Positions 1 to 64,000 of a stretch of DNA of 64,000 bases are shown one piece after another. Made by a program: the position numbers and the translations under genes. Source of the DNA: an uncultured Collinsella sp. (GTDB taxonomy: Bacteria; Actinomycetota; Coriobacteriia; Coriobacteriales; Coriobacteriaceae); the NCBI GenBank assembly GCA_934630735.1, contig CAKTWK010000002.1, positions 62,001 through 126,000 of the forward strand. Direction: 5' to 3'. The notes below the pieces were generated by a model that made no database searches, was not told the origin of the DNA, and saw nothing but the letters and a program-made list of their open reading frames with translations. The number at the start of each line of letters is the position of its first letter. Within the stretch, counting starts at the first letter, position 1.

Positions 1-2861
1 TCCACGTCGTGCAGAAACAGCTCCGCGAAGCGCTGGTCATCTTGGCTCAAAGACGCAAAAGAACGGTGAAGCTCCTCGCGCGCCGCCGCGAGGCCCTCGT
101 CATCCTGTTCTAGGCACTTTAGCCATTTCTCAAAGTTCGAGTTCATGTAATCGCTGTCAATGAGGCCTGTGTCGATTTCCGTAATGTGCCCGTCCAACTC
201 GTAGGGTGCATCGGGAGCATCGCCCGGGGTACCGCCAGAGAAGAGCTCTTTGTAGCGCTGCACGAGGACAAGATAGGTTCGCTCGTCGATGACGGGTTGG
301 ACGAGAACGGACTCGCTGAGTTGCGAGCCCTCTTTCGGTTCTTCCCTGAACTCGTAGGTATCCTGTTCCCATGTGAAGCCCTGTACCTTCGCGGCCTCAA
401 GGAACTCGTTAAGCTCGACGAATTCCTTCGCGAACTTGCGCCTGGCCTCCTGCGATGCGGGAAGCTTCGAGAGGTCTCCCACGCCAGCGGCCTCGAAAAC
501 CATGAGTATTTCCTGGAGGCGCGTATCCATCAACGCAATATTCTCCGGTAGCTTCTGGACGAACATATCGAGCGGGCGGTCTCCCGAATACAGCTTCACC
601 GCCGCTTCGATATAGCCCTTCATAGTATGGGGTCGACGGTAATAGCGAATCGTGCCGAAAGGCTTGTCGGGCCCAAACAGGCGGTTCGTGCGGCTGAACG
701 CTTGGATGATGCTCTCGTAGTCGATTACCTTGTCGAGATAGAGCGTGTTAAGCCATTTGGAGTCGAAGCCCGTGAGCATCTGATCAACCACGATGAGCAG
801 GTCGATGCGGGAATCACGGTTGGTGTCGACGTTGACGTAGGGTTTCTTGTGGGACAGACGAGCCGAGATATCCTTCTTCATGGCGGGCCATGTGGGGATA
901 GTGAATTCCTGGCCGTATGCCTTGTTATAGTCTTCTATGAGCTCGACCAGAGCGTCTTCCTTTACCGTGGAGCCGGCGTTGTTGTCGATGCTCGGGTCGA
1001 AAAGGGCAGTCACCCTCATCTGCGGGGCGCGCTCCTTGAAGGCTCGGTAGTAGTCGATCGCCTCTGGGATGGAGCTCGTCGCCAGGATTGCATGGAACTT
1101 GTTGCCGTGGGAGAGCACCGGAAAGCGGCGCAGGATGTCCTCGACAACCTTTCCGTGATGCGGGGTATCGGGCCAGTATTGGGCGCGAGTAAGGAAATCT
1201 TCGATTCCCTTGATATGGTTACCAGCGCCGTCGACCATCGGCCCCACGGGAACCTTTGCCGAGTCCTTATAGTAGTAGAAAACTTTGCTCTTTCGGTCGT
1301 CGGAAATGGCTTCGGCGACGGTTGCGGCTTTCGCCTGCTCTAGGGCAACCGCTTCGCGCACGTCATAGTCATCGAACGTCGTCACCATGTAGGGGTCGAA
1401 GCCCAGCACATTGCCGTCGCGGATGCCGTCGGCGATGCTGTATCGGTGCAAGCATTCGCCGAACACCATGGCCGTGGTCGATCCCTTCTTCTGATTCTCG
1501 TCGAGGATTGGCGTTCCCGTGAAACCGAAGAAGAGGGCATTGGGGAAGGCACGACGTATGTCCTGGAGCATATCGCCGAAGGTAGATCGGTGGCACTCGT
1601 CAATGATAAATACGATACGTTTGCCAGCCAGGCGGTCGAGCTCGGCTTGGGTGATCCCCGTCTCGCCGACCTTCAAGTTGCTCATCTTTTGGATAGAGGT
1701 GACGATAAGGCGATTCTTGGGGTCGTCACTAGCGAGCTTGGACCTGAGGACCTGCGTATTCTCAGTGCCCTGCACGTCGTCGGCGTCGTCAGCGAAGGAG
1801 CGGTACTCCGAGAGCGACTGCGTGCCCAACTCGATGCGGTCCATTAGGAACACGACCTTGTCGGCATCATGGGAATCAGCGACAAGTTGGGCCGATTTAA
1901 AGCTGGTCATGGTTTTACCGGAGCCGGTGGTGTGCCAGATATAGCCGCCGGGACGACCGGGCGTGCTGCTGTGCCGCGGCTCGTCCCATTTGCATCTGCG
2001 AACCTTATCCGAGATGGCCGCGGCGGCATAGTACTGGTAGCTACGCATGACTTTTAGGCAGCCATCCGAGCTGTCGGCCACGGTATAGAACCCAATGAGC
2101 TGATGTGCCATGGGAATGGAGAGCAGCGTCGAGGTGAAGCGCTTCCACTCGTCAGTACCGGGCTTGTCGCCCGCGCAGACGGGCTCGTTGTTGAAGTCTT
2201 CCCAGTGGAAGAAGAAGTTGGGGTTAAACGCACCCGTTCCGGGGTTGGCGAAGTACCGCGCCTCGTCAGGGGTCATTCCCACGAAGATCTGCACCAGGCG
2301 GAAGAGTCCCGTGAACACACCTTCGTGCGCGTATTTTTCAATCTGGCCGGTTGCCTGGCTTACGGGCACGCCGCTGCGCTTAAGCTCGATATGGATGACG
2401 GGCATGCCGTTGATGAGCAGGCATAGATCACCGCGACGATCGTTAAGGATTTTGCTTTTTGCGGGATAGATTGGCTGTTGGGCGATTTGGTACCGGCTTT
2501 GACCTGCAGCAATCTCTTGACGGTCGTAGATTTTCAGGCTGACTTCCTTGCCCAGGTGAAGGACGTCATCAGGGTTGTCGCGGGTGATGGCAATGGTTTT
2601 GCCGTTGATGAACCCGTTGAGCGCCAGCGGGGTCTTAAGCGTTTCGATCTGTTCGATGACCTGTGCCATTTCACCCTGCGTGAGTGGACAGCCATTCAGG
2701 CGGTCTATGCCGGCATTGTTGTTAAACAGGATCTTCGCCCAGTTGCAGATAAGGTCCTGTTCGGTGGGGTAGCGAAGAACACCTTCCGCATCGTCCCAAC
2801 CGTGCTGCTTCAACACAGCGATAACCGCTTCTTCGAACGAAGCTTCTTTATCGAAAACCAT
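1..2861 (-). CDS. hsdR: Type I restriction endonuclease subunit R (HsdR), C-terminus cut off by window edge
   Basis: This is the motor and nuclease subunit of a type I restriction-modification complex, which translocates and cleaves unmodified DNA. About 953 residues are in the window. An N-terminal PD-(D/E)XK nuclease core is visible, with the RGDLCLLIN strand followed by IELKRS near residue 159. It is followed by a superfamily 2 helicase with Walker A (HTTGSGKT, ~residue 312), DECH (~422) and FGFTGTP (motif III). Later helicase motifs include a QMLTGFDSKWLNTLYLDK stretch and the Q-x-FSRTNRL box. The ATG at 2861 is the first start of the frame, with a weak AGATAGG ahead. No hsdM or hsdS is visible upstream, so partners would lie beyond the left edge or be absent. 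Confidence 0.93.
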   Translation of the reverse strand, partial: MVFDKEASFEEAVIAVLKQHGWDDAEGVLRYPTEQDLICNWAKILFNNNAGIDRLNGCPLTQGEMAQVIEQIETLKTPLALNGFINGKTIAITRDNPDDVLHLGKEVSLKIYDRQEIAAGQSRYQIAQQPIYPAKSKILNDRRGDLCLLINGMPVIHIELKRSGVPVSQATGQIEKYAHEGVFTGLFRLVQIFVGMTPDEARYFANPGTGAFNPNFFFHWEDFNNEPVCAGDKPGTDEWKRFTSTLLSIPMAHQLIGFYTVADSSDGCLKVMRSYQYYAAAAISDKVRRCKWDEPRHSSTPGRPGGYIWHTTGSGKTMTSFKSAQLVADSHDADKVVFLMDRIELGTQSLSEYRSFADDADDVQGTENTQVLRSKLASDDPKNRLIVTSIQKMSNLKVGETGITQAELDRLAGKRIVFIIDECHRSTFGDMLQDIRRAFPNALFFGFTGTPILDENQKKGSTTAMVFGECLHRYSIADGIRDGNVLGFDPYMVTTFDDYDVREAVALEQAKAATVAEAISDDRKSKVFYYYKDSAKVPVGPMVDGAGNHIKGIEDFLTRAQYWPDTPHHGKVVEDILRRFPVLSHGNKFHAILATSSIPEAIDYYRAFKERAPQMRVTALFDPSIDNNAGSTVKEDALVELIEDYNKAYGQEFTIPTWPAMKKDISARLSHKKPYVNVDTNRDSRIDLLIVVDQMLTGFDSKWLNTLYLDKVIDYESIIQAFSRTNRLFGPDKPFGTIRYYRRPHTMKGYIEAAVKLYSGDRPLDMFVQKLPENIALMDTRLQEILMVFEAAGVGDLSKLPASQEARRKFAKEFVELNEFLEAAKVQGFTWEQDTYEFREEPKEGSQLSESVLVQPVIDERTYLVLVQRYKELFSGGTPGDAPDAPYELDGHITEIDTGLIDSDYMNSNFEKWLKCLEQDDEGLAAAREELHRSFASLSQDDQRFAELFLHDV

Positions 2862-2912
2862 GGCAAAACCTATCTGCGTAATTGCAAAAAGCGTTTTTTA
2901 CTTATTTCAAAC

Positions 2913-2918
2913 ATTATA
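2913..2918 (-). promoter_or_regulatory. Possible -10 box for hsdR
   Basis: On the minus strand a perfect TATAAT lies 52 nt upstream of the hsdR ATG in an AT-rich patch (2880-2920). No convincing -35 box is seen at 16-18 nt, so this is a weak call. Confidence 0.3.
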
Positions 2919-3087
2919 GGTCCCTCAGCAATTTCCCCGGGATTGCCCGGGCCCTCTAAATTGACTGACAGGGCTTTTTGGAGCCGCTTCTGCCGCTCCG
3001 GACACCGATCAAAGTCAACGGAGTAGCCCACCTCAATGGATTATATAAAGCAAGCGCACGTTTACGCCTAAACCCATGCGACAAATT

Positions 3088-3125
3088 GAGCCCCGATGAC
3101 TTGGATTTGAGGTCATTCCAGGGGC
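3088..3125. repeat. Dispersed hairpin repeat, copy 1 (3' of exonuclease gene)
   Basis: A stem-loop of the form GCCCC-gaTGACtt...GGTCAttcc-GGGGC. A close relative lies at 4128-4165. It sits ~100 nt past the stop of the minus-strand exonuclease gene and may act as its transcript end, although the T-tract is poor. The rest of the 2862-3221 gap shows no gene I can support. Confidence 0.5.
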
Positions 3126-3221
3126 GCCGTAGGCAGTCGATCTGTATGCGTTGGTTCTATCAAATTGACATTGATAGCAGCGACCGCCCCGCACACCTCG
3201 CCCATCAGTTATAGTCGCCCC

Positions 3222-3956
3222 CTACCTCCCCTCCGCCTTCAGCTTTAGCAGCAGGTCGCCCAGCTCGGGGCACTTGCTGGAAAGGCGCGTCTGAGCTCGC
3301 TCGCCCATTCCCCATCGTTGGCGAACTTGCTGGGCGTGCGGGCTCACGCGGTAGTCCCCGTCCATCATCTGCTTGAGCAGCTTGGCGGTTACGCGCGCAT
3401 CGGCAAGGGCGCTGTGGGCGTGGCCCGTCGACTCGTCAAACTCGATGCCAAACCACGTCGCCGCGTCACCCAAAGAAACGCGCCCGTGGCTGCCAACATC
3501 CATGATCGAGGTGTAAAACGCCTGCAGATCGGCCCAGTCCGTAGGAAATGCGGAAAGGTCGATGTGCTTTGCTTGGCACTCAGTCAAAAGCTGTCGACGG
3601 TCCGCCCCGCTCCAACAGACCACCTGGGCGGAGTAGCGACCGATCCAATCGCTGAGCCTTTTGAACACCACATAGAGCGGATCGGCCATCGCGGTGTCCA
3701 CGGCCGATATCCCTGTGAGCTCGCGGACGGGGAACGCAACGCCTTCGGTAAATTCCGTCTGCACAAACTGCGAGAACTCGCCCATAACGTTGCCGTGGTA
3801 ATCGAGCTTGACGGCACCGACCTCGATAATCTCATTGCGCAGCCCACGGCGCTGGCGCTGCTTTGGCACCGGCGCAAACTCAAAGTCCAGCACAATCTGG
3901 CGCGCAAAGTTCGTCGTATCGATAGCCGAGATACCCGGCGTCTTTTCAGCTGACAC
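3222..3956 (-). CDS. DEDDh-family 3'-5' exonuclease
   Basis: A 244-residue protein with an RNase T/DnaQ-like exonuclease fold. Visible motifs are Exo I as D24-F-E26 in the VLDFEF strand, a mid-protein acidic residue in WSGAD (~residue 122), and Exo III as H181-x4-D186 in HSALADAR, which makes it a DEDDh enzyme. It likely trims single-stranded DNA or RNA 3' ends. It lacks the polymerase or other domains of PolC, so it is a stand-alone exonuclease and its substrate cannot be told from sequence. The start is GTG at 3956 with GAGAAAGG 8 nt ahead. It is flanked by two copies of a dispersed hairpin, and no operon partner is evident. Confidence 0.85.
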   Translation of the reverse strand: MSAEKTPGISAIDTTNFARQIVLDFEFAPVPKQRQRRGLRNEIIEVGAVKLDYHGNVMGEFSQFVQTEFTEGVAFPVRELTGISAVDTAMADPLYVVFKRLSDWIGRYSAQVVCWSGADRRQLLTECQAKHIDLSAFPTDWADLQAFYTSIMDVGSHGRVSLGDAATWFGIEFDESTGHAHSALADARVTAKLLKQMMDGDYRVSPHAQQVRQRWGMGERAQTRLSSKCPELGDLLLKLKAEGR

Positions 3957-4127
3957 GGTTAGAGCCTTTCTCCGTCAACTGCCGCTTGCTACATAGGCGG
4001 CTACATTGCCGTAAGGATAGGCGCCCGTGCAGACACAAAAGCGGGGTGCAACGCCATGCGCCGGTCGCACGCCATGCAGACCGCCCCAAGAGAGTCGCCC
4101 GCTCTATTCAAATGCATGAAAAAGATT

Positions 4128-4165
4128 TAGGCCCGGTGACTTGAATCAGCGGTCATCCCGGGCCC
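4128..4165 (-). terminator. Dispersed hairpin repeat, copy 2, terminator-like
   Basis: Stem GGCCCGG...CCCGGGCC with internal TGAC/GGTCA pairing. It shares the GRTGACTTGRATY core with the copy at 3088-3125. On the minus strand the hairpin is followed by TAAATCTTTTTC, so it could end transcription coming from the SIMPL gene (4415-5056) or the small frame at 4167-4256. Confidence 0.5.
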
Positions 4166-4166
4166 A

Positions 4167-4256
4167 TCAGAGCTCACAGAGCTCTTGGTTGCTTTGGTCT
4201 CGCTCTTCACGGCGCTTATCGAACTTTCCGAGGCACTCAAGCAGCATTCGAAGCAT
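4167..4256 (-). CDS. Possible 29-residue small protein or remnant C-terminus
   Basis: A short minus-strand frame starting MLRMLLECLGKFDKRREER and ending two bases before the hairpin at 4128-4165. It is charged and amphipathic, with no recognised family. No good ribosome binding site precedes the ATG, and an in-frame stop lies eight codons upstream. It could be the tail of a decayed gene in the 4257-4414 interval, where I see nothing else. It is reported only because its end abuts a terminator-like hairpin. Confidence 0.25.
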   Translation of the reverse strand: MLRMLLECLGKFDKRREERDQSNQELCEL

Positions 4257-4414
4257 AACAAGTCGCTGCCATTAAGGCACTGACCTCTTGACCAAACAAC
4301 GGCGCTGCCCAGCTATCACCCTTGGGCTGCCGTCGACTTTATTCTACCGACGGGTGCCAGGTTTAACAAATGGATTTTCAGTCATGAAGTCTCGACGCTC
4401 GCCCGACTCGTCCA

Positions 4415-5056
4415 CTATTCCAGCCACCACTCCACATCCACGGAACACTCGACCTCGATGGGTTCCGGATCCAGCACCGTTTCCCCAAGGCCTCCGGATG
4501 CCCCATCGGGAGCGCCCATGGCAGCGCAGTACACCGTACCGTAATCCCCCGGCCGGCTGTTATACGAGATATGCTTGATGCCGCCCAGCTTAGTCCCCGC
4601 CGCCGCAGCAAGCGCCTGCGCATTACCGCGAGCGCGCTCAACAGCGCGGGCAATCAGGACGTCCTCCGCCGCGCGCTCATCCGCAAGTTCAAATCGAATG
4701 TTCATGTCGGCATGCGATCCGCAGGTGTTGAGCGCCGTCCAGACAGAAGTACAGTCAATCGAATCGGCAGGCGCGGCAACCGTGCCGTACGCATAGTAGT
4801 CGTAGCCCACGATGATTGCCCTTTTGCGCGTCGTCTGCGCATAGCAGGTGTACCGGCGGCACGTTAACTCGTCATCCAGACCAAAGGACGCCAGCGCGGC
4901 GGCGACCTTGGCACGATCGGCGTTGTAATCGTCCAGGCACGCCTCCTTAGTATCAAAGCGGCCGCCAAAGCCAATGCTAAAGATCACGCGGTCGGGCATG
5001 ACCTTATCCTCGATCCGGGCACCAACGCTCACATAACCGGTCTTATCCGTTGCCAT
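4415..5056 (-). CDS. SIMPL-domain (DUF541) protein
   Basis: A 213-residue protein matching the SIMPL/DUF541 pattern. It has an N-terminal strand with the V-x-V-x-A form (YVSVGARIEDKVMPDRVIF), a central region ending in an RFELADERAAEDVLIARAVERA helix, and a C-terminal LDPEPIEVECSVDVEWWLE strand. Most family members are secreted or periplasmic, but no signal peptide is seen here, so a cytoplasmic role is likely. The start at MATDK is chosen because AAAGGACG lies 8 nt ahead; an in-frame ATG six codons earlier has no such site. Function is unknown. Family members have been linked to stress and signalling, but nothing here specifies a role. Confidence 0.75.
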   Translation of the reverse strand: MATDKTGYVSVGARIEDKVMPDRVIFSIGFGGRFDTKEACLDDYNADRAKVAAALASFGLDDELTCRRYTCYAQTTRKRAIIVGYDYYAYGTVAAPADSIDCTSVWTALNTCGSHADMNIRFELADERAAEDVLIARAVERARGNAQALAAAAGTKLGGIKHISYNSRPGDYGTVYCAAMGAPDGASGGLGETVLDPEPIEVECSVDVEWWLE

Positions 5057-5147
5057 GGCATCCGTCCTTTCCACGAATGACTACGTTGCAGTAAACATAG
5101 CCGCCTGTGCGGACACAAAGTTGCGCGGCGGCGCCGTTGCGGATCCT

Positions 5148-5355
5148 GGGGCGCATGTTCCATTTGAGGCCTCTACCGGAAAGCGAATCCCATTCTGAGC
5201 GTCGAATCCGGGATGCAATTTCCGCCTGCGGCCCCGTTGGGAAAGTTCATCCCGCTCTAAGGGCTCGTTTCGGGATGCAATTTCCGCTTGAGGCCCGATC
5301 CGGAAACGGCATCCCACTCTGGGGCGGGACTGCGGATACGCTTTCCGCCGACATT
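5148..5355. repeat. 62-bp palindromic-unit array 1 (about 4 units)
   Basis: Units begin at 5148, 5210, 5272 and 5333, so the period is 62 bp with one 61. Each has a GGGATGCAnTTTCCG half-site and, ~30 nt later, its inverse CGGAAAGCGCATCCC type. The last unit decays into a short ATTCCGCCG triplication at 5341-5372. The array follows a GCCTGTGCGGACAC box at 5104. The remaining bases to 5453 show no gene. Confidence 0.85.
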
Positions 5356-5453
5356 CCGCCGGCATTCCGCCGATAGCCAACACGACAAAAGAAGGGGCCC
5401 TATTCCATCAATTCGAGGACAGGCTCTTGCCCTCGAGCAGAGCTGCCCCGCCC

Positions 5454-6335
5454 TCACATCTCGGCAAACGAGATCAGCTTGGTATCTCCCCTGTTCGCCG
5501 CAGCTTCCTGACATCCTTGCGTAAAGCCACGCTTCGAGAAGATCACGTAGCTTTTATACTGCCGTCTAAAGAGCTCGCTTCGGTGCACGAGCTTTTGCAG
5601 CACGTCTTCGCCCGCCGGTTCATTGCGCCATTTGCACTCCGCAAACAGCGCAGCGCCCTCGCCATCGTCAACAATCAAGTCGATCTCTTCCTGCGTATGC
5701 GTGCGATTATTCGTCCCCCACCAGCGCCCGACACTCGCCGGAACCACATCGAGCTGGCCCGCCCGTGCGAGTTCGTACACGTATTGCCTGCATATAAGCT
5801 CAAAGACCGTGCCCATGTAATCCGATACGTGCGGCTCAATGCGCTTATACGCCATCTCGGCCATGTCGTTTTGAATCAGCCCGATGTTCTGCGGCACAAA
5901 CTTGTACCAGAACCTAAACATCTGGTCGCTCAGCAGATACACGGCTCGCTTATTGCTCGTCTCGTTTAGGGGCAGCTCGCGCTCGACAATCCCAAGCGAC
6001 GCCAGCTTATCCACATAGCTCTTTACGTTGCTCGCAGGGATTCCCGTGGAGCTCGCAATCTCCGAAATCCTCGAGCGCCCCTGAGCAATTGCTTGCACGA
6101 TCGCATCATATTGCTCGGGATTGCGGCACTCTTGCAACAGCAGGTTGCTCGGCTCCTCAAAGAGATAGCCCGTAGGAGTAAGAAAAAGACGTTTGATGTT
6201 GTCCTTGAGCGATACGGCAGGGTCGACTTTCTCGATATATGCAGGAATGCCGCCCGTCATGCCGTAGCAAACCGCAGCGTCTTCGCGACCCATGCTCTGC
6301 CACAGGCCGAGAGTCGTCGAAAGGTCGAACGTTAT
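5454..6335 (-). pseudogene. N-terminally truncated archaeal-type ATPase (DUF234) remnant
   Basis: The visible open frame (5454-6293, 279 residues) matches only the C-terminal half of the AAA+/DUF234 ATPase family. It has the linker GMTGGIPAYIEKVDP, a winged-helix part (SEIASSTGIPASNVKSYVDK), and a DUF234 nuclease-like tail with EEIDLIVDD and ECKWR. Full family members are ~450-480 residues with a Walker A P-loop in the first 50, which is absent here. Family-like sequence (FDLSTTLGLWQS) continues upstream of the ATG in frame to an in-frame TAG near 6345, beside an inverted repeat. No good ribosome binding site precedes the ATG. It is probably a deletion remnant lying between two 62-bp arrays. 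Confidence 0.75.
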
Positions 6336-6364
6336 AGCTACCTATAATATAGCTAGCTATAACG
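6330..6364. repeat. AT-rich 11-bp inverted repeat at ATPase truncation point
   Basis: Arms CGTTATAGCTA (6330-6340) and TAGCTATAACG (6354-6364) are perfect complements. The region also contains TATAATATAG, a promoter-like string. It marks where the ATPase coding similarity stops. Confidence 0.6.
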
Positions 6365-6430
6365 TGATATGACGACCGGCGTGCACGCCTGTGCGGACAC
6401 GAAATGCGCTGCGGTGCCATTGGGGATTAT

Positions 6431-6632
6431 GGGATGCATTTTCCGCTCGAGGCCTCAACCGGAAAATGCATCCCAGTCTGAGCGTCGAATCCGGGACGCA
6501 GTTTCCGTCTGCAGCCCCGCTGGGAAAGTTCATCCCGCTCTGAGGGCTCGTTCCGGGATGCAATTTCCGTTTGAGGCCCGATCCGGAAACGGCATCCCAC
6601 TCTGAGGCCGAAATCTGGGTCACAGTTTCCGC
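6431..6632. repeat. 62-bp palindromic-unit array 2 (about 4 units)
   Basis: Units begin at 6431, 6493, 6555 and 6617, an exact 62-bp period, with the same half-sites as array 1. It is preceded by the same GCCTGTGCGGACAC box (~6387) seen before array 1. The bases from 6633 to 6850 carry no gene I can support. Confidence 0.88.
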
Positions 6633-6850
6633 AGATACAAGACGACGATCCGCAGCCCTTATCACATGCCTTCAAACATGCGATCCAGAAACACAAAACA
6701 GCAGATAGAATGCTCTTTTTCAAAAAAGTACACATCCCGAAACTTACCAAGGCTTCATAACACGCTACCGTTCACGGTCGCCGATTACCGCCCACCGATT
6801 CGGCTTCAAAAAGTGACGTCAAAACCAAGCCATCTACCTGCATGGTTAGA

Positions 6851-6872
6851 TTTTGGTCAGCTTTTGGTCAGC
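6851..6872. repeat. Tandem 11-bp direct repeat upstream of the 6928 gene
   Basis: TTTTGGTCAGC occurs twice with no spacer, ending 55 nt before the start codon at 6928. It could be an operator or promoter element; no clear -10/-35 pair was found. Confidence 0.5.
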
Positions 6873-6927
6873 TGAGCGGCAAGTTCCAGCTGGTACGTTT
6901 TTGCTACCCAAAAGAAGGCGGTAGCTC

Positions 6928-7926
6928 ATGACCCATTGCAATGACCAACTCATCGACCAGCTGCTCACTCAAGCCGAACAAGAGGGGCGCTGTCTGATTC
7001 CCCCGAGCACGGCGATCCGAAAAGCGCTCCTTCGGCGCACCGGCGGCACGGTTGTCTCGCCCATGCCGGGGTTGTTTGCGCGAAAAACGCGCTGGGATGA
7101 ACTCAACCGAGCGCAACGCCATTGCGAGATTATCCGCGCCCTTGCGATCATCCATCCCGATTGGACGTTCTGCTCGTTTTCGGCAGCGTGTCTCTTGGGA
7201 CTCGAAGTCTCGTGGCGGCACCTGAACGTCGCACACGTCTGCAGCTCGACAAAGCCGTCGGCTCGCCCGGGCGCGCATATTCAGCGGCATCAGATCGAGC
7301 CGGCCGGAGCAATCCTTCTATCAGGCACATCGGTAACGCCGCCCATCCAAATGGTCACAGATTGCCTGCTGCAAACTGGTTTTGCCGACGGCATGCCCAT
7401 TGCCGATTCGGCGATCTCAAAGCTCGGCCTTGCGCGGGAACAGCTGATGGAGGCCGTTGAGCAACGAGCGACTGCCCGCAATGGTCGCGCGATTCGTACC
7501 GCCCTCGCAACGCTTCGATATGCCGACGCCCGCGCCGAGAGCGGCGGGGAATCGGTCGCCCGAGCCGTCATGATCGAGACGGGCTTTGCGCCCGACTGGC
7601 TTCAATACGAGCTGACGGACCCCTTCGATTCGGCCAAGCCCATACGAACGGACTTTGCCTGGGAGCGCCAGGCGCGGGAGCTCACGCTGGGCGAGCTCGA
7701 CGGGCTGATCAAATATACCGACCAGACCATGCTGGCCGGACGCACCACCGCCGAGGCGCTCGTTGCCGAACGACAGCGCGAGGCGCACCTATCGCTCTAC
7801 GGCCACCCTCTGCTGCGCTTTACCATAAACGAGGTCCGCTCAGCAGGAATGCTCGCCAAAAAGCTGCAGACGGCAGGCATCCGGCAGACCGCGCTGCCGA
7901 CATGGCTCAACGACGTGGAGCTGTAG
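6928..7926 (+). CDS. AbiEi/DUF559-like protein with putative PD-(D/E)XK nuclease core
   Basis: A 332-residue protein. The N-terminal ~90 residues look like the winged-helix, AbiEi-type antitoxin domain seen in actinobacterial DUF559 proteins (RRTGGTVVSPMPGLFARKTRW then a helix with HPDWTFCSFSAACLLGLEV). The C-terminal third has the order ESGGES, RTDFAWERQ, ELTLGELDGLIKY, which fits the E...D...ExDGxxKY pattern of Vsr/DUF559-type restriction-like folds. The start has AAGGCGG 8 nt ahead. No partner toxin gene is adjacent; arrays of 62-bp units lie on both sides. A toxin-antitoxin or nuclease role is an inference from the fold pattern only. Confidence 0.6.
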   Translation: MTHCNDQLIDQLLTQAEQEGRCLIPPSTAIRKALLRRTGGTVVSPMPGLFARKTRWDELNRAQRHCEIIRALAIIHPDWTFCSFSAACLLGLEVSWRHLNVAHVCSSTKPSARPGAHIQRHQIEPAGAILLSGTSVTPPIQMVTDCLLQTGFADGMPIADSAISKLGLAREQLMEAVEQRATARNGRAIRTALATLRYADARAESGGESVARAVMIETGFAPDWLQYELTDPFDSAKPIRTDFAWERQARELTLGELDGLIKYTDQTMLAGRTTAEALVAERQREAHLSLYGHPLLRFTINEVRSAGMLAKKLQTAGIRQTALPTWLNDVEL

Positions 7927-7968
7927 GAGCTGTTGAACGGCGCATCGCCGGATTGCACCCCCCTATCT

Positions 7969-8480
7969 GGGCCGCATTTTCCCAACGGCCACGCCAACGG
8001 AAAGCGTGTCCCAGCTTGGACGCTCAAAACGGGATGCACTTTCCGGATGGCGGGCCTAGCGGAAAGTGTGTCCCGGAATGAAGGCTCAGAATGGGATGCA
8101 ATTTCCGCTTGAAGGCCGTTCCGGAAAGCATAACCCGTTCCGAGTGTCGATTCTGGGACACAGTTTCCGGTTGAGAACCGTTCCGGAAAGCGCATCCCAC
8201 TCCGAGGCCTGATTCCGGGAGACAGCTTCCGTTTGAGGGCCGATCCGGAAAGCGCAACCCGTTCCGAGACCGAATTCCGGGACGCTGTTTCCGCTTGAGG
8301 CTTCAACCGGAAAATGCATCCCACGCTGGAGCCATATTCCGGGACGTACTTTCCGTTTGAGGCCTCTACCGGAAAACGAATCCCATTCTGAGCATTAGAA
8401 TCCGGGATACAGTTTCCGTTTGAAGCCCCGTCCGGAAAGTACGTCCCATTCTGGAGCCGAAATCTGGGACGCAGCTTCCG
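7969..8480. repeat. 62-bp palindromic-unit array 3 (about 9 units)
   Basis: Unit starts are 7969, 8031, 8093, 8155, 8217, 8279, 8341, 8404 and 8466: eight intervals, seven of 62 bp and one of 63. Each unit has GGGATGCAnTTTCCG, ~13 nt including GAGGCC, CGGAAAGCGCATCCC, then an ~18-nt spacer. Because half-sites alternate in orientation, either the loop or the spacer can be the hairpin tip. The period is not a multiple of three, and the short frames across it are not conserved. Confidence 0.92.
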
Positions 8481-8495
8481 CATGCAGAGGCGCTC

Positions 8496-8531
8496 CAAAC
8501 AAAAAGCCCCGGCTCGCGATGGAGCCGGGGC
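8496..8531 (-). terminator. Rho-independent terminator of the purine operon
   Basis: Minus-strand stem GCCCCGGCT...AGCCGGGGC followed by TTTTTGTTTGG, ~70 nt after the xanthine dehydrogenase stop codon. Confidence 0.85.
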
Positions 8532-8601
8532 CAAAGGCACAGCATATGCAGTTGATGTTGAGCGCGAACAGCTCGTCAGCAATGACCGTCCGCACTCTAC
8601 C

Positions 8602-11379
8602 CTACCCGCGGTGACGGGCGCGGCTGTAGGGCGTATCCACCATGGGCAGATCCGGACGCAGCTTGCCGTCAAACGCGCGATAGGCATTCTGCACGGCGGG
8701 CGCCGTGGGGATCGTTGCGATCTCTCCAATGCCCTTGCCGCCGTATGCCACGGGCAGCAGCTCGTCCTTCTCCACGTAGATGGCGTGGATATCCGGAATC
8801 TCGGGCGCACGGAACAGCCCGAGCGTGCCGTACCTTGCCTGGGGCACGCAGTCCTTGAGCGGCCAGTCCTCGGTAAGCGCATAGCCCATACCCATGAGCA
8901 CGCCGCCTTCGATCTGACCCTGGATGGAGATGGGATTGACCACCTTGCCGGAATCGTGCGCGGCATAGACCTCGCTCACGCGGCCGTCATCATCCAGAAT
9001 GACCACATGCGTGGCAAAGCCGTAGCAGATGTGGCTCTTGGGGTTGGGGACGTCGGCGCCCAGCTTGTCGGTCGGCTCCAGGTACACGTAGCCAAACTCG
9101 CATCCCTCGAGCGCCTTGATGGCGGCCGCGGGATCCTGAGGATGCATACCCTGGCCGGCGACGAGCTCCTGCGTGCGCAGCTGATAGGCGCGACCGTCGT
9201 CGTACTCGATCTTGACGCCGTCACCATGGGCGCTCACCGGGGCGGTAGGCGCAGGCTTGCCGGCCTCGATGCCAACCATAGCATCGCGCAGCAGGAAGGC
9301 GGCACCGCGAACGGCCTCGCCGGTCACGACCGTCTGACGCGAGCCAGACGTGGTGCCGGAGTCGGGAGCGTTCTCGGTGGAGCACTCGCCGTTGGCGATG
9401 CAGCTCAGCGGCAGACCGCACGCCTCGGCAACGTCCTGCAAAAAGACCGTGTTGCAGCCCTGGCCGATGTCGGACGTGGCGGCATAGACCACGGCGCGGC
9501 CATCCTCGACGCGAATCTTGCAGCGGCCGGCATCGGGCAGGCCCACGCCCACGCCGGCGTTCTTCATGGCGCAGGCGATGCCGGCGTGGCCGGGATGCGC
9601 GTAGTAGACATCCTTGACCTCGAGCAGCGTCTCCTTTAGCGCCGTGGAGCAGTCGGCAATCTGGCCGTTGGGCAAAACCTCGCCCGGCTCGATGGCATTA
9701 CGGTAACGAATCTCCCACGGATCCAGGCCGACCTTCTCTGCCAGCAAGTCGATCAGGCTCTCGAGTGCAAACTCGGACTGGCACACGCCAAAGCCGCGGT
9801 ACGCACCGGCGGGCGGGTTGTTGGTGTAGTAGCCAAAACCGCGAATGTCGGTGTTCTGGTACTTGTAGGGGCCGACGGCATGCGTGCAGGCGCGCTCGAG
9901 CACCGGGCCGCACAGCGATGCGTAGGCGCCGGTATCAAAATTGATCTCGCAATCCAGGCCGGTAAAGTTGCCCTCGGCGTCGCAACCCAGCGTAAAGGTA
10001 CCGTCCATGGCATGGCGCTTGGGATGGAACGCGAGCGACTCGGCACGCGTGAGCTTGCACTTCACGGGACGCTGGAACTTATAGGCGGCGAGCGCGGCCA
10101 GGTGCTGGATGGACACGTCCTCCTTGCCGCCAAAGCCGCCACCCACGAGCATGGTCTCGACGACCACGCGCTCGGGTTCGCTATCCCAGCCAAACATGTG
10201 GGCACACTCTTTGCGCGTATCGTAGGCACCCTGGTCGGTCGACTGCACCTTGACGCCGTTCTTGTACGGGAAGGCAACGGCGCACTCGGGCTCCAAGAAG
10301 GCATGCTCGGTAAAGGGCGTGGTAAAGCGCTGCGTCACGGTAAACGCGCTCTCTGCCAGCGCCTTGGCGGCGTCGCCGCGCGTCACGTGACGGCTCTGGC
10401 ACACGTTGTCCTTGAGCTCCACCGTGTTGCCAAAGGCAAAGAAGCTGTCGTGCAGGCGCGGAGCGTCGGCAGCCCTGGCCTCGACAATGTTACGCACGGG
10501 CTCCAGCGGTTCGTAATCGATCTTTACGAGTTTCTTGGCCTTCTCGAGCGTCGCCTCGTCCTCGGCGACCACCAGCACGATGGCATCGCCCACGCAGCGG
10601 GTGATATCGCCCTGGGCGATCATGACGTCCCAGTCCTGGATAAGGTGGCCGACCTGGTTGACCGGCACGTCCTCGGCGCGCAGGATGCCCACCACACCGG
10701 GCAGGGCCTCGGCCTTGGAGGTATCGATGGAGAGCACGCGGGCGCGCGGATACTTGGAGCGCACGGCGCTGGCGTAGGTCAGACCAGGCTGATCGAGCTC
10801 GTCGATGTCGTCGGGATACTTGCCCTCGCCGAGCACCTTCTTGCGCACGTCGATGCGGAAGGCGCGCTTGCCCACGCCGTAGCCGTCGCCGCGCTCCAAG
10901 TCCTCGTCGATCTGCTTTTCTCCGCGGAGCACCGCAGCTGCCAGCGAAATGCCCTCGATGATCTTCTTGTAGCCGGTGCAGCGGCAGACGTTGCCGCGGA
11001 TGGCGTACTTGATCTGCTCCTCGCTGGGCTCGGGGTCCTCGGCGATGAGCGCCGCACCTGCCATGACCATGCCGGGGATGCAAAAACCGCACTGCACGGC
11101 GCCCACGGCGCCAAAGGCGTACACAAAGGCCTCGCGCACGTCCTCGGGCAGGCCCTCGACGGTCACGATGTTGCGACCGGCGGCAAGAGCGGTGGTCAGC
11201 ACGCACGCCTTGACGGCGGCACCGTCCACATGGATGGTACAGGTACCGCAGGCACCTTCGGAGCAGCCGTCCTTGGCGGAATGGATGTGCAGGTCGTCGC
11301 GCAGGTAGCGCAGCAGCGGCTTGTTTTGGGTCGTCGTGCGCTCGACGCCGTTAACGGTAAAAGTGAATTCCTGTGCCAT
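8602..11379 (-). CDS. xdh: Selenium-dependent xanthine dehydrogenase, 2Fe-2S and molybdenum domains fused
   Basis: A 925-residue molybdenum hydroxylase that would oxidise hypoxanthine or xanthine type purines. The N-terminal ~165 residues hold two [2Fe-2S] clusters: CSEGACGTC near residue 40, then QCGFC and NVCRCTGYKK. The rest is the Mo-cofactor domain, with VGGGFGGKED at ~413 and a C-terminal GGKGIGEIA carrying the predicted catalytic Glu at ~885. No FAD domain is present, so electrons must pass to another protein, plausibly the polyferredoxin next door. The fused layout and the ygfK/ssnA neighbours match the selenium-dependent XDH family, in which labile selenium is bound in the cofactor. 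AGGAGGG precedes the ATG. It is the last gene of the operon. Confidence 0.88.
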   Translation of the reverse strand: MAQEFTFTVNGVERTTTQNKPLLRYLRDDLHIHSAKDGCSEGACGTCTIHVDGAAVKACVLTTALAAGRNIVTVEGLPEDVREAFVYAFGAVGAVQCGFCIPGMVMAGAALIAEDPEPSEEQIKYAIRGNVCRCTGYKKIIEGISLAAAVLRGEKQIDEDLERGDGYGVGKRAFRIDVRKKVLGEGKYPDDIDELDQPGLTYASAVRSKYPRARVLSIDTSKAEALPGVVGILRAEDVPVNQVGHLIQDWDVMIAQGDITRCVGDAIVLVVAEDEATLEKAKKLVKIDYEPLEPVRNIVEARAADAPRLHDSFFAFGNTVELKDNVCQSRHVTRGDAAKALAESAFTVTQRFTTPFTEHAFLEPECAVAFPYKNGVKVQSTDQGAYDTRKECAHMFGWDSEPERVVVETMLVGGGFGGKEDVSIQHLAALAAYKFQRPVKCKLTRAESLAFHPKRHAMDGTFTLGCDAEGNFTGLDCEINFDTGAYASLCGPVLERACTHAVGPYKYQNTDIRGFGYYTNNPPAGAYRGFGVCQSEFALESLIDLLAEKVGLDPWEIRYRNAIEPGEVLPNGQIADCSTALKETLLEVKDVYYAHPGHAGIACAMKNAGVGVGLPDAGRCKIRVEDGRAVVYAATSDIGQGCNTVFLQDVAEACGLPLSCIANGECSTENAPDSGTTSGSRQTVVTGEAVRGAAFLLRDAMVGIEAGKPAPTAPVSAHGDGVKIEYDDGRAYQLRTQELVAGQGMHPQDPAAAIKALEGCEFGYVYLEPTDKLGADVPNPKSHICYGFATHVVILDDDGRVSEVYAAHDSGKVVNPISIQGQIEGGVLMGMGYALTEDWPLKDCVPQARYGTLGLFRAPEIPDIHAIYVEKDELLPVAYGGKGIGEIATIPTAPAVQNAYRAFDGKLRPDLPMVDTPYSRARHRG

Positions 11380-11391
11380 GGTGATTCCCTC

Positions 11392-11871
11392 CTACACGCC
11401 GGCGGCGATGCCGGTGCGGTCGTGGATGGCGCCATGCGGGCAGACGACGGCGCACATGCCGCACGACAGGCAGTCCGCGCCGTCGATATGGGCGCAGTTG
11501 TCCTCGATGCGGATAGCGCCGGCAGGGCACTTTTTAGCGCACATGCCGCAACCGATGCAGCTCGTGTCGCAGATCTTGCGCGCAATGGCGCCCTTATCGG
11601 TGTTGTTGCAGCGCACCAGGATGTTCTGGTAGCCGGGAACGAAGGCAATCACGCGCTGCGGGCACGCCATGCCGCACAGGCCACAGCCCGTGCACTTGGA
11701 GCGGTCCACGCGGGCGATGCCATCGACCAGCGCAATGGCGCCGCGGGGGCAGGCCGTGACGCAGGCGCCACAGCCAATGCAGCCTTCGCTGCAGCGGGCG
11801 TCGCCGCCTGCGGAGGCGCAACCGCTTCCGCAGGCAACGTAGGCCACGTTATGTTGAATGGATTTGGCCAT
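11392..11871 (-). CDS. Polyferredoxin, four [4Fe-4S] motifs
   Basis: A 159-residue iron-sulfur protein with four CxxCxxCxxxC-type clusters: CIGCGACVTACP, CTGCGLCGMACP, CIGCGMCAKKCP and CLSCGMCAVVCP. An extra N-terminal Cys cluster (CGSGCASAGGDARC) resembles that of RnfB-type ferredoxins. It probably carries electrons between the xanthine dehydrogenase (12 bp downstream) and YgfK (11 bp upstream). The tight spacing shows co-transcription. No signal peptide or membrane segment, so it is cytoplasmic. Confidence 0.85.
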   Translation of the reverse strand: MAKSIQHNVAYVACGSGCASAGGDARCSEGCIGCGACVTACPRGAIALVDGIARVDRSKCTGCGLCGMACPQRVIAFVPGYQNILVRCNNTDKGAIARKICDTSCIGCGMCAKKCPAGAIRIEDNCAHIDGADCLSCGMCAVVCPHGAIHDRTGIAAGV

Positions 11872-11882
11872 AAGAGACTCGC

Positions 11883-14882
11883 CTATTTCTTAAGGAGATA
11901 CGGATAGTTGTCGCGCACGGCCTTGATGGTCAGGCGGACGGCCTCGGGAAGACCGGTATTGACGGCATCGACCGAGACGGTGCGGACCGTGCCGGCGACG
12001 CGGACCTTAAAGTGATCCTCGTCCACGGCCAGGAAGCCCTCGTTCTCGGAGTTCTCCATGTCCTGCTCGCTCCAGAACAGGGTGAGCTTGTCCTTGTAGG
12101 GACGACCCTCCTGGTAGGGGCAGAACACGGCGCAGTTGCCGCACTCGTTGCACATACCGTCGACGTGGACGACCTGATGCTTAGCCAGGCCCGGCACCTT
12201 AATAGCAACGTTGGCGCGGTTGGGGCACACGTCGCAGCAGACCTCGCACACCGAGCCGCAGCCCAGGCAGCGAGTCTTGGTGCAGTTGCGCTTGTCGCGG
12301 CACAGCGACCCCTTGCGCTCATAGCAGGTGTCCTCGCGGCCGGCCTGCTCGTTGCAGTCGGCGTACTTGTTAAAGTCCACGTCGGCAATGGCACGGGCGA
12401 CCTCGGCGGCGTCGGCGATAGCCTCGACCACGGTGGCGGGACCGCGGCGACAGTCGCCCGCAGCCCAGACGCCCTCAACACCGGTGGAGGTGGCGGCAAG
12501 ACGGCCACGACGGTCATGCTCGACGCCCGCGGCATCGTACAGGCTGGCATCGATGCCCTCGCCCACGGCGCAGATCACCGTGGTGGCGGAAAGCTCGACG
12601 GTCTCGCCCGTGGCGACGGGGCTGCGACGGCCGCTTGCATCCGGCTCGCCAAGCTCCATAACGTCGCAGGTCAGCACGGCGCCGTTGAGTGCCTTGGGCG
12701 CCAGCAGCTCGCAGAACTCAACGCCGTCGGCAAGAGCAAGATCGAGCTCTTCCTCGTCGGCGGGCATCTGCTTCTTGGTGCGGCGATACACCAGACGCAC
12801 GTTCTTCACGCCTGCCAGGCGCTTGGCCACGCGGGCGGCGTCCATGGCGGTGTTGCCGGCACCAATGACCACGACGTCCTCGCCCAGCTCAAGCTTCTCG
12901 CCCTTCTTGGCGGCCTCGAGGAACTCCAGCACGTCGAGCTCGGCACCCTCGCCCAGGCCCGCAGAGCCGGGCATCCAGGCACCGGTGGCCACGACCACGT
13001 CGGTAAAGCCCTGGGCCTTGAGCTCGTCAATGGACTCCACGCGGGCGTTAAGCTGAACCTTGGCGCCAAAGGCCAGGCAGAGCTCGGCGTCGTGCGAGAT
13101 ATCGTCGCTGGTGATACGGAACTCGGGGATTACGTGACGGACCACACCGCCGAGCGAATCGCGGGCCTCAAAGATGGTAACGGGCACGCCGACACGCGTC
13201 AGGAAGAACGCCGTCGCCAGGCCGGCCGGACCGCCACCGATAACGGCAACGTTGCGCTCGCCGTCGTTGGCGATAGCCTGGGCGCGCAGCTTGGGCAGCA
13301 CGGCGGTCATTGCCTCGCGGGCGGCCTTGAGCTTGCTGGCGCGAATCTGGGCGCCCTCGGGCTCGTAGAATGCGCGCTCGCAGGCACGGCCGCAGGGATG
13401 CGGGCAGATGATGCCGGTAATGAACGGCAGGGCGTTGCGCTCGATGATGATGTTGAGTGCGTCCTCGTAGCGGCCCTCGTCAACAGCCGCCAGGTAGGCG
13501 GGAATATCCTGCTGGATGGGGCAGCTCGTGCGGCACGGCGTGGTAAAGCAGTCGGAAAGCGGGCTTTTGCCGGCGACCTTGCGGTCGGGCAGCGGGCGCA
13601 GCGGCTTCTTGTAGAGCGGGTTGGTAAGCGAGTCGGCCTGGATCGCAGTCACGGCCTCGAGCGAGACGCCCGCGAACGGCTTACCGTCCAGGTCGGCAAA
13701 CTCGCCGGCCATCTGGCTAAAGCGCTCGTAGCCACCGGGCTTGAGCACGTCGGTCGCGAGGGTAACGGGCCAAATGCCGGCGTCATACAGGGCGCGGATG
13801 TTGTAAACCGTGGCACCGCCGGAGTAGCTGATGCGCAGCTTGCCATCGAACTGCTCGGTAATGCGACGGGCGGCCTCGATGGTCAGCGAGAACAGCGAAC
13901 GGCCGGACATGTACATCTCGGTGGAGGGCAGCTCGTCCCTGGTCACATCGACGGGGAACGTGTTGGTCAGCTTGACGCCAAACTCCAGGCCGCGCTCGGC
14001 ACACAGGGCAATCAGGCGCTCGAACATGGGCACGGCGTCGACCCACTGCAGGTCCTCGCGGAAGTGCGTGTCATCGAAGACGATGTAGTCAAAGCCCAGC
14101 TCGTTGAGGCGCTGGCGGGCAAACTCATAGCCCAGCAGCGTGGGGTTGCACTTGATGTAGGTGTTGAGGCCCTTCTCGGTGATCAGATAGGTCGCGATGC
14201 GCTCGATCTCCGCCGGCGGGCAGCCGTGCAGGGTAGACTCGGTGATGGAGTTGGACACGCGCGCCGGGATGGACTCGACAAACGCGGCATCGACATGCTC
14301 AAACTTGTCCAGGTTAGCGAGCGCCCACGTGCGGCACTCGTTCCAGACGTCAGAGCCGCTGGCGTCCTTCATGCCCTCGATGTAGGCGTCGACCTTGGGG
14401 CTCTTAATACCCTCGAGGTCATAACCCACGGACATGTTGAAGACAAAGCCGTCCGGGCTGCCCAGACCGTACTCGCGAGCGATCAGGTGGCAGGCGAACC
14501 ATGCCTTCACGTACTCGGCAAAGGCCTGCGGAACCTCGAGCTCGGTCGACCATTCGCAGTTGTAGCACTCGTCCTGAGCCACGATGCAGGGCTTGTTCAC
14601 ACACTTGGAGAGCTCCTCGCCGTCCATAACCTGAACAGTCTTGAGCTCAAAGAAGCGAGAGCCAGCCACATAGGATGCCACGATGTTCTGGGCAAGCTGC
14701 GTATTGGGACCGGCAGCCGGGCCAAACGGAGTCTCGATGCGCTCGTCAAAAATGGGAAGCGCGCCCTCCTGGTTGGCCGTGACCATCTTGCGAACGCCAA
14801 AGACGGCGCCCTGGGTCTTGTGCTCCTCGATGATCCAGTTCATCAGCTGCGAAAACGGGATCGGCCTCATAATGTCGCTCAT
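11883..14882 (-). CDS. ygfK: YgfK-type FAD/Fe-S oxidoreductase (putative selenate reductase family)
   Basis: A 999-residue protein, close to the ~1030 of E. coli YgfK. The N-terminal ~430 residues resemble a dihydropyrimidine dehydrogenase-like barrel. Then comes a GltD-type module: a cysteine cluster CTTPCRTSCPIQQDIPAYL (~445), an FAD-binding GGGPAGLATAFFL (~545) and an NAD(P)-binding VVIGAGNTAMDAARVA. A C-terminal ferredoxin-like part has CNECGNCAVFCPY (~910). It likely transfers electrons between NAD(P)H and the operon's ferredoxin. The start is set at MSDIM because AGAGGAG lies 7 nt ahead; the longer upstream frame (to 15005) is unsupported and crosses hairpins. Database names as selenate reductase are not proven by sequence. 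Confidence 0.85.
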   Translation of the reverse strand: MSDIMRPIPFSQLMNWIIEEHKTQGAVFGVRKMVTANQEGALPIFDERIETPFGPAAGPNTQLAQNIVASYVAGSRFFELKTVQVMDGEELSKCVNKPCIVAQDECYNCEWSTELEVPQAFAEYVKAWFACHLIAREYGLGSPDGFVFNMSVGYDLEGIKSPKVDAYIEGMKDASGSDVWNECRTWALANLDKFEHVDAAFVESIPARVSNSITESTLHGCPPAEIERIATYLITEKGLNTYIKCNPTLLGYEFARQRLNELGFDYIVFDDTHFREDLQWVDAVPMFERLIALCAERGLEFGVKLTNTFPVDVTRDELPSTEMYMSGRSLFSLTIEAARRITEQFDGKLRISYSGGATVYNIRALYDAGIWPVTLATDVLKPGGYERFSQMAGEFADLDGKPFAGVSLEAVTAIQADSLTNPLYKKPLRPLPDRKVAGKSPLSDCFTTPCRTSCPIQQDIPAYLAAVDEGRYEDALNIIIERNALPFITGIICPHPCGRACERAFYEPEGAQIRASKLKAAREAMTAVLPKLRAQAIANDGERNVAVIGGGPAGLATAFFLTRVGVPVTIFEARDSLGGVVRHVIPEFRITSDDISHDAELCLAFGAKVQLNARVESIDELKAQGFTDVVVATGAWMPGSAGLGEGAELDVLEFLEAAKKGEKLELGEDVVVIGAGNTAMDAARVAKRLAGVKNVRLVYRRTKKQMPADEEELDLALADGVEFCELLAPKALNGAVLTCDVMELGEPDASGRRSPVATGETVELSATTVICAVGEGIDASLYDAAGVEHDRRGRLAATSTGVEGVWAAGDCRRGPATVVEAIADAAEVARAIADVDFNKYADCNEQAGREDTCYERKGSLCRDKRNCTKTRCLGCGSVCEVCCDVCPNRANVAIKVPGLAKHQVVHVDGMCNECGNCAVFCPYQEGRPYKDKLTLFWSEQDMENSENEGFLAVDEDHFKVRVAGTVRTVSVDAVNTGLPEAVRLTIKAVRDNYPYLLKK

Positions 14883-14980
14883 AGTGAGCTCCTCTCTGTA
14901 ACGCCCGGCGAGACCGCGCGGCGGGCGCAAATACGGCGTAGCGCTAGCACAGCGCCGGCGACCCCGCGGAGGTCGCCTAT

Positions 14981-15016
14981 ACGCGCGTCGGATGCAGCGA
15001 AACATCCGACGCGCGT
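14981..15016. repeat. Perfect 14-bp stem-loop between ssnA and ygfK
   Basis: ACGCGCGTCGGATG (14981-14994) pairs perfectly with 15003-15016 across an 8-nt loop, 15 nt past the ssnA stop. There is no T-tract, so it is more likely an mRNA-stabilising or processing hairpin than a terminator. Confidence 0.8.
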
Positions 15017-15031
15017 GAATCTACTTGCTAA

Positions 15032-16387
15032 TTAGTAGGCGCGATCGTTGAGCGTGCTCCAAAGCTTCTTGGACTCAGCCATGGTCCACGCGTTGATCTT
15101 TTCCTCATCAATGCCAACAAACTCGCGATCCTTGTACAGGACGCGGCCGTTGATGATGGTGGTGCGGCAGTTTTTGCCCATCATGCCAAAGAGCATGTGG
15201 CCGTCGATGTTCTCCTCGCTCAGCGGCGTAAAGGGCTTGTAGTCCATGACGATGACGTCGGCGGCAGCGCCGGCCTCGAGCACACCGAGCTTGCGATCGA
15301 AGTACTTGCTGGCCATCTTGGCGTTGTTCTCGAACAGCATGGTCATGGCCTCGCACCAGCCCACGTTGGGCATGGCGGCGTTGTGGCGCTGAATGATCAG
15401 GAAGACCTTGAGGCTCTCGAGCATATCGTGGGTGTAGGCGTCGGTGCCCATGCACACGGGGATGCCGCGGCGGAAGAACTCGAGCACGGGGGCGCAGCCC
15501 ACGGCGTTGCCCATATTGGATTCGGGGTTGTTGACGAGCCAGGTACCGGACTCCTTGACGATATCCATCTCGGCAGGCGTCACGTGGATGCAGTGGCCGA
15601 GCATGGTGTCGGGACCCAGCAGGTTGTGCTGCAGCAGGCGCTCGACGGGGCTGATGCCACCACGGTTGAGGCGGGAGTCCCACACGTCATTCATGCCCTC
15701 GCACACATGGATGTGGAAGCCGGTCAGGCCGTTGTTGGCCTCGGCCATCTTGTCCATGGTCTCGTCCGAAAGCGTAAAGGTGGCGTGACCGCCAAACATG
15801 GCGGCGATCATGTGGTTGTCGTTATCGCGACGCTCCTTGGCGGCCCACTGGGCAAATTCGGCGTTCTCGGCAATGGCCTGGTCGCATTTTTCCTGACCGC
15901 GGCGGTCGGAGACCTCGTAGCACAGGCACGAACGCATGCCCAGCTCCTGCGCGGCATCCTTAATGGCAAAGAGGCTGCCCGGAATCTCGCAGAAGCTCGC
16001 GTGGTGATCGAAGATCGTGGTGACGCCATCGCGGATGGAGTCCAGAATCGTGGCATAGGCGCTGGCCTTGGTGCCGTCGAGCGTCAGGTTGTCGTCGATC
16101 TTCCACCACTGCTGCTCAAGATTCTCCAGGAAGTTGGTGGGGTTGCAGCCCTTAATGGCAAGGCCGCGAGCCAGACCCGAGTAGATGTGGGTGTGGCAGT
16201 TGATGAGTCCGGGCATGATGAGGTTGCCCCGGGCGTCGACGTACTCGGCATCCGGGTACTTGGCCTTGAGCTCGCACTCGGGGCCCACTTCGACGATCGT
16301 ATCTCCGTCAATGGCGACCGCACCGTTGGGAATGAACGGGGCCTGCGCGTTGCGGGTAAAGACGGAACCGTTAGCGACCAGAAGCAT
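15032..16387 (-). CDS. ssnA: SsnA-type putative aminohydrolase
   Basis: A 451-residue metal-dependent hydrolase of the amidohydrolase superfamily (ATZ/TRZ subfamily), of SsnA length. Metal ligands are visible: HTHIYSG (~62), GFHIHVCEG, GHCIHVTPAEM and GTDAYTHDML. It is expected to deaminate or hydrolyse a purine-like ring, in line with the xanthine dehydrogenase and permease of the operon. The start ATG at 16387 has AAGGGAG 7 nt ahead; an ATG six codons earlier would place that site inside the gene. A TCAGAGG/CCTCTGA hairpin lies just upstream of the ribosome binding site and may affect translation. Confidence 0.85.
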   Translation of the reverse strand: MLLVANGSVFTRNAQAPFIPNGAVAIDGDTIVEVGPECELKAKYPDAEYVDARGNLIMPGLINCHTHIYSGLARGLAIKGCNPTNFLENLEQQWWKIDDNLTLDGTKASAYATILDSIRDGVTTIFDHHASFCEIPGSLFAIKDAAQELGMRSCLCYEVSDRRGQEKCDQAIAENAEFAQWAAKERRDNDNHMIAAMFGGHATFTLSDETMDKMAEANNGLTGFHIHVCEGMNDVWDSRLNRGGISPVERLLQHNLLGPDTMLGHCIHVTPAEMDIVKESGTWLVNNPESNMGNAVGCAPVLEFFRRGIPVCMGTDAYTHDMLESLKVFLIIQRHNAAMPNVGWCEAMTMLFENNAKMASKYFDRKLGVLEAGAAADVIVMDYKPFTPLSEENIDGHMLFGMMGKNCRTTIINGRVLYKDREFVGIDEEKINAWTMAESKKLWSTLNDRAY

Positions 16388-16405
16388 GGATGCTCCCTTC
16401 AACAT

Positions 16406-16565
16406 CAGAGGCGGGGTTTGACACCTCTGACATGGCGGAGTGCGAAGCGCCGGCCTACACCGGAAACGGGCCCTCTCCCGTCAACGCTTCACCAAAGGGA
16501 CAAACCCTTTGAAGTGCGGCTTGACGCCGCATGACGTCGGCGGACGAGGCGATGCGCCCGCCGAC
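16406..16565. repeat. Four successive stem-loops between permease and ssnA
   Basis: Stems: TCAGAGG/CCTCTGA (16406-16431), AAAGGG/CCCTTT (16494-16510), TGCGGC/GCCGCA (16515-16531) and GTCGGCGG/CCGCCGAC (16536-16565). None has a T-run, so they probably set differential expression within one transcript. Confidence 0.65.
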
Positions 16566-16582
16566 GAATAGCACCGAATTGG

Positions 16583-17977
16583 TTACTTCTTGCTCTCGGG
16601 CAAGACCAGATCCACGGCAGCGTCCTTGGCGGCATCGATGTGCTGAGCCACGACCGGCGTCTGCGGAAGGATCAGGTTAAGGACAATGGCCATGATGGCG
16701 GTGGGGGTCACGGCATTGGAGCCGATGACGGTGGACACCCAGGTGGGCATACCCTCGCCGGCAAGGCAACCGCTGGCCATCCAGATACCCAGGCCAAAGA
16801 CGACGGAGGTACCGACGATGGTGGTAGTGCGCTGCGTAAGGCCCTCGCGGGTGAACATGCGCACGCCGTTCATGGTGATGGTGCCAAAGACGCCGACGGT
16901 CGCGCCGCCGATGACGGGCTGCGGGATAGCGGAAAGGACGGCAGAGAGCTGCGGGAACAGGCCGGCGATGGCAAAGACGGCCGCGATGATCACAAAGACC
17001 CACTTGTTGACGACCTTGTTGGAGCAGATGATACCCACGTTCTGGCCAAGGGCGCTGGTGGGAAGACCGCCCAGCAGGCCGCCGACCATAGAGGTGAGGC
17101 CCTGGGACACGATAGCGCCGGAGAGCTCGCGCTCGGTGGGCATACGGTCGATGGAACCCAGGCAGGCGGCGGAAACGTCACCGATAACCTGGATGGCAAC
17201 CATGGGGAACACAACAGCGAGGGTAATGCAGACCTCGGGATCAAACTCGAGCGCGTAGGGCATGAGCTTGGGAAGGGCGAAGACCTGAGCGGTGGCGACG
17301 CTGGAGAAGTCGATCATGCCAAAGGGGATCGAAACGATCATGCCAGCGATCATGCCAAAGAACACGGATCCCAGCTTGAGCGTGCCCTTGCCAAAGTTGG
17401 CGAGCGCAAAGACCACGGCGAAGGTGATAAGAGCGACGCACCAGGCCTGCGGAGTGCCCCACAGCGGCGTACCCATACCGCCGGCCATATACTTGACGGC
17501 CGTGGGATACAGCGAAACGCCGATGGAGAAGATGACCGTACCGGTCACGACGGGCGGGAACAGCCACTTGATCTTGCTGTAGGCCAGACCAAAGAGGACC
17601 GCGACGGCGCCGCCGACGATCTCGCCGCCCAGCAGCGCACCAAAGCTAAAGCCCGAGGCACCCATGGCCTGCAGGGCCGGCAAGAACGCGAACGAAACGC
17701 CCATGACGATGGGCAGGCCGCCGCCGATGCGACGGAAGGGAGCGAAGGCCTGAAGGGCCGTGTCGATTGCCGAAAGAATGAGCGCGACCTGGATGATGTC
17801 GGTACTCTGCTGGCTATTAAAGCCGTAGACGCCGGCCATGATGACAGCCGGGGTGATGATACCGGCAAACGAAGCCAGTACGTGCTGAAGGGCACACGGG
17901 ATCATTTCTTTAACGGGAGGCATGCCTTCACGAGTGAACAGGGCTTCGGTGCCGTTCTTAACCGTCTCCTGGGTCAT
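16583..17977 (-). CDS. NCS2-family nucleobase (xanthine/uracil-type) permease
   Basis: A 464-residue membrane protein of nucleobase:cation symporter-2 type with about 12-14 hydrophobic segments. The family core is visible: VFPMVAIQVIGDVSAACLG, then SGAIVSQGLTSMVGGLLGG and SALGQNVGIICSN, corresponding to the conserved QN-x-G region. It sits first in the minus-strand purine operon and probably imports xanthine, urate or a similar purine; exact specificity is not readable. The start at MTQET is preceded by GAGGATTGGTGG. It is transcribed divergently from a YheO-type regulator. Confidence 0.88.
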   Translation of the reverse strand: MTQETVKNGTEALFTREGMPPVKEMIPCALQHVLASFAGIITPAVIMAGVYGFNSQQSTDIIQVALILSAIDTALQAFAPFRRIGGGLPIVMGVSFAFLPALQAMGASGFSFGALLGGEIVGGAVAVLFGLAYSKIKWLFPPVVTGTVIFSIGVSLYPTAVKYMAGGMGTPLWGTPQAWCVALITFAVVFALANFGKGTLKLGSVFFGMIAGMIVSIPFGMIDFSSVATAQVFALPKLMPYALEFDPEVCITLAVVFPMVAIQVIGDVSAACLGSIDRMPTERELSGAIVSQGLTSMVGGLLGGLPTSALGQNVGIICSNKVVNKWVFVIIAAVFAIAGLFPQLSAVLSAIPQPVIGGATVGVFGTITMNGVRMFTREGLTQRTTTIVGTSVVFGLGIWMASGCLAGEGMPTWVSTVIGSNAVTPTAIMAIVLNLILPQTPVVAQHIDAAKDAAVDLVLPESKK

Positions 17978-18329
17978 TTGACCACCAATCCTCGAAATAG
18001 TTGTTTTCGCATCTAACGCTCTATTGTGACGCAGTGCGGGGTTGAGGTTGTGCCTTCGTTGCATATCGTATTAAATATGATTCTCATTCTCAATAATAAT
18101 TTTTTGTTATCAGACTATTCTTCAGCTGAGATAATGCATTTCCGCAGGTCAGAAAAGTGTCTGGTTAAAATAACATCTAACTTTTCTTTTGGTCAACCGT
18201 TTACCGCCAAATTCCTACCGTTCGTCTGTATTACGCAATGTACCTGCGGATATACGAGATGAAGAGCAGCGTGTTACCATGAGAAAAAATTGTTATGAAC
18301 ATCTCCGATTTCACCCAAAGGAGTTGCCC
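17978..18329. other. AT-rich divergent control region
   Basis: This 352-nt intergenic stretch separates the purine operon (minus) from the YheO-type regulator (plus). The 18060-18200 part is far more AT-rich than its surroundings and should hold both promoters. I could not settle on a specific -10/-35 pair or operator, and no riboswitch fold is recognisable. Confidence 0.5.
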
Positions 18330-18986
18330 GTGAACGAGACCGTACGTCGCTTTTTGCCGATGGTCGATTTCCTGGAGCAGATACTCGGTAAGAACAGCGA
18401 GATCGTGCTGCATGATTTCTCGGATCCCGACCACGCCATCGTCGATATTCGCAACGGCATCGTGAGCGGCCGTAAGGTCGGCGGTCCCGCCACCGATCTG
18501 GCGCTCAAGATCATGCACGACCCCAAGTATCGCGACCTGCCGTTTATTACGGGCTACGAGGGGCGCGGTGCCGGCGGCAAGACGTTGGAGTCAGCGACGT
18601 ACTTTATCCGCGAAGATAACGAGATCGTCGGTATGCTCTGCGTCAACACCGACCTCTCGACCGTGCGCTCCATCAACGCCATGGCGCAGCAGCTCATGGC
18701 ATGCTTCGACGCGGCGCCGACGCGCACGGAGCCCGCGTCTATCGAGGTCGAAAGTCTTTCGGAGTCCACACAGGAGCTCATCGACCGCAGCATTGCCGAG
18801 TTGCTGAGCGCGCGCGGGCTGGATGTAGCGTCGCTTGGTCAGAGTGACCGCGTGGACGTCATTCGCCACCTCAACGGCAACGGGGTGTTCATGCTCAAGG
18901 GCGCCGTGGCCTGCGCCGCCACCGCGCTGGGCATCTCGGAGCCCAGCGTCTACCGCTACCTGCAAAAAGTCCGCAAGGAAGGCTAA
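18330..18986 (+). CDS. YheO-type PAS/helix-turn-helix transcriptional regulator
   Basis: A 218-residue DNA-binding regulator. Residues ~10-115 form a YheO-like PAS sensor (FLEQILGKNSEIVLHDF, then GKTLESATYFI and GMLCVNTDLS). The C-terminal ~60 residues carry an HTH_22 helix-turn-helix (AAATALGISEPSVYRYLQKVRK). GTG at 18330 is chosen because AAAGGAG lies 6 nt ahead; ATGs further upstream have no site. Divergence from the purine permease makes it the likely regulator of the operon, possibly sensing a purine or redox state through the PAS domain. This is inferred from context. Confidence 0.82.
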   Translation: MNETVRRFLPMVDFLEQILGKNSEIVLHDFSDPDHAIVDIRNGIVSGRKVGGPATDLALKIMHDPKYRDLPFITGYEGRGAGGKTLESATYFIREDNEIVGMLCVNTDLSTVRSINAMAQQLMACFDAAPTRTEPASIEVESLSESTQELIDRSIAELLSARGLDVASLGQSDRVDVIRHLNGNGVFMLKGAVACAATALGISEPSVYRYLQKVRKEG

Positions 18987-19036
18987 CAAACAAAAAGACT
19001 GCCCTTGGTGGCTCCACAAGCGATCCGTCGCTTGAC

Positions 19037-19071
19037 AAAAGACCCTGCAGCTCGCACTGCAGGGTCTTTTT
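19037..19071. terminator. Bidirectional terminator between regulator and ridA
   Basis: GACCCTGCAG ctcgca CTGCAGGGTC is flanked by AAAA on the left and TTTTTG on the right. It serves the converging regulator (plus) and ridA (minus) genes. Confidence 0.88.
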
Positions 19072-19100
19072 GCATGTCATGTTTTGTTTTCGCCAACGCC

Positions 19101-19478
19101 TTAGAGAGCGGCGACGACCTCGATCTCGACCAGACCGCCGGCCGGAAGGGCGGCAACCTGGAAGGCGCTGCGCGCGGGGAACGGAGCCTCGAACTTGGAG
19201 GCGTAGATCTCGTTCACGGCAGCGAAGTCGGCGATGTCGGCAAGGTAGACCGTGGTCTTGACGACATCGGCAAAGGTGGCGCCGGCAGCGGTCAGCAGGG
19301 CCTCGACATTGGCGAGGGACTGCTTAGCCTGGGCCTCGACGCCCTCGGGCATCTTGCCGGTTGCGGGGTCGATACCCAGCTGGCCGGACAGGAACACCAT
19401 GTTGCCGGTCTGGATGCCGGGGGAATACGGGCCGATGGCTGCGGGTGCGTTATCGGAAGACACGACAGTCTTGCTCAT
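19101..19478 (-). CDS. ridA: RidA-family enamine/imine deaminase
   Basis: A 125-residue protein of full YjgF/RidA length. It hydrolyses reactive enamine/imine intermediates such as 2-aminoacrylate from PLP enzymes. Family hallmarks are the N-terminal APAAIGPYSPGI, the LSGQLGIDPATG strand, the VVKTTVYLADIADF segment with the substrate-contacting region, and the C-terminal FPARSAFQVAALPAGGLVEIEVVA with the carboxylate-binding Arg. AAGGAG lies ahead of the ATG. It is a single gene ended by a shared terminator. Nearness to a purine cluster may mean detoxification of ammonia-forming intermediates, though RidA is often unlinked. The 299 nt between it and the next gene hold a TATACT at 19740-19745 and nothing else clear. 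Confidence 0.92.
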   Translation of the reverse strand: MSKTVVSSDNAPAAIGPYSPGIQTGNMVFLSGQLGIDPATGKMPEGVEAQAKQSLANVEALLTAAGATFADVVKTTVYLADIADFAAVNEIYASKFEAPFPARSAFQVAALPAGGLVEIEVVAAL

Positions 19479-19777
19479 GTTTTTCTCCTTACGAACAAAT
19501 AGAGAGCGTGAGCGCGGCGTTCACACCGGGAGGCACAGTTCGGTCTGAACACCGCGCTTGATTGGGATAGTACTCAAGGTTTCCGCGCGATGCAAGATTA
19601 TTATCACGTTGCGAGAATATTTTATCGCCCAACGGTTTCCCAGGACCGCTGAACGGTTCTTATGTGGAGCAGCCTGCCCGAGCTGCTGAAGACTTTATCC
19701 TGCTTGGACCACAGGGCTCGTCCGCCGCAACAGCACCACTATACTTTTGAGTATCTGAGCATTTTGAAAGGCAGGAT

Positions 19778-22270
19778 ATGACCGCAACCGCCAGTCGAAC
19801 CACCAACCGCAGACCCGAGCTTTTGGCGCCCGCCGGAGGGCCCGAGCCCTTTGCCGCCGCACTCGCCGCCGGGGCAGACGCCATCTACTGCGGCATGGGC
19901 AGCTTCAACGCCCGCCGCAAGGCTACCAACTTTACCGACGAGGCCTTTGAGCAAGCCTGCCACGCCGCACATCTAGCCGGGTCGCGCGTCTACGTCACGG
20001 TCAACATCGTCATCAAGCAGTCCGAGATGGGCGATGCGTTGCAACTCATCCATCGCTGCTCCACGCTGGGCGCCGACGCCTTCATCATCCAGGACTGGGG
20101 CCTGTTCTTTGAGGTCAAGCGCACGATGCCCGGCATCGAGACGCACATCTCAACCCAAGCAAACATCCATGACGACCGCGGAACCCTTTGGTGCCGCGAG
20201 CAGGGCGCCGACCGCGTGACTCTCTCGCGCGAGCTTTCCATCGACGAGATTGCCGCCATTCACGATGCCGCGCCCGATGTGGACCTTGAGGTCTTTAGCC
20301 ACGGCGCCATCTGCTTTTGCTACTCGGGCCTATGCCTGCTTTCGAGCTTTGCCATGGCGGGACGATCGGCCAACCGTGGCATGTGCGCCCAGCCCTGCCG
20401 CCTGCCCTATGAGCTGATCGACGAGAACGGCCGTGCGCTCTCCCCCGCCGGCCGCGAGCGTGCGCTATGCCCGCGTGACACCAACACCTCACAGCTTGTT
20501 CGCCGTCTGTATGACGCCGGCGCCGCGTCGCTCAAGCTCGAGGGCCGCATGAAGGCGCCCGATTACGTGTATTCCATCGTTGATGTGTATCGTCACGAAA
20601 TTGACGACATGCTATCCGGAGCCACCGTTGCCAAGGACGAGGAGGCCGCCCGCCAACGCCAGCTCAAGCGCTGCTTCAACCGCGACTTTACGCACGCCTA
20701 TCAGGACGGCACCTCGGGCGACGAGATGATGAGCTATGAGCGTTCCAACAACCGCGGCCAGATCGTGGGCACGGTGCTGGGCAGCCGCCCGGCCAACCGC
20801 GATGTGCGCGGCCTCAAGCCCGACGACCGCCGTCGCCGCGCCGCCATCGCCCGCATTGAGTTGTTTGAGCCCGTGGGCAAGGGCGACCTGCTGGAGCTTC
20901 GCCACGATAACGAGTTTGACCAGTTCCTAACCACCATCGCTACCGATGATGCCGCCGCCGGTGACATCATCGAATGTCGCGTGCCCCGCAGCATGCCCGA
21001 GGGCTGCCGCGTCCGCGTGATTCGCAGTCAGCGTGCCATCGACGCCGCCGGCGCCGCGCTCAAGCGCGATGTGCTGCGCCGCCGAGCTGTTGATGCGTCC
21101 GTCGTGGCGCGCTTGGGCGAGCCGTTTACCGTCACACTCACCTGCTGTGACAACCCCGCGCTCACCGCCACCGCCACGGGCTTCACTGTCGAGGCCGCCA
21201 TGACCCGCGCCGTCGAGGCGGCAGACCTGGTTGAGCATGTGGGGCGCATGGGCTCCTCACCCTTTGAGGCAGCGAGCTTTGACGTTTCGCTCGACGCCGG
21301 CTGCGGTATGGGCTTCTCCGCCGTGCACAAGGTGCGCGCCGCCGCCTGTAAAGCATTGGAGGAGGCCATTCTTGCGCCGTACGAGGAGCGCGCGAAGACG
21401 CTCGAGTTGCCGGTACTCGACAAATGTACGCGCGCCATGCCCGAGCATTACCGCGACGAGCCGCAGATTTGCGCCGCCGTCACCACGCTCGAAGCCGCCG
21501 AGGCAGCTCGTGCCGAGGGTGCCGCGCGCATCTATATGACCACCGACGCACTCGAGGCCGCCGGTGTCTCCCCTGCCGATGCATTTGAGCAGGGTATCGT
21601 GCCCGTACTCGACGAGGTCTGCCGCGCCGTTGACCACGAGCGCGTCGACCCCTGGATCAATGCCGGTTCCACGGTCGCTATTGGCAACATCTCCGAGCTT
21701 GCCCTGGCCGCCCAGGTTGGCGCCACGGCGGAAGTCCGCTCTTGCCTGCCGGTTCATAACACGCCCTGCATGGAAGCGCTTGCCGAGCGCGGAGCCGGTG
21801 CGTTTTGGCTCTCGCCCGAGATCACGCTCGACGAGATTGTCTCGCTCGGCGCCGCCGCGCCCGCGGCTCTGGGCATCACTGTCTTTGGCCGCCCGCGCGT
21901 CATGACAAGCGAGCATTGCATTCTGCAGGTTGCCAACGGCTGCATCCACGATTGCGCCAACTGCCGCCTGCGTGCCCGCGAGCTCTCGCTCAAGAATATC
22001 GACGGAAAGGTCATGCCCGTCCGCACCGACATCCACGGCCGCTCTCGCCTGTACGATGCCTACCCCATCGACCTCACGCCGCAGGTTCCTCAGCTGCTCG
22101 ATGCCGGCGTGCGTCGTCTCATGGTAAACGGAACGCTGCTCGAGACGGATGAGGTGGGCCGTGCCGTCGCCCGCGTCCGTCGTGCCGTCGAAGCAGCACA
22201 GACCGGCCGCAAACCCGCCGCCCGCCTACGCGGGGCGACCTCGGGCTGCATGTTTGTGGGAATCAGCTAA
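19778..22270 (+). CDS. U32 peptidase-family protein (RlhA/TrhP-like)
   Basis: An 830-residue member of the U32 family. The N-terminal barrel begins ELLAPAGGPEPFAAALAAGADAIYCG and contains the family signature EVFSHGAICFCYSGLCLLSS followed by CAQPCRLPY, whose cysteines form a probable Fe-S site. A second collagenase-like segment follows, and the C-terminal ~250 residues include ANGCIHDCANCRLRAREL, a further Cys set. Related enzymes RlhA and TrhP carry out prephenate-dependent hydroxylation of 23S rRNA or tRNA, so an RNA-modification role is more likely than proteolysis. The downstream partner is a pseudouridine synthase 15 nt away, which supports this. The start has GAAAGGCAGG ahead. Confidence 0.85.
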   Translation: MTATASRTTNRRPELLAPAGGPEPFAAALAAGADAIYCGMGSFNARRKATNFTDEAFEQACHAAHLAGSRVYVTVNIVIKQSEMGDALQLIHRCSTLGADAFIIQDWGLFFEVKRTMPGIETHISTQANIHDDRGTLWCREQGADRVTLSRELSIDEIAAIHDAAPDVDLEVFSHGAICFCYSGLCLLSSFAMAGRSANRGMCAQPCRLPYELIDENGRALSPAGRERALCPRDTNTSQLVRRLYDAGAASLKLEGRMKAPDYVYSIVDVYRHEIDDMLSGATVAKDEEAARQRQLKRCFNRDFTHAYQDGTSGDEMMSYERSNNRGQIVGTVLGSRPANRDVRGLKPDDRRRRAAIARIELFEPVGKGDLLELRHDNEFDQFLTTIATDDAAAGDIIECRVPRSMPEGCRVRVIRSQRAIDAAGAALKRDVLRRRAVDASVVARLGEPFTVTLTCCDNPALTATATGFTVEAAMTRAVEAADLVEHVGRMGSSPFEAASFDVSLDAGCGMGFSAVHKVRAAACKALEEAILAPYEERAKTLELPVLDKCTRAMPEHYRDEPQICAAVTTLEAAEAARAEGAARIYMTTDALEAAGVSPADAFEQGIVPVLDEVCRAVDHERVDPWINAGSTVAIGNISELALAAQVGATAEVRSCLPVHNTPCMEALAERGAGAFWLSPEITLDEIVSLGAAAPAALGITVFGRPRVMTSEHCILQVANGCIHDCANCRLRARELSLKNIDGKVMPVRTDIHGRSRLYDAYPIDLTPQVPQLLDAGVRRLMVNGTLLETDEVGRAVARVRRAVEAAQTGRKPAARLRGATSGCMFVGIS

Positions 22271-22285
22271 CCGAAAGGCTTACAC

Positions 22286-22945
22286 GTGAACGAAGAACCT
22301 CAAGTCCTCTACTGCGACGCCTGGCTCATGGCCATCGACAAGCCTGCCGGCATGATCGTCCACGGCGATGGCACCGGCGAGCGCACGCTCACCGACTACG
22401 CCAGCGACCTGCTGCTGGCGATGGGCGACGGCTTTGCCGCGACCGACATGCAGCCGCTCAACCGCCTGGACCGCGACACCACCGGCGTGGTGTTGTTCTC
22501 GCTCGACAAGCAGACGCAGCCCGCCTTCGACCAGATGATCATCGACCACGCTTTCGAAAAGCACTACCTGGCGCTCGCAGAGGGCAAGATCGACTGGAAC
22601 GAAAAGCTCATCGACAAGCCCATCGCGCGCGACCGCCACGATAGCCGCAAGATGCGTGTCGGCGCCAGCGGAAAGCCCTCTCAGACGCGCGTCAAGGTGC
22701 TCAAGCGCCTTAAGAGCCGCCGCGGCCTGCCCACGCGTTCGTATATCGATGTCGAGCTGCTCACCGGCCGCAAGCACCAGATCCGCGTGCATCTGGCCAG
22801 CGAGCGTCATCCCCTGGTAGGCGACGACCTGTACGGAACGCCGCGCCCCTGCGGCCTGATGCTCCACGCCCACAGCGTGTCCTTCACGCATCCCGTAACC
22901 GGAGAGCACATCCACATCGAAGCCCCCTGCCCCTGGGAGCCCTAA
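22286..22945 (+). CDS. RluA-family pseudouridine synthase
   Basis: A 219-residue RNA pseudouridine synthase without an S4 domain. The catalytic motif is NRLDRDTTG with Asp62, and the downstream family blocks are KHYLALAEG and LLTGRKHQIRVHLAS. It isomerises uridines in rRNA or tRNA; the target site cannot be read from sequence. GTG at 22286 has GAAAGG ahead. It is co-directional with and 15 nt from the U32 gene, suggesting an RNA-modification pair. It ends shortly before a terminator at 23006-23039. Confidence 0.9.
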   Translation: MNEEPQVLYCDAWLMAIDKPAGMIVHGDGTGERTLTDYASDLLLAMGDGFAATDMQPLNRLDRDTTGVVLFSLDKQTQPAFDQMIIDHAFEKHYLALAEGKIDWNEKLIDKPIARDRHDSRKMRVGASGKPSQTRVKVLKRLKSRRGLPTRSYIDVELLTGRKHQIRVHLASERHPLVGDDLYGTPRPCGLMLHAHSVSFTHPVTGEHIHIEAPCPWEP

Positions 22946-22952
22946 AACCTCC

Positions 22953-22999
22953 CAAAAAGGGACAGGTTTATTTTGGCAGGTTTTATCTGGGAAAACGTC
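22953..22999 (+). repeat. Dispersed AAAAGGGACAGG-type repeat, copy 1
   Basis: Core CCAAAAAGGGACAGG followed by TTTATTTTGGCAGG and TTTTATCTGGG. Close copies lie at 48807-48855 (plus) and 50748-50790 (minus). Here it follows the RluA-type gene. Confidence 0.8.
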
Positions 23000-23005
23000 A
23001 AAGCC

Positions 23006-23039
23006 ACCACAAAGGTTCCTGCCCCTTTGTGGTAGTTTT
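23006..23039 (+). terminator. Terminator after the U32/RluA pair
   Basis: ACCACAAAGG (23006-23015) pairs with CCTTTGTGGT (23024-23033), followed by AGTTTTGG. Confidence 0.75.
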
Positions 23040-23061
23040 GGCCTTAGCCCGTCCCCTGCTG

Positions 23062-23808
23062 TTAGACCGTGATGACGTTGTCCATTGCCCGGTACTTGGC
23101 GGGCACCTCGCCCGCTGTGATGATCGTTGCGTCGCGGAAGTCCGCGAACTTGACGGGCGCCACCATGCCAAATTTACTGGCATCCGAGATTACGAAGCGC
23201 TTGGCCGTGTGTCGCATCGAGATGCGCTTAACCTGCGCCTCCTCGATATCGGGTGCCGTGAAGCCCTGCTCGGCGGCAATGCCGTTAGAACCCCAAAAGC
23301 CGCAGTTGAAGTTGTAGCGGTCCAGGGTCGCCAGGGCATCGGGGCCAACGAGCGCCTCGGTCTCGGGCTTGAGCTCGCCGCCCAACACCACGGTGCGCAT
23401 GCCGCGCAAAGCGAGGTGCTGAGCGTGAAGCACGGAATCAGTCACATAGGTGACACCTTCAAGGTATGGAAGATGTTCGATGAGCTTGAGGGTCGTGGAG
23501 CCCGAATCGATATACACGAAACTATCGGGCTCTACGAGGGCCGCGGCACGGGCGCAGATACGCTCCTTATCGTCGTTATGGAGATCGCTGCGCTCACTGA
23601 GCGTTAGGTCGCGCGTCACGTGCGCGCGCTCAAGGCTTGTCGCGCCACCGTGCACCTTGGCGATACGGTGCGCGCGGTCGAGCGTCTGCAGATCGCGCCG
23701 AATGGTAGACGCTGTTACGCCCAGGGCATCGGCAAGCTCCGGCACGGTAACCGAGCCGGTCTGCTGCACCATCGAGACGATCGCATTGAGCCTATCTTCC
23801 GCGAGCAT
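23062..23808 (-). CDS. DeoR/GlpR-family transcriptional regulator
   Basis: A 248-residue repressor-type protein. The N-terminal winged helix-turn-helix is clear (VPELADALGVTASTIRRDLQTLD, ~20-42, then KVHGGAT). The C-terminal sugar-phosphate sensor has the DeoR pattern VYIDSGSTTLKLIEHLP and a VVLGGELKPETEALVGP strand. It would bind DNA unless bound by a phosphorylated sugar. GAGGAG precedes the ATG. It is the second gene after a Gfo/Idh oxidoreductase (3 nt apart), so it probably regulates its own operon through the ACGCA repeat region upstream. Confidence 0.9.
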   Translation of the reverse strand: MLAEDRLNAIVSMVQQTGSVTVPELADALGVTASTIRRDLQTLDRAHRIAKVHGGATSLERAHVTRDLTLSERSDLHNDDKERICARAAALVEPDSFVYIDSGSTTLKLIEHLPYLEGVTYVTDSVLHAQHLALRGMRTVVLGGELKPETEALVGPDALATLDRYNFNCGFWGSNGIAAEQGFTAPDIEEAQVKRISMRHTAKRFVISDASKFGMVAPVKFADFRDATIITAGEVPAKYRAMDNVITV

Positions 23809-23811
23809 CGC

Positions 23812-24891
23812 TTACTCCTCCTCGGGGTAGACGACTCCCCAATCGGCACGGAGCTTGGTCATCAGCTCCATAACATCAGAAGCATAATCCAGAAGCTCAC
23901 GCTTGGAATCATCGCCGGCGACGGCCTTCTCGAGGTCAGCCATCTCGTAGCATAGGGCGTAAGCCTCGGTGCCCGCGGCGACCTCCTCGCGATGACCGTC
24001 CGCAGTCCACACAAGCGTCGCATGATCGGCACGCGGATATTCGTTGACCTCGATATAGCACTTGTCGAAGCTGATGACCGAGCGCTTGGGCTGCTTGGAG
24101 TGGAGCGTAAGGCTCACAACGCCCAGCTGCTGCTCGGCGTTACGGCAGACAATGCCGCCCGCAACATCGACACCGGTCTCGCAGGTGTTGCCGAGCGAAA
24201 CAACTTCGGTTGGCTGGCTGGCCATAAACAGGCGCATGACGGAGAGCGCATACACGCCAATGTCGAGCATGGCGCCGCCGGCGAGGTTGCGGTTGTAGAA
24301 GCGATTGGTCAAGTCGCCGTACTCCTTATAGCTGCCAAAGTTGAGCTGGGCGAGGTTCATACGGCCAAAGTCGCCGGCATCCATGCGACGGCGCAGCTCC
24401 TGATATAGCGGCATGTGGAGCACCGTGGTGGCGTCCATAAGGACCACGTTGTGCTCATCGGCGATGGCACGGGCCTCGTCGAGCTCGGCAGAGTTGAGGG
24501 TAATGGCCTTCTCGCAGAGCACGTGCTTGCCGGCGGCCAGCGCGGCACGCAGATAGGTGATATGCGTGTTGTGCGGAGTGGTGATATAGACGGCGTCGAT
24601 GTCCGGATCGGCATAGAGGTCCTCGACCGTTTCATAGACCTTCTCGATGCCATACTGCTCAGCAAAAGCTTGAGCCTTGGACAGCGTGCGGTTGGCGACA
24701 CCCGTAAGCTTGCGGCCGGCAAGAGCGAGAGATTGGGCCATCTGGTTGGCAATAACGCCGCAACCGATCACAGCCCAACGGAGCTCGGGAGCCGTAAAAA
24801 TGTCGTCGGGGAACGGCTGATCCTTGACCGAAGCAAACGCCGCCTTAGCGGCTGCTTCGGCGTCGAGTGGAGCCTGTTTGGAATCTGCCAT
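23812..24891 (-). CDS. Gfo/Idh/MocA-family NAD(P)-dependent oxidoreductase
   Basis: A 359-residue dehydrogenase with an N-terminal Rossmann domain (RWAVIGCGVIANQMAQSLALAG, ~30-50) and the family EKAITLNSAE block with the active-site Lys. The C-terminal alpha/beta domain contains GGAMLDIGVYALSVM. It likely oxidises a sugar, polyol or related substrate; no specificity can be set. The start at MADSK is chosen for the AGGAGG 6 nt ahead; an upstream in-frame start lacks one. It is the first gene of a two-gene operon with a DeoR regulator, downstream of an unusual repeat-rich promoter. Confidence 0.9.
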   Translation of the reverse strand: MADSKQAPLDAEAAAKAAFASVKDQPFPDDIFTAPELRWAVIGCGVIANQMAQSLALAGRKLTGVANRTLSKAQAFAEQYGIEKVYETVEDLYADPDIDAVYITTPHNTHITYLRAALAAGKHVLCEKAITLNSAELDEARAIADEHNVVLMDATTVLHMPLYQELRRRMDAGDFGRMNLAQLNFGSYKEYGDLTNRFYNRNLAGGAMLDIGVYALSVMRLFMASQPTEVVSLGNTCETGVDVAGGIVCRNAEQQLGVVSLTLHSKQPKRSVISFDKCYIEVNEYPRADHATLVWTADGHREEVAAGTEAYALCYEMADLEKAVAGDDSKRELLDYASDVMELMTKLRADWGVVYPEEE

Positions 24892-24951
24892 ATGTGCCTC
24901 CTGCGTCGTGAAAAGTCTTTCATTTCTGACAGCTCTATATTCGCACAAATA

Positions 24952-25070
24952 TGCGTGTGTGTGCGTACTTCTGCGTATATTATCGCTAAATGGTCAAAAT
25001 TCAGCTACAGACGACGCGTATGCACGCATAGTCACGCAATCATACGCACGCATATACGCACAAATGCGCA
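24952..25070. promoter_or_regulatory. Helically phased ACGCA/TGCGT operator array
   Basis: TGCGT occurs at 24952, 24962 and 24972 (exact 10-bp steps). ACGCR occurs at 25014, 25024, 25034 and 25044, with further sites at 25048 and 25056 and a GCGCA at 25066. The two blocks are inverted relative to each other and 38 bp apart, around TATTATCGC and the TTGACC (minus) at ~24993. This should be the binding platform of the DeoR regulator in front of the Gfo/Idh gene. Confidence 0.7.
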
Positions 25071-25214
25071 CTCGTCATTGCTCAGAGACAGGAATTCAGG
25101 TTAGAACCCGAAAGACAGGATGATCCGCTTCGCTTCATCGCTCATGGCGCGCTGCAGCTCTAAGGACCGTCCCAAACTGCCGGCACATGGGGAACGTCCC
25201 CCAGCTGCCGACAG

Positions 25215-25274
25215 CACTCATTTAAGTCTGTCCCCAATGAGCGCAATCACTCATGTAAGGCTGTCCCCAATGAG
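25215..25274. repeat. Two direct copies of a CTCAT...ATGAG hairpin
   Basis: 25215-25241 and 25248-25274 are near-identical 27-nt copies of CACTCATnTAAGnCTGTCC followed by CCAATGAG. Each folds by CTCAT/ATGAG. They lie between the DeoR-operon promoter and the ribosomal terminator. The rest of 25100-25283 is gene-free. Confidence 0.75.
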
Positions 25275-25283
25275 TAGGGATAG

Positions 25284-25317
25284 AAAAAGGCCCGGGTGCC
25301 GTGGGGCATCCGGGCCT
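25284..25317 (-). terminator. Terminator closing the ribosomal protein operon after rplX
   Basis: Stem GGCCCGGATGCC/GGCACCCGGGCC read on the minus strand, followed by TTTTTC, 29 nt after the rplX stop. Confidence 0.9.
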
Positions 25318-25345
25318 TTGCTAGCAACTTGATGTTGCGGGCAGC

Positions 25346-25651
25346 TTAGAACTTGTGGCCGCACTTCTTGCAGACGCGCAGCTTGTTCTTGCCGTCCTTC
25401 TCGTGACCGACGCGGGTAACCTTACCGCACTCGGGGCAAACGAGATTGACGTTGGAGGCATCGATGGGAGCCTCCTGCGAAACGATGCCGCCCTGCTGGT
25501 TGGCAGCGTTGGGCTTGACGGCCTTCTTGACGACCGAAACGCCCTCGACAACGACCTTGTTCTCGGCGGGGAGAGCACGCAGGATAACGCCCTGCTTGCC
25601 GCGATCCTTACCAGAGAGAACCTGGACCTTATCGCCCTTCTTGATATACAT
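25346..25651 (-). CDS. rplX: 50S ribosomal protein L24
   Basis: A 101-residue L24. The N-terminal KOW motif is seen in [20 protein letters not shown]. The C-terminal region holds two CxxC pairs (CPEC and CKKC, ~73-98), the zinc-ribbon-like form of the protein. It binds 23S rRNA early in 50S assembly. GGGGAGAT precedes the ATG. It is the last gene of this operon: a strong terminator follows, so rplE, rpsN, rpsH and the other usual downstream spc genes are not here. Confidence 0.97.
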
Positions 25652-25664
25652 ATATCTCCCCTAA

Positions 25665-26033
25665 CTACAGGGTCTCGGGAGCGAGCGAGACGATCTTCAT
25701 GTACTTCTTGTCACGAAGCTCGCGAGCGACGGGCCCGAAGATACGGGTGCCGACGGGCGAACCATCGTTGTTGATGACAACGCAGGCGTTCTCATCAAAG
25801 CGAATGTAGGAGCCATCCTTGCGGCGGATCTCCTTAACGGTGCGAACGACGACGCAACGGACAACGTCCTTCTTCTTGACGTTGGCGCCAGGGGTAGCCT
25901 CCTGGACAGCACCGATGAACACATCGCCGATGCCTGCATAACGACGCTTGGAACCGCCAAGCACCTTGATGCAGCGAATCTTGCGAGCGCCGGAGTTGTC
26001 GGCGACGTTCAGCATGGTTTGCATCTGAATCAT
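25665..26033 (-). CDS. rplN: 50S ribosomal protein L14
   Basis: A 122-residue L14 with the conserved start [19 protein letters not shown] and the family block [19 protein letters not shown]. It forms an inter-subunit bridge with 16S rRNA. It lies 13 nt before rplX and 118 nt after rpsQ, a longer gap than others in the operon with no clear function. Confidence 0.98.
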
Positions 26034-26151
26034 GGTAGATGTTCCTCCGAACTAAGAACCGAAGAGAGGTGCGCAGCCTTTATGCGGCCTGTGGTATGCA
26101 AACCAGGCATACGCACATCTTCGGAAACGTACAAGTCGTAAGAGCGACTGC

Positions 26152-26412
26152 TTATTTAGCGCGCTCGACGACCTCGATGAGGCGCCAACGCTTCATCTTG
26201 GACATAGGACGGGTCTCCATAACGCGGACGGTATCGCCCACGCCAGCCGTGCACTCCTCGTCGTGAGCGTGCAGCTTCTTGGAGCTGGTCATCATCTTGC
26301 CGTACTTGGCGTGACGCTTGCGCTCGGTGACGGTGACAACGATGGTCTTGGCACCGGAGACGGAGGTAACGACACCCGTACGGACCTTACGCGTGTTACG
26401 CGAATCAGTCAT
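26152..26412 (-). CDS. rpsQ: 30S ribosomal protein S17
   Basis: An 86-residue S17. The OB-fold core is seen in RTGVVTSVSGAKTIVVTV and the C-terminal GDTVRVMETRPMSKMKRW. It binds 16S rRNA as a primary assembly protein. It sits 16 nt after rpmC in normal S10/spc order. Confidence 0.97.
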   Translation of the reverse strand: MTDSRNTRKVRTGVVTSVSGAKTIVVTVTERKRHAKYGKMMTSSKKLHAHDEECTAGVGDTVRVMETRPMSKMKRWRLIEVVERAK

Positions 26413-26428
26413 GTTCTCTCCTTAGGTC

Positions 26429-26644
26429 CTACTCGGCGACAGCGGACTTCTCCGCTGCGATCTCGCGGGCGCGCTGCTCCGTGAGGACGCGAGCGATGTC
26501 CTTCTTCACGGTGTTGACGCGAGCGGTGTTGTCCAGCTGGCTGGTGGCCATCTGGAAACGAAGGTTAAAGAGCTCGGCGCGCATTTCCTTCAGCTTCTCA
26601 ACGAGCTGAGCGTCCGAGAGCTCACGAATCTCTGCGGGCTTCAT
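26429..26644 (-). CDS. rpmC: 50S ribosomal protein L29
   Basis: A 71-residue L29 with the typical KPAEIRELSDAQLVEKLKEM start and NLRFQMATSQLDN middle. It sits near the peptide exit tunnel. Its start overlaps the rplP stop by one base, indicating translational coupling. Confidence 0.97.
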   Translation of the reverse strand: MKPAEIRELSDAQLVEKLKEMRAELFNLRFQMATSQLDNTARVNTVKKDIARVLTEQRAREIAAEKSAVAE

Positions 26645-27147
26645 TAGTTCTCCTCCTTGGCGGCGGCGGCGTCCTCAGCAGCCCACTTGGCCTCGAGAGC
26701 GGCCTCCTCAGCCATTTCCTTCTCGATGCGCTGCTCAGCGTTCTTGGCAACCACAATCTTGGTCTTGATGGGGAGCTTGTGCTGAGCAAGACGCAGAGCC
26801 TCGCGAGCGACCTCCTCGGGCACGCCCTTGACCTCGAACATGATGCGGCCGGGCTTGACGACGGCCACCCACTCCTCGGGGTTACCCTTACCAGAACCCA
26901 TGCGAGTCTCGGCAGGCTTCTTGGTGATGGGCTTATCGGGGAAGATCGTGATGTAGACACGACCGCCACGCTTCATGTAGCGGGTCATGGCAATACGAGC
27001 GGCCTCGATCTGACGGTTGGTGATCCAATGGGCCTCGAGAGCCTGGATACCAAACTCGCCGAAATGCAGCTCGGTATTACCCTTGGCCTGGCCCTTCATG
27101 GAGCCACGCTGCACCTTGCGGTGAAGAATACGCTTAGGGGCAAGCAC
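26644..27147 (-). CDS. rplP: 50S ribosomal protein L16 with C-terminal extension
   Basis: A 167-residue L16. The core is standard ([15 protein letters not shown] at the start, then [21 protein letters not shown]). The usual length is ~137-144, so there is an extra ~25-residue acidic, Ala-rich tail ([19 protein letters not shown]). It binds 23S rRNA near the A-site tRNA and L25/5S region. GTG at 27147 overlaps the rpsC stop by one base, with GAGGGG as binding site. Confidence 0.97.
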
Positions 27148-27857
27148 TACTGACCCCTCCTCTCGGAGTTACGACGACGAGGACGGGAAGAGCCCTCGAG
27201 TGCAGGGTTGGGAACAGGCTGGCCCGGGAGCTTCTCGCCCAGGTAGATCCAGACCTTCACGCCGCAAGCGCCCATGGTGGTGCTGGCGACAGCCGTGCCG
27301 TAGTCGATCTTGGCACGGAGGGTGTGCAGAGGCACGCGACCCTCGCGGTACCACTCACGACGGCCCATCTCGGCACCGCCGAGACGACCGGAGCACTGGA
27401 TACGGATGCCCTTAGCGCCGGCCTTGCGGGCAGACTGGACAGCCTTGCGCATAGCGCGACGGAAGGCAACGCGGCCCTCGAGCTGCTCGGCGATAGACTG
27501 AGCAACGAGGTTGGCGTCGAGCTCGGGGCGCTTGATCTCGACAACGTCGACGGAGAGCTGGCCCTTGGAGACGCCAGCGACCTTCTCGAGCTCGGTGCGG
27601 AGGGTATCGATCTCAGCACCCTTCTTACCGATGACAACGCCGGGGCGAGCGGTGAGGATGATGACCTTCACCTTGTCGCCAGCGCGCTCGATCTCGACAC
27701 GGGAGACAGCTGCGCGGGAAAGACGCTTCTCGAGGTACTTGCGGATCTCGAGATCGTTACCGAGGGTCTTAGCGTAATCCTTCTCTGCGAACCAGCGGGA
27801 GCGCCAGTTCTCGGTGATGCCAAGACGGAAGCCGGTGGGGTAGACTTTCTGACCCAT
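27147..27857 (-). CDS. rpsC: 30S ribosomal protein S3
   Basis: A 236-residue S3 with the conserved [14 protein letters not shown] start, a KH domain ([19 protein letters not shown]) and the C-terminal [26 protein letters not shown] block. It lines the mRNA entry tunnel. The last ~20 residues are basic and Pro/Arg-rich. It is followed directly by rplP. Confidence 0.98.
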
Positions 27858-27863
27858 ACAGCT

Positions 27864-28235
27864 TTACGCCTCCTTTCGAGGAGCAACGACGACGGTGATG
27901 TGGGAAGTACGCTTCAGAATGCGAGAAGCGGAACCCTTGGCGCGGGGACGGATGCGCTTAAGCGTCGGACCCTCGTCAACATAGGCAGCGGCGACAACCA
28001 GGTTGTCGGCACGCAGACCGTTGTTGTTCTCGGCGTTCGCAACGGCGGAACGGAGAACCTTCTCGACATCCACGGCGACGGCGCGGTCGCAGAAGTGGAG
28101 GATGTCGAAGGCCTGAGCGACAGGCTTGCGGCGGATCAGATCGACCACCAGGCGGGCCTTGCTGGGGGAAACACGCACGTACTTAGCGACGGCGCGAACC
28201 TCGGTGGCCTCAGTTTCAATAGACTTAGTTGCCAT
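27864..28235 (-). CDS. rplV: 50S ribosomal protein L22
   Basis: A 123-residue L22. Conserved elements are [18 protein letters not shown] near residue 20 and the C-terminal loop [20 protein letters not shown] that lines the exit tunnel. It has slightly longer ends than E. coli L22 (110). It is co-transcribed between rpsS and rpsC. Confidence 0.98.
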
Positions 28236-28249
28236 TTACGGTTAACCCC

Positions 28250-28510
28250 CTATTTGGCCTTGTGGCCACGGAACGTACGAGTCGGCGCGAACTCGCCGAG
28301 CTTGTGACCAACCATGGACTCGGTAACATACACGGGCACATGCTTGCGGCCGTCGTGGACGGCGATGGTGTGACCAACCATCTCGGGGAAGATGGTGGAC
28401 GCGCGGGACCAGGTCTTCACGACGTCCTTCTTGCCAGCCTCGTTCATCGCGGTGATACGCGAGAGAAGGCGAGTCTCCACGAACGGGCCCTTTTTGAGAC
28501 TTCTGCTCAT
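28250..28510 (-). CDS. rpsS: 30S ribosomal protein S19
   Basis: An 86-residue S19: [16 protein letters not shown] start, [25 protein letters not shown] core, and the [14 protein letters not shown]-terminal block. It binds the 16S 3' domain in the head of the 30S. A standard member of this operon. Confidence 0.98.
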
Positions 28511-28542
28511 AAGTGCTTTCTCCTAAAACTCGGTATCCGAAA

Positions 28543-29373
28543 TTACTTCTTACGGCGACGAATGATGTGCTGGTTCGAGACCTTCTTCTTCTTACGCGTA
28601 CGAAGGCCCTTCGTCGGCTTACCCCAGGGGGTAACAGAGGGACGACCAGAAGTGTGGTTCTTGCCCTCGCCACCGCCGTGCGGGTGGTCGACAGGGTTCA
28701 TGACGGTACCGCGGACGGTCGGGCGCACGTTCATGTGACGCTTACGGCCGGCCTTGCCGATGACGATGTTGGCGTGATCGGCGTTGCCGACCTCACCGAC
28801 GGTGGCGCGGCAGGTAACGAGGATGCGGCGCATCTCGGAGGAAGGCATACGGACGATAGCGTACTTGCCCTCCTTACCCATCAGCTGGCAGGAGTTACCG
28901 GCGGAACGGGCGATAGCGGCGCCCTTGCCCGGCTGGAACTCGACGGCGTGGATGAGCGTACCGACGGGGATGTCGGCGAGAGGCAGAGCGTTGCCCGGCT
29001 TGATGTCGGCGTCAGAACCGGACATGATGGTCTGACCGACCTCGAGGCCCTTGGGGGCCAGGATGTAGCGCTTCTCACCGTCAGCGTAGTGCAGCAGAGC
29101 GATGCGAGCGGAACGGTTCGGATCGTACTCGATCGTGGCAACCTTGGCGGGCACGCCGTCCTTGTTGCGCTTGAAGTCGATCACGCGGTAACGACGCTTC
29201 ACGCCGCCGCCCTGGTGGCGGGTGGTGATGCGGCCGTTGTTGTTACGACCGGCCTTCTTGGGCAGGGGCTCGAGAAGAGACTTCTCGGGCTTGGTGCAGG
29301 TGATCTCGGAGAAATCGGAGATCGTCTGCCAACGCCTACCAGCGGAGGTCGGCTTAAGGTGCTTTACAGCCAT
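28543..29373 (-). CDS. rplB: 50S ribosomal protein L2
   Basis: A 276-residue L2. Seen are [20 protein letters not shown] at the start, the [20 protein letters not shown] core and the [27 protein letters not shown] loop with the catalytically important His. The start is set at MAVKH, with AAAGGGATTG ahead; the frame is open 25 codons further but without family similarity. A 180-nt gap separates it from rplW and carries a hairpin and a 26-bp motif also found upstream of rplC. Confidence 0.98.
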
Positions 29374-29453
29374 TACAATCCCTTTCAATAGGAATCCGTT
29401 AGCCATCGCAGACAGGGATTCGAGGTTCTGCCTCGGGTGCGATGACACCGGAC

Positions 29454-29479
29454 GTATACACGGTTCCGGGCGTGTCCAT
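29454..29479 (-). promoter_or_regulatory. 26-bp motif upstream of rplB (shared with rplC leader)
   Basis: Plus-strand reading starts GTATACACGG and ends CGGGCGTGTCCAT; 23 of 26 bases match 31319-31344. A shorter related stretch lies at 48563-48584 upstream of rpsL. Together with the GCCTCCC/GGGAGGC hairpin at ~29510-29530, it suggests a promoter or leader-level control inside the operon. Confidence 0.5.
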
Positions 29480-29552
29480 TTTATACGCCCAAAACCTTGA
29501 GCTCCCGCCTCCCCTATTTGGGAGGCATGAGCTCACTCAACAGCAGCGAGTC

Positions 29553-29840
29553 TTAGGCCTGGTTGCCAAAGACCTCGATGGTGTCACCCTCGGCCAGCGT
29601 GACGATGGCCTTCTTCCAAGAACGGGTCTTGCCGGCGACATAGCGCACGCGCTTGGTCTTGGGCTTGACCGTCAGGGTGTTCACGCGAACGACCTTGACG
29701 CCGAAGATCTCCTCGACAGCGTCCTTGATCTGATACTTGTTAGCATCCTTGGCGACCTCGAACGTGTACTTGTTCAGCTCCATGCCGGAGAAGGAACGCT
29801 CGGACACGATCGGACGGATGATGATCTCGTGGGCGGTCAT
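29553..29840 (-). CDS. rplW: 50S ribosomal protein L23
   Basis: A 95-residue L23 with IIIRPIVSERSFSGMELNKYTFEV at the start and the VKVVRVNTLTVKPKTKRVRY loop. It docks trigger factor and SRP at the exit tunnel. Its ATG abuts the rplD stop codon. Confidence 0.98.
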   Translation of the reverse strand: MTAHEIIIRPIVSERSFSGMELNKYTFEVAKDANKYQIKDAVEEIFGVKVVRVNTLTVKPKTKRVRYVAGKTRSWKKAIVTLAEGDTIEVFGNQA

Positions 29841-30467
29841 TTATGCAAGCACCTCCCCGAAGTGAGCGGCGATGTCGGCGGGCATCAGCACAGCGTTGTT
29901 GTTGACGAGATCGTAGGTGTTGGCCTCGTCGGCAGTGATGATGAACGTCTTGGGAATGTTGCGGAACGACAGGTAGGCGTTGACGTCCTCGTCGCGAACG
30001 ATGATGGTCAGACGCTTGCCCTCAAGGCCGAGAGCCTTGAGCATGGCGACGGCAGCCTTGGTGGAAGGCTTCTCGAAGCCATAGTCGTCGACGAGCACGA
30101 GCTCGCCATCGGCCAGCTTGGCGGACAGCGCGGAGCGCATAGCCAGCTTGACCTCCTTGTTGTTCATACGCTTAGCGTAGGAACGGGGCTTGGGGGCGAA
30201 GACAACGCCACCGTGACGCCACTGGGCAGCACGGATGGAACCCTGGCGGGCACGGCCGGTGCCCTTCTGACGCCAAGGCTTCTTGCCGCCACCGGAAACC
30301 TCAGAGCGACCCTTAGCAGACTGGGTGCCCTGACGCCAAGAGGCCATCTGGCACTTGACGATGTGGTGCATAACGTGGATGTTCGGCTCGATGCCGTACA
30401 CCTCAGCGGCGAGCTCGGCCTCGGCGACCTTCTTGCCCTCGCTGTTCTTTACTTCAAACTTTGCCAT
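29841..30467 (-). CDS. rplD: 50S ribosomal protein L4
   Basis: A 208-residue L4. The extended loop carries KPWRQKGTGRARQGSIRAAQWRHGG in the typical place, and the C-terminal globular domain ends VLMPADIAAHFGEVLA. It contacts the exit tunnel wall. In E. coli L4 represses the S10 operon; no such leader is proven here. Confidence 0.98.
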   Translation of the reverse strand: MAKFEVKNSEGKKVAEAELAAEVYGIEPNIHVMHHIVKCQMASWRQGTQSAKGRSEVSGGGKKPWRQKGTGRARQGSIRAAQWRHGGVVFAPKPRSYAKRMNNKEVKLAMRSALSAKLADGELVLVDDYGFEKPSTKAAVAMLKALGLEGKRLTIIVRDEDVNAYLSFRNIPKTFIITADEANTYDLVNNNAVLMPADIAAHFGEVLA

Positions 30468-30513
30468 TTAAGTGTTCTCCTTGGTATGACGCTGGGCTAA
30501 ATGGGCTGGGCCC

Positions 30514-31134
30514 TTAGGCCATACGGATGGCGACGAGACCATTCTTGGCACCCGGGACAGCGCCCTTGACCAAGATGAGGTTCTGCTCGGCATCGATGCG
30601 GACAACGGAAAGGTTCTTGACGGTAACGCGCTCGTTACCCATGTGACCGGCCATCTTGACGCCCTTGAGGACGCGCGCAGGATAGGCGCACTGGCCGATA
30701 GAACCGGGGTGACGCTGGAAGTGAGAACCATGCGTCATAGGACCGCGGCGCTGACCCCAGCGCTTGATGCGACCCTGGAAGCCCTTACCCTTGGAGGTAC
30801 CGATGACGTCGACCTTCTCGACATCAGCGAAATCAGCGACGGTGACGACCTCGCCGACCTTGTGCTCCTCGCCGTTCTCGACGCGGACCTCACGAAGGAA
30901 ACGGACAGGCTCGACGCCAGCCTTGGCGAAGTGACCAGCCATGGGCTTGTTCACGTTCTTGGCCTTGATGTCGCCGAAACCGATCTGGACGGCGTCATAG
31001 CCGTCGGTTGCCTGAGTTTTAACCTGCGAGACAGCGCAGGGGCCAGCCTGGATGACCGTGACGGGAACGACGTTATCGTTCTCGTCCCAAACCTGGGTCA
31101 TGCCAATCTTGCGGCCGAGAATCATGCTGATCAA
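30514..31134 (-). CDS. rplC: 50S ribosomal protein L3
   Basis: A 206-residue L3: [22 protein letters not shown] at the start and the [23 protein letters not shown] loop near the peptidyl transferase centre. The TTG at 31134 gives [11 protein letters not shown], aligned with the four residues before ILGRKIG in Bacillus L3, and has GGGA ~8 nt ahead. An ATG three codons later is the alternative. It is the first gene of this operon. Its usual upstream partner rpsJ is ~14 kb away, next to fusA. Confidence 0.97.
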
Positions 31135-31318
31135 GATATGATCCCAACTCTCGCGTGGTCTTGGGACAATGCATACACCACCGAGCGTACGCCCCTAGAG
31201 GACCACTACTTACACGACGTGCTAGCCAGCCTTGTATTTCGCCCAGACTACCTGACAACCCTATTAAGCAGGCATTTTGTCCAGCCAGAATACTCCCCTG
31301 GTTTCACACAGCTGTTTA

Positions 31319-31344
31319 GTATACACGGCTGCGGGCGTATCCAT
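31319..31344 (-). promoter_or_regulatory. 26-bp motif in the rplC upstream region
   Basis: Plus strand GTATACACGGCTG then CGGGCGTATCCAT. It is nearly the same as 29454-29479 upstream of rplB. On the minus strand it ends in TATACT, which could be a -10 box, but no matching -35 is seen. It lies ~185 nt ahead of rplC and ~50 nt after the long inverted-repeat element. Confidence 0.45.
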
Positions 31345-31392
31345 CGAGATTCATATTTCACTCACATTGTTTACGCAGGTAAAGTGCGTGGA

Positions 31393-31547
31393 GTCGCCTG
31401 GGCTTGGCAGAGGGGCGGCGAAATATATTAAGTTTGCTGCTCTACAGTCCTGCGCAAGACGGAAAGCACATTAAGTGCTTTCCTTTGCGTGCGGAACTCG
31501 CGACAAACTTAATATATTTCGCCGCCCCTCTGCCAAGCTCGGGAGAC
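31393..31547. repeat. Long inverted-repeat element, copy A (upstream of rplC operon)
   Basis: Arms 31403-31436 and 31504-31537 are perfect 34-bp complements. Pairing extends outward about ten more positions with G-T pairs and one mismatch. The 67-nt loop contains CTACAGTCCTG, a GGAAAGCAC/GTGCTTTCC hairpin with the ATTAA tip, and GTGCGGAACTCGCGA. There is no T-tract on either strand. It lies between the 3' end of a phosphatase gene and the rplC promoter region. See copies at 48642-48780 and 63906-64000. Confidence 0.9.
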
Positions 31548-31583
31548 GACACGTTGATGTCTGCTTAACTCTGCTCGTTCAGG

Positions 31584-32210
31584 CTAATGACTTTGTTGGG
31601 GGTCCACTATTTGCTGGAGGGTGAACTTGCATTGCATTGGCTCGCCCTCTGCTCGTAGCTTTGCCTCATCAAAATCGAAGATCATGATGGCGCAGTTGGG
31701 AAGTTTTGTTGGGAGCTCGAAGTCCTCTGGGGCTGCAGCCTTGATGAATTGGCGGCTGGCGCTGCCGTGGCTTACTGCTAGGAGGGTTTCGATACCCTCG
31801 GCGCCCATGAGATTGGTGAGGGTGCCTACCATGCGCTCCTGCAGGGCATGACTTCCTTCTCCTCCAAAGGGAACCAACTCCTCACCTGGATCCCAGACGT
31901 CGGTGGGTAGCGCGTCGTGGGGGCCTTCTTCGAAGGTGCCGTAGCTGCGTTCGATGATGCCTTCGCAGGGCTCGACTGCTGCATCCGGGCCGAGGAGTTC
32001 GGTTGCGACGAGACTTGCCGTGTCCATGGCTCGGCCTAGGGGCGAAGAGACTACTTTGTCGGGGACAACGTCGTGGTCCTTGAGCCATGCGGCTGCCATT
32101 CCCGCTTGTTTGCGGCCCAGGTCGGTCAACGGAGAATCGCAGCGGCCCTGGACCAGCTTTTTAACGTTGAATTCTGTCTGGCCGTGGCGGAGTAGATATA
32201 GACGCTTCAT
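31584..32210 (-). CDS. Histidine phosphatase (phosphoglycerate mutase-like) family protein
   Basis: A 208-residue phosphatase of the RHG superfamily. The catalytic LLRHGQTEFN (His at ~9) is at the N-terminus, with GRCDSPLTDLGRKQA, the SSPLGRAMDTA Arg, and the second catalytic His in LLAVSHGSASR. It may be a broad phosphatase acting on small phosphorylated metabolites; a true 2,3-bisphosphoglycerate-dependent mutase is less likely given length and context. GGGGAG precedes the ATG. The CDF transporter is 39 nt upstream on the same strand, so the pair may be co-transcribed. Confidence 0.88.
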   Translation of the reverse strand: MKRLYLLRHGQTEFNVKKLVQGRCDSPLTDLGRKQAGMAAAWLKDHDVVPDKVVSSPLGRAMDTASLVATELLGPDAAVEPCEGIIERSYGTFEEGPHDALPTDVWDPGEELVPFGGEGSHALQERMVGTLTNLMGAEGIETLLAVSHGSASRQFIKAAAPEDFELPTKLPNCAIMIFDFDEAKLRAEGEPMQCKFTLQQIVDPQQSH

Positions 32211-32249
32211 GCTCTCCCCTTCTGTATAACTTGCTTTACCGGCGCAGCC

Positions 32250-33404
32250 CTACTCGTGGGCATGGCCGACATAGTCTTCGTCGATCGTGATCTTGGCAAT
32301 CGACTTAGGATATTCGGATTCGACACGTTTCGCCAACGCGCGCTTTAGGTCCTCGGCGTTCATCGCCAAATCCGAGGGTCGCACGCAGTCAAAAATCACA
32401 TTGGTGTGCGTGGGGCCCGGAACACAGCGCAGGTCGTGGATCGAGAGGCGGCTATCGATCTCTTGAGCCATAGCGTTGATGCGCAGATGCATGCTCGCCA
32501 CTTTGGGGTCGTCGGTCACGATGGGGTCGTAATGGAGCGTGACGATCATACCGTCTTCGTTCCTAAACGACCGCTCGATGTTATCGAGCGTGTCGTGACT
32601 TTCCAGCGGGCTGGCCTCGGCTGCCATCTCGGCATGAGCGCTTGCGAACTTCCTGCCCGGGCCGTAGTCGTGAACCATCAGGTCGTGAACGCCCAAAACG
32701 CCGGGGTAGCTCATGATCTTGTCTCGAATGTGCTTGACCAGCTTAGGATCGGGCGCCTGGCCCAAAAGCGGGCTCACCGTATCCTGGATGAGTTCAAAGC
32801 CGCTCCAGCCAATATAGGCGCCAACGGCAAGGCCAACCCATGCGTCAAGATTGATGTGCGTCACCTGCGAAACAATTGCGCACGCTAACACGGCGCCCGT
32901 GGCAAGGACATCGTTCTTGGAATCCTGAGCGGTCGCATGCAGCGTCTCGGACTCAATGCGATCGCCGAGCTTTTGGTTGAGGGCCGCCATCCACAGCTTA
33001 ACGACCATCGAAAGCGCAAGGACTGCCACCAGGGCAAGCGAGAACTCGACAGGTTCGGGGTTGACAATTCGCTCCACCGACGACTTCACCAGCTCAACGC
33101 CAATAAGCAGCACGAGCGCCGCCACGACCAGTCCCGAGAGATACTCGTAGCGACCGTGGCCGTAAGGATGCTCGGGGTCGGCCGGCTTGCTCGCCAACTT
33201 AAAGCCCAGCACGCTCACGATATTCGAGCTGGCATCGGACAGGTTGTTCATGGCATCCGCCACGATCGAAACCGATCCCGACAGCACGCCAATTGCACCC
33301 TTCGCAGCGCATAGTGCAACATTGGCGAGAATACACACCACGCCCGTCAACGTGCCCACGCGCGCACGGTCGCCCTGCGCACGCTTAACAATCCACTCGA
33401 CCAT
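32250..33404 (-). CDS. Cation diffusion facilitator (CDF) metal transporter
   Basis: A 384-residue CDF exporter with about six membrane segments and a C-terminal cytoplasmic domain of ~110 residues. The metal-site motifs are DAMNNLSDASSN in TM2 and AQDSKNDVLATG in TM5, the D-x-x-N-x-x-x-D form common in Gram-positive CDF proteins. The PEHPYGHGRYEYL loop after TM2 is typical. It would export a divalent metal such as Mn, Fe or Zn in exchange for protons; the metal is not certain. The long C-terminal domain (VHDLMVHDYGPG and later LSIHDLRCVPG) is fuller than in minimal members. Confidence 0.9.
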   Translation of the reverse strand: MVEWIVKRAQGDRARVGTLTGVVCILANVALCAAKGAIGVLSGSVSIVADAMNNLSDASSNIVSVLGFKLASKPADPEHPYGHGRYEYLSGLVVAALVLLIGVELVKSSVERIVNPEPVEFSLALVAVLALSMVVKLWMAALNQKLGDRIESETLHATAQDSKNDVLATGAVLACAIVSQVTHINLDAWVGLAVGAYIGWSGFELIQDTVSPLLGQAPDPKLVKHIRDKIMSYPGVLGVHDLMVHDYGPGRKFASAHAEMAAEASPLESHDTLDNIERSFRNEDGMIVTLHYDPIVTDDPKVASMHLRINAMAQEIDSRLSIHDLRCVPGPTHTNVIFDCVRPSDLAMNAEDLKRALAKRVESEYPKSIAKITIDEDYVGHAHE

Positions 33405-33485
33405 CTACATCCGCCCCCACGGTACTACCTATATATCTATTGCTCAAACGGATTGTAGTGTAGCCACTTTGCCCCACAGATACAA

Positions 33486-33514
33486 AAAGGCCGCAACCCA
33501 CACGGGCCACGACC
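33486..33514 (-). terminator. Terminator after the PTS EIIC gene
   Basis: Minus-strand GGTCGTGGCCC gtgt GGGTTGCGGCC with several G-T pairs, followed by TTTTTGTATC. Confidence 0.7.
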
Positions 33515-33518
33515 TTGG

Positions 33519-33550
33519 AATGTGCCATGCGGGACTGCCCCTTTGTCGAT
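33519..33550. repeat. Dispersed hairpin repeat (TGTGnCATGCGG type), copy 1
   Basis: AATGTGCCATGCGGGACTG then CCCCTTTGTCGATCG. A second copy at 34784-34816 has intact GTGAC/GTCAC arms. The two copies bracket the PTS EIIC gene. Confidence 0.65.
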
Positions 33551-33554
33551 CGAT

Positions 33555-34769
33555 TTATGCGCTTGCTTCGGCCGTGCTCTTCGAGGTTTCGCGCGAATCG
33601 ACCCCGTCTTCTGTCGCCTGCCCCTTCGCCGGCACCACGCCAAAGCAGTAGCTCAGCGCCGCAGACACCGCAAATGCCACACCGCCGGCGGCGCAGCACC
33701 ACAGCAGGTTCGAGATGCCGCCCGTGGCAAAGCCAATGACCATGAGGACATTCGTCATGCCGATGGTATAGGCCGTAACGTGGCCCACGGCCGCAACAAG
33801 GCCTCCGACGGCGCCGCCAACGGCCATGCACGTCAGACACTTGCCATATTTAAAGCCGCAACCGTACAGCGCCGGCTCGCTTACGCCGCCAAGAACACCC
33901 GAGATTGAATAGCCCAGCATGAGCGCCTTCTCGTCCTTATCCGCAACGCGAAGCGACGCGCCAAAGGGCATGCCCCAAACGGCGAACGTTGCCATCGTCG
34001 CGGCGATCAGAATGCACGAATCCGTTCCCACACTCATAAACTGCGCATAGGCGAGCGATAGGACGACGTTGCTGACGCCCGCGATCTTTAGGAACTCCCA
34101 GCTGGCGGCAAGCCCCATGAGCGTGAGCAGCGACACGATGCCACCGGAATTGCCAAGCATAAACATAAGCTGTCCCAACAGCATGCCCAGATAGCTGCCT
34201 GCCGGCGCCGTAACACACAGCGACACCGGAACCATAACGAGCATGGTTGCAAACGGTACAAAAGAAAACGCCACAGCCTGAGGGATAGTGCGCTTAAAGA
34301 AACGCTCCACCTGCCATAGCACGGGCACCGAGATGAGAACCGGAATAACAGTCGTCGTGTAATCGTTGACCGGCGCGGGAAGCAGACCATACACGAAAGT
34401 CATCGATGCCCCCGTCGTCGATGCGGCATCGACGAGCTTAAGCAGATCGGGCGCAATCAATACGCCGCCCAGCATCATGCCCAGCTGCTCCGAGCAACCG
34501 AGCTGGCGGGCGGCCGCCCAACCAAGATAGATGGGCAAAAAGTAGTAGCCGGCGTTATAGAGCCAACTGTAGAACAGGCGATAGATTTCGGAATCGGCAG
34601 ACCACAGGCCCAGCATGCCTTCGCCCATAATGACGGCGACGGTGCGGAACAATGCCGCGCAGACAATAAACGGCAGCGCCGACATCATGCTTTTGGACAG
34701 ATAGTCCACCACGGCCATGGCGTTTGATGAAACCGTCGTTGTAAACGAGGTGTTAGAAACTTGTGACAT
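33555..34769 (-). CDS. PTS EIIC transporter subunit, glucoside/sucrose type, stand-alone
   Basis: A 404-residue membrane permease domain of the phosphotransferase system with ~10 hydrophobic segments. Family blocks are LPFIVCAALFRTVAVIMGEG, GWAAARQLGCSEQLGMMLGG and GVLGGVSEPALYGCGFKYGK (the EIIC substrate-loop GITEP-like region, here GVSEP). EIIA and EIIB domains are absent and no PTS partner is adjacent. It would need subunits encoded elsewhere, or act as a facilitator. The start at MSQVS has AAAGGCG 6 nt ahead; the longer upstream frame lies inside accDA in another frame and is rejected. Confidence 0.85.
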   Translation of the reverse strand: MSQVSNTSFTTTVSSNAMAVVDYLSKSMMSALPFIVCAALFRTVAVIMGEGMLGLWSADSEIYRLFYSWLYNAGYYFLPIYLGWAAARQLGCSEQLGMMLGGVLIAPDLLKLVDAASTTGASMTFVYGLLPAPVNDYTTTVIPVLISVPVLWQVERFFKRTIPQAVAFSFVPFATMLVMVPVSLCVTAPAGSYLGMLLGQLMFMLGNSGGIVSLLTLMGLAASWEFLKIAGVSNVVLSLAYAQFMSVGTDSCILIAATMATFAVWGMPFGASLRVADKDEKALMLGYSISGVLGGVSEPALYGCGFKYGKCLTCMAVGGAVGGLVAAVGHVTAYTIGMTNVLMVIGFATGGISNLLWCCAAGGVAFAVSAALSYCFGVVPAKGQATEDGVDSRETSKSTAEASA

Positions 34770-34783
34770 GGAACGCCTTTCCC

Positions 34784-34816
34784 AATGTGACATGCGGACT
34801 GTCCCTTTGTCACATC
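34784..34816. repeat. Dispersed hairpin repeat (TGTGACATGCGG type), copy 2
   Basis: GTGAC and GTCAC arms around atgcggactgtcccttt. It overlaps the last codons of accDA and may end the fatty acid operon transcript. Confidence 0.65.
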
Positions 34817-36534
34817 GTGCGGTACCGACCGATTGCGCGGTACTTTTCGTAGCGGAGGTTTGTGAGGGTCGCGTCGTCGAGCTGCCCAAGCGTATCGAAG
34901 GCATCAAATGCCGAGGACATGACGGCACCGGCGATCTCCTCATGCGACAGGCCCCTATCGTCAACAATGCCGTCGATGATGCCGAGCGCCAACAGATCGG
35001 GGGCCGTGAGCTTAAGCGCCTCGGCGGCCTCATTCGCGCGCTCGGTATCCTTCCACAGGATCGACGCACAGGCCTCGGGGCTCACGACCGAATAGGCCGA
35101 GCTCGAGAGCATCAGGATGCGGTCAGCCACGGACAGCGCCAGCGCGCCACCAGAGCCGCCCTCGCCTGTCACCACCGAGACAATCGGCGTCTTAAGGCCG
35201 CTCATCTCCATGAGATTCTGGGCAATCGCCTCGCCCTGGCCGCGCTCCTCGGCACCGATACCGCAAAACGCGCCCGAAGTATCAACCAGGCACAGAACCG
35301 GCCGACCAAATTTCTCGGCTTGGTGCATCAGGCGACGTGCCTTGCGGTAGCCCTCGGGATGTGCCATACCAAAGTTGCGACGCATGCGCTCTTTGGTCGT
35401 GGTACCGCGCTCGATGGCGATAACCGTCACGGGTCGCCCGTCTTTCCAGCCGATGCCGCCCACCACGGCAGCATCGTCGCCAAAGTAGCGGTCGCCGTGC
35501 AGCTCTACGAATCCGTCGAGACCCAACGAGATCATCTCGCCTGCCGTGGCGCGGTTCGCCGAGCGAGTCTGTTTGACGATTTCGAGCGCGCTTTTTGGTG
35601 CGGCCGAGCGCTTAAACAAGTGTCCCAGCTTTTTGTCGCGACGACCCGTATGCACGATCTCATGCGGTGCCCCCAGGCCGGGCGCGTGCCCTTCGTGCAG
35701 CGCCAGCAGCTCGCCTACCGTGAGCGCAATCTCACCACGCGGAACAACGGCATCGCAAAAGCCGTGCTCCAGCAAAAACTCGGAACGCTGGAATCCCTTG
35801 GGCAGACGCTTGTGCATGTTCTGCTCGATCACGCGCGGGCCGGCAAATGCTGTCAGGGCATCGGGCTCGGCCAGGATAATGTCGCCCTCCATGGCAAAGC
35901 TCGCGGTTACGCCTCCGGTCGTGGGATCGGTGAGCACCGTGATATACAGGCCGCCCGCCTCGCTGTGGCGCCTAACCGCCGCAGAAATCTTGGCCATCTG
36001 CATAAGCGAGGTCACACCCTCTTGCATGCGCGCGCCGCCCGAAACGGTAAAGCCGACAACTGGCAATCCCAGCTCGGTCGCACGCTCAAATGTGCGACAG
36101 ATCTTCTCGCCCACCACGGAGCCCATCGAGCCCATCATAAAGTTGGCATCCATAAAGAAGAGTGCCGTATCGCAACCGCGGATTTTGCCCCTGCCGCACA
36201 CAACGGCATCGTGCTCGCCCGAACGCTCGCTCACGCTCTTGAGCTTGTCGGCATAGCCGGGAAACGAGAGGAAGTCCTCCGACGCCAGACTGGCATCCCA
36301 TTCCTCAAACGTGCCCTCGTCGACCGTCATGCGCATGCGCGCGCGACCGCTCACGCGAAAGTGTTTGCCGCAACGAGGGCAGACCTCGAGGTTGTCGTGC
36401 AGGCGTGCCTCATCGATCACACGGCGGCACTCCGGGCACTTGATAAACACGTGGCGCGCGGGAAACTCGGCGCATGACTCGGTCATCGGCCCCTCGAGGA
36501 CGTTGACCGTCTTCGCTTTCCTATTCATCAGCAT
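34810..36534 (-). CDS. accDA: Acetyl-CoA carboxylase carboxyltransferase, fused beta and alpha subunits
   Basis: A 574-residue fusion of AccD (first ~280) and AccA. The AccD part starts with a zinc ribbon (CPECRRVI then CPRCGKHF) and has the VVGFTVSGGARMQEG oxyanion region. The AccA part has GGIGWKDGRPVTVIAIERG and ETEGGSGGALALSVADRI-like TGEGGSGGALA. It transfers carboxyl from carboxybiotin to acetyl-CoA to give malonyl-CoA. In most bacteria the two are separate; here they are one chain. Its ATG overlaps the accC stop by 14 bases (an ATG two codons later overlaps by 8). It is the last gene of the fab operon. Confidence 0.95.
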   Translation of the reverse strand: MLMNRKAKTVNVLEGPMTESCAEFPARHVFIKCPECRRVIDEARLHDNLEVCPRCGKHFRVSGRARMRMTVDEGTFEEWDASLASEDFLSFPGYADKLKSVSERSGEHDAVVCGRGKIRGCDTALFFMDANFMMGSMGSVVGEKICRTFERATELGLPVVGFTVSGGARMQEGVTSLMQMAKISAAVRRHSEAGGLYITVLTDPTTGGVTASFAMEGDIILAEPDALTAFAGPRVIEQNMHKRLPKGFQRSEFLLEHGFCDAVVPRGEIALTVGELLALHEGHAPGLGAPHEIVHTGRRDKKLGHLFKRSAAPKSALEIVKQTRSANRATAGEMISLGLDGFVELHGDRYFGDDAAVVGGIGWKDGRPVTVIAIERGTTTKERMRRNFGMAHPEGYRKARRLMHQAEKFGRPVLCLVDTSGAFCGIGAEERGQGEAIAQNLMEMSGLKTPIVSVVTGEGGSGGALALSVADRILMLSSSAYSVVSPEACASILWKDTERANEAAEALKLTAPDLLALGIIDGIVDDRGLSHEEIAGAVMSSAFDAFDTLGQLDDATLTNLRYEKYRAIGRYRTM

Positions 36535-37864
36535 AGAGATGCCCCATCAGATCGGTGTGATACATGCCCGACAAGAACTCGTCGTTTGCCAGCACGTCGA
36601 GCTGAAGCTCGCTGTTTTCGCTCACACCCTCAATCACGAGCTCGCCCAGGGCCGAGCGCATCTTGCGAATGGCGCCGTCACGCGTGGGCGCGCACACGAT
36701 GAGCTTGCCGAGCATGGAGTCGTAGTACGGCGGAACTTTCGCACCGGTAAACATGGCGGAATCCCAGCGCACGCGCGGGCCGCCCGGTACACGCAACGCG
36801 GTGACCGTTCCGCATGACGGCAGAAAGTCCGGCGTTTCGGCATTAATGCGGCACTCTATAGCGTGGTTGCGCACCGGCACATCCTCCCGCTCAAAGGGCA
36901 GAGGCTGGCCGGCTGCCACGCGCAGCTGCCACTTGACCAAGTCGGTATCGGTTACAAACTCTGTAACCGGATGCTCCACCTGCAAGCGCGTGTTCATTTC
37001 CATAAAGTAGAAATTGCCGTCATCTGAGTACAGAAACTCAATGGTGCCGGCGCCCTCATAGCCAACGGCACGAGCCAGGTCGCGCGCGGCCTTGTGCATG
37101 CGCGCGCGAATATCATCGTGTCCGTCGAGGCACGGCGCGGGGCTCTCCTCGATCAGCTTTTGGTTGCGACGCTGCACCGAGCACTCGCGCTCGCCGAGCG
37201 AAAACACATGGCCCTGCTTATCGGCCATAATCTGCACCTCAACGTGGTGCGCCGGCGCGACGAACTTCTCCATGTAGCACTCGCCGTCGCCAAAGACGGC
37301 CTCGCCCTCGGCACGCGCCTCGATGAACGCCTTTGCCGCATCTTCCACGCGCTCGACCTTGCGAATGCCGCGACCGCCACCGCCTGCGCGCGCCTTGATG
37401 AGCACGGGGCAGCCAATGCGCCCAGCCTCGGCCGTCGCCTCCTCGGGGCTTTTGAGCAAATCGCAGCCCGGCACGATGGGCACGCCAGCGGCGGCGGCCG
37501 TTCGGCGTGCGGCGTCCTTGTCGCCCATGCTGTCGATCACCTCGGCCGAAGGACCGACAAACGCCAGACCGTACTTGTCGCAGTCGCGCACGAAGCTCGC
37601 CTTCTCGGAGAAAAAGCCATAGCCGGGATGAATTGCCTTAGCTCCCGACTTTACGGCACAGGTGAGCACGGCATCGTCGTTGAGGTAGCTCTCGGCAAGA
37701 CGCGGGCCGCCGATGCAATACGCCTCGTCGGCAAGCTGCACGTGCAGCGCGTCCGCATCGGCCGTGGAATAAACGGCAACGGTCTTGATGCCCATATCGC
37801 GGCACGCGCGGATAACACGGACCGCGACTTCGCCGCGGTTGGCGATGAGCACTTTGTCGAACAT
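36521..37864 (-). CDS. accC: Acetyl-CoA carboxylase biotin carboxylase subunit
   Basis: A 447-residue biotin carboxylase. Seen are the start MFDKVLIANRGEVAVRVIRA, the ATP-grasp glycine loop KARAGGGGRGIRKV, the active-site EMNTRLQVEHPVTE and the C-terminal EGVSENSELQLDVL. It carboxylates the biotin on AccB using ATP and bicarbonate. AAGGAAGG precedes the ATG. It lies 10 nt after fabZ and overlaps accDA. Confidence 0.97.
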   Translation of the reverse strand: MFDKVLIANRGEVAVRVIRACRDMGIKTVAVYSTADADALHVQLADEAYCIGGPRLAESYLNDDAVLTCAVKSGAKAIHPGYGFFSEKASFVRDCDKYGLAFVGPSAEVIDSMGDKDAARRTAAAAGVPIVPGCDLLKSPEEATAEAGRIGCPVLIKARAGGGGRGIRKVERVEDAAKAFIEARAEGEAVFGDGECYMEKFVAPAHHVEVQIMADKQGHVFSLGERECSVQRRNQKLIEESPAPCLDGHDDIRARMHKAARDLARAVGYEGAGTIEFLYSDDGNFYFMEMNTRLQVEHPVTEFVTDTDLVKWQLRVAAGQPLPFEREDVPVRNHAIECRINAETPDFLPSCGTVTALRVPGGPRVRWDSAMFTGAKVPPYYDSMLGKLIVCAPTRDGAIRKMRSALGELVIEGVSENSELQLDVLANDEFLSGMYHTDLMGHLYADE

Positions 37865-37874
37865 GAAGCCTTCC

Positions 37875-38297
37875 TTAACTTTCGTGCATGAGTGCAAAAG
37901 ACATATCGGCGCGGCAGCAAACCTCACCGTTGACGCTCGCGGTACCCGTCGCAAAGCGGAACGGCCCGCGCGCACGTGTAATGGAGCACACCAGATCCAC
38001 CGTGTCGCCCGGGCGCACCGGACGCTTAAAGCGCACCTTGTCCAGGCTCGTGTAGAACGGCGTCGCGCCGCGCGCCTCCTCATCGCCCATCAGCAGCACA
38101 CAGCAGTTCTGGGCGAGCATCTCGCACTGAATCACGCCGGGAACGACCGGGTTTCCCGGAAAATGACCCTGCAAAAAGTACTCGTCGCCCGTAATCGTGA
38201 TCTTGCCGTGGGCCTCGTCGCCCACCAGCTCGGCTTCGTCGAGCAAAAGCATCGGCTCGCGATGCGGTAACAGCTTCTTGAGCTCTTCTTTGTTCAT
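37875..38297 (-). CDS. fabZ: 3-hydroxyacyl-ACP dehydratase FabZ
   Basis: A 140-residue hot-dog fold dehydratase with LLPHREPMLLLDEAELV at the start and the catalytic block GHFPGNPVVPGVIQCEMLAQ (His and Glu). It removes water from 3-hydroxyacyl-ACP in elongation. The start at MNKEE is chosen for AGGTGA ~6 nt ahead; a GTG three codons earlier is possible. It lies 9 nt after accB. Confidence 0.95.
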   Translation of the reverse strand: MNKEELKKLLPHREPMLLLDEAELVGDEAHGKITITGDEYFLQGHFPGNPVVPGVIQCEMLAQNCCVLLMGDEEARGATPFYTSLDKVRFKRPVRPGDTVDLVCSITRARGPFRFATGTASVNGEVCCRADMSFALMHES

Positions 38298-38306
38298 GGA
38301 TATCAC

Positions 38307-38750
38307 CTATCCGATCCTCATGAGGCAGCTGCCAAACTCCACGAGGTCGCCGTCGGCTACGCAAATCTCGAGCACCTCACCGTCTGCCTCGGCCGTCACC
38401 TCGTTGAGAACCTTCATGGCCTCGATGATGCAGAGGGTCTCGCCGGCCTTGACCTTGGAGCCCACGTGCACAAACGGCTCGTCGCCCGGCGCCGGGGCAG
38501 CATAGAAAACGCCGACCATGGGAGCGGTCACCTCGGTGCCCTTGGGCTCCGGTGCGGCGGCAGGCATGGCGACAGGAGCCACCGCCGAAGCAGTCACGGC
38601 ACCCGGCATGGGCATGGGCACGGCAACCGGCTGTGCGGCGCTCGCGCGCTCGAGTTCGACCGCGGTGCCATCGGGCTCCTCAACGCGCACGCGCGTGAGG
38701 CCGCGGTCCTCCATAACATCGGCTATCTCGGCAAGTCTTTTGGAATCCAT
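38307..38750 (-). CDS. accB: Biotin carboxyl carrier protein of acetyl-CoA carboxylase
   Basis: A 147-residue BCCP. The N-terminal ~35 residues form the oligomerisation part, followed by a Pro/Ala-rich linker (residues ~40-70) and a biotinyl domain with the EAMKVLNEV acceptor Lys. The biotin ligase for this lysine is plausibly BirA, encoded divergently at the head of the same operon. It lies 3 nt after fabF. Confidence 0.96.
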   Translation of the reverse strand: MDSKRLAEIADVMEDRGLTRVRVEEPDGTAVELERASAAQPVAVPMPMPGAVTASAVAPVAMPAAAPEPKGTEVTAPMVGVFYAAPAPGDEPFVHVGSKVKAGETLCIIEAMKVLNEVTAEADGEVLEICVADGDLVEFGSCLMRIG

Positions 38751-38753
38751 GCT

Positions 38754-40001
38754 CTAGCTCCTCGCATATCTACGCAGCGCGATGGCAGCGTTGTGGCCGC
38801 CAAAGCCCAGGTTGGTCGAAAGCGCCCAGGTAAGGTCGGCGCGAACCGCTCGATTAGGCGTGTAATCAAGATCGCAGGCGGGATCGGGAGTGTGGTAGTT
38901 AATGGTCGGAGGTACCACGCCCTGCTCGAGCGCCATGGCACAGGCCATGACCTCGATGGCACCCGTGGCACCGATCATGTGCCCGGTCATCGACTTGGTC
39001 GACGAGACGTGCGCGGCGCGTGCTGCGTCCTCGCCGAGCGCCCGCTTAATGCCCGCCGTCTCGGACGAATCGTTGAGCCTGGTCGAGGTGCCGTGGGCGT
39101 TGATGTAGAGACCCTCGGAAGGCTTAACGTCGCCCTCGGCTACCGCCAGCGATATCGCACGGGCAATGCCGGCGGCATCGGGGTCGGGGCTCGTAATGTG
39201 ATAGGCATCATCGGTGTTGCCGTAGCCCACGACCTCGGCATAAATGTGCGCACCGCGCGCCTGCGCATGCTCCATGCTCTCGAGCACGAGCACGCAGGCG
39301 CCCTCACCCATCACAAAGCCATCGCGGTCTGCGTCGAACGGGCGGCAGGCCGTCGCGGGATCGGGGTTGGTAGTCAATGCGCGGCAGGACGTAAAGCCCG
39401 CAACGGCATCGGGGATAATGGCCGCCTCGGCACCGCCCGCGAGGATCGCGTCGGCATAGCCGTGCTTGATAGCACGGAACGCCTCGCCCACCGCATGGGC
39501 CGAGGTCGCGCACGCGGTCACCACGGGCAGGGTCGGACCCTTTGCCTTGTGGCGGATTGCGATATTGCCCGATGCCATGTTGGGGATCATCATCGCGATC
39601 ATGTAAGGCGATGCGCGGCGGGGCCCACGGTCGGCAATCGTATGGACGTTGTCGACGAGCGTCTGCATGCCGCCCACGCCCGACCCCACGTAGACGCCCA
39701 GGCGCTCGCGATCGATGGCGCCTTCGACATCAAAGCCCGCATCGTGCATGGCCTCGTCCGACGCCGCCAGTGCAAACTGAACGCAGGGGTCCAGGTGCTT
39801 GGCGTCGTGCTTGCCAAAGTAGTCGTTGCCGTCAAAACCCTTGACCTCGGCCGCCACCTTGACGGCAAACGCATCCGTATCGAAGTGCGTAATCGGGCCG
39901 ATGCCACAGGTCCCGGCGCACATGGCCGCCCAGGTGGCAAGCGCGGTGTTGCCGAGCGGCGATACGGCACCGATGCCGGTGATTGCAACTCTCTGTTCCA
40001 T
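38754..40001 (-). CDS. fabF: 3-oxoacyl-ACP synthase II FabF
   Basis: A 415-residue ketosynthase. Catalytic residues are visible: Cys in VTACATSAHAVGEAF, His in NAHGTSTRLNDSSE, and the second His in SSTKSMTGHMIGATGAIE. It condenses malonyl-ACP with acyl-ACP. The start at MEQRV is preceded by GAGGAG 6 nt ahead; an upstream ATG (40019) would bury that site. Confidence 0.97.
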   Translation of the reverse strand: MEQRVAITGIGAVSPLGNTALATWAAMCAGTCGIGPITHFDTDAFAVKVAAEVKGFDGNDYFGKHDAKHLDPCVQFALAASDEAMHDAGFDVEGAIDRERLGVYVGSGVGGMQTLVDNVHTIADRGPRRASPYMIAMMIPNMASGNIAIRHKAKGPTLPVVTACATSAHAVGEAFRAIKHGYADAILAGGAEAAIIPDAVAGFTSCRALTTNPDPATACRPFDADRDGFVMGEGACVLVLESMEHAQARGAHIYAEVVGYGNTDDAYHITSPDPDAAGIARAISLAVAEGDVKPSEGLYINAHGTSTRLNDSSETAGIKRALGEDAARAAHVSSTKSMTGHMIGATGAIEVMACAMALEQGVVPPTINYHTPDPACDLDYTPNRAVRADLTWALSTNLGFGGHNAAIALRRYARS

Positions 40002-40040
40002 CTTGGTCTCCTCATTCAAGCCGTTCTTCGGCCCTGGTTT

Positions 40041-40814
40041 CTACATCGCCATTCCACCGTCAATGCGTACGACCTCGCCCGTAATGTAGGCAGCCGCATC
40101 ACTCGCCAAAAAGCGCACCACGCCGGCCACTTCCTCGGGGCGCGCCATGCGCTTAAGGGGAATCTGCTCCTCGGTTGCCGCACGCACCTTCTCCGAGAGC
40201 TTTGCCGTCATGTCCGTCTCGACAAACCCGGGGGCGACCGCGTTAACCCTCACGCCGCGGGACGCAAGCTCGCGCGCGACCGCTTTGGTAAGCCCTATCA
40301 CACCCGCCTTGGAGGCAGCGTAGTTGGCCTGCCCGGCATTGCCCATCAGGCCCACGACCGAGCTCATGTTGATGACGCAACCGCCGCGCTGGCGCATAAA
40401 GGTCTTGGTGAGCGCACGCGTCGTGTTGAACGTGCCCTTGAGATTGACATCGAGCACGCGATCGAAGGCGTCATCGCCCATACGCATGAGCAGGCCATCG
40501 CGGGTGATGCCGGCGTTGTTGACGAGCGCCCAGATTGAGCCGAAGTCGCTCAGGACCGCCTCCACGCATGCGTTGACGGCATCGGGGTCGGCCACGTCAC
40601 ATTGATATGCGCGCGCCGTGGCGCCAGCCGCCTCGCAGGCTTCGCATGTCTCGCGCGCCGCATCGACGCTGCCGGCATAGACGACGGCGATATCGTAGCC
40701 ATCCTCCGCCAGGCCCACGGCACAAGCGCGGCCGATACCACGCGAGCCGCCCGTGACCAGCGCCACGCGACGTGAGTCGTTGCGCTCGAGCGCGCCGTTG
40801 TTCAAGTTGCCCAT
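40041..40814 (-). CDS. fabG: 3-oxoacyl-ACP reductase FabG
   Basis: A 257-residue short-chain dehydrogenase. Cofactor motif TGGSRGIGRA (~21-30), the NNAGITRD strand, and the catalytic Ser and YxxxK in INMSSVVGLMGNAGQANYAASKAG. The C-terminal part is VAPGFVETDMT and YITGEVVRIDGGMAM. It uses NADPH to reduce 3-oxoacyl-ACP. AAAGGAATG precedes the ATG. Confidence 0.96.
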   Translation of the reverse strand: MGNLNNGALERNDSRRVALVTGGSRGIGRACAVGLAEDGYDIAVVYAGSVDAARETCEACEAAGATARAYQCDVADPDAVNACVEAVLSDFGSIWALVNNAGITRDGLLMRMGDDAFDRVLDVNLKGTFNTTRALTKTFMRQRGGCVINMSSVVGLMGNAGQANYAASKAGVIGLTKAVARELASRGVRVNAVAPGFVETDMTAKLSEKVRAATEEQIPLKRMARPEEVAGVVRFLASDAAAYITGEVVRIDGGMAM

Positions 40815-40844
40815 GTCATTCCTTTCGGGTTACAGCCCTGTGGG

Positions 40845-41771
40845 CTATGCGAGCTCGTCGGCAATAGCTGCGACCTGTTCGGCCGTTTCGCACGAATACA
40901 CGCGAACGTCGCTCAGCGTACGCTTGACCAGGCCCGACAGCGTTTTGCCAGGACCGACCTCAATAAACGTGTCGATGCCCTGATCCTGCAAAGCATGCAG
41001 CGTGTCGGCCCAGCGAACGGCATGACTCACCTGGTTGGCCAAGACATCCGATGCCGCTCGCGGGTCCGCCGGATAGGGCGCCGCCGTCATGTTTGCCATG
41101 ACCGGAATCAGCAACGGAGACGGCGCGTGGCCGGCTTGGATATACGTCGCCAGCCCCTCATTCGCCTCGGCCATATAAGGGCTATGAAATGCACCCGACA
41201 CCGCGACTTTCATAGCGCGGCCGCCAGCCTCTTTTACTAGGACGTCGAGCTCCTGCAGTGCCTCGGACGCTCCGGCCACAACCGTCTGCTGCGGACTGTT
41301 GTAGTTGACCGGCCAGCAGTCCTCGCCGGCCTGTTTTGCCAGGCCCTCGACTTGCGCCGCATCGAGTTTGATGACGGCGCGCATGCCGCCGGGGTGACGC
41401 TCGGCCGCCGTGGCCATCAATGCCGCGCGCTCACACACGAGCTCAAAACCCGCTCGCGTATCGAATGCCCCCGCGAAGGTGAGTGCTGCGACCTCGCCCA
41501 GCGAGAATCCCGCACAGGCGGCAGGCACCACGCCGCGCTCGCGCAGGGCGACGGCGACAGCTAAGTCGTGCGCGAACACGCAAGGCTGCGTGTTCTCGGT
41601 CTGCGAGAGCTCCTCTTTCGAGGCGCTCCGGCACTGCTTGCTCGTCCCCGGGCGCACCTCGTCGGCAATGGCGAACACCTCGGCAGCCGCCGGCGATGTC
41701 TCGATCAGGTCGACGCCCATCGCGGGATGCTGGGCACCCTGACCGGCAAACAGAAGCGCTACGCTACCCAT
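40845..41771 (-). CDS. fabD: Malonyl-CoA:ACP transacylase FabD
   Basis: A 308-residue acyltransferase. The start VALLFAGQGAQHPAMGVDL is typical. The nucleophile lies in GFSLGEVAAL, where the usual GHSLGE has Phe in place of His next to the catalytic Ser. The second catalytic His is in VSGAFHSPYM. It loads malonyl onto ACP. ATG at 41771 has GGGGAG ahead; a GTG two codons earlier is possible. It overlaps the end of fabK by 13 bases. Confidence 0.94.
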   Translation of the reverse strand: MGSVALLFAGQGAQHPAMGVDLIETSPAAAEVFAIADEVRPGTSKQCRSASKEELSQTENTQPCVFAHDLAVAVALRERGVVPAACAGFSLGEVAALTFAGAFDTRAGFELVCERAALMATAAERHPGGMRAVIKLDAAQVEGLAKQAGEDCWPVNYNSPQQTVVAGASEALQELDVLVKEAGGRAMKVAVSGAFHSPYMAEANEGLATYIQAGHAPSPLLIPVMANMTAAPYPADPRAASDVLANQVSHAVRWADTLHALQDQGIDTFIEVGPGKTLSGLVKRTLSDVRVYSCETAEQVAAIADELA

Positions 41772-42703
41772 GCGCACGCTCCCCTCAGGACGCGCTCGGT
41801 GCCATCGACCAGGTCATCGACGATTTCACGTGCGCTTTGGCGCTCGTTGACCATGCCGGCAATCTGTCCACACAAAAACGAGCCCTCTTCGTAATTACCG
41901 TCCTTTGCCGCCTTGCGAAGCGCACCCGTACCCATGGCCCCGAGCTCCTCGGGGCTTGCGCCCGCCGCCTCGTTCTTGGCATACGCGTTGGTGAAGGGAC
42001 TCTTGAGGGCGCGAACCGGATGTCCCGTCGAGCGACCGGTCGCGCGCGTCGACGTGTCGCCCGCCTTGATCACCAGCTCTTTGTACTGTTCGGATACGGT
42101 GCACTCGTTTGCGACCAGAAAGCGTGTTCCCACCTGGACGCCGGCGGCGCCGAGCATAAAGGCCGCCGCCACGCCGCGACCATCTGCGATGCCGCCAGCC
42201 GCAACCACGGGAATATCGACCGCATCGACAACCTGCGGGACAAGCGCCATCGTCGAGGTCTCGCCAATATGGCCACCTGATTCGGTGCCCTCGGCAACCA
42301 CGGCAGTGGCTCCGCGACGCGCCACGAGACGAGCCAGCGCCACCGAGGCAACGACCGGGATGACCTTGATGCCCGCCTCGTTCCACGCCTTCATGTACTT
42401 GGTGGGATTACCGGCGCCCGTCACGACGACCGGCACTCGCTCGTCAATAACGACTTGCGCGACCTCGTCAGCAAACGGGCTCATGAGCATGACGTTGACG
42501 CCAAAGGGCTTATCCGTCCTGGCGCGCAGCTCGTGAATCTGGTCGCGCAGCCAGTTGGCGTCGGCGTTCATGGCCGCGATAATCCCTAAGCCGCCCGCCT
42601 CGGACACTGCGGACGCCAGCGAGGCGTCGGCAATCCAGGCCATACCGCCCTGGAACACGGGCTTTTCGATGCCGAGCAAATCGCAGAGAGGAGTCTTGAG
42701 CAT
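41759..42703 (-). CDS. fabK: Enoyl-ACP reductase II FabK
   Basis: A 314-residue FMN-dependent enoyl reductase of the 2-nitropropane dioxygenase-like family. It has PVFQGGMAWIADASLASAVSEAGGLGIIA at the start, the VVAEGTESGGHIGE FMN loop and VAAGGIADGRGVAAAFMLGA. It completes the elongation cycle. Its use instead of FabI predicts resistance to triclosan-like inhibitors. The position acpP-fabK-fabD matches Firmicutes clusters. Confidence 0.95.
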   Translation of the reverse strand: MLKTPLCDLLGIEKPVFQGGMAWIADASLASAVSEAGGLGIIAAMNADANWLRDQIHELRARTDKPFGVNVMLMSPFADEVAQVVIDERVPVVVTGAGNPTKYMKAWNEAGIKVIPVVASVALARLVARRGATAVVAEGTESGGHIGETSTMALVPQVVDAVDIPVVAAGGIADGRGVAAAFMLGAAGVQVGTRFLVANECTVSEQYKELVIKAGDTSTRATGRSTGHPVRALKSPFTNAYAKNEAAGASPEELGAMGTGALRKAAKDGNYEEGSFLCGQIAGMVNERQSAREIVDDLVDGTERVLRGACAWVA

Positions 42704-42705
42704 CT

Positions 42706-42942
42706 CTACTTCTCCAATGCCGCCTCGACCGTATCGGCGAACTCGCCGACCGTCTTGGGGTTCTCCTCGGTATCGAGCTGGATGCCAAACTCGTCCTCGA
42801 CGGCGACGAGGATCTCGACGGTGCCCAGACTGTCGAGACCAATCTCCTCGAGCGTGGACTCGGGCTTCATCTCGACGTCGTCAAGGCCAGCGGTCTCGCG
42901 GATAACGTTGCAAACGCGCTCGAAGGTCTTCTGATCTGCCAT
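42706..42942 (-). CDS. acpP: Acyl carrier protein
   Basis: A 78-residue ACP with the phosphopantetheine Ser in EIGLDSLGTVEILVAVEDEFG. The start at MADQK is chosen because AAAGGAGAACTACC precedes it. It carries growing acyl chains through the operon's enzymes. Confidence 0.97.
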   Translation of the reverse strand: MADQKTFERVCNVIRETAGLDDVEMKPESTLEEIGLDSLGTVEILVAVEDEFGIQLDTEENPKTVGEFADTVEAALEK

Positions 42943-42994
42943 GGTAGTTCTCCTTTGTTTGTGCCCCAGGGGCGTTTTCATTTCCTATGTGCGA

Positions 42995-43954
42995 CTACTT
43001 CCAACGAAGCAGATAGCCACCTATATCCAGGCCGGCGCCAAATCCAACGAGGGCGATGGTGTCGCCCGTATTCAGTGCGTCGGTGCGTGCCAGCCGGTCA
43101 AGCGCAAAGGGAATGCAGGCGCTCGAAATGTTGCCGGTCTCGCGTAGCGTTCGAACCACGCGCTCGTCTGGCACACCGAGGCGCTTGACCGCCTGACTCA
43201 GGATTCGTTCGTTAGCCTGATGGAATACAAAATGGTCGATGTCCTCGACCGAAATGCCCGCATCGCTCGCAAGCTTATGGACCGTGTCGCAGATGGCGTT
43301 GACGCCGAACTTGAACACGCGGCGGCCATTCATGGACAGCACGCTCTCGCTATCTGCGGAGGCATTAAACGGCGAGGTGCCGACCAGACCGGGAACGCGC
43401 AACGTCTCGACGTCGGGCGCCGTCGAAAGCTCAACGGCAAGGGGGCTGTCTCCCCCAGCCTCAATCACCGCGGCGCCCGCCCCATCGCCAAAAAGCACGC
43501 AGGTGGCGCGATCGGTCCAGTCGAGCGCGCGCGTCATCTGCTCGGCAGCAACGATAAGCACGCGCTTGGCACGACCCCGGGCGATATAGCCCTCGGCAAC
43601 ATCGAGCGCAAATACGAAGCCGGCACAGGCCGCCGAGACATCGAAGGCAGGGCACGTCGCGCCTAGTCGCTCAGCGACGGCACATGCCTCAGCGGGAACA
43701 AGATGGTCACCCGTCGTCGTCGAGCAGACGATCAAATCCAACTGGCTCGCGTCGATTCCGGACACCTGGAGTGCCCGCTCGCTCGCCGCTACGGCAAGGT
43801 CATCAAGTGACTCGGTGGTGCAGACGTGGCGGCTCTTGATACCCGTGCGGGTAAAAATCCACTCATCCGAGGTATCGAGGAACTCGGACAGCTCGTCATT
43901 GGAAACACTGCGCTTAGGAAGCGCCGAGCCCGTTCCAAGAATCGTAAAACCCAT
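42995..43954 (-). CDS. fabH: 3-oxoacyl-ACP synthase III FabH
   Basis: A 319-residue initiation ketosynthase. Catalytic triad: Cys in DVSAACAGFVFAL, His in FVFHQANERIL, Asn in LRETGNISSAC. It condenses acetyl- or branched acyl-CoA with malonyl-ACP. The start at MGFTI has AAAGGAGG ahead. It is the first gene of the operon, with a promoter region flanked by two TGTTGACGTGTTnACA palindromes. Confidence 0.96.
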   Translation of the reverse strand: MGFTILGTGSALPKRSVSNDELSEFLDTSDEWIFTRTGIKSRHVCTTESLDDLAVAASERALQVSGIDASQLDLIVCSTTTGDHLVPAEACAVAERLGATCPAFDVSAACAGFVFALDVAEGYIARGRAKRVLIVAAEQMTRALDWTDRATCVLFGDGAGAAVIEAGGDSPLAVELSTAPDVETLRVPGLVGTSPFNASADSESVLSMNGRRVFKFGVNAICDTVHKLASDAGISVEDIDHFVFHQANERILSQAVKRLGVPDERVVRTLRETGNISSACIPFALDRLARTDALNTGDTIALVGFGAGLDIGGYLLRWK

Positions 43955-43970
43955 CACTAACCTCCTTTGA

Positions 43971-44040
43971 GTTGTTGACGTGTTTACATCGACCAAGAGA
44001 GGATAGCGCATTCTTCGCTTTGTTGACGTGTTAACATTAA
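43971..44040. promoter_or_regulatory. Paired TGTTGACGTGTTnACA operators between fabH and birA
   Basis: Two imperfect palindromes, 43971-43992 and 44019-44040, share GTTGACGTGTT and lie 48 bp apart. A minus-strand TATCCT -10 box (44000-44005) lies between them. One factor may control fabH and birA together. No regulator gene sits in the cluster. Confidence 0.6.
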
Positions 44041-44131
44041 ATTGTCCAAATGCGACAAAGGCTTCACATTGTGTCTATCTCTCGACACCATTCGCGTCAT
44101 TCACTTATTCATTAAGGAGGTAGCAGCCGCT

Positions 44132-44908
44132 ATGGATGCCCAATTAACGATAGTCGACGTAACCGGATCGACCAACGACGACCTGCTCGAAGCAGGAAAA
44201 CAGGGAGCGCCGCACGGCACGGGGCTTGCAGCCCGCGCGCAAACGGCAGGACGCGGCCGACGCGGCCACAAGTGGGATTCAACCGCCGGCAACCTGTTGC
44301 TCTCGATTGTCCTACGTCCACGTGTTGATCCCGCCAAGTACTCTGGTCTTGCCGCCGTCAGCGGCTTAGCGGTGCTCGAGGCGCTCGAGGCGCAAGGTCT
44401 TGCTAACGAGATCGGCTTCAAATGGCCCAACGACCTCGTCGCGCGAGGGCGCAAACTCGGCGGCATCTTGGTCGAGGCGGCTCGTGACAACATGGGCATG
44501 CCCTTTGCCGTCTGCGGCATTGGCGTCAACGTAAACTACACGCCCCAAGAGGTTCCCGATGGCGGCCTGCCGGCAATCGGCCTCTCAGACCTCAACGAGA
44601 ATGTTCCCACCGTCGATGTGCTACTCAGGGAGGTCCATCACGCGGTCGTGCACGCCGTAGGCACATGGGCAGATCTGCTCAACGCCATGGAAGAAGACGC
44701 CGGACCGATCGCGCCCGTCCACGATGATTATGTCGCTCATCTCAATTGGATTGGGGAGCACGTTATCGCCCGTTCCCCTGCCGGTGACGAGCTGGCGCGT
44801 GGCATCTTTCAAACGGTCGATGCCTTTGGTCGCGCGTGTATCGAAACGGAAGACGGCCTGCGATCCTTCCATTTTGAGGAGGCGTCATTGCGCCCATTGA
44901 GCGAATAG
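44132..44908 (+). CDS. birA: Biotin--acetyl-CoA-carboxylase ligase, class I (no DNA-binding domain)
   Basis: A 258-residue biotin protein ligase. Motifs: STNDDLLEAG (biotin binding), GRGRRGHKWDS and FKWPNDLVARGRKLGGIL. The N-terminal winged helix of repressor-type BirA is missing, so it cannot act as its own repressor. It biotinylates AccB. The start at MDAQL has AAGGAGG 11 nt ahead. It is divergent from fabH and likely co-regulated. Confidence 0.94.
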   Translation: MDAQLTIVDVTGSTNDDLLEAGKQGAPHGTGLAARAQTAGRGRRGHKWDSTAGNLLLSIVLRPRVDPAKYSGLAAVSGLAVLEALEAQGLANEIGFKWPNDLVARGRKLGGILVEAARDNMGMPFAVCGIGVNVNYTPQEVPDGGLPAIGLSDLNENVPTVDVLLREVHHAVVHAVGTWADLLNAMEEDAGPIAPVHDDYVAHLNWIGEHVIARSPAGDELARGIFQTVDAFGRACIETEDGLRSFHFEEASLRPLSE

Positions 44909-44963
44909 AGCGCCGCAGCCACCTACTCGGCAGCATTACCCGGCAGTCCAAACCATCATTCAA

Positions 44964-45002
44964 AACAAAAGAGCCCCGCTACCGTAATGGCAGCGGGGCT
45001 CT
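44964..45002 (-). terminator. Terminator of rpsL-rpsG-fusA-rpsJ operon
   Basis: Minus-strand AGAGCCCCGCT...AGCGGGGCTCT followed by TTTGTTTTG, just after rpsJ. It may also end birA from the other side. Confidence 0.88.
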
Positions 45003-45023
45003 GTAAGCTATGAGCGCTATCGC

Positions 45024-45332
45024 TTAGAGCTTGATGTCGATGTCGACGCCAGCGGGGAGGTCGAGACGCATGAGTGAATCAACGGTGCCCGAGGTGGGGT
45101 CGAGGATGTCGATGAGGCGCTTGTGGGTGCGCATCTCGAACTGCTCACGGGAGTCCTTGTTCACGTGCGGCGAGCGGATAACCGTGTACAGGTTGCGCTC
45201 GGTGGGCAGGGGGACAGGACCGGAAACGCGAGCGCCGGTCTTCTGAGCGGTCTCGACGATGAGCTTCGCGGACTGATCGACGACCTCGTGATCATAGCCC
45301 TTGAGGCGAATGCGGATCTTCTGGGTAGCCAA
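45024..45332 (-). CDS. rpsJ: 30S ribosomal protein S10
   Basis: A 102-residue S10 with [22 protein letters not shown] at the start and [35 protein letters not shown] as the core. It also acts in NusB/NusE antitermination. Normally it leads the S10 operon; here it closes the str operon 60 nt after fusA, with a strong terminator behind it. Confidence 0.98.
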
Positions 45333-45392
45333 CTTAAACCTCCAAAGAGTGCGAGAGATGTTCTCGCGGATTACGTAACAGGGAGCTCGAAC

Positions 45393-47492
45393 TTAGGCGT
45401 TCTTGCTCATGACCTCGTCCACGACGGACTTGGGCGCCGGCTCATAAGAGTCGAACTGCATCGTGTAGGATGCACGGCCCTGGGTCTGGGAGCGAAGGTC
45501 GGTAGCGTAACCGAACATCTCGCCCAGCGGCACCTTGGCACGGATGACCTTGCTGTTCTTGCGATCCTCCATGCCCTCGATCTTGCCGCGGCGACCGGAG
45601 AGGTTGCCCATAACGTCGCCCATGTACTGCTCGGGGGTCTCAACCTCGACAGCCACAATCGGCTCGAGCAGCTGCGGATCGGACTTCTTGAGGGCGTCCT
45701 TGATAGCCATGGAACCGGCGATCTTGAAGGCGGCCTCGGAGGAGTCGACCTCGTGGTAAGAACCGTCGAACAGGGTGACCTTAACATCGAGGACCGGGAA
45801 GCCGGCGATAACACCGGTGTTCAAGGCCTCCTGGATGCCCTTGTCGATGGACGGGATGTACTCCTTGGGCACGACACCGCCGACGATAGCGTTGACGAAC
45901 TCGTAGCCGAAGCCCTCCTCCATCTTCTCGAGCTTGATGACGGCGTGGCCGTACTGACCGCGACCGCCGGACTGACGGACGAACTTGCCCTCAGCCTTCT
46001 CGACGTCGTGACCAGCGGTCTCACGGTAGGCAACCTGGGGCTTACCAACGTTAGCGTCAACCTTGAACTCACGGAGCAGACGGTCGACGATGATCTCGAG
46101 GTGCAGCTCGCCCATGCCGGCGATGATGGTCTGGCCGGTCTCGTGGTTGGTGGACACCTGGAAGGTCGGGTCCTCCTCGGCGAGCTTGGTCAGAGCCAGG
46201 GACATCTTGTCCTGCTCGGCCTTGGTCTTGGGCTCGATGGCAACGTCGATAACGGGCTTAGCGAACTTGATCTTCTCGAGGACGATCTCCTTGCCCTCGG
46301 CGCACAGGGTGTCACCGGTGGTGGAGTTCTTGAAGCCGACGCAAGCGACGATGTCGCCGGCGGCAGCGTCGTCACGGTCGATACGCTCGGCGGCGTTCAT
46401 CTCAAGGATGCGACCGAGACGCTCGCGCTGACCGTTGGAAGCGTTGACCACGTAGGAGCCGGACTCGGCACGGCCGGAGTAAACGCGGACGTAGGTGAGC
46501 TTACCGACGAACGGGTCGGTCATGATCTTGAAGACCAGGCCGGAGAAGGGCTCGTCGAAGTCAGGATGACGCTGGATCTCCTCGCCGGTGTCCGGATCGG
46601 TACCGGTGACGGCCTCGACGTCGAGCGGGCTGGGCAGGTAGTCGACGACAGCGTCGAGCAGCTCCTGGACGCCCTTGTTCTTGTAGGCGGAGCCCACGAA
46701 GACGAGGTTGAGCTCGTTGGCCAGAACACCCTTACGCAGAGCAGCCTTGAGCTCCTCGACGGTGAAGTCCTCCTCCATGAGGATCTTCTCCATGAGCTCG
46801 TCGTCAAAGCTGGCAGCAGCGTCGAGGAGCTCCTCGCGCTTGGTGGCAGCGATATCAGCGAACTCAGCCGGGATCTCGTCCATCGGCTCGGGGTAGGTCA
46901 TGCCCTTGTCGTCGGCCTTGAAGTCCCATGCGGTCATGGTGACGAGGTCGATGACGCCCCAGAAGTTGTCCTCGGCGCCCATCGGGACCTGAGCGGCCAC
47001 GGCGTTGGCGTCGAGACGATCCTTCATGGTCTCGATAGCGTTGAAGAAGTCAGCACCCACGCGGTCATACTTGTTGATGAAGGCGATGCGGGGGACGTTG
47101 AAGGTAGAAGCCTGACGCCAAACGGTCTCAGACTGGGGCTGAACGCCGGCAACGGCGTCGAAGACGGCGACAGCGCCATCGAGGACGCGCAGGCAGCGCT
47201 CGACCTCGGCGGTGAAGTCAACGTGGCCCGGGGTGTCGATGATCTGGATGCGGTAGTCCTTGCCGTCCTTGTTCCAGAAGCACGTGGTAGCAGCGGAGGT
47301 AATGGTTACGCCGCGCTCCTGCTCCTGAACCATCCAGTCCATGGTGGCAGCGCCCTCATGGACCTCACCGATCTTGTGGGTCTTACCGGTGTAGTAAAGA
47401 ATACGCTCGGTCGTGGTGGTCTTACCGGCATCGATGTGAGCCATGATGCCGATGTTACGGGTATCGGAAAGCTTGTACTTAGGCTTAGCCAT
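45393..47492 (-). CDS. fusA: Elongation factor G
   Basis: A 699-residue translocase GTPase. G1 is in [15 protein letters not shown] (~17-30), G3 in [13 protein letters not shown]4 in [10 protein letters not shown]. Domains II-V follow with the [20 protein letters not shown]-terminal block. It catalyses ribosomal translocation. No tuf follows, unlike the classic str operon. Confidence 0.98.
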
Positions 47493-47511
47493 GTTAGTTC
47501 CTTACCTTAAC

Positions 47512-47985
47512 TTACCAACGATAGTGAGAGAACGCGCGGTTGGCCTCGGCCATCTTGAAGACGTCCTCACGCTTCTTGACGGAAGCGCCCAGGCCGTTGG
47601 AGGCGTCGAGGATCTCGTTGGCGAGACGCTCGGCCATGGTCTTCTCCTTGCGAGCGCGGGAGAAGTTGACGATCCAGCGGATACCCAGAGCGGTGGAACG
47701 ACGGGAGTTGACCTCCATCGGGACCTGATAGGTAGCGCCACCGACACGCTTGGGCTTAACCTCGAGCGTGGGCTTGACGTTGTCCATAGCCTTCTTGAAG
47801 GTAGCGAGAGCGTCGCCACCCTCGGACTTCTCGGCAACGATCTCGAAAGCGGTGTAAACGATGCGCTCAGCGGTGGCCTTCTTGCCGTCAAGAAGGACCT
47901 TGTTGATGAGCTGAGTCACCAGGCGGTTGTTGTAAACGGCGTCAGGCTGAACCTCACGACGATTAGCTGCTGCACGACGCGGCAT
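47512..47985 (-). CDS. rpsG: 30S ribosomal protein S7
   Basis: A 157-residue S7 with [20 protein letters not shown] at the start and [16 protein letters not shown] [23 protein letters not shown]. It nucleates the 30S head and contacts E-site tRNA. It lies between rpsL and fusA. Confidence 0.98.
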
Positions 47986-48058
47986 GTGAAATCTCCTTAA
48001 GTGTCTACCGTGCGGCGCTTAGGCGGCACACGGCGAAAGTATCAAAACGTTATCTGGC

Positions 48059-48436
48059 TTATTTGGCCTTGGGGCGCTTAGCACCGTACTTGGAACGGGC
48101 CTGCATACGGTTCTGGACCGGAGCAGCGTCGTAGGCGCCACGGATGACGTGATAACGGACACCAGGGAGGTCACGGACACGACCGCCGCGGACGAGCACG
48201 ATGGAGTGCTCCTGCAGGTTGTGGCCCTCACCCGGGATGTAAGCAGTAACTTCGATGCCGTTGACGAGGCGAACACGGGCAACCTTACGAAGAGCCGAGT
48301 TCGGCTTCTTGGGGCTCGTGGTGAAGACGCGGGTGCAAACGCCGCGCTTCTGGGAGTTGTGCTGCAGAGCAGCGTTCTTGGACTTCTTGGGCACGGAACG
48401 ACGGCCCTGGCGAACCAGCTGGTTAATAGTAGGCAA
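48059..48436 (-). CDS. rpsL: 30S ribosomal protein S12
   Basis: A 125-residue S12. Conserved blocks are [32 protein letters not shown] and [21 protein letters not shown]. The PKKPNS lysine associated with streptomycin sensitivity is the normal residue. First gene of the operon. Confidence 0.98.
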
Positions 48437-48529
48437 AGCGTACTCCTTCTCGAATGATTCCAGCTTTCTGTAAAGTGCAACGGCTTGAATCGAGGGGTCA
48501 GCATCCCCCTACGAAACACGCAGTTCGAT

Positions 48530-48558
48530 AGGATACGTGGCGTTAGCTGTGCCGTCAA
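48530..48558 (-). promoter_or_regulatory. Promoter of the rpsL operon
   Basis: Minus-strand TTGACG, 17-nt spacer, TATCCT. It ends ~94 nt before the rpsL ATG. A short GGGATACGCCCGG stretch (48563-48584), related to the rplB/rplC 26-bp motif, lies just upstream of the -35 box. Confidence 0.75.
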
Positions 48559-48641
48559 CAGACCACGCCGCCGGGCGTATCCCAAAATTGGCACATTTCC
48601 GCAAAGCCTACACAAAAGGAATCCCCTTCTGTGCGCGGGGG

Positions 48642-48780
48642 CGGATTCCCGGCCCGGGCGGCGCGGGGTTAAGTTTGCTGCTCTACAGTCCTGGCTCGCA
48701 CGGAGAGCACATTAAGTGCTCTCCGGCTCGTGCGGAACTCGCGACAAACTTAACCCCGCGCCGCCCGGGCCGGGAATCCG
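48642..48780. repeat. Long inverted-repeat element, copy B (upstream of rpsL operon)
   Basis: Arms 48642-48677 and 48745-48780 are perfect 36-bp complements. The 67-nt loop is the same length as copy A and shares CTGCTCTACAGTCCTG, CACATTAAGTG and GTGCGGAACTCGCGA, while the arm sequence outside TTAAGTTTG differs. Inner stem is GGAGAGCAC/GTGCTCTCC, against GGAAAGCAC/GTGCTTTCC in copy A, a paired change. It lies ~84 bp upstream of the rpsL -35 box. Confidence 0.92.
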
Positions 48781-48806
48781 ACGTGCTCGTCGGGGCAACG
48801 TTACCT

Positions 48807-48855
48807 GCCAAAAAGGGACAGGTTTATTTTGGTCGGTTTTATCTGGGGAAACGTC
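48807..48855 (+). repeat. Dispersed AAAAGGGACAGG-type repeat, copy 2
   Basis: Closely matches 22953-22999 (CCAAAAAGGGACAGG, then TTTATTTTGG, TTTTATCTGGG and AAACGTC). The remaining 48856-49074 stretch has no gene I can support. Confidence 0.8.
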
Positions 48856-49074
48856 GCGCTCCAACGGTGATCTGCTCTCACCTGTCGCATGGAAATCGGC
48901 GGCGCTTTCGGAAGTATGCGGCAAATTCTGGACCCGCCGAGCGCACCGGGGTTTTGCGATAATAAACCCGCAGGTAGAGCGCTTGAGCATATACGGTGTG
49001 GTCGACCCATCAAGATTTTGCCGCATACTTCAGGAATGCAGGCGAATATCGTGCGGTCTAACCGCCCATTTACC

Positions 49075-49110
49075 GCAAAGAAGGCCGCTTCCCCTAGTAG
49101 AAAGCGGCCC
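49075..49110 (-). terminator. Terminator of the sigma/anti-sigma operon
   Basis: Minus-strand GGCCGCTTT...AAGCGGCC followed by TTCTTTGC, just after the stop at 49117. Confidence 0.7.
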
Positions 49111-49116
49111 CAAATC

Positions 49117-50193
49117 TTACGAATAGACGATGGTAAAGGGTTCCGACGTTTCGGCGCCCCCTGTTGAAGTGCAGCGTGTGCCTTCGAGCGTTACTGAAAC
49201 CACTTGGTCGACATCAATCAACTTCGTTGGCACCCAAATGTTCTCTCCGCTATTGCGTCCCATCGAAACATAGAAATTGTACGCCCCTGCGTCGTCATCT
49301 TCGATAATCTGCTCTGACCCATCCTTGTAGGTGACGGTCAGTTTATGATCAACTGCTTCATAGCCCAGATCATCGATGTGCGTCTGGATGGAAAACGGAC
49401 TGATCTCGAGAGGCGAGTCATCGGAGCGGAGTTCTTTTGTATCGACGTGCGCTCCGACGTTAAACTCTGGCGTCGATACCTCGATCACCTTCGCATCCTC
49501 ACCTTTGCCCTCCGTCCAACTGATATTCCAGGTGACCGCATGTCGTAAATCTCGATCGCGATTCCAAGATGCAAAGTACATCGTGCCGTTAATGACCGTG
49601 TCGCTTGATGTGTCTTTATCAATGGTGCAGCGTGTATCAGCCCATTCCTCGCCGAAGTTCATGCTGGGTGTACTGACGCCCCCTTCTTCTTCACCATAGA
49701 GAACAAGTTCGCCAAGCTCTGCCGCCGGCTTGTAGTAGTTAACGCCATTCGGATTGGACAATGTAAACGTCACAGCACCGCAACCGTTCTCGTCGATTGC
49801 CATCTCATGAATGTCGAGCGTATAGCCGTTGCCCTCGACGGACAGATTGACCTTCTGGACTGCACCCTCCAGGCTTTGGGGCGCGATACCATCACCAAAC
49901 TCTCTGGTGTAGGTATATTTCGTCCCCGACGAGCCGCCATTTGTCCAGGTAACGGACTCTCCGTTGCCATGGTTTCCCCAGGCAGAGGCAAAATAACTGG
50001 AATTGACAACAGCGTAGGCGACCCCTCCGGTCGCCAGCACTCCGGCAAGACATCCGATTACGGCAACATACAGAGGCTTCGCGTGACCCTTTCGATGAAG
50101 CGGCTCACCCGCAGCAGCATCAATAACACGGTCGGCAAGATCGCTATCGGCTTGGATGGACTCGAAGGCCTGCTTGATTTGATTGGATTTCAC
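49117..50193 (-). CDS. Membrane-anchored anti-sigma-like protein (DUF4179-like)
   Basis: A 358-residue protein. The N-terminal ~38 residues are cytoplasmic (IKQAFESIQADSDLADRVIDA), then one membrane segment (~40-62, LYVAVIGCLAGVLATGGVAYAVV), then an extracellular beta-rich domain of ~290 residues. That layout, directly downstream of an ECF sigma gene, fits Firmicutes-type DUF4179 partners that hold the sigma factor inactive. GTG at 50193 has GAGGAG 7 nt ahead and overlaps the sigma gene by 50 bases. The family assignment is from layout rather than clear motif identity. Confidence 0.65.
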   Translation of the reverse strand: MKSNQIKQAFESIQADSDLADRVIDAAAGEPLHRKGHAKPLYVAVIGCLAGVLATGGVAYAVVNSSYFASAWGNHGNGESVTWTNGGSSGTKYTYTREFGDGIAPQSLEGAVQKVNLSVEGNGYTLDIHEMAIDENGCGAVTFTLSNPNGVNYYKPAAELGELVLYGEEEGGVSTPSMNFGEEWADTRCTIDKDTSSDTVINGTMYFASWNRDRDLRHAVTWNISWTEGKGEDAKVIEVSTPEFNVGAHVDTKELRSDDSPLEISPFSIQTHIDDLGYEAVDHKLTVTYKDGSEQIIEDDDAGAYNFYVSMGRNSGENIWVPTKLIDVDQVVSVTLEGTRCTSTGGAETSEPFTIVYS

Positions 50194-50662
50194 GGTCGCC
50201 CTCCTCTAGGATGAATTTGAGCTTCGATCGACCACGAGCTAAACGCGTTCGAACGGTCGCGGCTGGCACATGCAGCAACTCGGCAATCTCTGAAGTCGAG
50301 AAGCCCAGATAGTAATAGAGCACGATGGGAACACGGAATCGCTCCGGAAGTCGCATAACGTCTGACAGGACCGCCTTGGTCTCCTCCTGCGCCGTCGAAA
50401 GCGAATCGGCCAGACTTTCAATATCCTCCACGCGTCTCCACGGCTTTCGAAAGAGAGATTTGCATTCATTGATCGTGACCCGGATAAGCCAGCGGCGAAG
50501 ATGTTCCCAACTTTCAAAGTGTCCATCGCTTTTAAGCAACTTAAGAAAGACATCTTGGGCAATATCGTCGGCATCGGCACGATCGCGCAGGTACGTCAAT
50601 GCGATTCGAAACACGACATCCCGGTGATCTTCGACCGCCTGTCTAAATGTTTGTTCTTCCAT
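50144..50662 (-). CDS. ECF-type sigma-70 family RNA polymerase sigma factor
   Basis: A 172-residue sigma factor. Region 2 is seen in DVVFRIALTYLRDRADADDIAQDVFLKLLK (~17-46). Region 4 is RFRVPIVLYYYLGFSTSEIAELLHVPAATVRTRLARGRSKLK. Region 3 is absent, as in ECF factors. The start at MEEQT has GGGAGGTGATT ahead; the longer upstream frame is not supported. It is coupled by overlap to the membrane protein downstream. The signal it responds to is unknown. Confidence 0.92.
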   Translation of the reverse strand: MEEQTFRQAVEDHRDVVFRIALTYLRDRADADDIAQDVFLKLLKSDGHFESWEHLRRWLIRVTINECKSLFRKPWRRVEDIESLADSLSTAQEETKAVLSDVMRLPERFRVPIVLYYYLGFSTSEIAELLHVPAATVRTRLARGRSKLKFILEEGDREIQSNQAGLRVHPSR

Positions 50663-50747
50663 AATCACCTCCCGGTGACGGTAATGGTTCTCGATGAGGT
50701 CCTCACCATAGATACGCTTTGACCGAATGAAATGTTTCAAATCCAAG

Positions 50748-50790
50748 CAGGAAAAACCTACCAAAAATAAATCCGTCCCTTTTTGGCAAG
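50748..50790 (-). repeat. Dispersed AAAAGGGACAGG-type repeat, copy 3
   Basis: On the minus strand CTTGCCAAAAAGGGACGG then ATTTATTTTTGGTAGG. Same family as 22953-22999 and 48807-48855. It lies upstream of the sigma gene. Confidence 0.75.
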
Positions 50791-50828
50791 GGATCAACGG
50801 AACGCAACAGGTTGAGCATACGCAAGCG

Positions 50829-50929
50829 AGCGGCCCCCAGAGCGTACAAGGTGGCATGAAAAAGGCAGGGCATTGACCTTTTGGTCATGCCCTGCCTTTT
50901 GAATGACAGATTGTAGCTCTGGGGGCCGC
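50829..50929 (-). terminator. Nested double hairpin terminator after rpoC
   Basis: The inner hairpin (50859-50900) is AAAAGGCAGGGCAT/ATGCCCTGCCTTTT with a TGACC/GGTCA top and T-tails on both sides. Outer arms 50829-50849 and 50911-50929 (GCGGCCCCCAGAGC type) pair with a single bulge. Confidence 0.85.
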
Positions 50930-50973
50930 GCAGCGACGGAGGTCGCCGCCGTTCGTTAGAACGGCGGAACTAG

Positions 50974-55452
<4,479 letters not shown>

Positions 55453-55458
55453 AGTCAA

Positions 55459-58950
<3,492 letters not shown>

Positions 58951-59023
58951 CAGGTTTTTCCTCCTTCACGGAAATGCTCGGTGGGTTGGCGAGGCATAGC
59001 TTCGCCAGTTATCGCAACCTAAT

Positions 59024-59051
59024 AGTTTATCAGGTACCGACCGTTGGGCAA
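59024..59051 (-). promoter_or_regulatory. Possible rpoBC promoter
   Basis: Minus-strand TTGCCC, 16-nt spacer, TAAACT, ~75 nt before the rpoB start. rpoBC lacks the long inverted-repeat element found before three r-protein operons. Confidence 0.45.
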
Positions 59052-59212
59052 GAAAAGCCTTGACGCGATTGAGTTTTTGGAGTAGCAAAGTTTTTCGACA
59101 GAAAAGATGCAGGTAGATAGGTGTGCACCGAACATCTGTTCATATATTTTCTGTGAACAGTTCTGCTGATGCGGGCTGCCGACGACGGAATGGCAGCGAG
59201 GATTGATCAGGC

Positions 59213-59383
59213 GGAAGCTGCGTCCCGTTTTGAGGCCTCAAACTGGGACGCAGTTTCCGGTTGAGCCCTGTTTGGGAAACTGCATCCCGTTCTGAGCCGA
59301 TATTCTGGGTCTTACTTTCCGCTAGGGGCCTCAGCCGGAAAGCGCATCCCAGAATTCGACCAAATTGTGGGTCGCACTTTCCG
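59213..59383. repeat. 62-bp palindromic-unit array 4 (3 units plus a half-site)
   Basis: Unit starts at 59245, 59307 and 59369, exactly 62 bp apart, preceded by a GGAAGCTGCGTCCC half-site at 59213. Same half-site sequences as arrays 1-3, ~50 kb away. The rest of 58951-59504 has the rpoB promoter and no gene. Confidence 0.87.
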
Positions 59384-59504
59384 GCAGGACGTGACAAGGG
59401 GACCGCCGCTCTATCGCATTCGTTTGGCAATGTTGCGCAACAGATTCTTCGAATCCGGCAAGAAGATACTGGATAGTTACTTATAACCCAACGAAAGGAT
59501 TGCC

Positions 59505-61143
59505 ATGTTTAAGAGCATCCGAAAAGGCGGGAGGATCGCCGCGGTCGCAATCGGCATCGTAGCGGCGCTGACCCCGCTGGCCGCCCCCCCCCGCAGCATT
59601 AGCTGACGGCCTGCCGACACCGGAGCTGGAGAAGTCGTACACCTTTAAGAACACGACCATCGAGGCTCTTACGGACAACGAGGACCATGCAATCTTGAGG
59701 ACCTATCAGCGCACCGACGATGAGGATGAAGACTATTCCACCGTCGGCTATTCCGTTCTCGATCTCTCGAATGGATCGACCAAGGACATCAAGATACCGA
59801 AAGCCAGTCTTGAATCCGTACAGACGCAAGCGGGATGTGTCACTTGGCTTGACGGCAACAACCTCGCCATCTATTCGGTTGATGACCAGAAGACAAGCAC
59901 CCACCCCATCGAACTTAAAAAATATGCAGAAGCATATGTTGAGCTTTCAACGAACGGCAAAGTTGCCGCCATTGCATACGAAAATGAGGATTCTGATTTA
60001 AAGCGGATTGACGTTTACGATCTTGAAGCCAACAAGATGATCGAATCATATAAATGCGGCAAAAACGACGAGCGTTACCTGTTGTCGAACGACGGGAAGC
60101 GGCTTTATGTAACCTCTTTAGGCGATAACGGATCGTCCAAGCTGACGACTATAGATACGTCGAGTGGCTCGAGGAAAACTCAAACGATTCCCTTTACGGG
60201 CGGCAAATTCATGGTAAGAAAAGCAGGGTCAGACACTGTATATGTCGGCGGTAGCATTTGCGACACTCTGGCGAAATTCGACTACGATGGAAATGTTGAA
60301 TTCCTCGCTGAAGGCCAGTTGTTTAACTTCGTGAGCCCTTATGACAACTTCCTTTTTGCCGCCAAAATTAGCCGGAAAAATAATGAGGCCGATTATGATT
60401 CCATCCAGTACGCACTGATCAATGACAATGGCAAGGAAATCGGAACGATCAGTCCCGCGTTTAAGGATACAGACGACTCTCATTACGGTTTCAGGGACTT
60501 TTCCAAGTATGGTGACATGACGCTTGTCAGTCTCGAAAAAAGAGTCGCCACAAATTCAGAATCTAATTCGGACTCCGAAGCAGATGCCGAGGATAGCAAA
60601 ACGTCCATTTCTGCATACCTCGCAGAAACAAGCACCGGACAGAAAACCAAATTGCCGATCAAGACTGAAAATTATAGCGACCTTAACGAACTTCAGTTTA
60701 TAGATGAAGATCAAAAGATACTAGCTGCTTACCAGGACAAAGAAGATTCCGACAAGCTGCATATCGATATCTATAAGTCGAATATCCCGCATAGCATAAT
60801 CGGCGATGCTATTTTCTTTGCCAAGAACAACCTGCCGGTTGTGATTGGTGGTGGCATTGTACTTGTGCTGGTTATCGGCGGCACACTAATCGTTTGCGTG
60901 CGCCGTCGCAAGAAGCGTTCCGGCGTCAAGGGTGACGCTTCAGACAAGGCCCCCAAGGCCAAGAAGCAAAAACTCGACTTGCATAAGAAAAAAGCCCAAC
61001 CGGAGATTGTTTCCACTGCATCGGCCGGCAGCACTCTCCAACCACAGGCCCCTGTTTCCGCAACGAAATTCTGTCACCATTGCGGTAACCCGCTTGTTCC
61101 GGGGTCTAAGTTCTGCGCTAAGTGCGGCCATCCGGTCGAATAG
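59505..61143 (+). pseudogene. Secreted/membrane protein with beta-propeller-like ectodomain and C-terminal zinc ribbon; frame broken at C9 tract
   Basis: ATG at 59505 (GAAAGGATTGCC ahead) encodes a signal peptide, MFKSIRKGGRIAAVAIGIV then AALTPLAAPP. It runs into nine C residues (59584-59592) and stops at 59604. Removing one C joins it to an open frame that continues AALADGLPTPELEKSYTFK to 61143, giving ~545 residues. The ectodomain has WD/propeller-like repeats (GYSVLDLSNGSTKDIKIPK, ETNKMIESYK-type). One membrane segment (NLPVVIGGGIVLVLVIGGTLIVCV, near the end) is followed by a cytoplasmic basic region and a zinc ribbon CHHCGNPLVPGSKFCAKCG. Phase variation is likely; a fixed mutation or sequencing error is possible. 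Function unknown. Confidence 0.8.
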
Positions 61144-61172
61144 CATCTGGCAAGCGAACCCGCAGCCAAATC

Positions 61173-61200
61173 GGGCCGCCCCTCACGGGACGGCCCTTTT
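61173..61200 (+). terminator. Terminator after the membrane protein gene
   Basis: GGGCCGCCCC tcacg GGACGGCCC followed by TTTTAC. Its presence supports the gene being, or recently having been, functional. Confidence 0.8.
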
Positions 61201-61386
61201 ACTTGGAAGACCAGCGAACGACACTGTCATGAACGAGTGCCAAGTTGTTCGTGGCAGATCATGCGGAAACTGCGGCCCAGTATTCAGCAAAATAGCGGAA
61301 TGTAGGTTTCGGACCCGCAATCGCAAGCCGCATAAAAAACGGATGCAGACCGAAGCCCGCACCCGTAAATGTCGATGCCCGAAGGC

Positions 61387-62295
61387 TTACTTGCGCATCA
61401 AGCCGCCGCGCTCGTCGATGGCGTCCCAGAAGGCGCTGGCAAAGCGAGGGTCGCTTGCGGCCATGAGGGCGTTGGTGGCCATCCAGCCAGACGGGGTGCC
61501 AGTGTCGTAGCCCGAGAGCGGATCGATGACGACAGCGTACATGGCCTCACGATCGAGCGAACGCGCCATGGCGTCGGTCAGCTGAATCTCGCCGCCCTTA
61601 CCGGCCTGCTGATCGGCCAGCAGGTCCATGACCAGCGGGCTCAGCAGGTAGCGACCGACGATGTACAGGTTGGACGGAGCCGCCTCGGGAGCGGGCTTCT
61701 CCACCAGGCCGCCGATGCGCCACACGGCACCCGGCTCGGCATCGGCAACGCCCTCGGCGCCCTCGAGCGAACCGACGCGCTCGCCGGCGATAACGCCGTA
61801 GCGGCTGACTTCCTCGGGCGAGCAAGCAGCGACGGCGATAACCGAAGCGCCACCGTGCTCCTTGGAAACGGCGAGCATCTTGTCGCAGATGTCGCGGTTA
61901 GGCACAACGTAGTCGCCCAGAAGAACCAGGAAGTTCTCCCCTGCCACGGCGTCGGCAGCAGAGCGGATAGCATGGCCGAGGCCCTTGGGCTCGTACTGAT
62001 AACGGAAGTCGACCGGCATACCGCCAGCATGGGCGACGGCATCGGCATAGGCATTCTTGCCGCGCTCGCGCAGCAGGTTCTCGAGCGAGCGATCGGGCTG
62101 GAAGTAGCTCAGCAGCTCGGGCTTACCGGGAGAGGTAACGATGATGGCGTCGTCGACCTCCTCGGGGTCGAGTGCCTCCTCGACGACATACTGAATGACC
62201 GGCTTGTCGAGCACCGGCAACATCTCTTTGGGCGTGCACTTAGTGCCAGGCAGAAAACGCGTGCCAAGACCGGCGGCGGGGATGATTGCCTTCAT
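61387..62295 (-). CDS. galU: UTP--glucose-1-phosphate uridylyltransferase
   Basis: A 302-residue nucleotidyltransferase. Signature MKAIIPAAGLGTRFLPGTKC with CTPKEMLPVLDKP, the GLGHAI loop and the VEKP block. It makes UDP-glucose for cell-envelope polysaccharides and glycolipids. The ATG at 62295 matches the family start; a TTG three codons upstream is closer to AAAGGA. A single gene; no sugar genes adjoin. Confidence 0.93.
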   Translation of the reverse strand: MKAIIPAAGLGTRFLPGTKCTPKEMLPVLDKPVIQYVVEEALDPEEVDDAIIVTSPGKPELLSYFQPDRSLENLLRERGKNAYADAVAHAGGMPVDFRYQYEPKGLGHAIRSAADAVAGENFLVLLGDYVVPNRDICDKMLAVSKEHGGASVIAVAACSPEEVSRYGVIAGERVGSLEGAEGVADAEPGAVWRIGGLVEKPAPEAAPSNLYIVGRYLLSPLVMDLLADQQAGKGGEIQLTDAMARSLDREAMYAVVIDPLSGYDTGTPSGWMATNALMAASDPRFASAFWDAIDERGGLMRK

Positions 62296-62543
62296 GTTAT
62301 TCAAGGATCCTTTCGCAGGCGCAGAATGCGCCCTATGCGCGCGGCACGACGGCCGCAGACCAAATTGCGATACCGAAGTATCTTACCGCCGAAGACATAC
62401 GTCGCCGTAAGGCAAACGCAATTCTTCAGCAGGTCAACGCAAATTATTGCTCGAATGGTGCAATTTTACGCCCCAGCGGTAACGGGATTGGCACGGCGAA
62501 GACAGCGGTGTTCTGCGTGCCGAGCAATGGGAATGAGGGGCCA

Positions 62544-62580
62544 AAACAAAAAGACGGGGCTCGCAATGCGAACCCCGTCT
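62544..62580 (-). terminator. Terminator of rplJ-rplL
   Basis: Minus-strand AGACGGGGTTCGCA...TGCGAGCCCCGTCT followed by TTTTGTTTTGG, 28 nt after rplL. The 62305-62543 stretch is gene-free and should hold the galU promoter. Confidence 0.9.
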
Positions 62581-62607
62581 GCAAAGAAATCTGGCGAGAA
62601 AGCCTGA

Positions 62608-62985
62608 TTACTTGAGGGTGACAGCAGCGCCAGCAGCCTCGAGCTTCTCCTTGGCAGCCTCGGCGTCCTCCTTCTTGGCACCCTCGAGAACAGCCTTGGG
62701 AGCGCCCTCGACGACCTCCTTGGCCTCCTTCAGGCCAAGGTTGGTGAGCTCACGGACGGCCTTGATGACCTGGATCTTGTTGTCGCCGAAGCCCTCGAGC
62801 ACGACGTCAAACTCGGTCTTCTCCTCGGCCTCAGCAGCGCCAGCAGCGGGAGCGGCGACAACAGCGGCAGGAGCAGCGGCGGAAACGCCGAAGGTGTCCT
62901 CGATAGCCTTAACGAGCTCGGAAGCCTCGAGAAGGGTCATTTCCTTAAGAGCATCGATGATCTCATCGGTGGTAAGCTTAGCCAT
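62608..62985 (-). CDS. rplL: 50S ribosomal protein L7/L12
   Basis: A 125-residue stalk protein. The N-terminal dimer domain is [27 protein letters not shown]. An Ala-rich hinge follows and the C-terminal factor-binding domain includes [38 protein letters not shown]. The start at MAKLT has AAGGACTTAGAA ahead. It recruits translation GTPases such as EF-G. Confidence 0.97.
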
Positions 62986-63087
62986 TTCTAAGTCCTTTCG
63001 GTTTCCGTGCGGATGCACGGAGATCAGTTAAAACACGGCGCGAATGCGCCAGGGGTGCGGCGTTGCCGCCGCGGGTGAAAACAGCAA

Positions 63088-63609
63088 CTAGGCTGCCTTC
63101 TGCTCGGAGACCTGCTGGATCGAACGAGCGAGACCAGAGGAAACGCCGTTGACGCAGACAGCGATGTCGCGAGCGAAACCGGAGATGAGACCGGCGATCT
63201 GGCCGAGAAGCTGATCCTTGGTGGGCAGCTCGGCGATAGCCTTAACATCATCAGCGGAAACGGCCTTGCCGTCGGAGATACCGCCCTTGATCTCAAGGAC
63301 GCCCTTGGACTTAGCAGAGAAGTCCTTAAGGGCCTTAGCGGCCTCGACCGGCTCGGACTCGTAGAACACATAAGCGACGGGGCCGGCGAGGATCTCGTCG
63401 AGCTCGGGCTGCTCCTGGTTCTTGAGAGCGATCTTGACCAGGTTGTTCTTGTAGACCTTCATCTCGGCGCCGCACTCGCGAAGCTGATGACGCAGCTCCT
63501 GAGCCTGCTTAACCGTCAGACCGTTGTAGTTGACGACGAACAGACCGGCGTTCTCGGCGATACGGGACTCGATCTCTGCAACCTTGTCGATTTTGTACTG
63601 CTGGGGCAT
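63088..63609 (-). CDS. rplJ: 50S ribosomal protein L10
   Basis: A 173-residue L10 with an N-terminal RNA-binding domain (ENAGLFVVNYNGLTVKQAQEL) and a C-terminal helix that anchors L7/L12 dimers. GAGGAGG precedes the ATG. The leader upstream carries a terminator hairpin, fitting L10-controlled attenuation. rplK-rplA are not in the window. Confidence 0.97.
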   Translation of the reverse strand: MPQQYKIDKVAEIESRIAENAGLFVVNYNGLTVKQAQELRHQLRECGAEMKVYKNNLVKIALKNQEQPELDEILAGPVAYVFYESEPVEAAKALKDFSAKSKGVLEIKGGISDGKAVSADDVKAIAELPTKDQLLGQIAGLISGFARDIAVCVNGVSSGLARSIQQVSEQKAA

Positions 63610-63674
63610 GAATTACACCTCCTCGAATTCTTTCCAGGCACGGTCCGCCACAAGGACGTGACGGGGGCATGTCC

Positions 63675-63711
63675 AAAAAGAAAGCCCCCGCGCTGCATGA
63701 GCGACGGGGGC
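63675..63711 (-). terminator. Attenuator terminator in the rplJ leader
   Basis: Minus-strand GCCCCCGTCGC tcatgca GCGCGGGGGC followed by TTTCTTTTT, about 65 nt upstream of the rplJ ATG. A terminator between the promoter and the gene indicates regulated readthrough, as in known L10 leaders. Confidence 0.85.
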
Positions 63712-63825
63712 GAGAAGACATATCTACTCGACCACCTCGGCTGGCGGGATATCCCATTAAGCTCGCGGGCGATGCCCGTTTGCACCGGCTGTCTCTGGCA
63801 GCGGATTCGTGCGTGAACCGAAAGT

Positions 63826-63854
63826 ATTATGGCGGGGACCCCGGCGTCGGTCAA
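63826..63854 (-). promoter_or_regulatory. Promoter of rplJ-rplL
   Basis: Minus-strand TTGACC, 17-nt spacer, CATAAT. The leader of ~210 nt that follows contains the attenuator. Confidence 0.75.
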
Positions 63855-63905
63855 CGGGTGCGAGGATTCGTACACAAACCCTGCATACGCTCCGGTCCGA
63901 GGGGC

Positions 63906-64000
63906 CGGGTTGAGATTTTCGCTCGGTCAAGTCCTGGCTCGCACGAAGGCCACATTAAGTGGCCTTCGGCTCGTGCGGAATCTACGAAAATCTCAACCCG
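63906..64000. repeat. Long inverted-repeat element, copy C (upstream of rplJ), cut by window edge
   Basis: Arms 63906-63921 and 63985-64000 are perfect complements (CGGGTTGAGATTTTCG type), with the right arm cut at the window end. The 63-nt loop has AGTCCTGGCTCGCACG, a GAAGGCCAC/GTGGCCTTC hairpin with the ATTAA tip, and GTGCGGAATC. Its left arm begins ~52 bp upstream of the rplJ -35 box. Confidence 0.88.

What the first reader, a model, noticed from the sequence alone, without database searches (positions are those of the whole stretch)
31393..31547. A long inverted-repeat element sits upstream of three separate ribosomal-protein operons
Copies at 31393-31547 (rplC operon), 48642-48780 (rpsL operon) and 63906-64000 (rplJ operon) share a conserved loop: AGTCCTG, a hairpin tipped CACATTAAGTG-like, and GTGCGGAA. 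Each is flanked by long perfect inverted arms (34, 36 and at least 16 bp). All three have the same orientation relative to the downstream operon and lie 206-297 bp before the first start codon. For rpsL and rplJ, where I can place a promoter, they lie 84 and 52 bp upstream of the -35 box. No copy was found elsewhere in the 64 kb, not even before rpoB. They lack T-tracts, so they are not ordinary terminators. Possible roles are a cruciform/upstream regulator that coordinates r-protein operons, an insulator, or a structured RNA. I do not recognise this as a described element.
Basis: partly seen in the sequence, partly recalled or inferred. Interest (0 to 1): 0.9.

Follow-up and report, generated by a model that had tools for sequence, protein, structure and literature searches.

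The report
Gene-boundary hairpins with self-matching arms
The three hairpins before ribosomal-protein operons are copies of a repeat that sits at gene edges in many members of one bacterial class, with a fixed centre and very long arms that change in sequence yet stay matched to each other, so they are not a ribosome-specific switch.

Summary
All three copies exist at the stated places, 100 shuffles never give the core, and the folds are far more stable than chance. The r-protein interpretation is mostly wrong. The nearest held genome has 23 exact cores and a complete relative 32 copies, one of them weak, beside nrdD, polA, gyrA, gatB, leuS and others. A covariance model matches 61 of 65 family and 86 of 158 class genomes. 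Most copies start close behind a stop codon, core strand in sense; a smaller class, the three window copies included, lies before a gene with the core antisense. Divergent promoter regions are almost avoided. Three close relatives lack the copy at rplJ or rpsL with the promoter intact. The core is conserved between families. The arms differ at every locus and diverge faster than the left flank, yet 94.5-99.8% of arm pairs are Watson-Crick, with mirrored indels and almost no G-U. My reading: a new REP-like extragenic palindrome whose arms are kept matched by DNA-level arm-to-arm copying. Its cellular role, perhaps a transcript-boundary hairpin, is inferred only.

The parts
31387..31553 (+). Copy 1 (before rplC): arms 31387-31436 and 31504-31553, core 31446-31496; + is the core strand, antisense to the operon
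   Evidence: 143.6 bits
48642..48780 (+). Copy 2 (before rpsL): arms 48642-48677 and 48745-48780 (perfect, 36 bp), core 48687-48737
   Evidence: 142.4 bits
63906..64000 (+). Copy 3 (before rplJ): core 63930-63980; right arm cut by the window end
   Evidence: 75.6 bits, truncated; complete orthologues
63844..63870 (-). Outer arm of copy 3; overlaps the rplJ -35 region (TTGACC); its inverted copy would lie beyond the window end
   Evidence: seen in the orthologue L066/L156; partner not in the window
30514..31125 (-). rplC (ribosomal protein L3), gene downstream of copy 1
   Evidence: orthologue L064 is Pfam Ribosomal_L3
48059..48436 (-). rpsL (ribosomal protein S12), gene downstream of copy 2
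   Evidence: orthologue L065 Pfam S12
63088..63609 (-). rplJ (ribosomal protein L10), gene downstream of copy 3
   Evidence: orthologue L066 Pfam L10
31584..32210 (-). Gene upstream of copy 1 (histidine-phosphatase-like, by eye only); 30 bases between its stop codon and the outer arm
   Evidence: a 145-aa piece of the orthologue (L064:5029-5463) had no Pfam hit at 1e-10

Best explanation
The three copies belong to a dispersed, extragenic palindromic repeat found across the class Coriobacteriia. Shown: each copy is a long rod-like hairpin with (a) a conserved asymmetric internal loop, GCTCNGACAGTCCT / GCGGAACTCGC, capped by a covarying apical stem, and (b) arms of 11-49 bp (median 33) whose sequence is private to the locus but almost perfectly Watson-Crick paired. 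Shown, on my own gene calls: copies sit at gene boundaries with the 5' side of the core towards the neighbouring gene, either close behind its stop codon (main class) or before its start (the r-protein copies). Inferred: the arms stay matched because replication switches template from one arm to the other and copies it, a DNA-level process; this explains mirrored indels, near-absence of G-U pairs, the lack of a preference for the sense strand, and outer arms that copy the end of a coding sequence. Inferred with less certainty: the hairpin separates neighbouring transcripts (3'-end barrier or read-through barrier) and is kept or tolerated for that, as has been proposed for REP elements. It is not a dedicated r-protein regulator.
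For: Copy number and spread. Covariation: 308 double-changed cells against a shuffled mean of 104, 90.3% of cells paired against 38-47% in slid structures. Context of 55 elements in G003, G018 and the window: left/right gene strands relative to the core +- 17 (plus 1 inside a called gene), -- 17, ++ 16, -+ 2, one side missing 2. Context of 42 elements, mostly of other genera: ++ 16, +- 14, -- 9, -+ 0, one side missing 3; 23 of 31 stop-to-arm distances are at most 25 bp (a few loci are orthologues). Arm lengths. Concerted arms at four orthologous sites: arm identity 0.75-0.86 against 0.86-0.99 for 150 bp of left flank, with Watson-Crick pairs 845/849, 553/585, 608/621 and 661/662. Mirrored 4-bp indel at rplC. 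G-U on the core strand in 6 of 1118 pairs. In the class behind stop codons 12 G-U against 22 A-C of 1012 pairs. Outer arms score at least 10 in 11 of 61 copies (8 distinct loci) against 2 of 242 mismatched controls, and in some loci include codons of the neighbouring gene (nrdD, L054/L021) or a promoter (rplJ, L066). Template switching is reported to create and maintain stems (PMC8794818, passages seen).
Against: No transcript, termination or template-switch event was observed; the function is inferred from position. Terminator-like sites often coexist: when the core is antisense to the upstream gene one often lies before the element, and when it is in sense one often lies after it, which weakens the idea that the hairpin is needed for termination. 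In that scan gene ends with an element had a terminator-like site in 22 of 32 cases, without one in 53 of 128, so elements do not replace terminators. Before valS, leuS, thrB and cysS the element abuts the start region, where a simple terminator would be harmful. Core conservation across families and sites shared with distant Collinsella (thrB, nrdD, cysS, rplC) are more than a passive repeat needs. The arm/flank contrast is weaker on the right side, where flank identity is 0.68-0.88, and at rpsL the right flank is less conserved than the arms. L363 carries mismatched arms of two haplotypes, so correction is not immediate.
Confidence: 0.6

Rival explanations
1. A cis-acting RNA: the internal loop is bound by a protein or ligand, and the long helix is its scaffold in 3' UTRs and 5' leaders, regulating mRNA stability or translation of neighbouring genes.
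For: Loop and apical-stem conservation across families; orientation follows the neighbouring gene, and a rough reading of replichores shows no replication-strand bias; tight spacing to stop codons or starts; sites shared by distant species at thrB, nrdD, cysS, rplC.
Against: Almost no G-U in the arms and no preference for the sense strand; at rplC, rpsL and rplJ the element lies upstream of the promoter read by eye; mirrored indels.
Confidence: 0.27
2. A dedicated upstream regulator or cruciform that coordinates ribosomal-protein operons.
For: Copies before rplC, rpsL and rplJ in nearly all aerofaciens-like genomes examined; copies before genes include other translation and transcription genes, rpoB in one other genus among them.
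Against: 29 of 32 copies in G003 are elsewhere; absent at most r-protein loci fetched outside the close clade; missing at rplJ in G009 and at rpsL in G025 and G020 with promoters intact.
Confidence: 0.06
3. A MITE or REP moved today by a transposase in the genome.
For: Dispersed, both orientations, inverted pairs, 0 to 52 model matches per genome, hairpins counted on both strands; one G001 site (L005) has no element in the matching stretch of the window and G003.
Against: 21 of 23 G001 loci correspond to an element locus of G003; where relatives lack the element at rplJ or rpsL, partial remnants or a larger missing stretch are seen, not a clean excision; 0 of 20 fetched Y1-transposase loci carries an element within 1.5 kb and G018, with about 23 copies, has no Y1 match; arms are not fixed terminal repeats.
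Confidence: 0.1
4. A large intrinsic terminator.
For: Behind stop codons and filling some convergent gaps (L332, L338, L339, L350).
Against: No T-tract seen; conserved loop; ordinary terminator-like sites stand beside it.
Confidence: 0.07

Closest known systems
REP / BIME (repetitive extragenic palindromes)
   Same: Dispersed, extragenic, hairpin-forming, many copies, some within 15 nt of a stop codon (PMC12306157, passages seen), in alternating orientations in BIMEs (PMC2817692, abstract start in the listing).
   Different: REPs are 20-40 bp (PMC3733652, abstract start); here the arms are 11-49 bp and private to each locus while an internal loop is conserved; no Y1 (RAYT) transposase beside it in the 20 loci checked. 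That REP stems are conserved in sequence is recalled.
MITEs (ERIC, Correia and the like)
   Same: About 130-170 bp, dispersed, palindromic.
   Different: No conserved terminal repeats, no clean empty site or target duplication found; sites old and mostly shared. ERIC and Correia features are recalled.
Hairpins kept by template-switch mutation (rRNA stems, microRNA loci; PMC8794818, passages seen)
   Same: Perfect stems created and corrected by copying one arm onto the other; several matched changes at once.
   Different: There, stems of rRNA genes and single microRNA loci; here a dispersed family with a common core in one bacterial class.
Collinsella-1 RNA (RF01700)
   Same: Structured candidate from the same genus (PMC2864571, table passage).
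   Different: At most one copy per Collinsella genome in the 5 tested, 0 in G003 and G018, no hit in the window; a different RNA.
Ribosomal-protein leaders
   Same: Conserved structure near r-protein operons.
   Different: Lies upstream of the promoter, and most copies are not near r-protein genes.

Membership tests
REP/BIME | Many dispersed extragenic palindromes | tested here: met
   32 places in G003, between called genes except one weak hit inside a called gene
REP/BIME | Near stop codons, avoids divergent promoter regions (the second part recalled) | tested here: met
   divergent 2 of 55 (2 of these 55 lack one neighbour) and 0 of 39 with both neighbours; 23 of 31 stop-to-arm distances at most 25 bp
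REP/BIME | Short (20-40 bp) with conserved stem and GTAG/CGTC tag | tested here: not met
   about 135-170 bp; stem sequence private to each locus; tag not searched for by a call, none seen in the alignment
REP/BIME | Linked RAYT/Y1 transposase | tested here: not met
   0 of 20 fetched Y1 loci with an element within 1.5 kb; G018 has copies but no Y1 match
MITE | Conserved terminal inverted repeats | tested here: not met
   arms differ at each locus; arms of different loci match at 0.24-0.40
MITE | Clean empty sites with target duplication | tested here: inconclusive
   no clean empty site among the loci fetched; absences seen are not clean
Intrinsic terminator | Stem followed by a T-tract | tested here: not met
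   window copies by eye and by scan at copy 1
r-protein leader | Transcribed between promoter and r-protein gene | tested here: not met
   element is upstream of the conserved promoter; promoters read by eye, not mapped
Rfam family | Match at gathering score | tested here: not met
   0 in the window; in 10 other loci one hit, an L31 leader away from the element; best permissive matches are microRNA hairpin models
Template-switch-maintained stem | Matched changes in both arms, including indels, with few wobble intermediates | tested here: met
   the mutational event itself was not observed
Structured RNA | Transcription of the element | not testable with these tools
   no RNA data available

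The most novel reading that the evidence does not exclude
A self-templating palindrome: a conserved internal-loop core that, once beside a gene, causes the DNA around it to be copied in inverted form, so that each copy grows and refreshes its own locus-specific arms, at times including the gene's last codons or its promoter. Such an element would be recognised by its loop and by perfect duplex arms of any sequence, probably by a class-specific protein, and would mark gene boundaries in Coriobacteriia.
Probability: 0.2. Interest if true: 0.85.

Novelty: new variant of a known kind. Interest (0 to 1): 0.62.

Why it matters
It is a natural set of dozens of long palindromes per Collinsella genome, with orthologues in some twenty close genomes, whose arms evolve fast yet stay matched. 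That makes a standing question directly testable in bacteria: are long stems kept by selection on RNA or by template-switch copying of DNA? It also warns that strong covariation, usually taken as proof of a functional RNA, can arise without an RNA-strand signature. If the loop has a binding partner, a class of common gut bacteria has an undescribed way of marking gene ends.

Tried and rejected
R-protein-specific regulator: rejected as the main reading. REP with RAYT: tested with PF01797 over 42 genomes, no link. Known RNA: Rfam at gathering and permissive thresholds and Collinsella-1 directly, no match; the permissive microRNA matches only reflect a long hairpin. RNA strand by wobble pairs: an early count suggested an A-C excess, 29 against 9, but much of it is one conserved mismatch near the core; the later counts show no G-U preference on the sense strand. 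A second conserved motif outside the arms (GTTNACTT-like) looked real by eye but k-mer counts over 72 loci did not support it. A simple 'stop codon near the left arm' letter count was not informative, 38 of 72 against 28 in the control; only gene calls were. Replication-strand bias: none, by a rough reading of replichores. Clean insertion sites: none found. Element counts from the model are inflated because hairpins match on both strands, so I counted copies by place. Gene calls are from my own ORF scorer, not from annotation; start distances may be off. Class-level model hits above about E=1e-8 may be plain hairpins; of 30 loci read in other families and orders (L325-L354), 25 show the core by regular expression, 4 more by eye and 1 (L351) does not. 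A first divergence count missed 10 rplJ copies and one L074-site copy because its regular expression was too narrow; one search repeats it with a wider one, and I give only. It still lacks L160 at rplJ, which the model finds, and the cut or absent copies.

Full report
Observation. The core pattern never arose in 100 shuffles and the folds have z-scores of -8 to -17 over both strands. The model finds only these three places in the 64 kb. Rfam has no match at gathering score.

Genome-wide family. The window's assembly is not held. The nearest genome, G001, shares 50% of the window's sampled 31-letter words and has 23 exact copies of the core. I aligned 25 copies, 23 of G001 and 2 of the window (A1), and built a covariance model R1. 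Pair counts on A1: 90.3% of cells paired, 308 cells changed on both sides against a shuffled mean of 104, and 38-47% paired when the structure is slid. Nearly every arm pair varies; three pairs beside the loop (TCC/GGA) never do. R1 matches 40 of 43 genus genomes, 61 of 65 family genomes in 5 of 6 genera and 86 of 158 class genomes in 38 of 80 genera. Matches are counted on both strands; in the complete genome G003 I count 32 places, one of them weak (48 bits). In the few loci read from other orders the constant part shrinks to the internal loop GCTCNGACAGTCCT / GCGGAACTCGC with a free apical hairpin.

Context. For 55 elements (32 in G003, 20 in G018, 3 in the window, the last three being orthologues of G003 sites) the neighbouring gene strands relative to the core were +- 17, inside a called gene 1, -- 17, ++ 16, -+ 2, one side missing 2. 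For 42 elements, mostly of other genera and with a few orthologues among them, they were ++ 16, +- 14, -- 9, one side missing 3, -+ none. So divergent promoter regions are nearly avoided. In the main class the arm starts close behind a stop codon of a gene read in the core's direction: 23 of 31 within 25 bp. In the second class the core is antisense to the next gene and the arm lies close before its start (6 of 9 within 25 bp) or farther up; the r-protein copies belong here. Gene calls are from my own scorer.

Neighbours. Pfam hits in G003 fit NrdD, PolA, ClpX/ValS, GuaB/LeuS, PTS/HPr, MetK/serine dehydratase, Def/Fmt, RNase J/PNPase, L3, S12, L10, GroES, ThrC/ThrB, PMI, UvrD, MurB, CstA, TsaD, GyrA and GatB, among others (50 of 55 neighbour proteins were submitted; gene names partly inferred from the domain). 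Six of the 13 second-class copies in G003 lie before valS, leuS, rplC, rpsL, rplJ or groES; the others lie before sdaA, rnj, thrB, cstA, a solute-binding protein and two genes not identified. Ten second-class genes submitted from other genomes were cysS, a 2-hydroxyacid dehydrogenase, tgt, a cupin regulator, queT, PEPCK, rpoB, an ABC/CbiQ protein, RapZ and RecO. Translation genes look frequent; I had no background to test it.

R-protein sites in relatives. rplC: present in 20 of 20 close loci and 1 of 9 distant ones; the thirtieth fetched locus, L114, is not an rplC locus. rplJ: 21 of 30 loci, among them L151 cut by a contig end and L166 from a more distant species; missing in L147 and in L167-L174. 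rpsL: 17 of 30 loci, two of them cut by contig ends; missing in L361, L369, L370 (contig end) and in all 10 distant loci. More genomes matched these genes than the 30 loci fetched per search. L147 looks like a deletion between CCTGG repeats; L361 has lost core and one arm; L369 lacks the whole stretch; the promoters remain. In two distant species other long inverted repeats stand at the rplC place (L119, L122, by eye).

How the arms evolve. At rplC, rpsL, rplJ and the L074 site (21, 16, 18 and 18 copies) mean pairwise identity is 0.80, 0.86, 0.86 and 0.75-0.76 for the arms, 0.94, 0.86, 0.92 and 0.89 for the core, 0.94, 0.99, 0.96 and 0.86 for 150 bp of left flank, and 0.85, 0.68, 0.88 and 0.83 for the right flank; yet 845/849, 553/585, 608/621 and 661/662 arm pairs are Watson-Crick, with G-U/A-C counts of 0/3, 5/9, 3/6 and 0/1. 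So arms outrun the left flank at all four sites and the right flank at three; at rpsL the right flank differs by a separate insertion. At rplC one haplotype group carries a 4-bp insertion on both arms. In the 42 elements of G003, G018 and the window that passed the arm filter (of 55), 6 of 1118 arm pairs are G-U on the core strand and 20 are A-C, many of these a conserved mismatch near the core. In the class behind stop codons, away from the core, there are 12 G-U, 22 A-C and 12 other mismatches in 1012 pairs of 53 loci; in the other class 4, 3 and 4 in 539 pairs of 24 loci. Wobbles are thus not favoured on the transcribed strand. Pairing falls from 0.98 near the core to background by about 40 bp in G003 and 30-35 bp in G018. 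Beyond the inner arms, 11 of 61 copies (8 distinct loci) have an outer inverted repeat scoring at least 10, against 2 of 242 controls; at nrdD the left outer arm is the last codons of the gene and the right one a slightly decayed inverted copy. L363 joins the left arm of one haplotype to the right arm of another and is not matched (by eye). These facts fit repeated copying of one arm onto the other during replication, a process described for RNA stems (PMC8794818, passages). Selection for a perfect duplex alone would need matched indels.

Is it mobile? 21 of 23 G001 loci correspond to an element locus of G003; L017 found no match among the loci held, and L005 matches only by its flank, where the window and G003 have no element and the junction is not clean. 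The L074 site is occupied in all 18 genomes matched over its full length. Distant Collinsella with few copies share sites with aerofaciens: thrB in three further species, rplC in one. I found no clean empty site. Y1 transposases occur in 36 of 42 genomes but G018, with about 23 copies, has none, and 0 of 20 fetched Y1 loci has an element within 1.5 kb. So it is an old, slowly changing repeat rather than a visibly active one.

Terminators. By my simple scan, gene ends with an element also have a terminator-like site in 22 of 32 cases, gene ends without one in 53 of 128; the element does not take the place of ordinary terminators.

Literature. Searches for Collinsella/Coriobacteria/Eggerthella repeats and structured RNAs listed no description of it. 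A human-microbiome RNA survey names one Collinsella candidate in its main text, HMP2_254 (51 bp, before L7/L12), and some palindromic candidates, but its tables were not open to me (PMC8040213, passages). Collinsella-1 (RF01700, PMC2864571, passages) is another RNA. REPs near stop codons are described in PMC12306157 (passages); its main text mentions neither Collinsella nor Eggerthella.

Verdict. A real and, as far as these searches show, undescribed repeat of the class: REP-like in distribution, new in build, and not r-protein-specific. The DNA-level upkeep of the arms is well supported indirectly; the boundary role is a best guess.

Noticed in passing
window 31145-31210 (minus strand, before rplC): Between the conserved promoter (TGTATACTAA) and rplC lies a conserved leader, GTGGTCCTCTAGGGGCG...GTCCCAAGACCAC, whose inner stem appears to covary among the Collinsella species aligned (by eye): a candidate r-protein leader.
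   Followed up: no
window 48906-49036: A second inverted repeat (43-nt arms, 77%; TTCGGAAGTATGCGGCAAA...) missing in G005, where window 48909 is joined to 49066, so a likely separate MITE.
   Followed up: partly
window 48800-48840 and 22947-22999: Another short repeat (CCTGCCAAAAAGGGACAGGTTTATTTTGGTCGG) recurs beside several elements and elsewhere.
   Followed up: no
L119 and L122 (rplC), L170 (rplJ): In other Collinsella species unrelated long palindromes occupy the same stretch before r-protein promoters (by eye).
   Followed up: no
L363 (rpsL site): Arms of two haplotypes joined at the core and still mismatched: a natural recombinant useful for timing arm correction.
   Followed up: partly
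L052, L081, L196, L248: The element stands before cysS in several Collinsella and Coriobacteriaceae genomes, with valS and leuS in G003.
   Followed up: partly
G001 C1, C5, C6 and G003, G018, G029 pairs: Copies often occur as close pairs with cores facing each other, about 130-375 bp apart; in some convergent gene pairs each gene has its own copy.
   Followed up: partly
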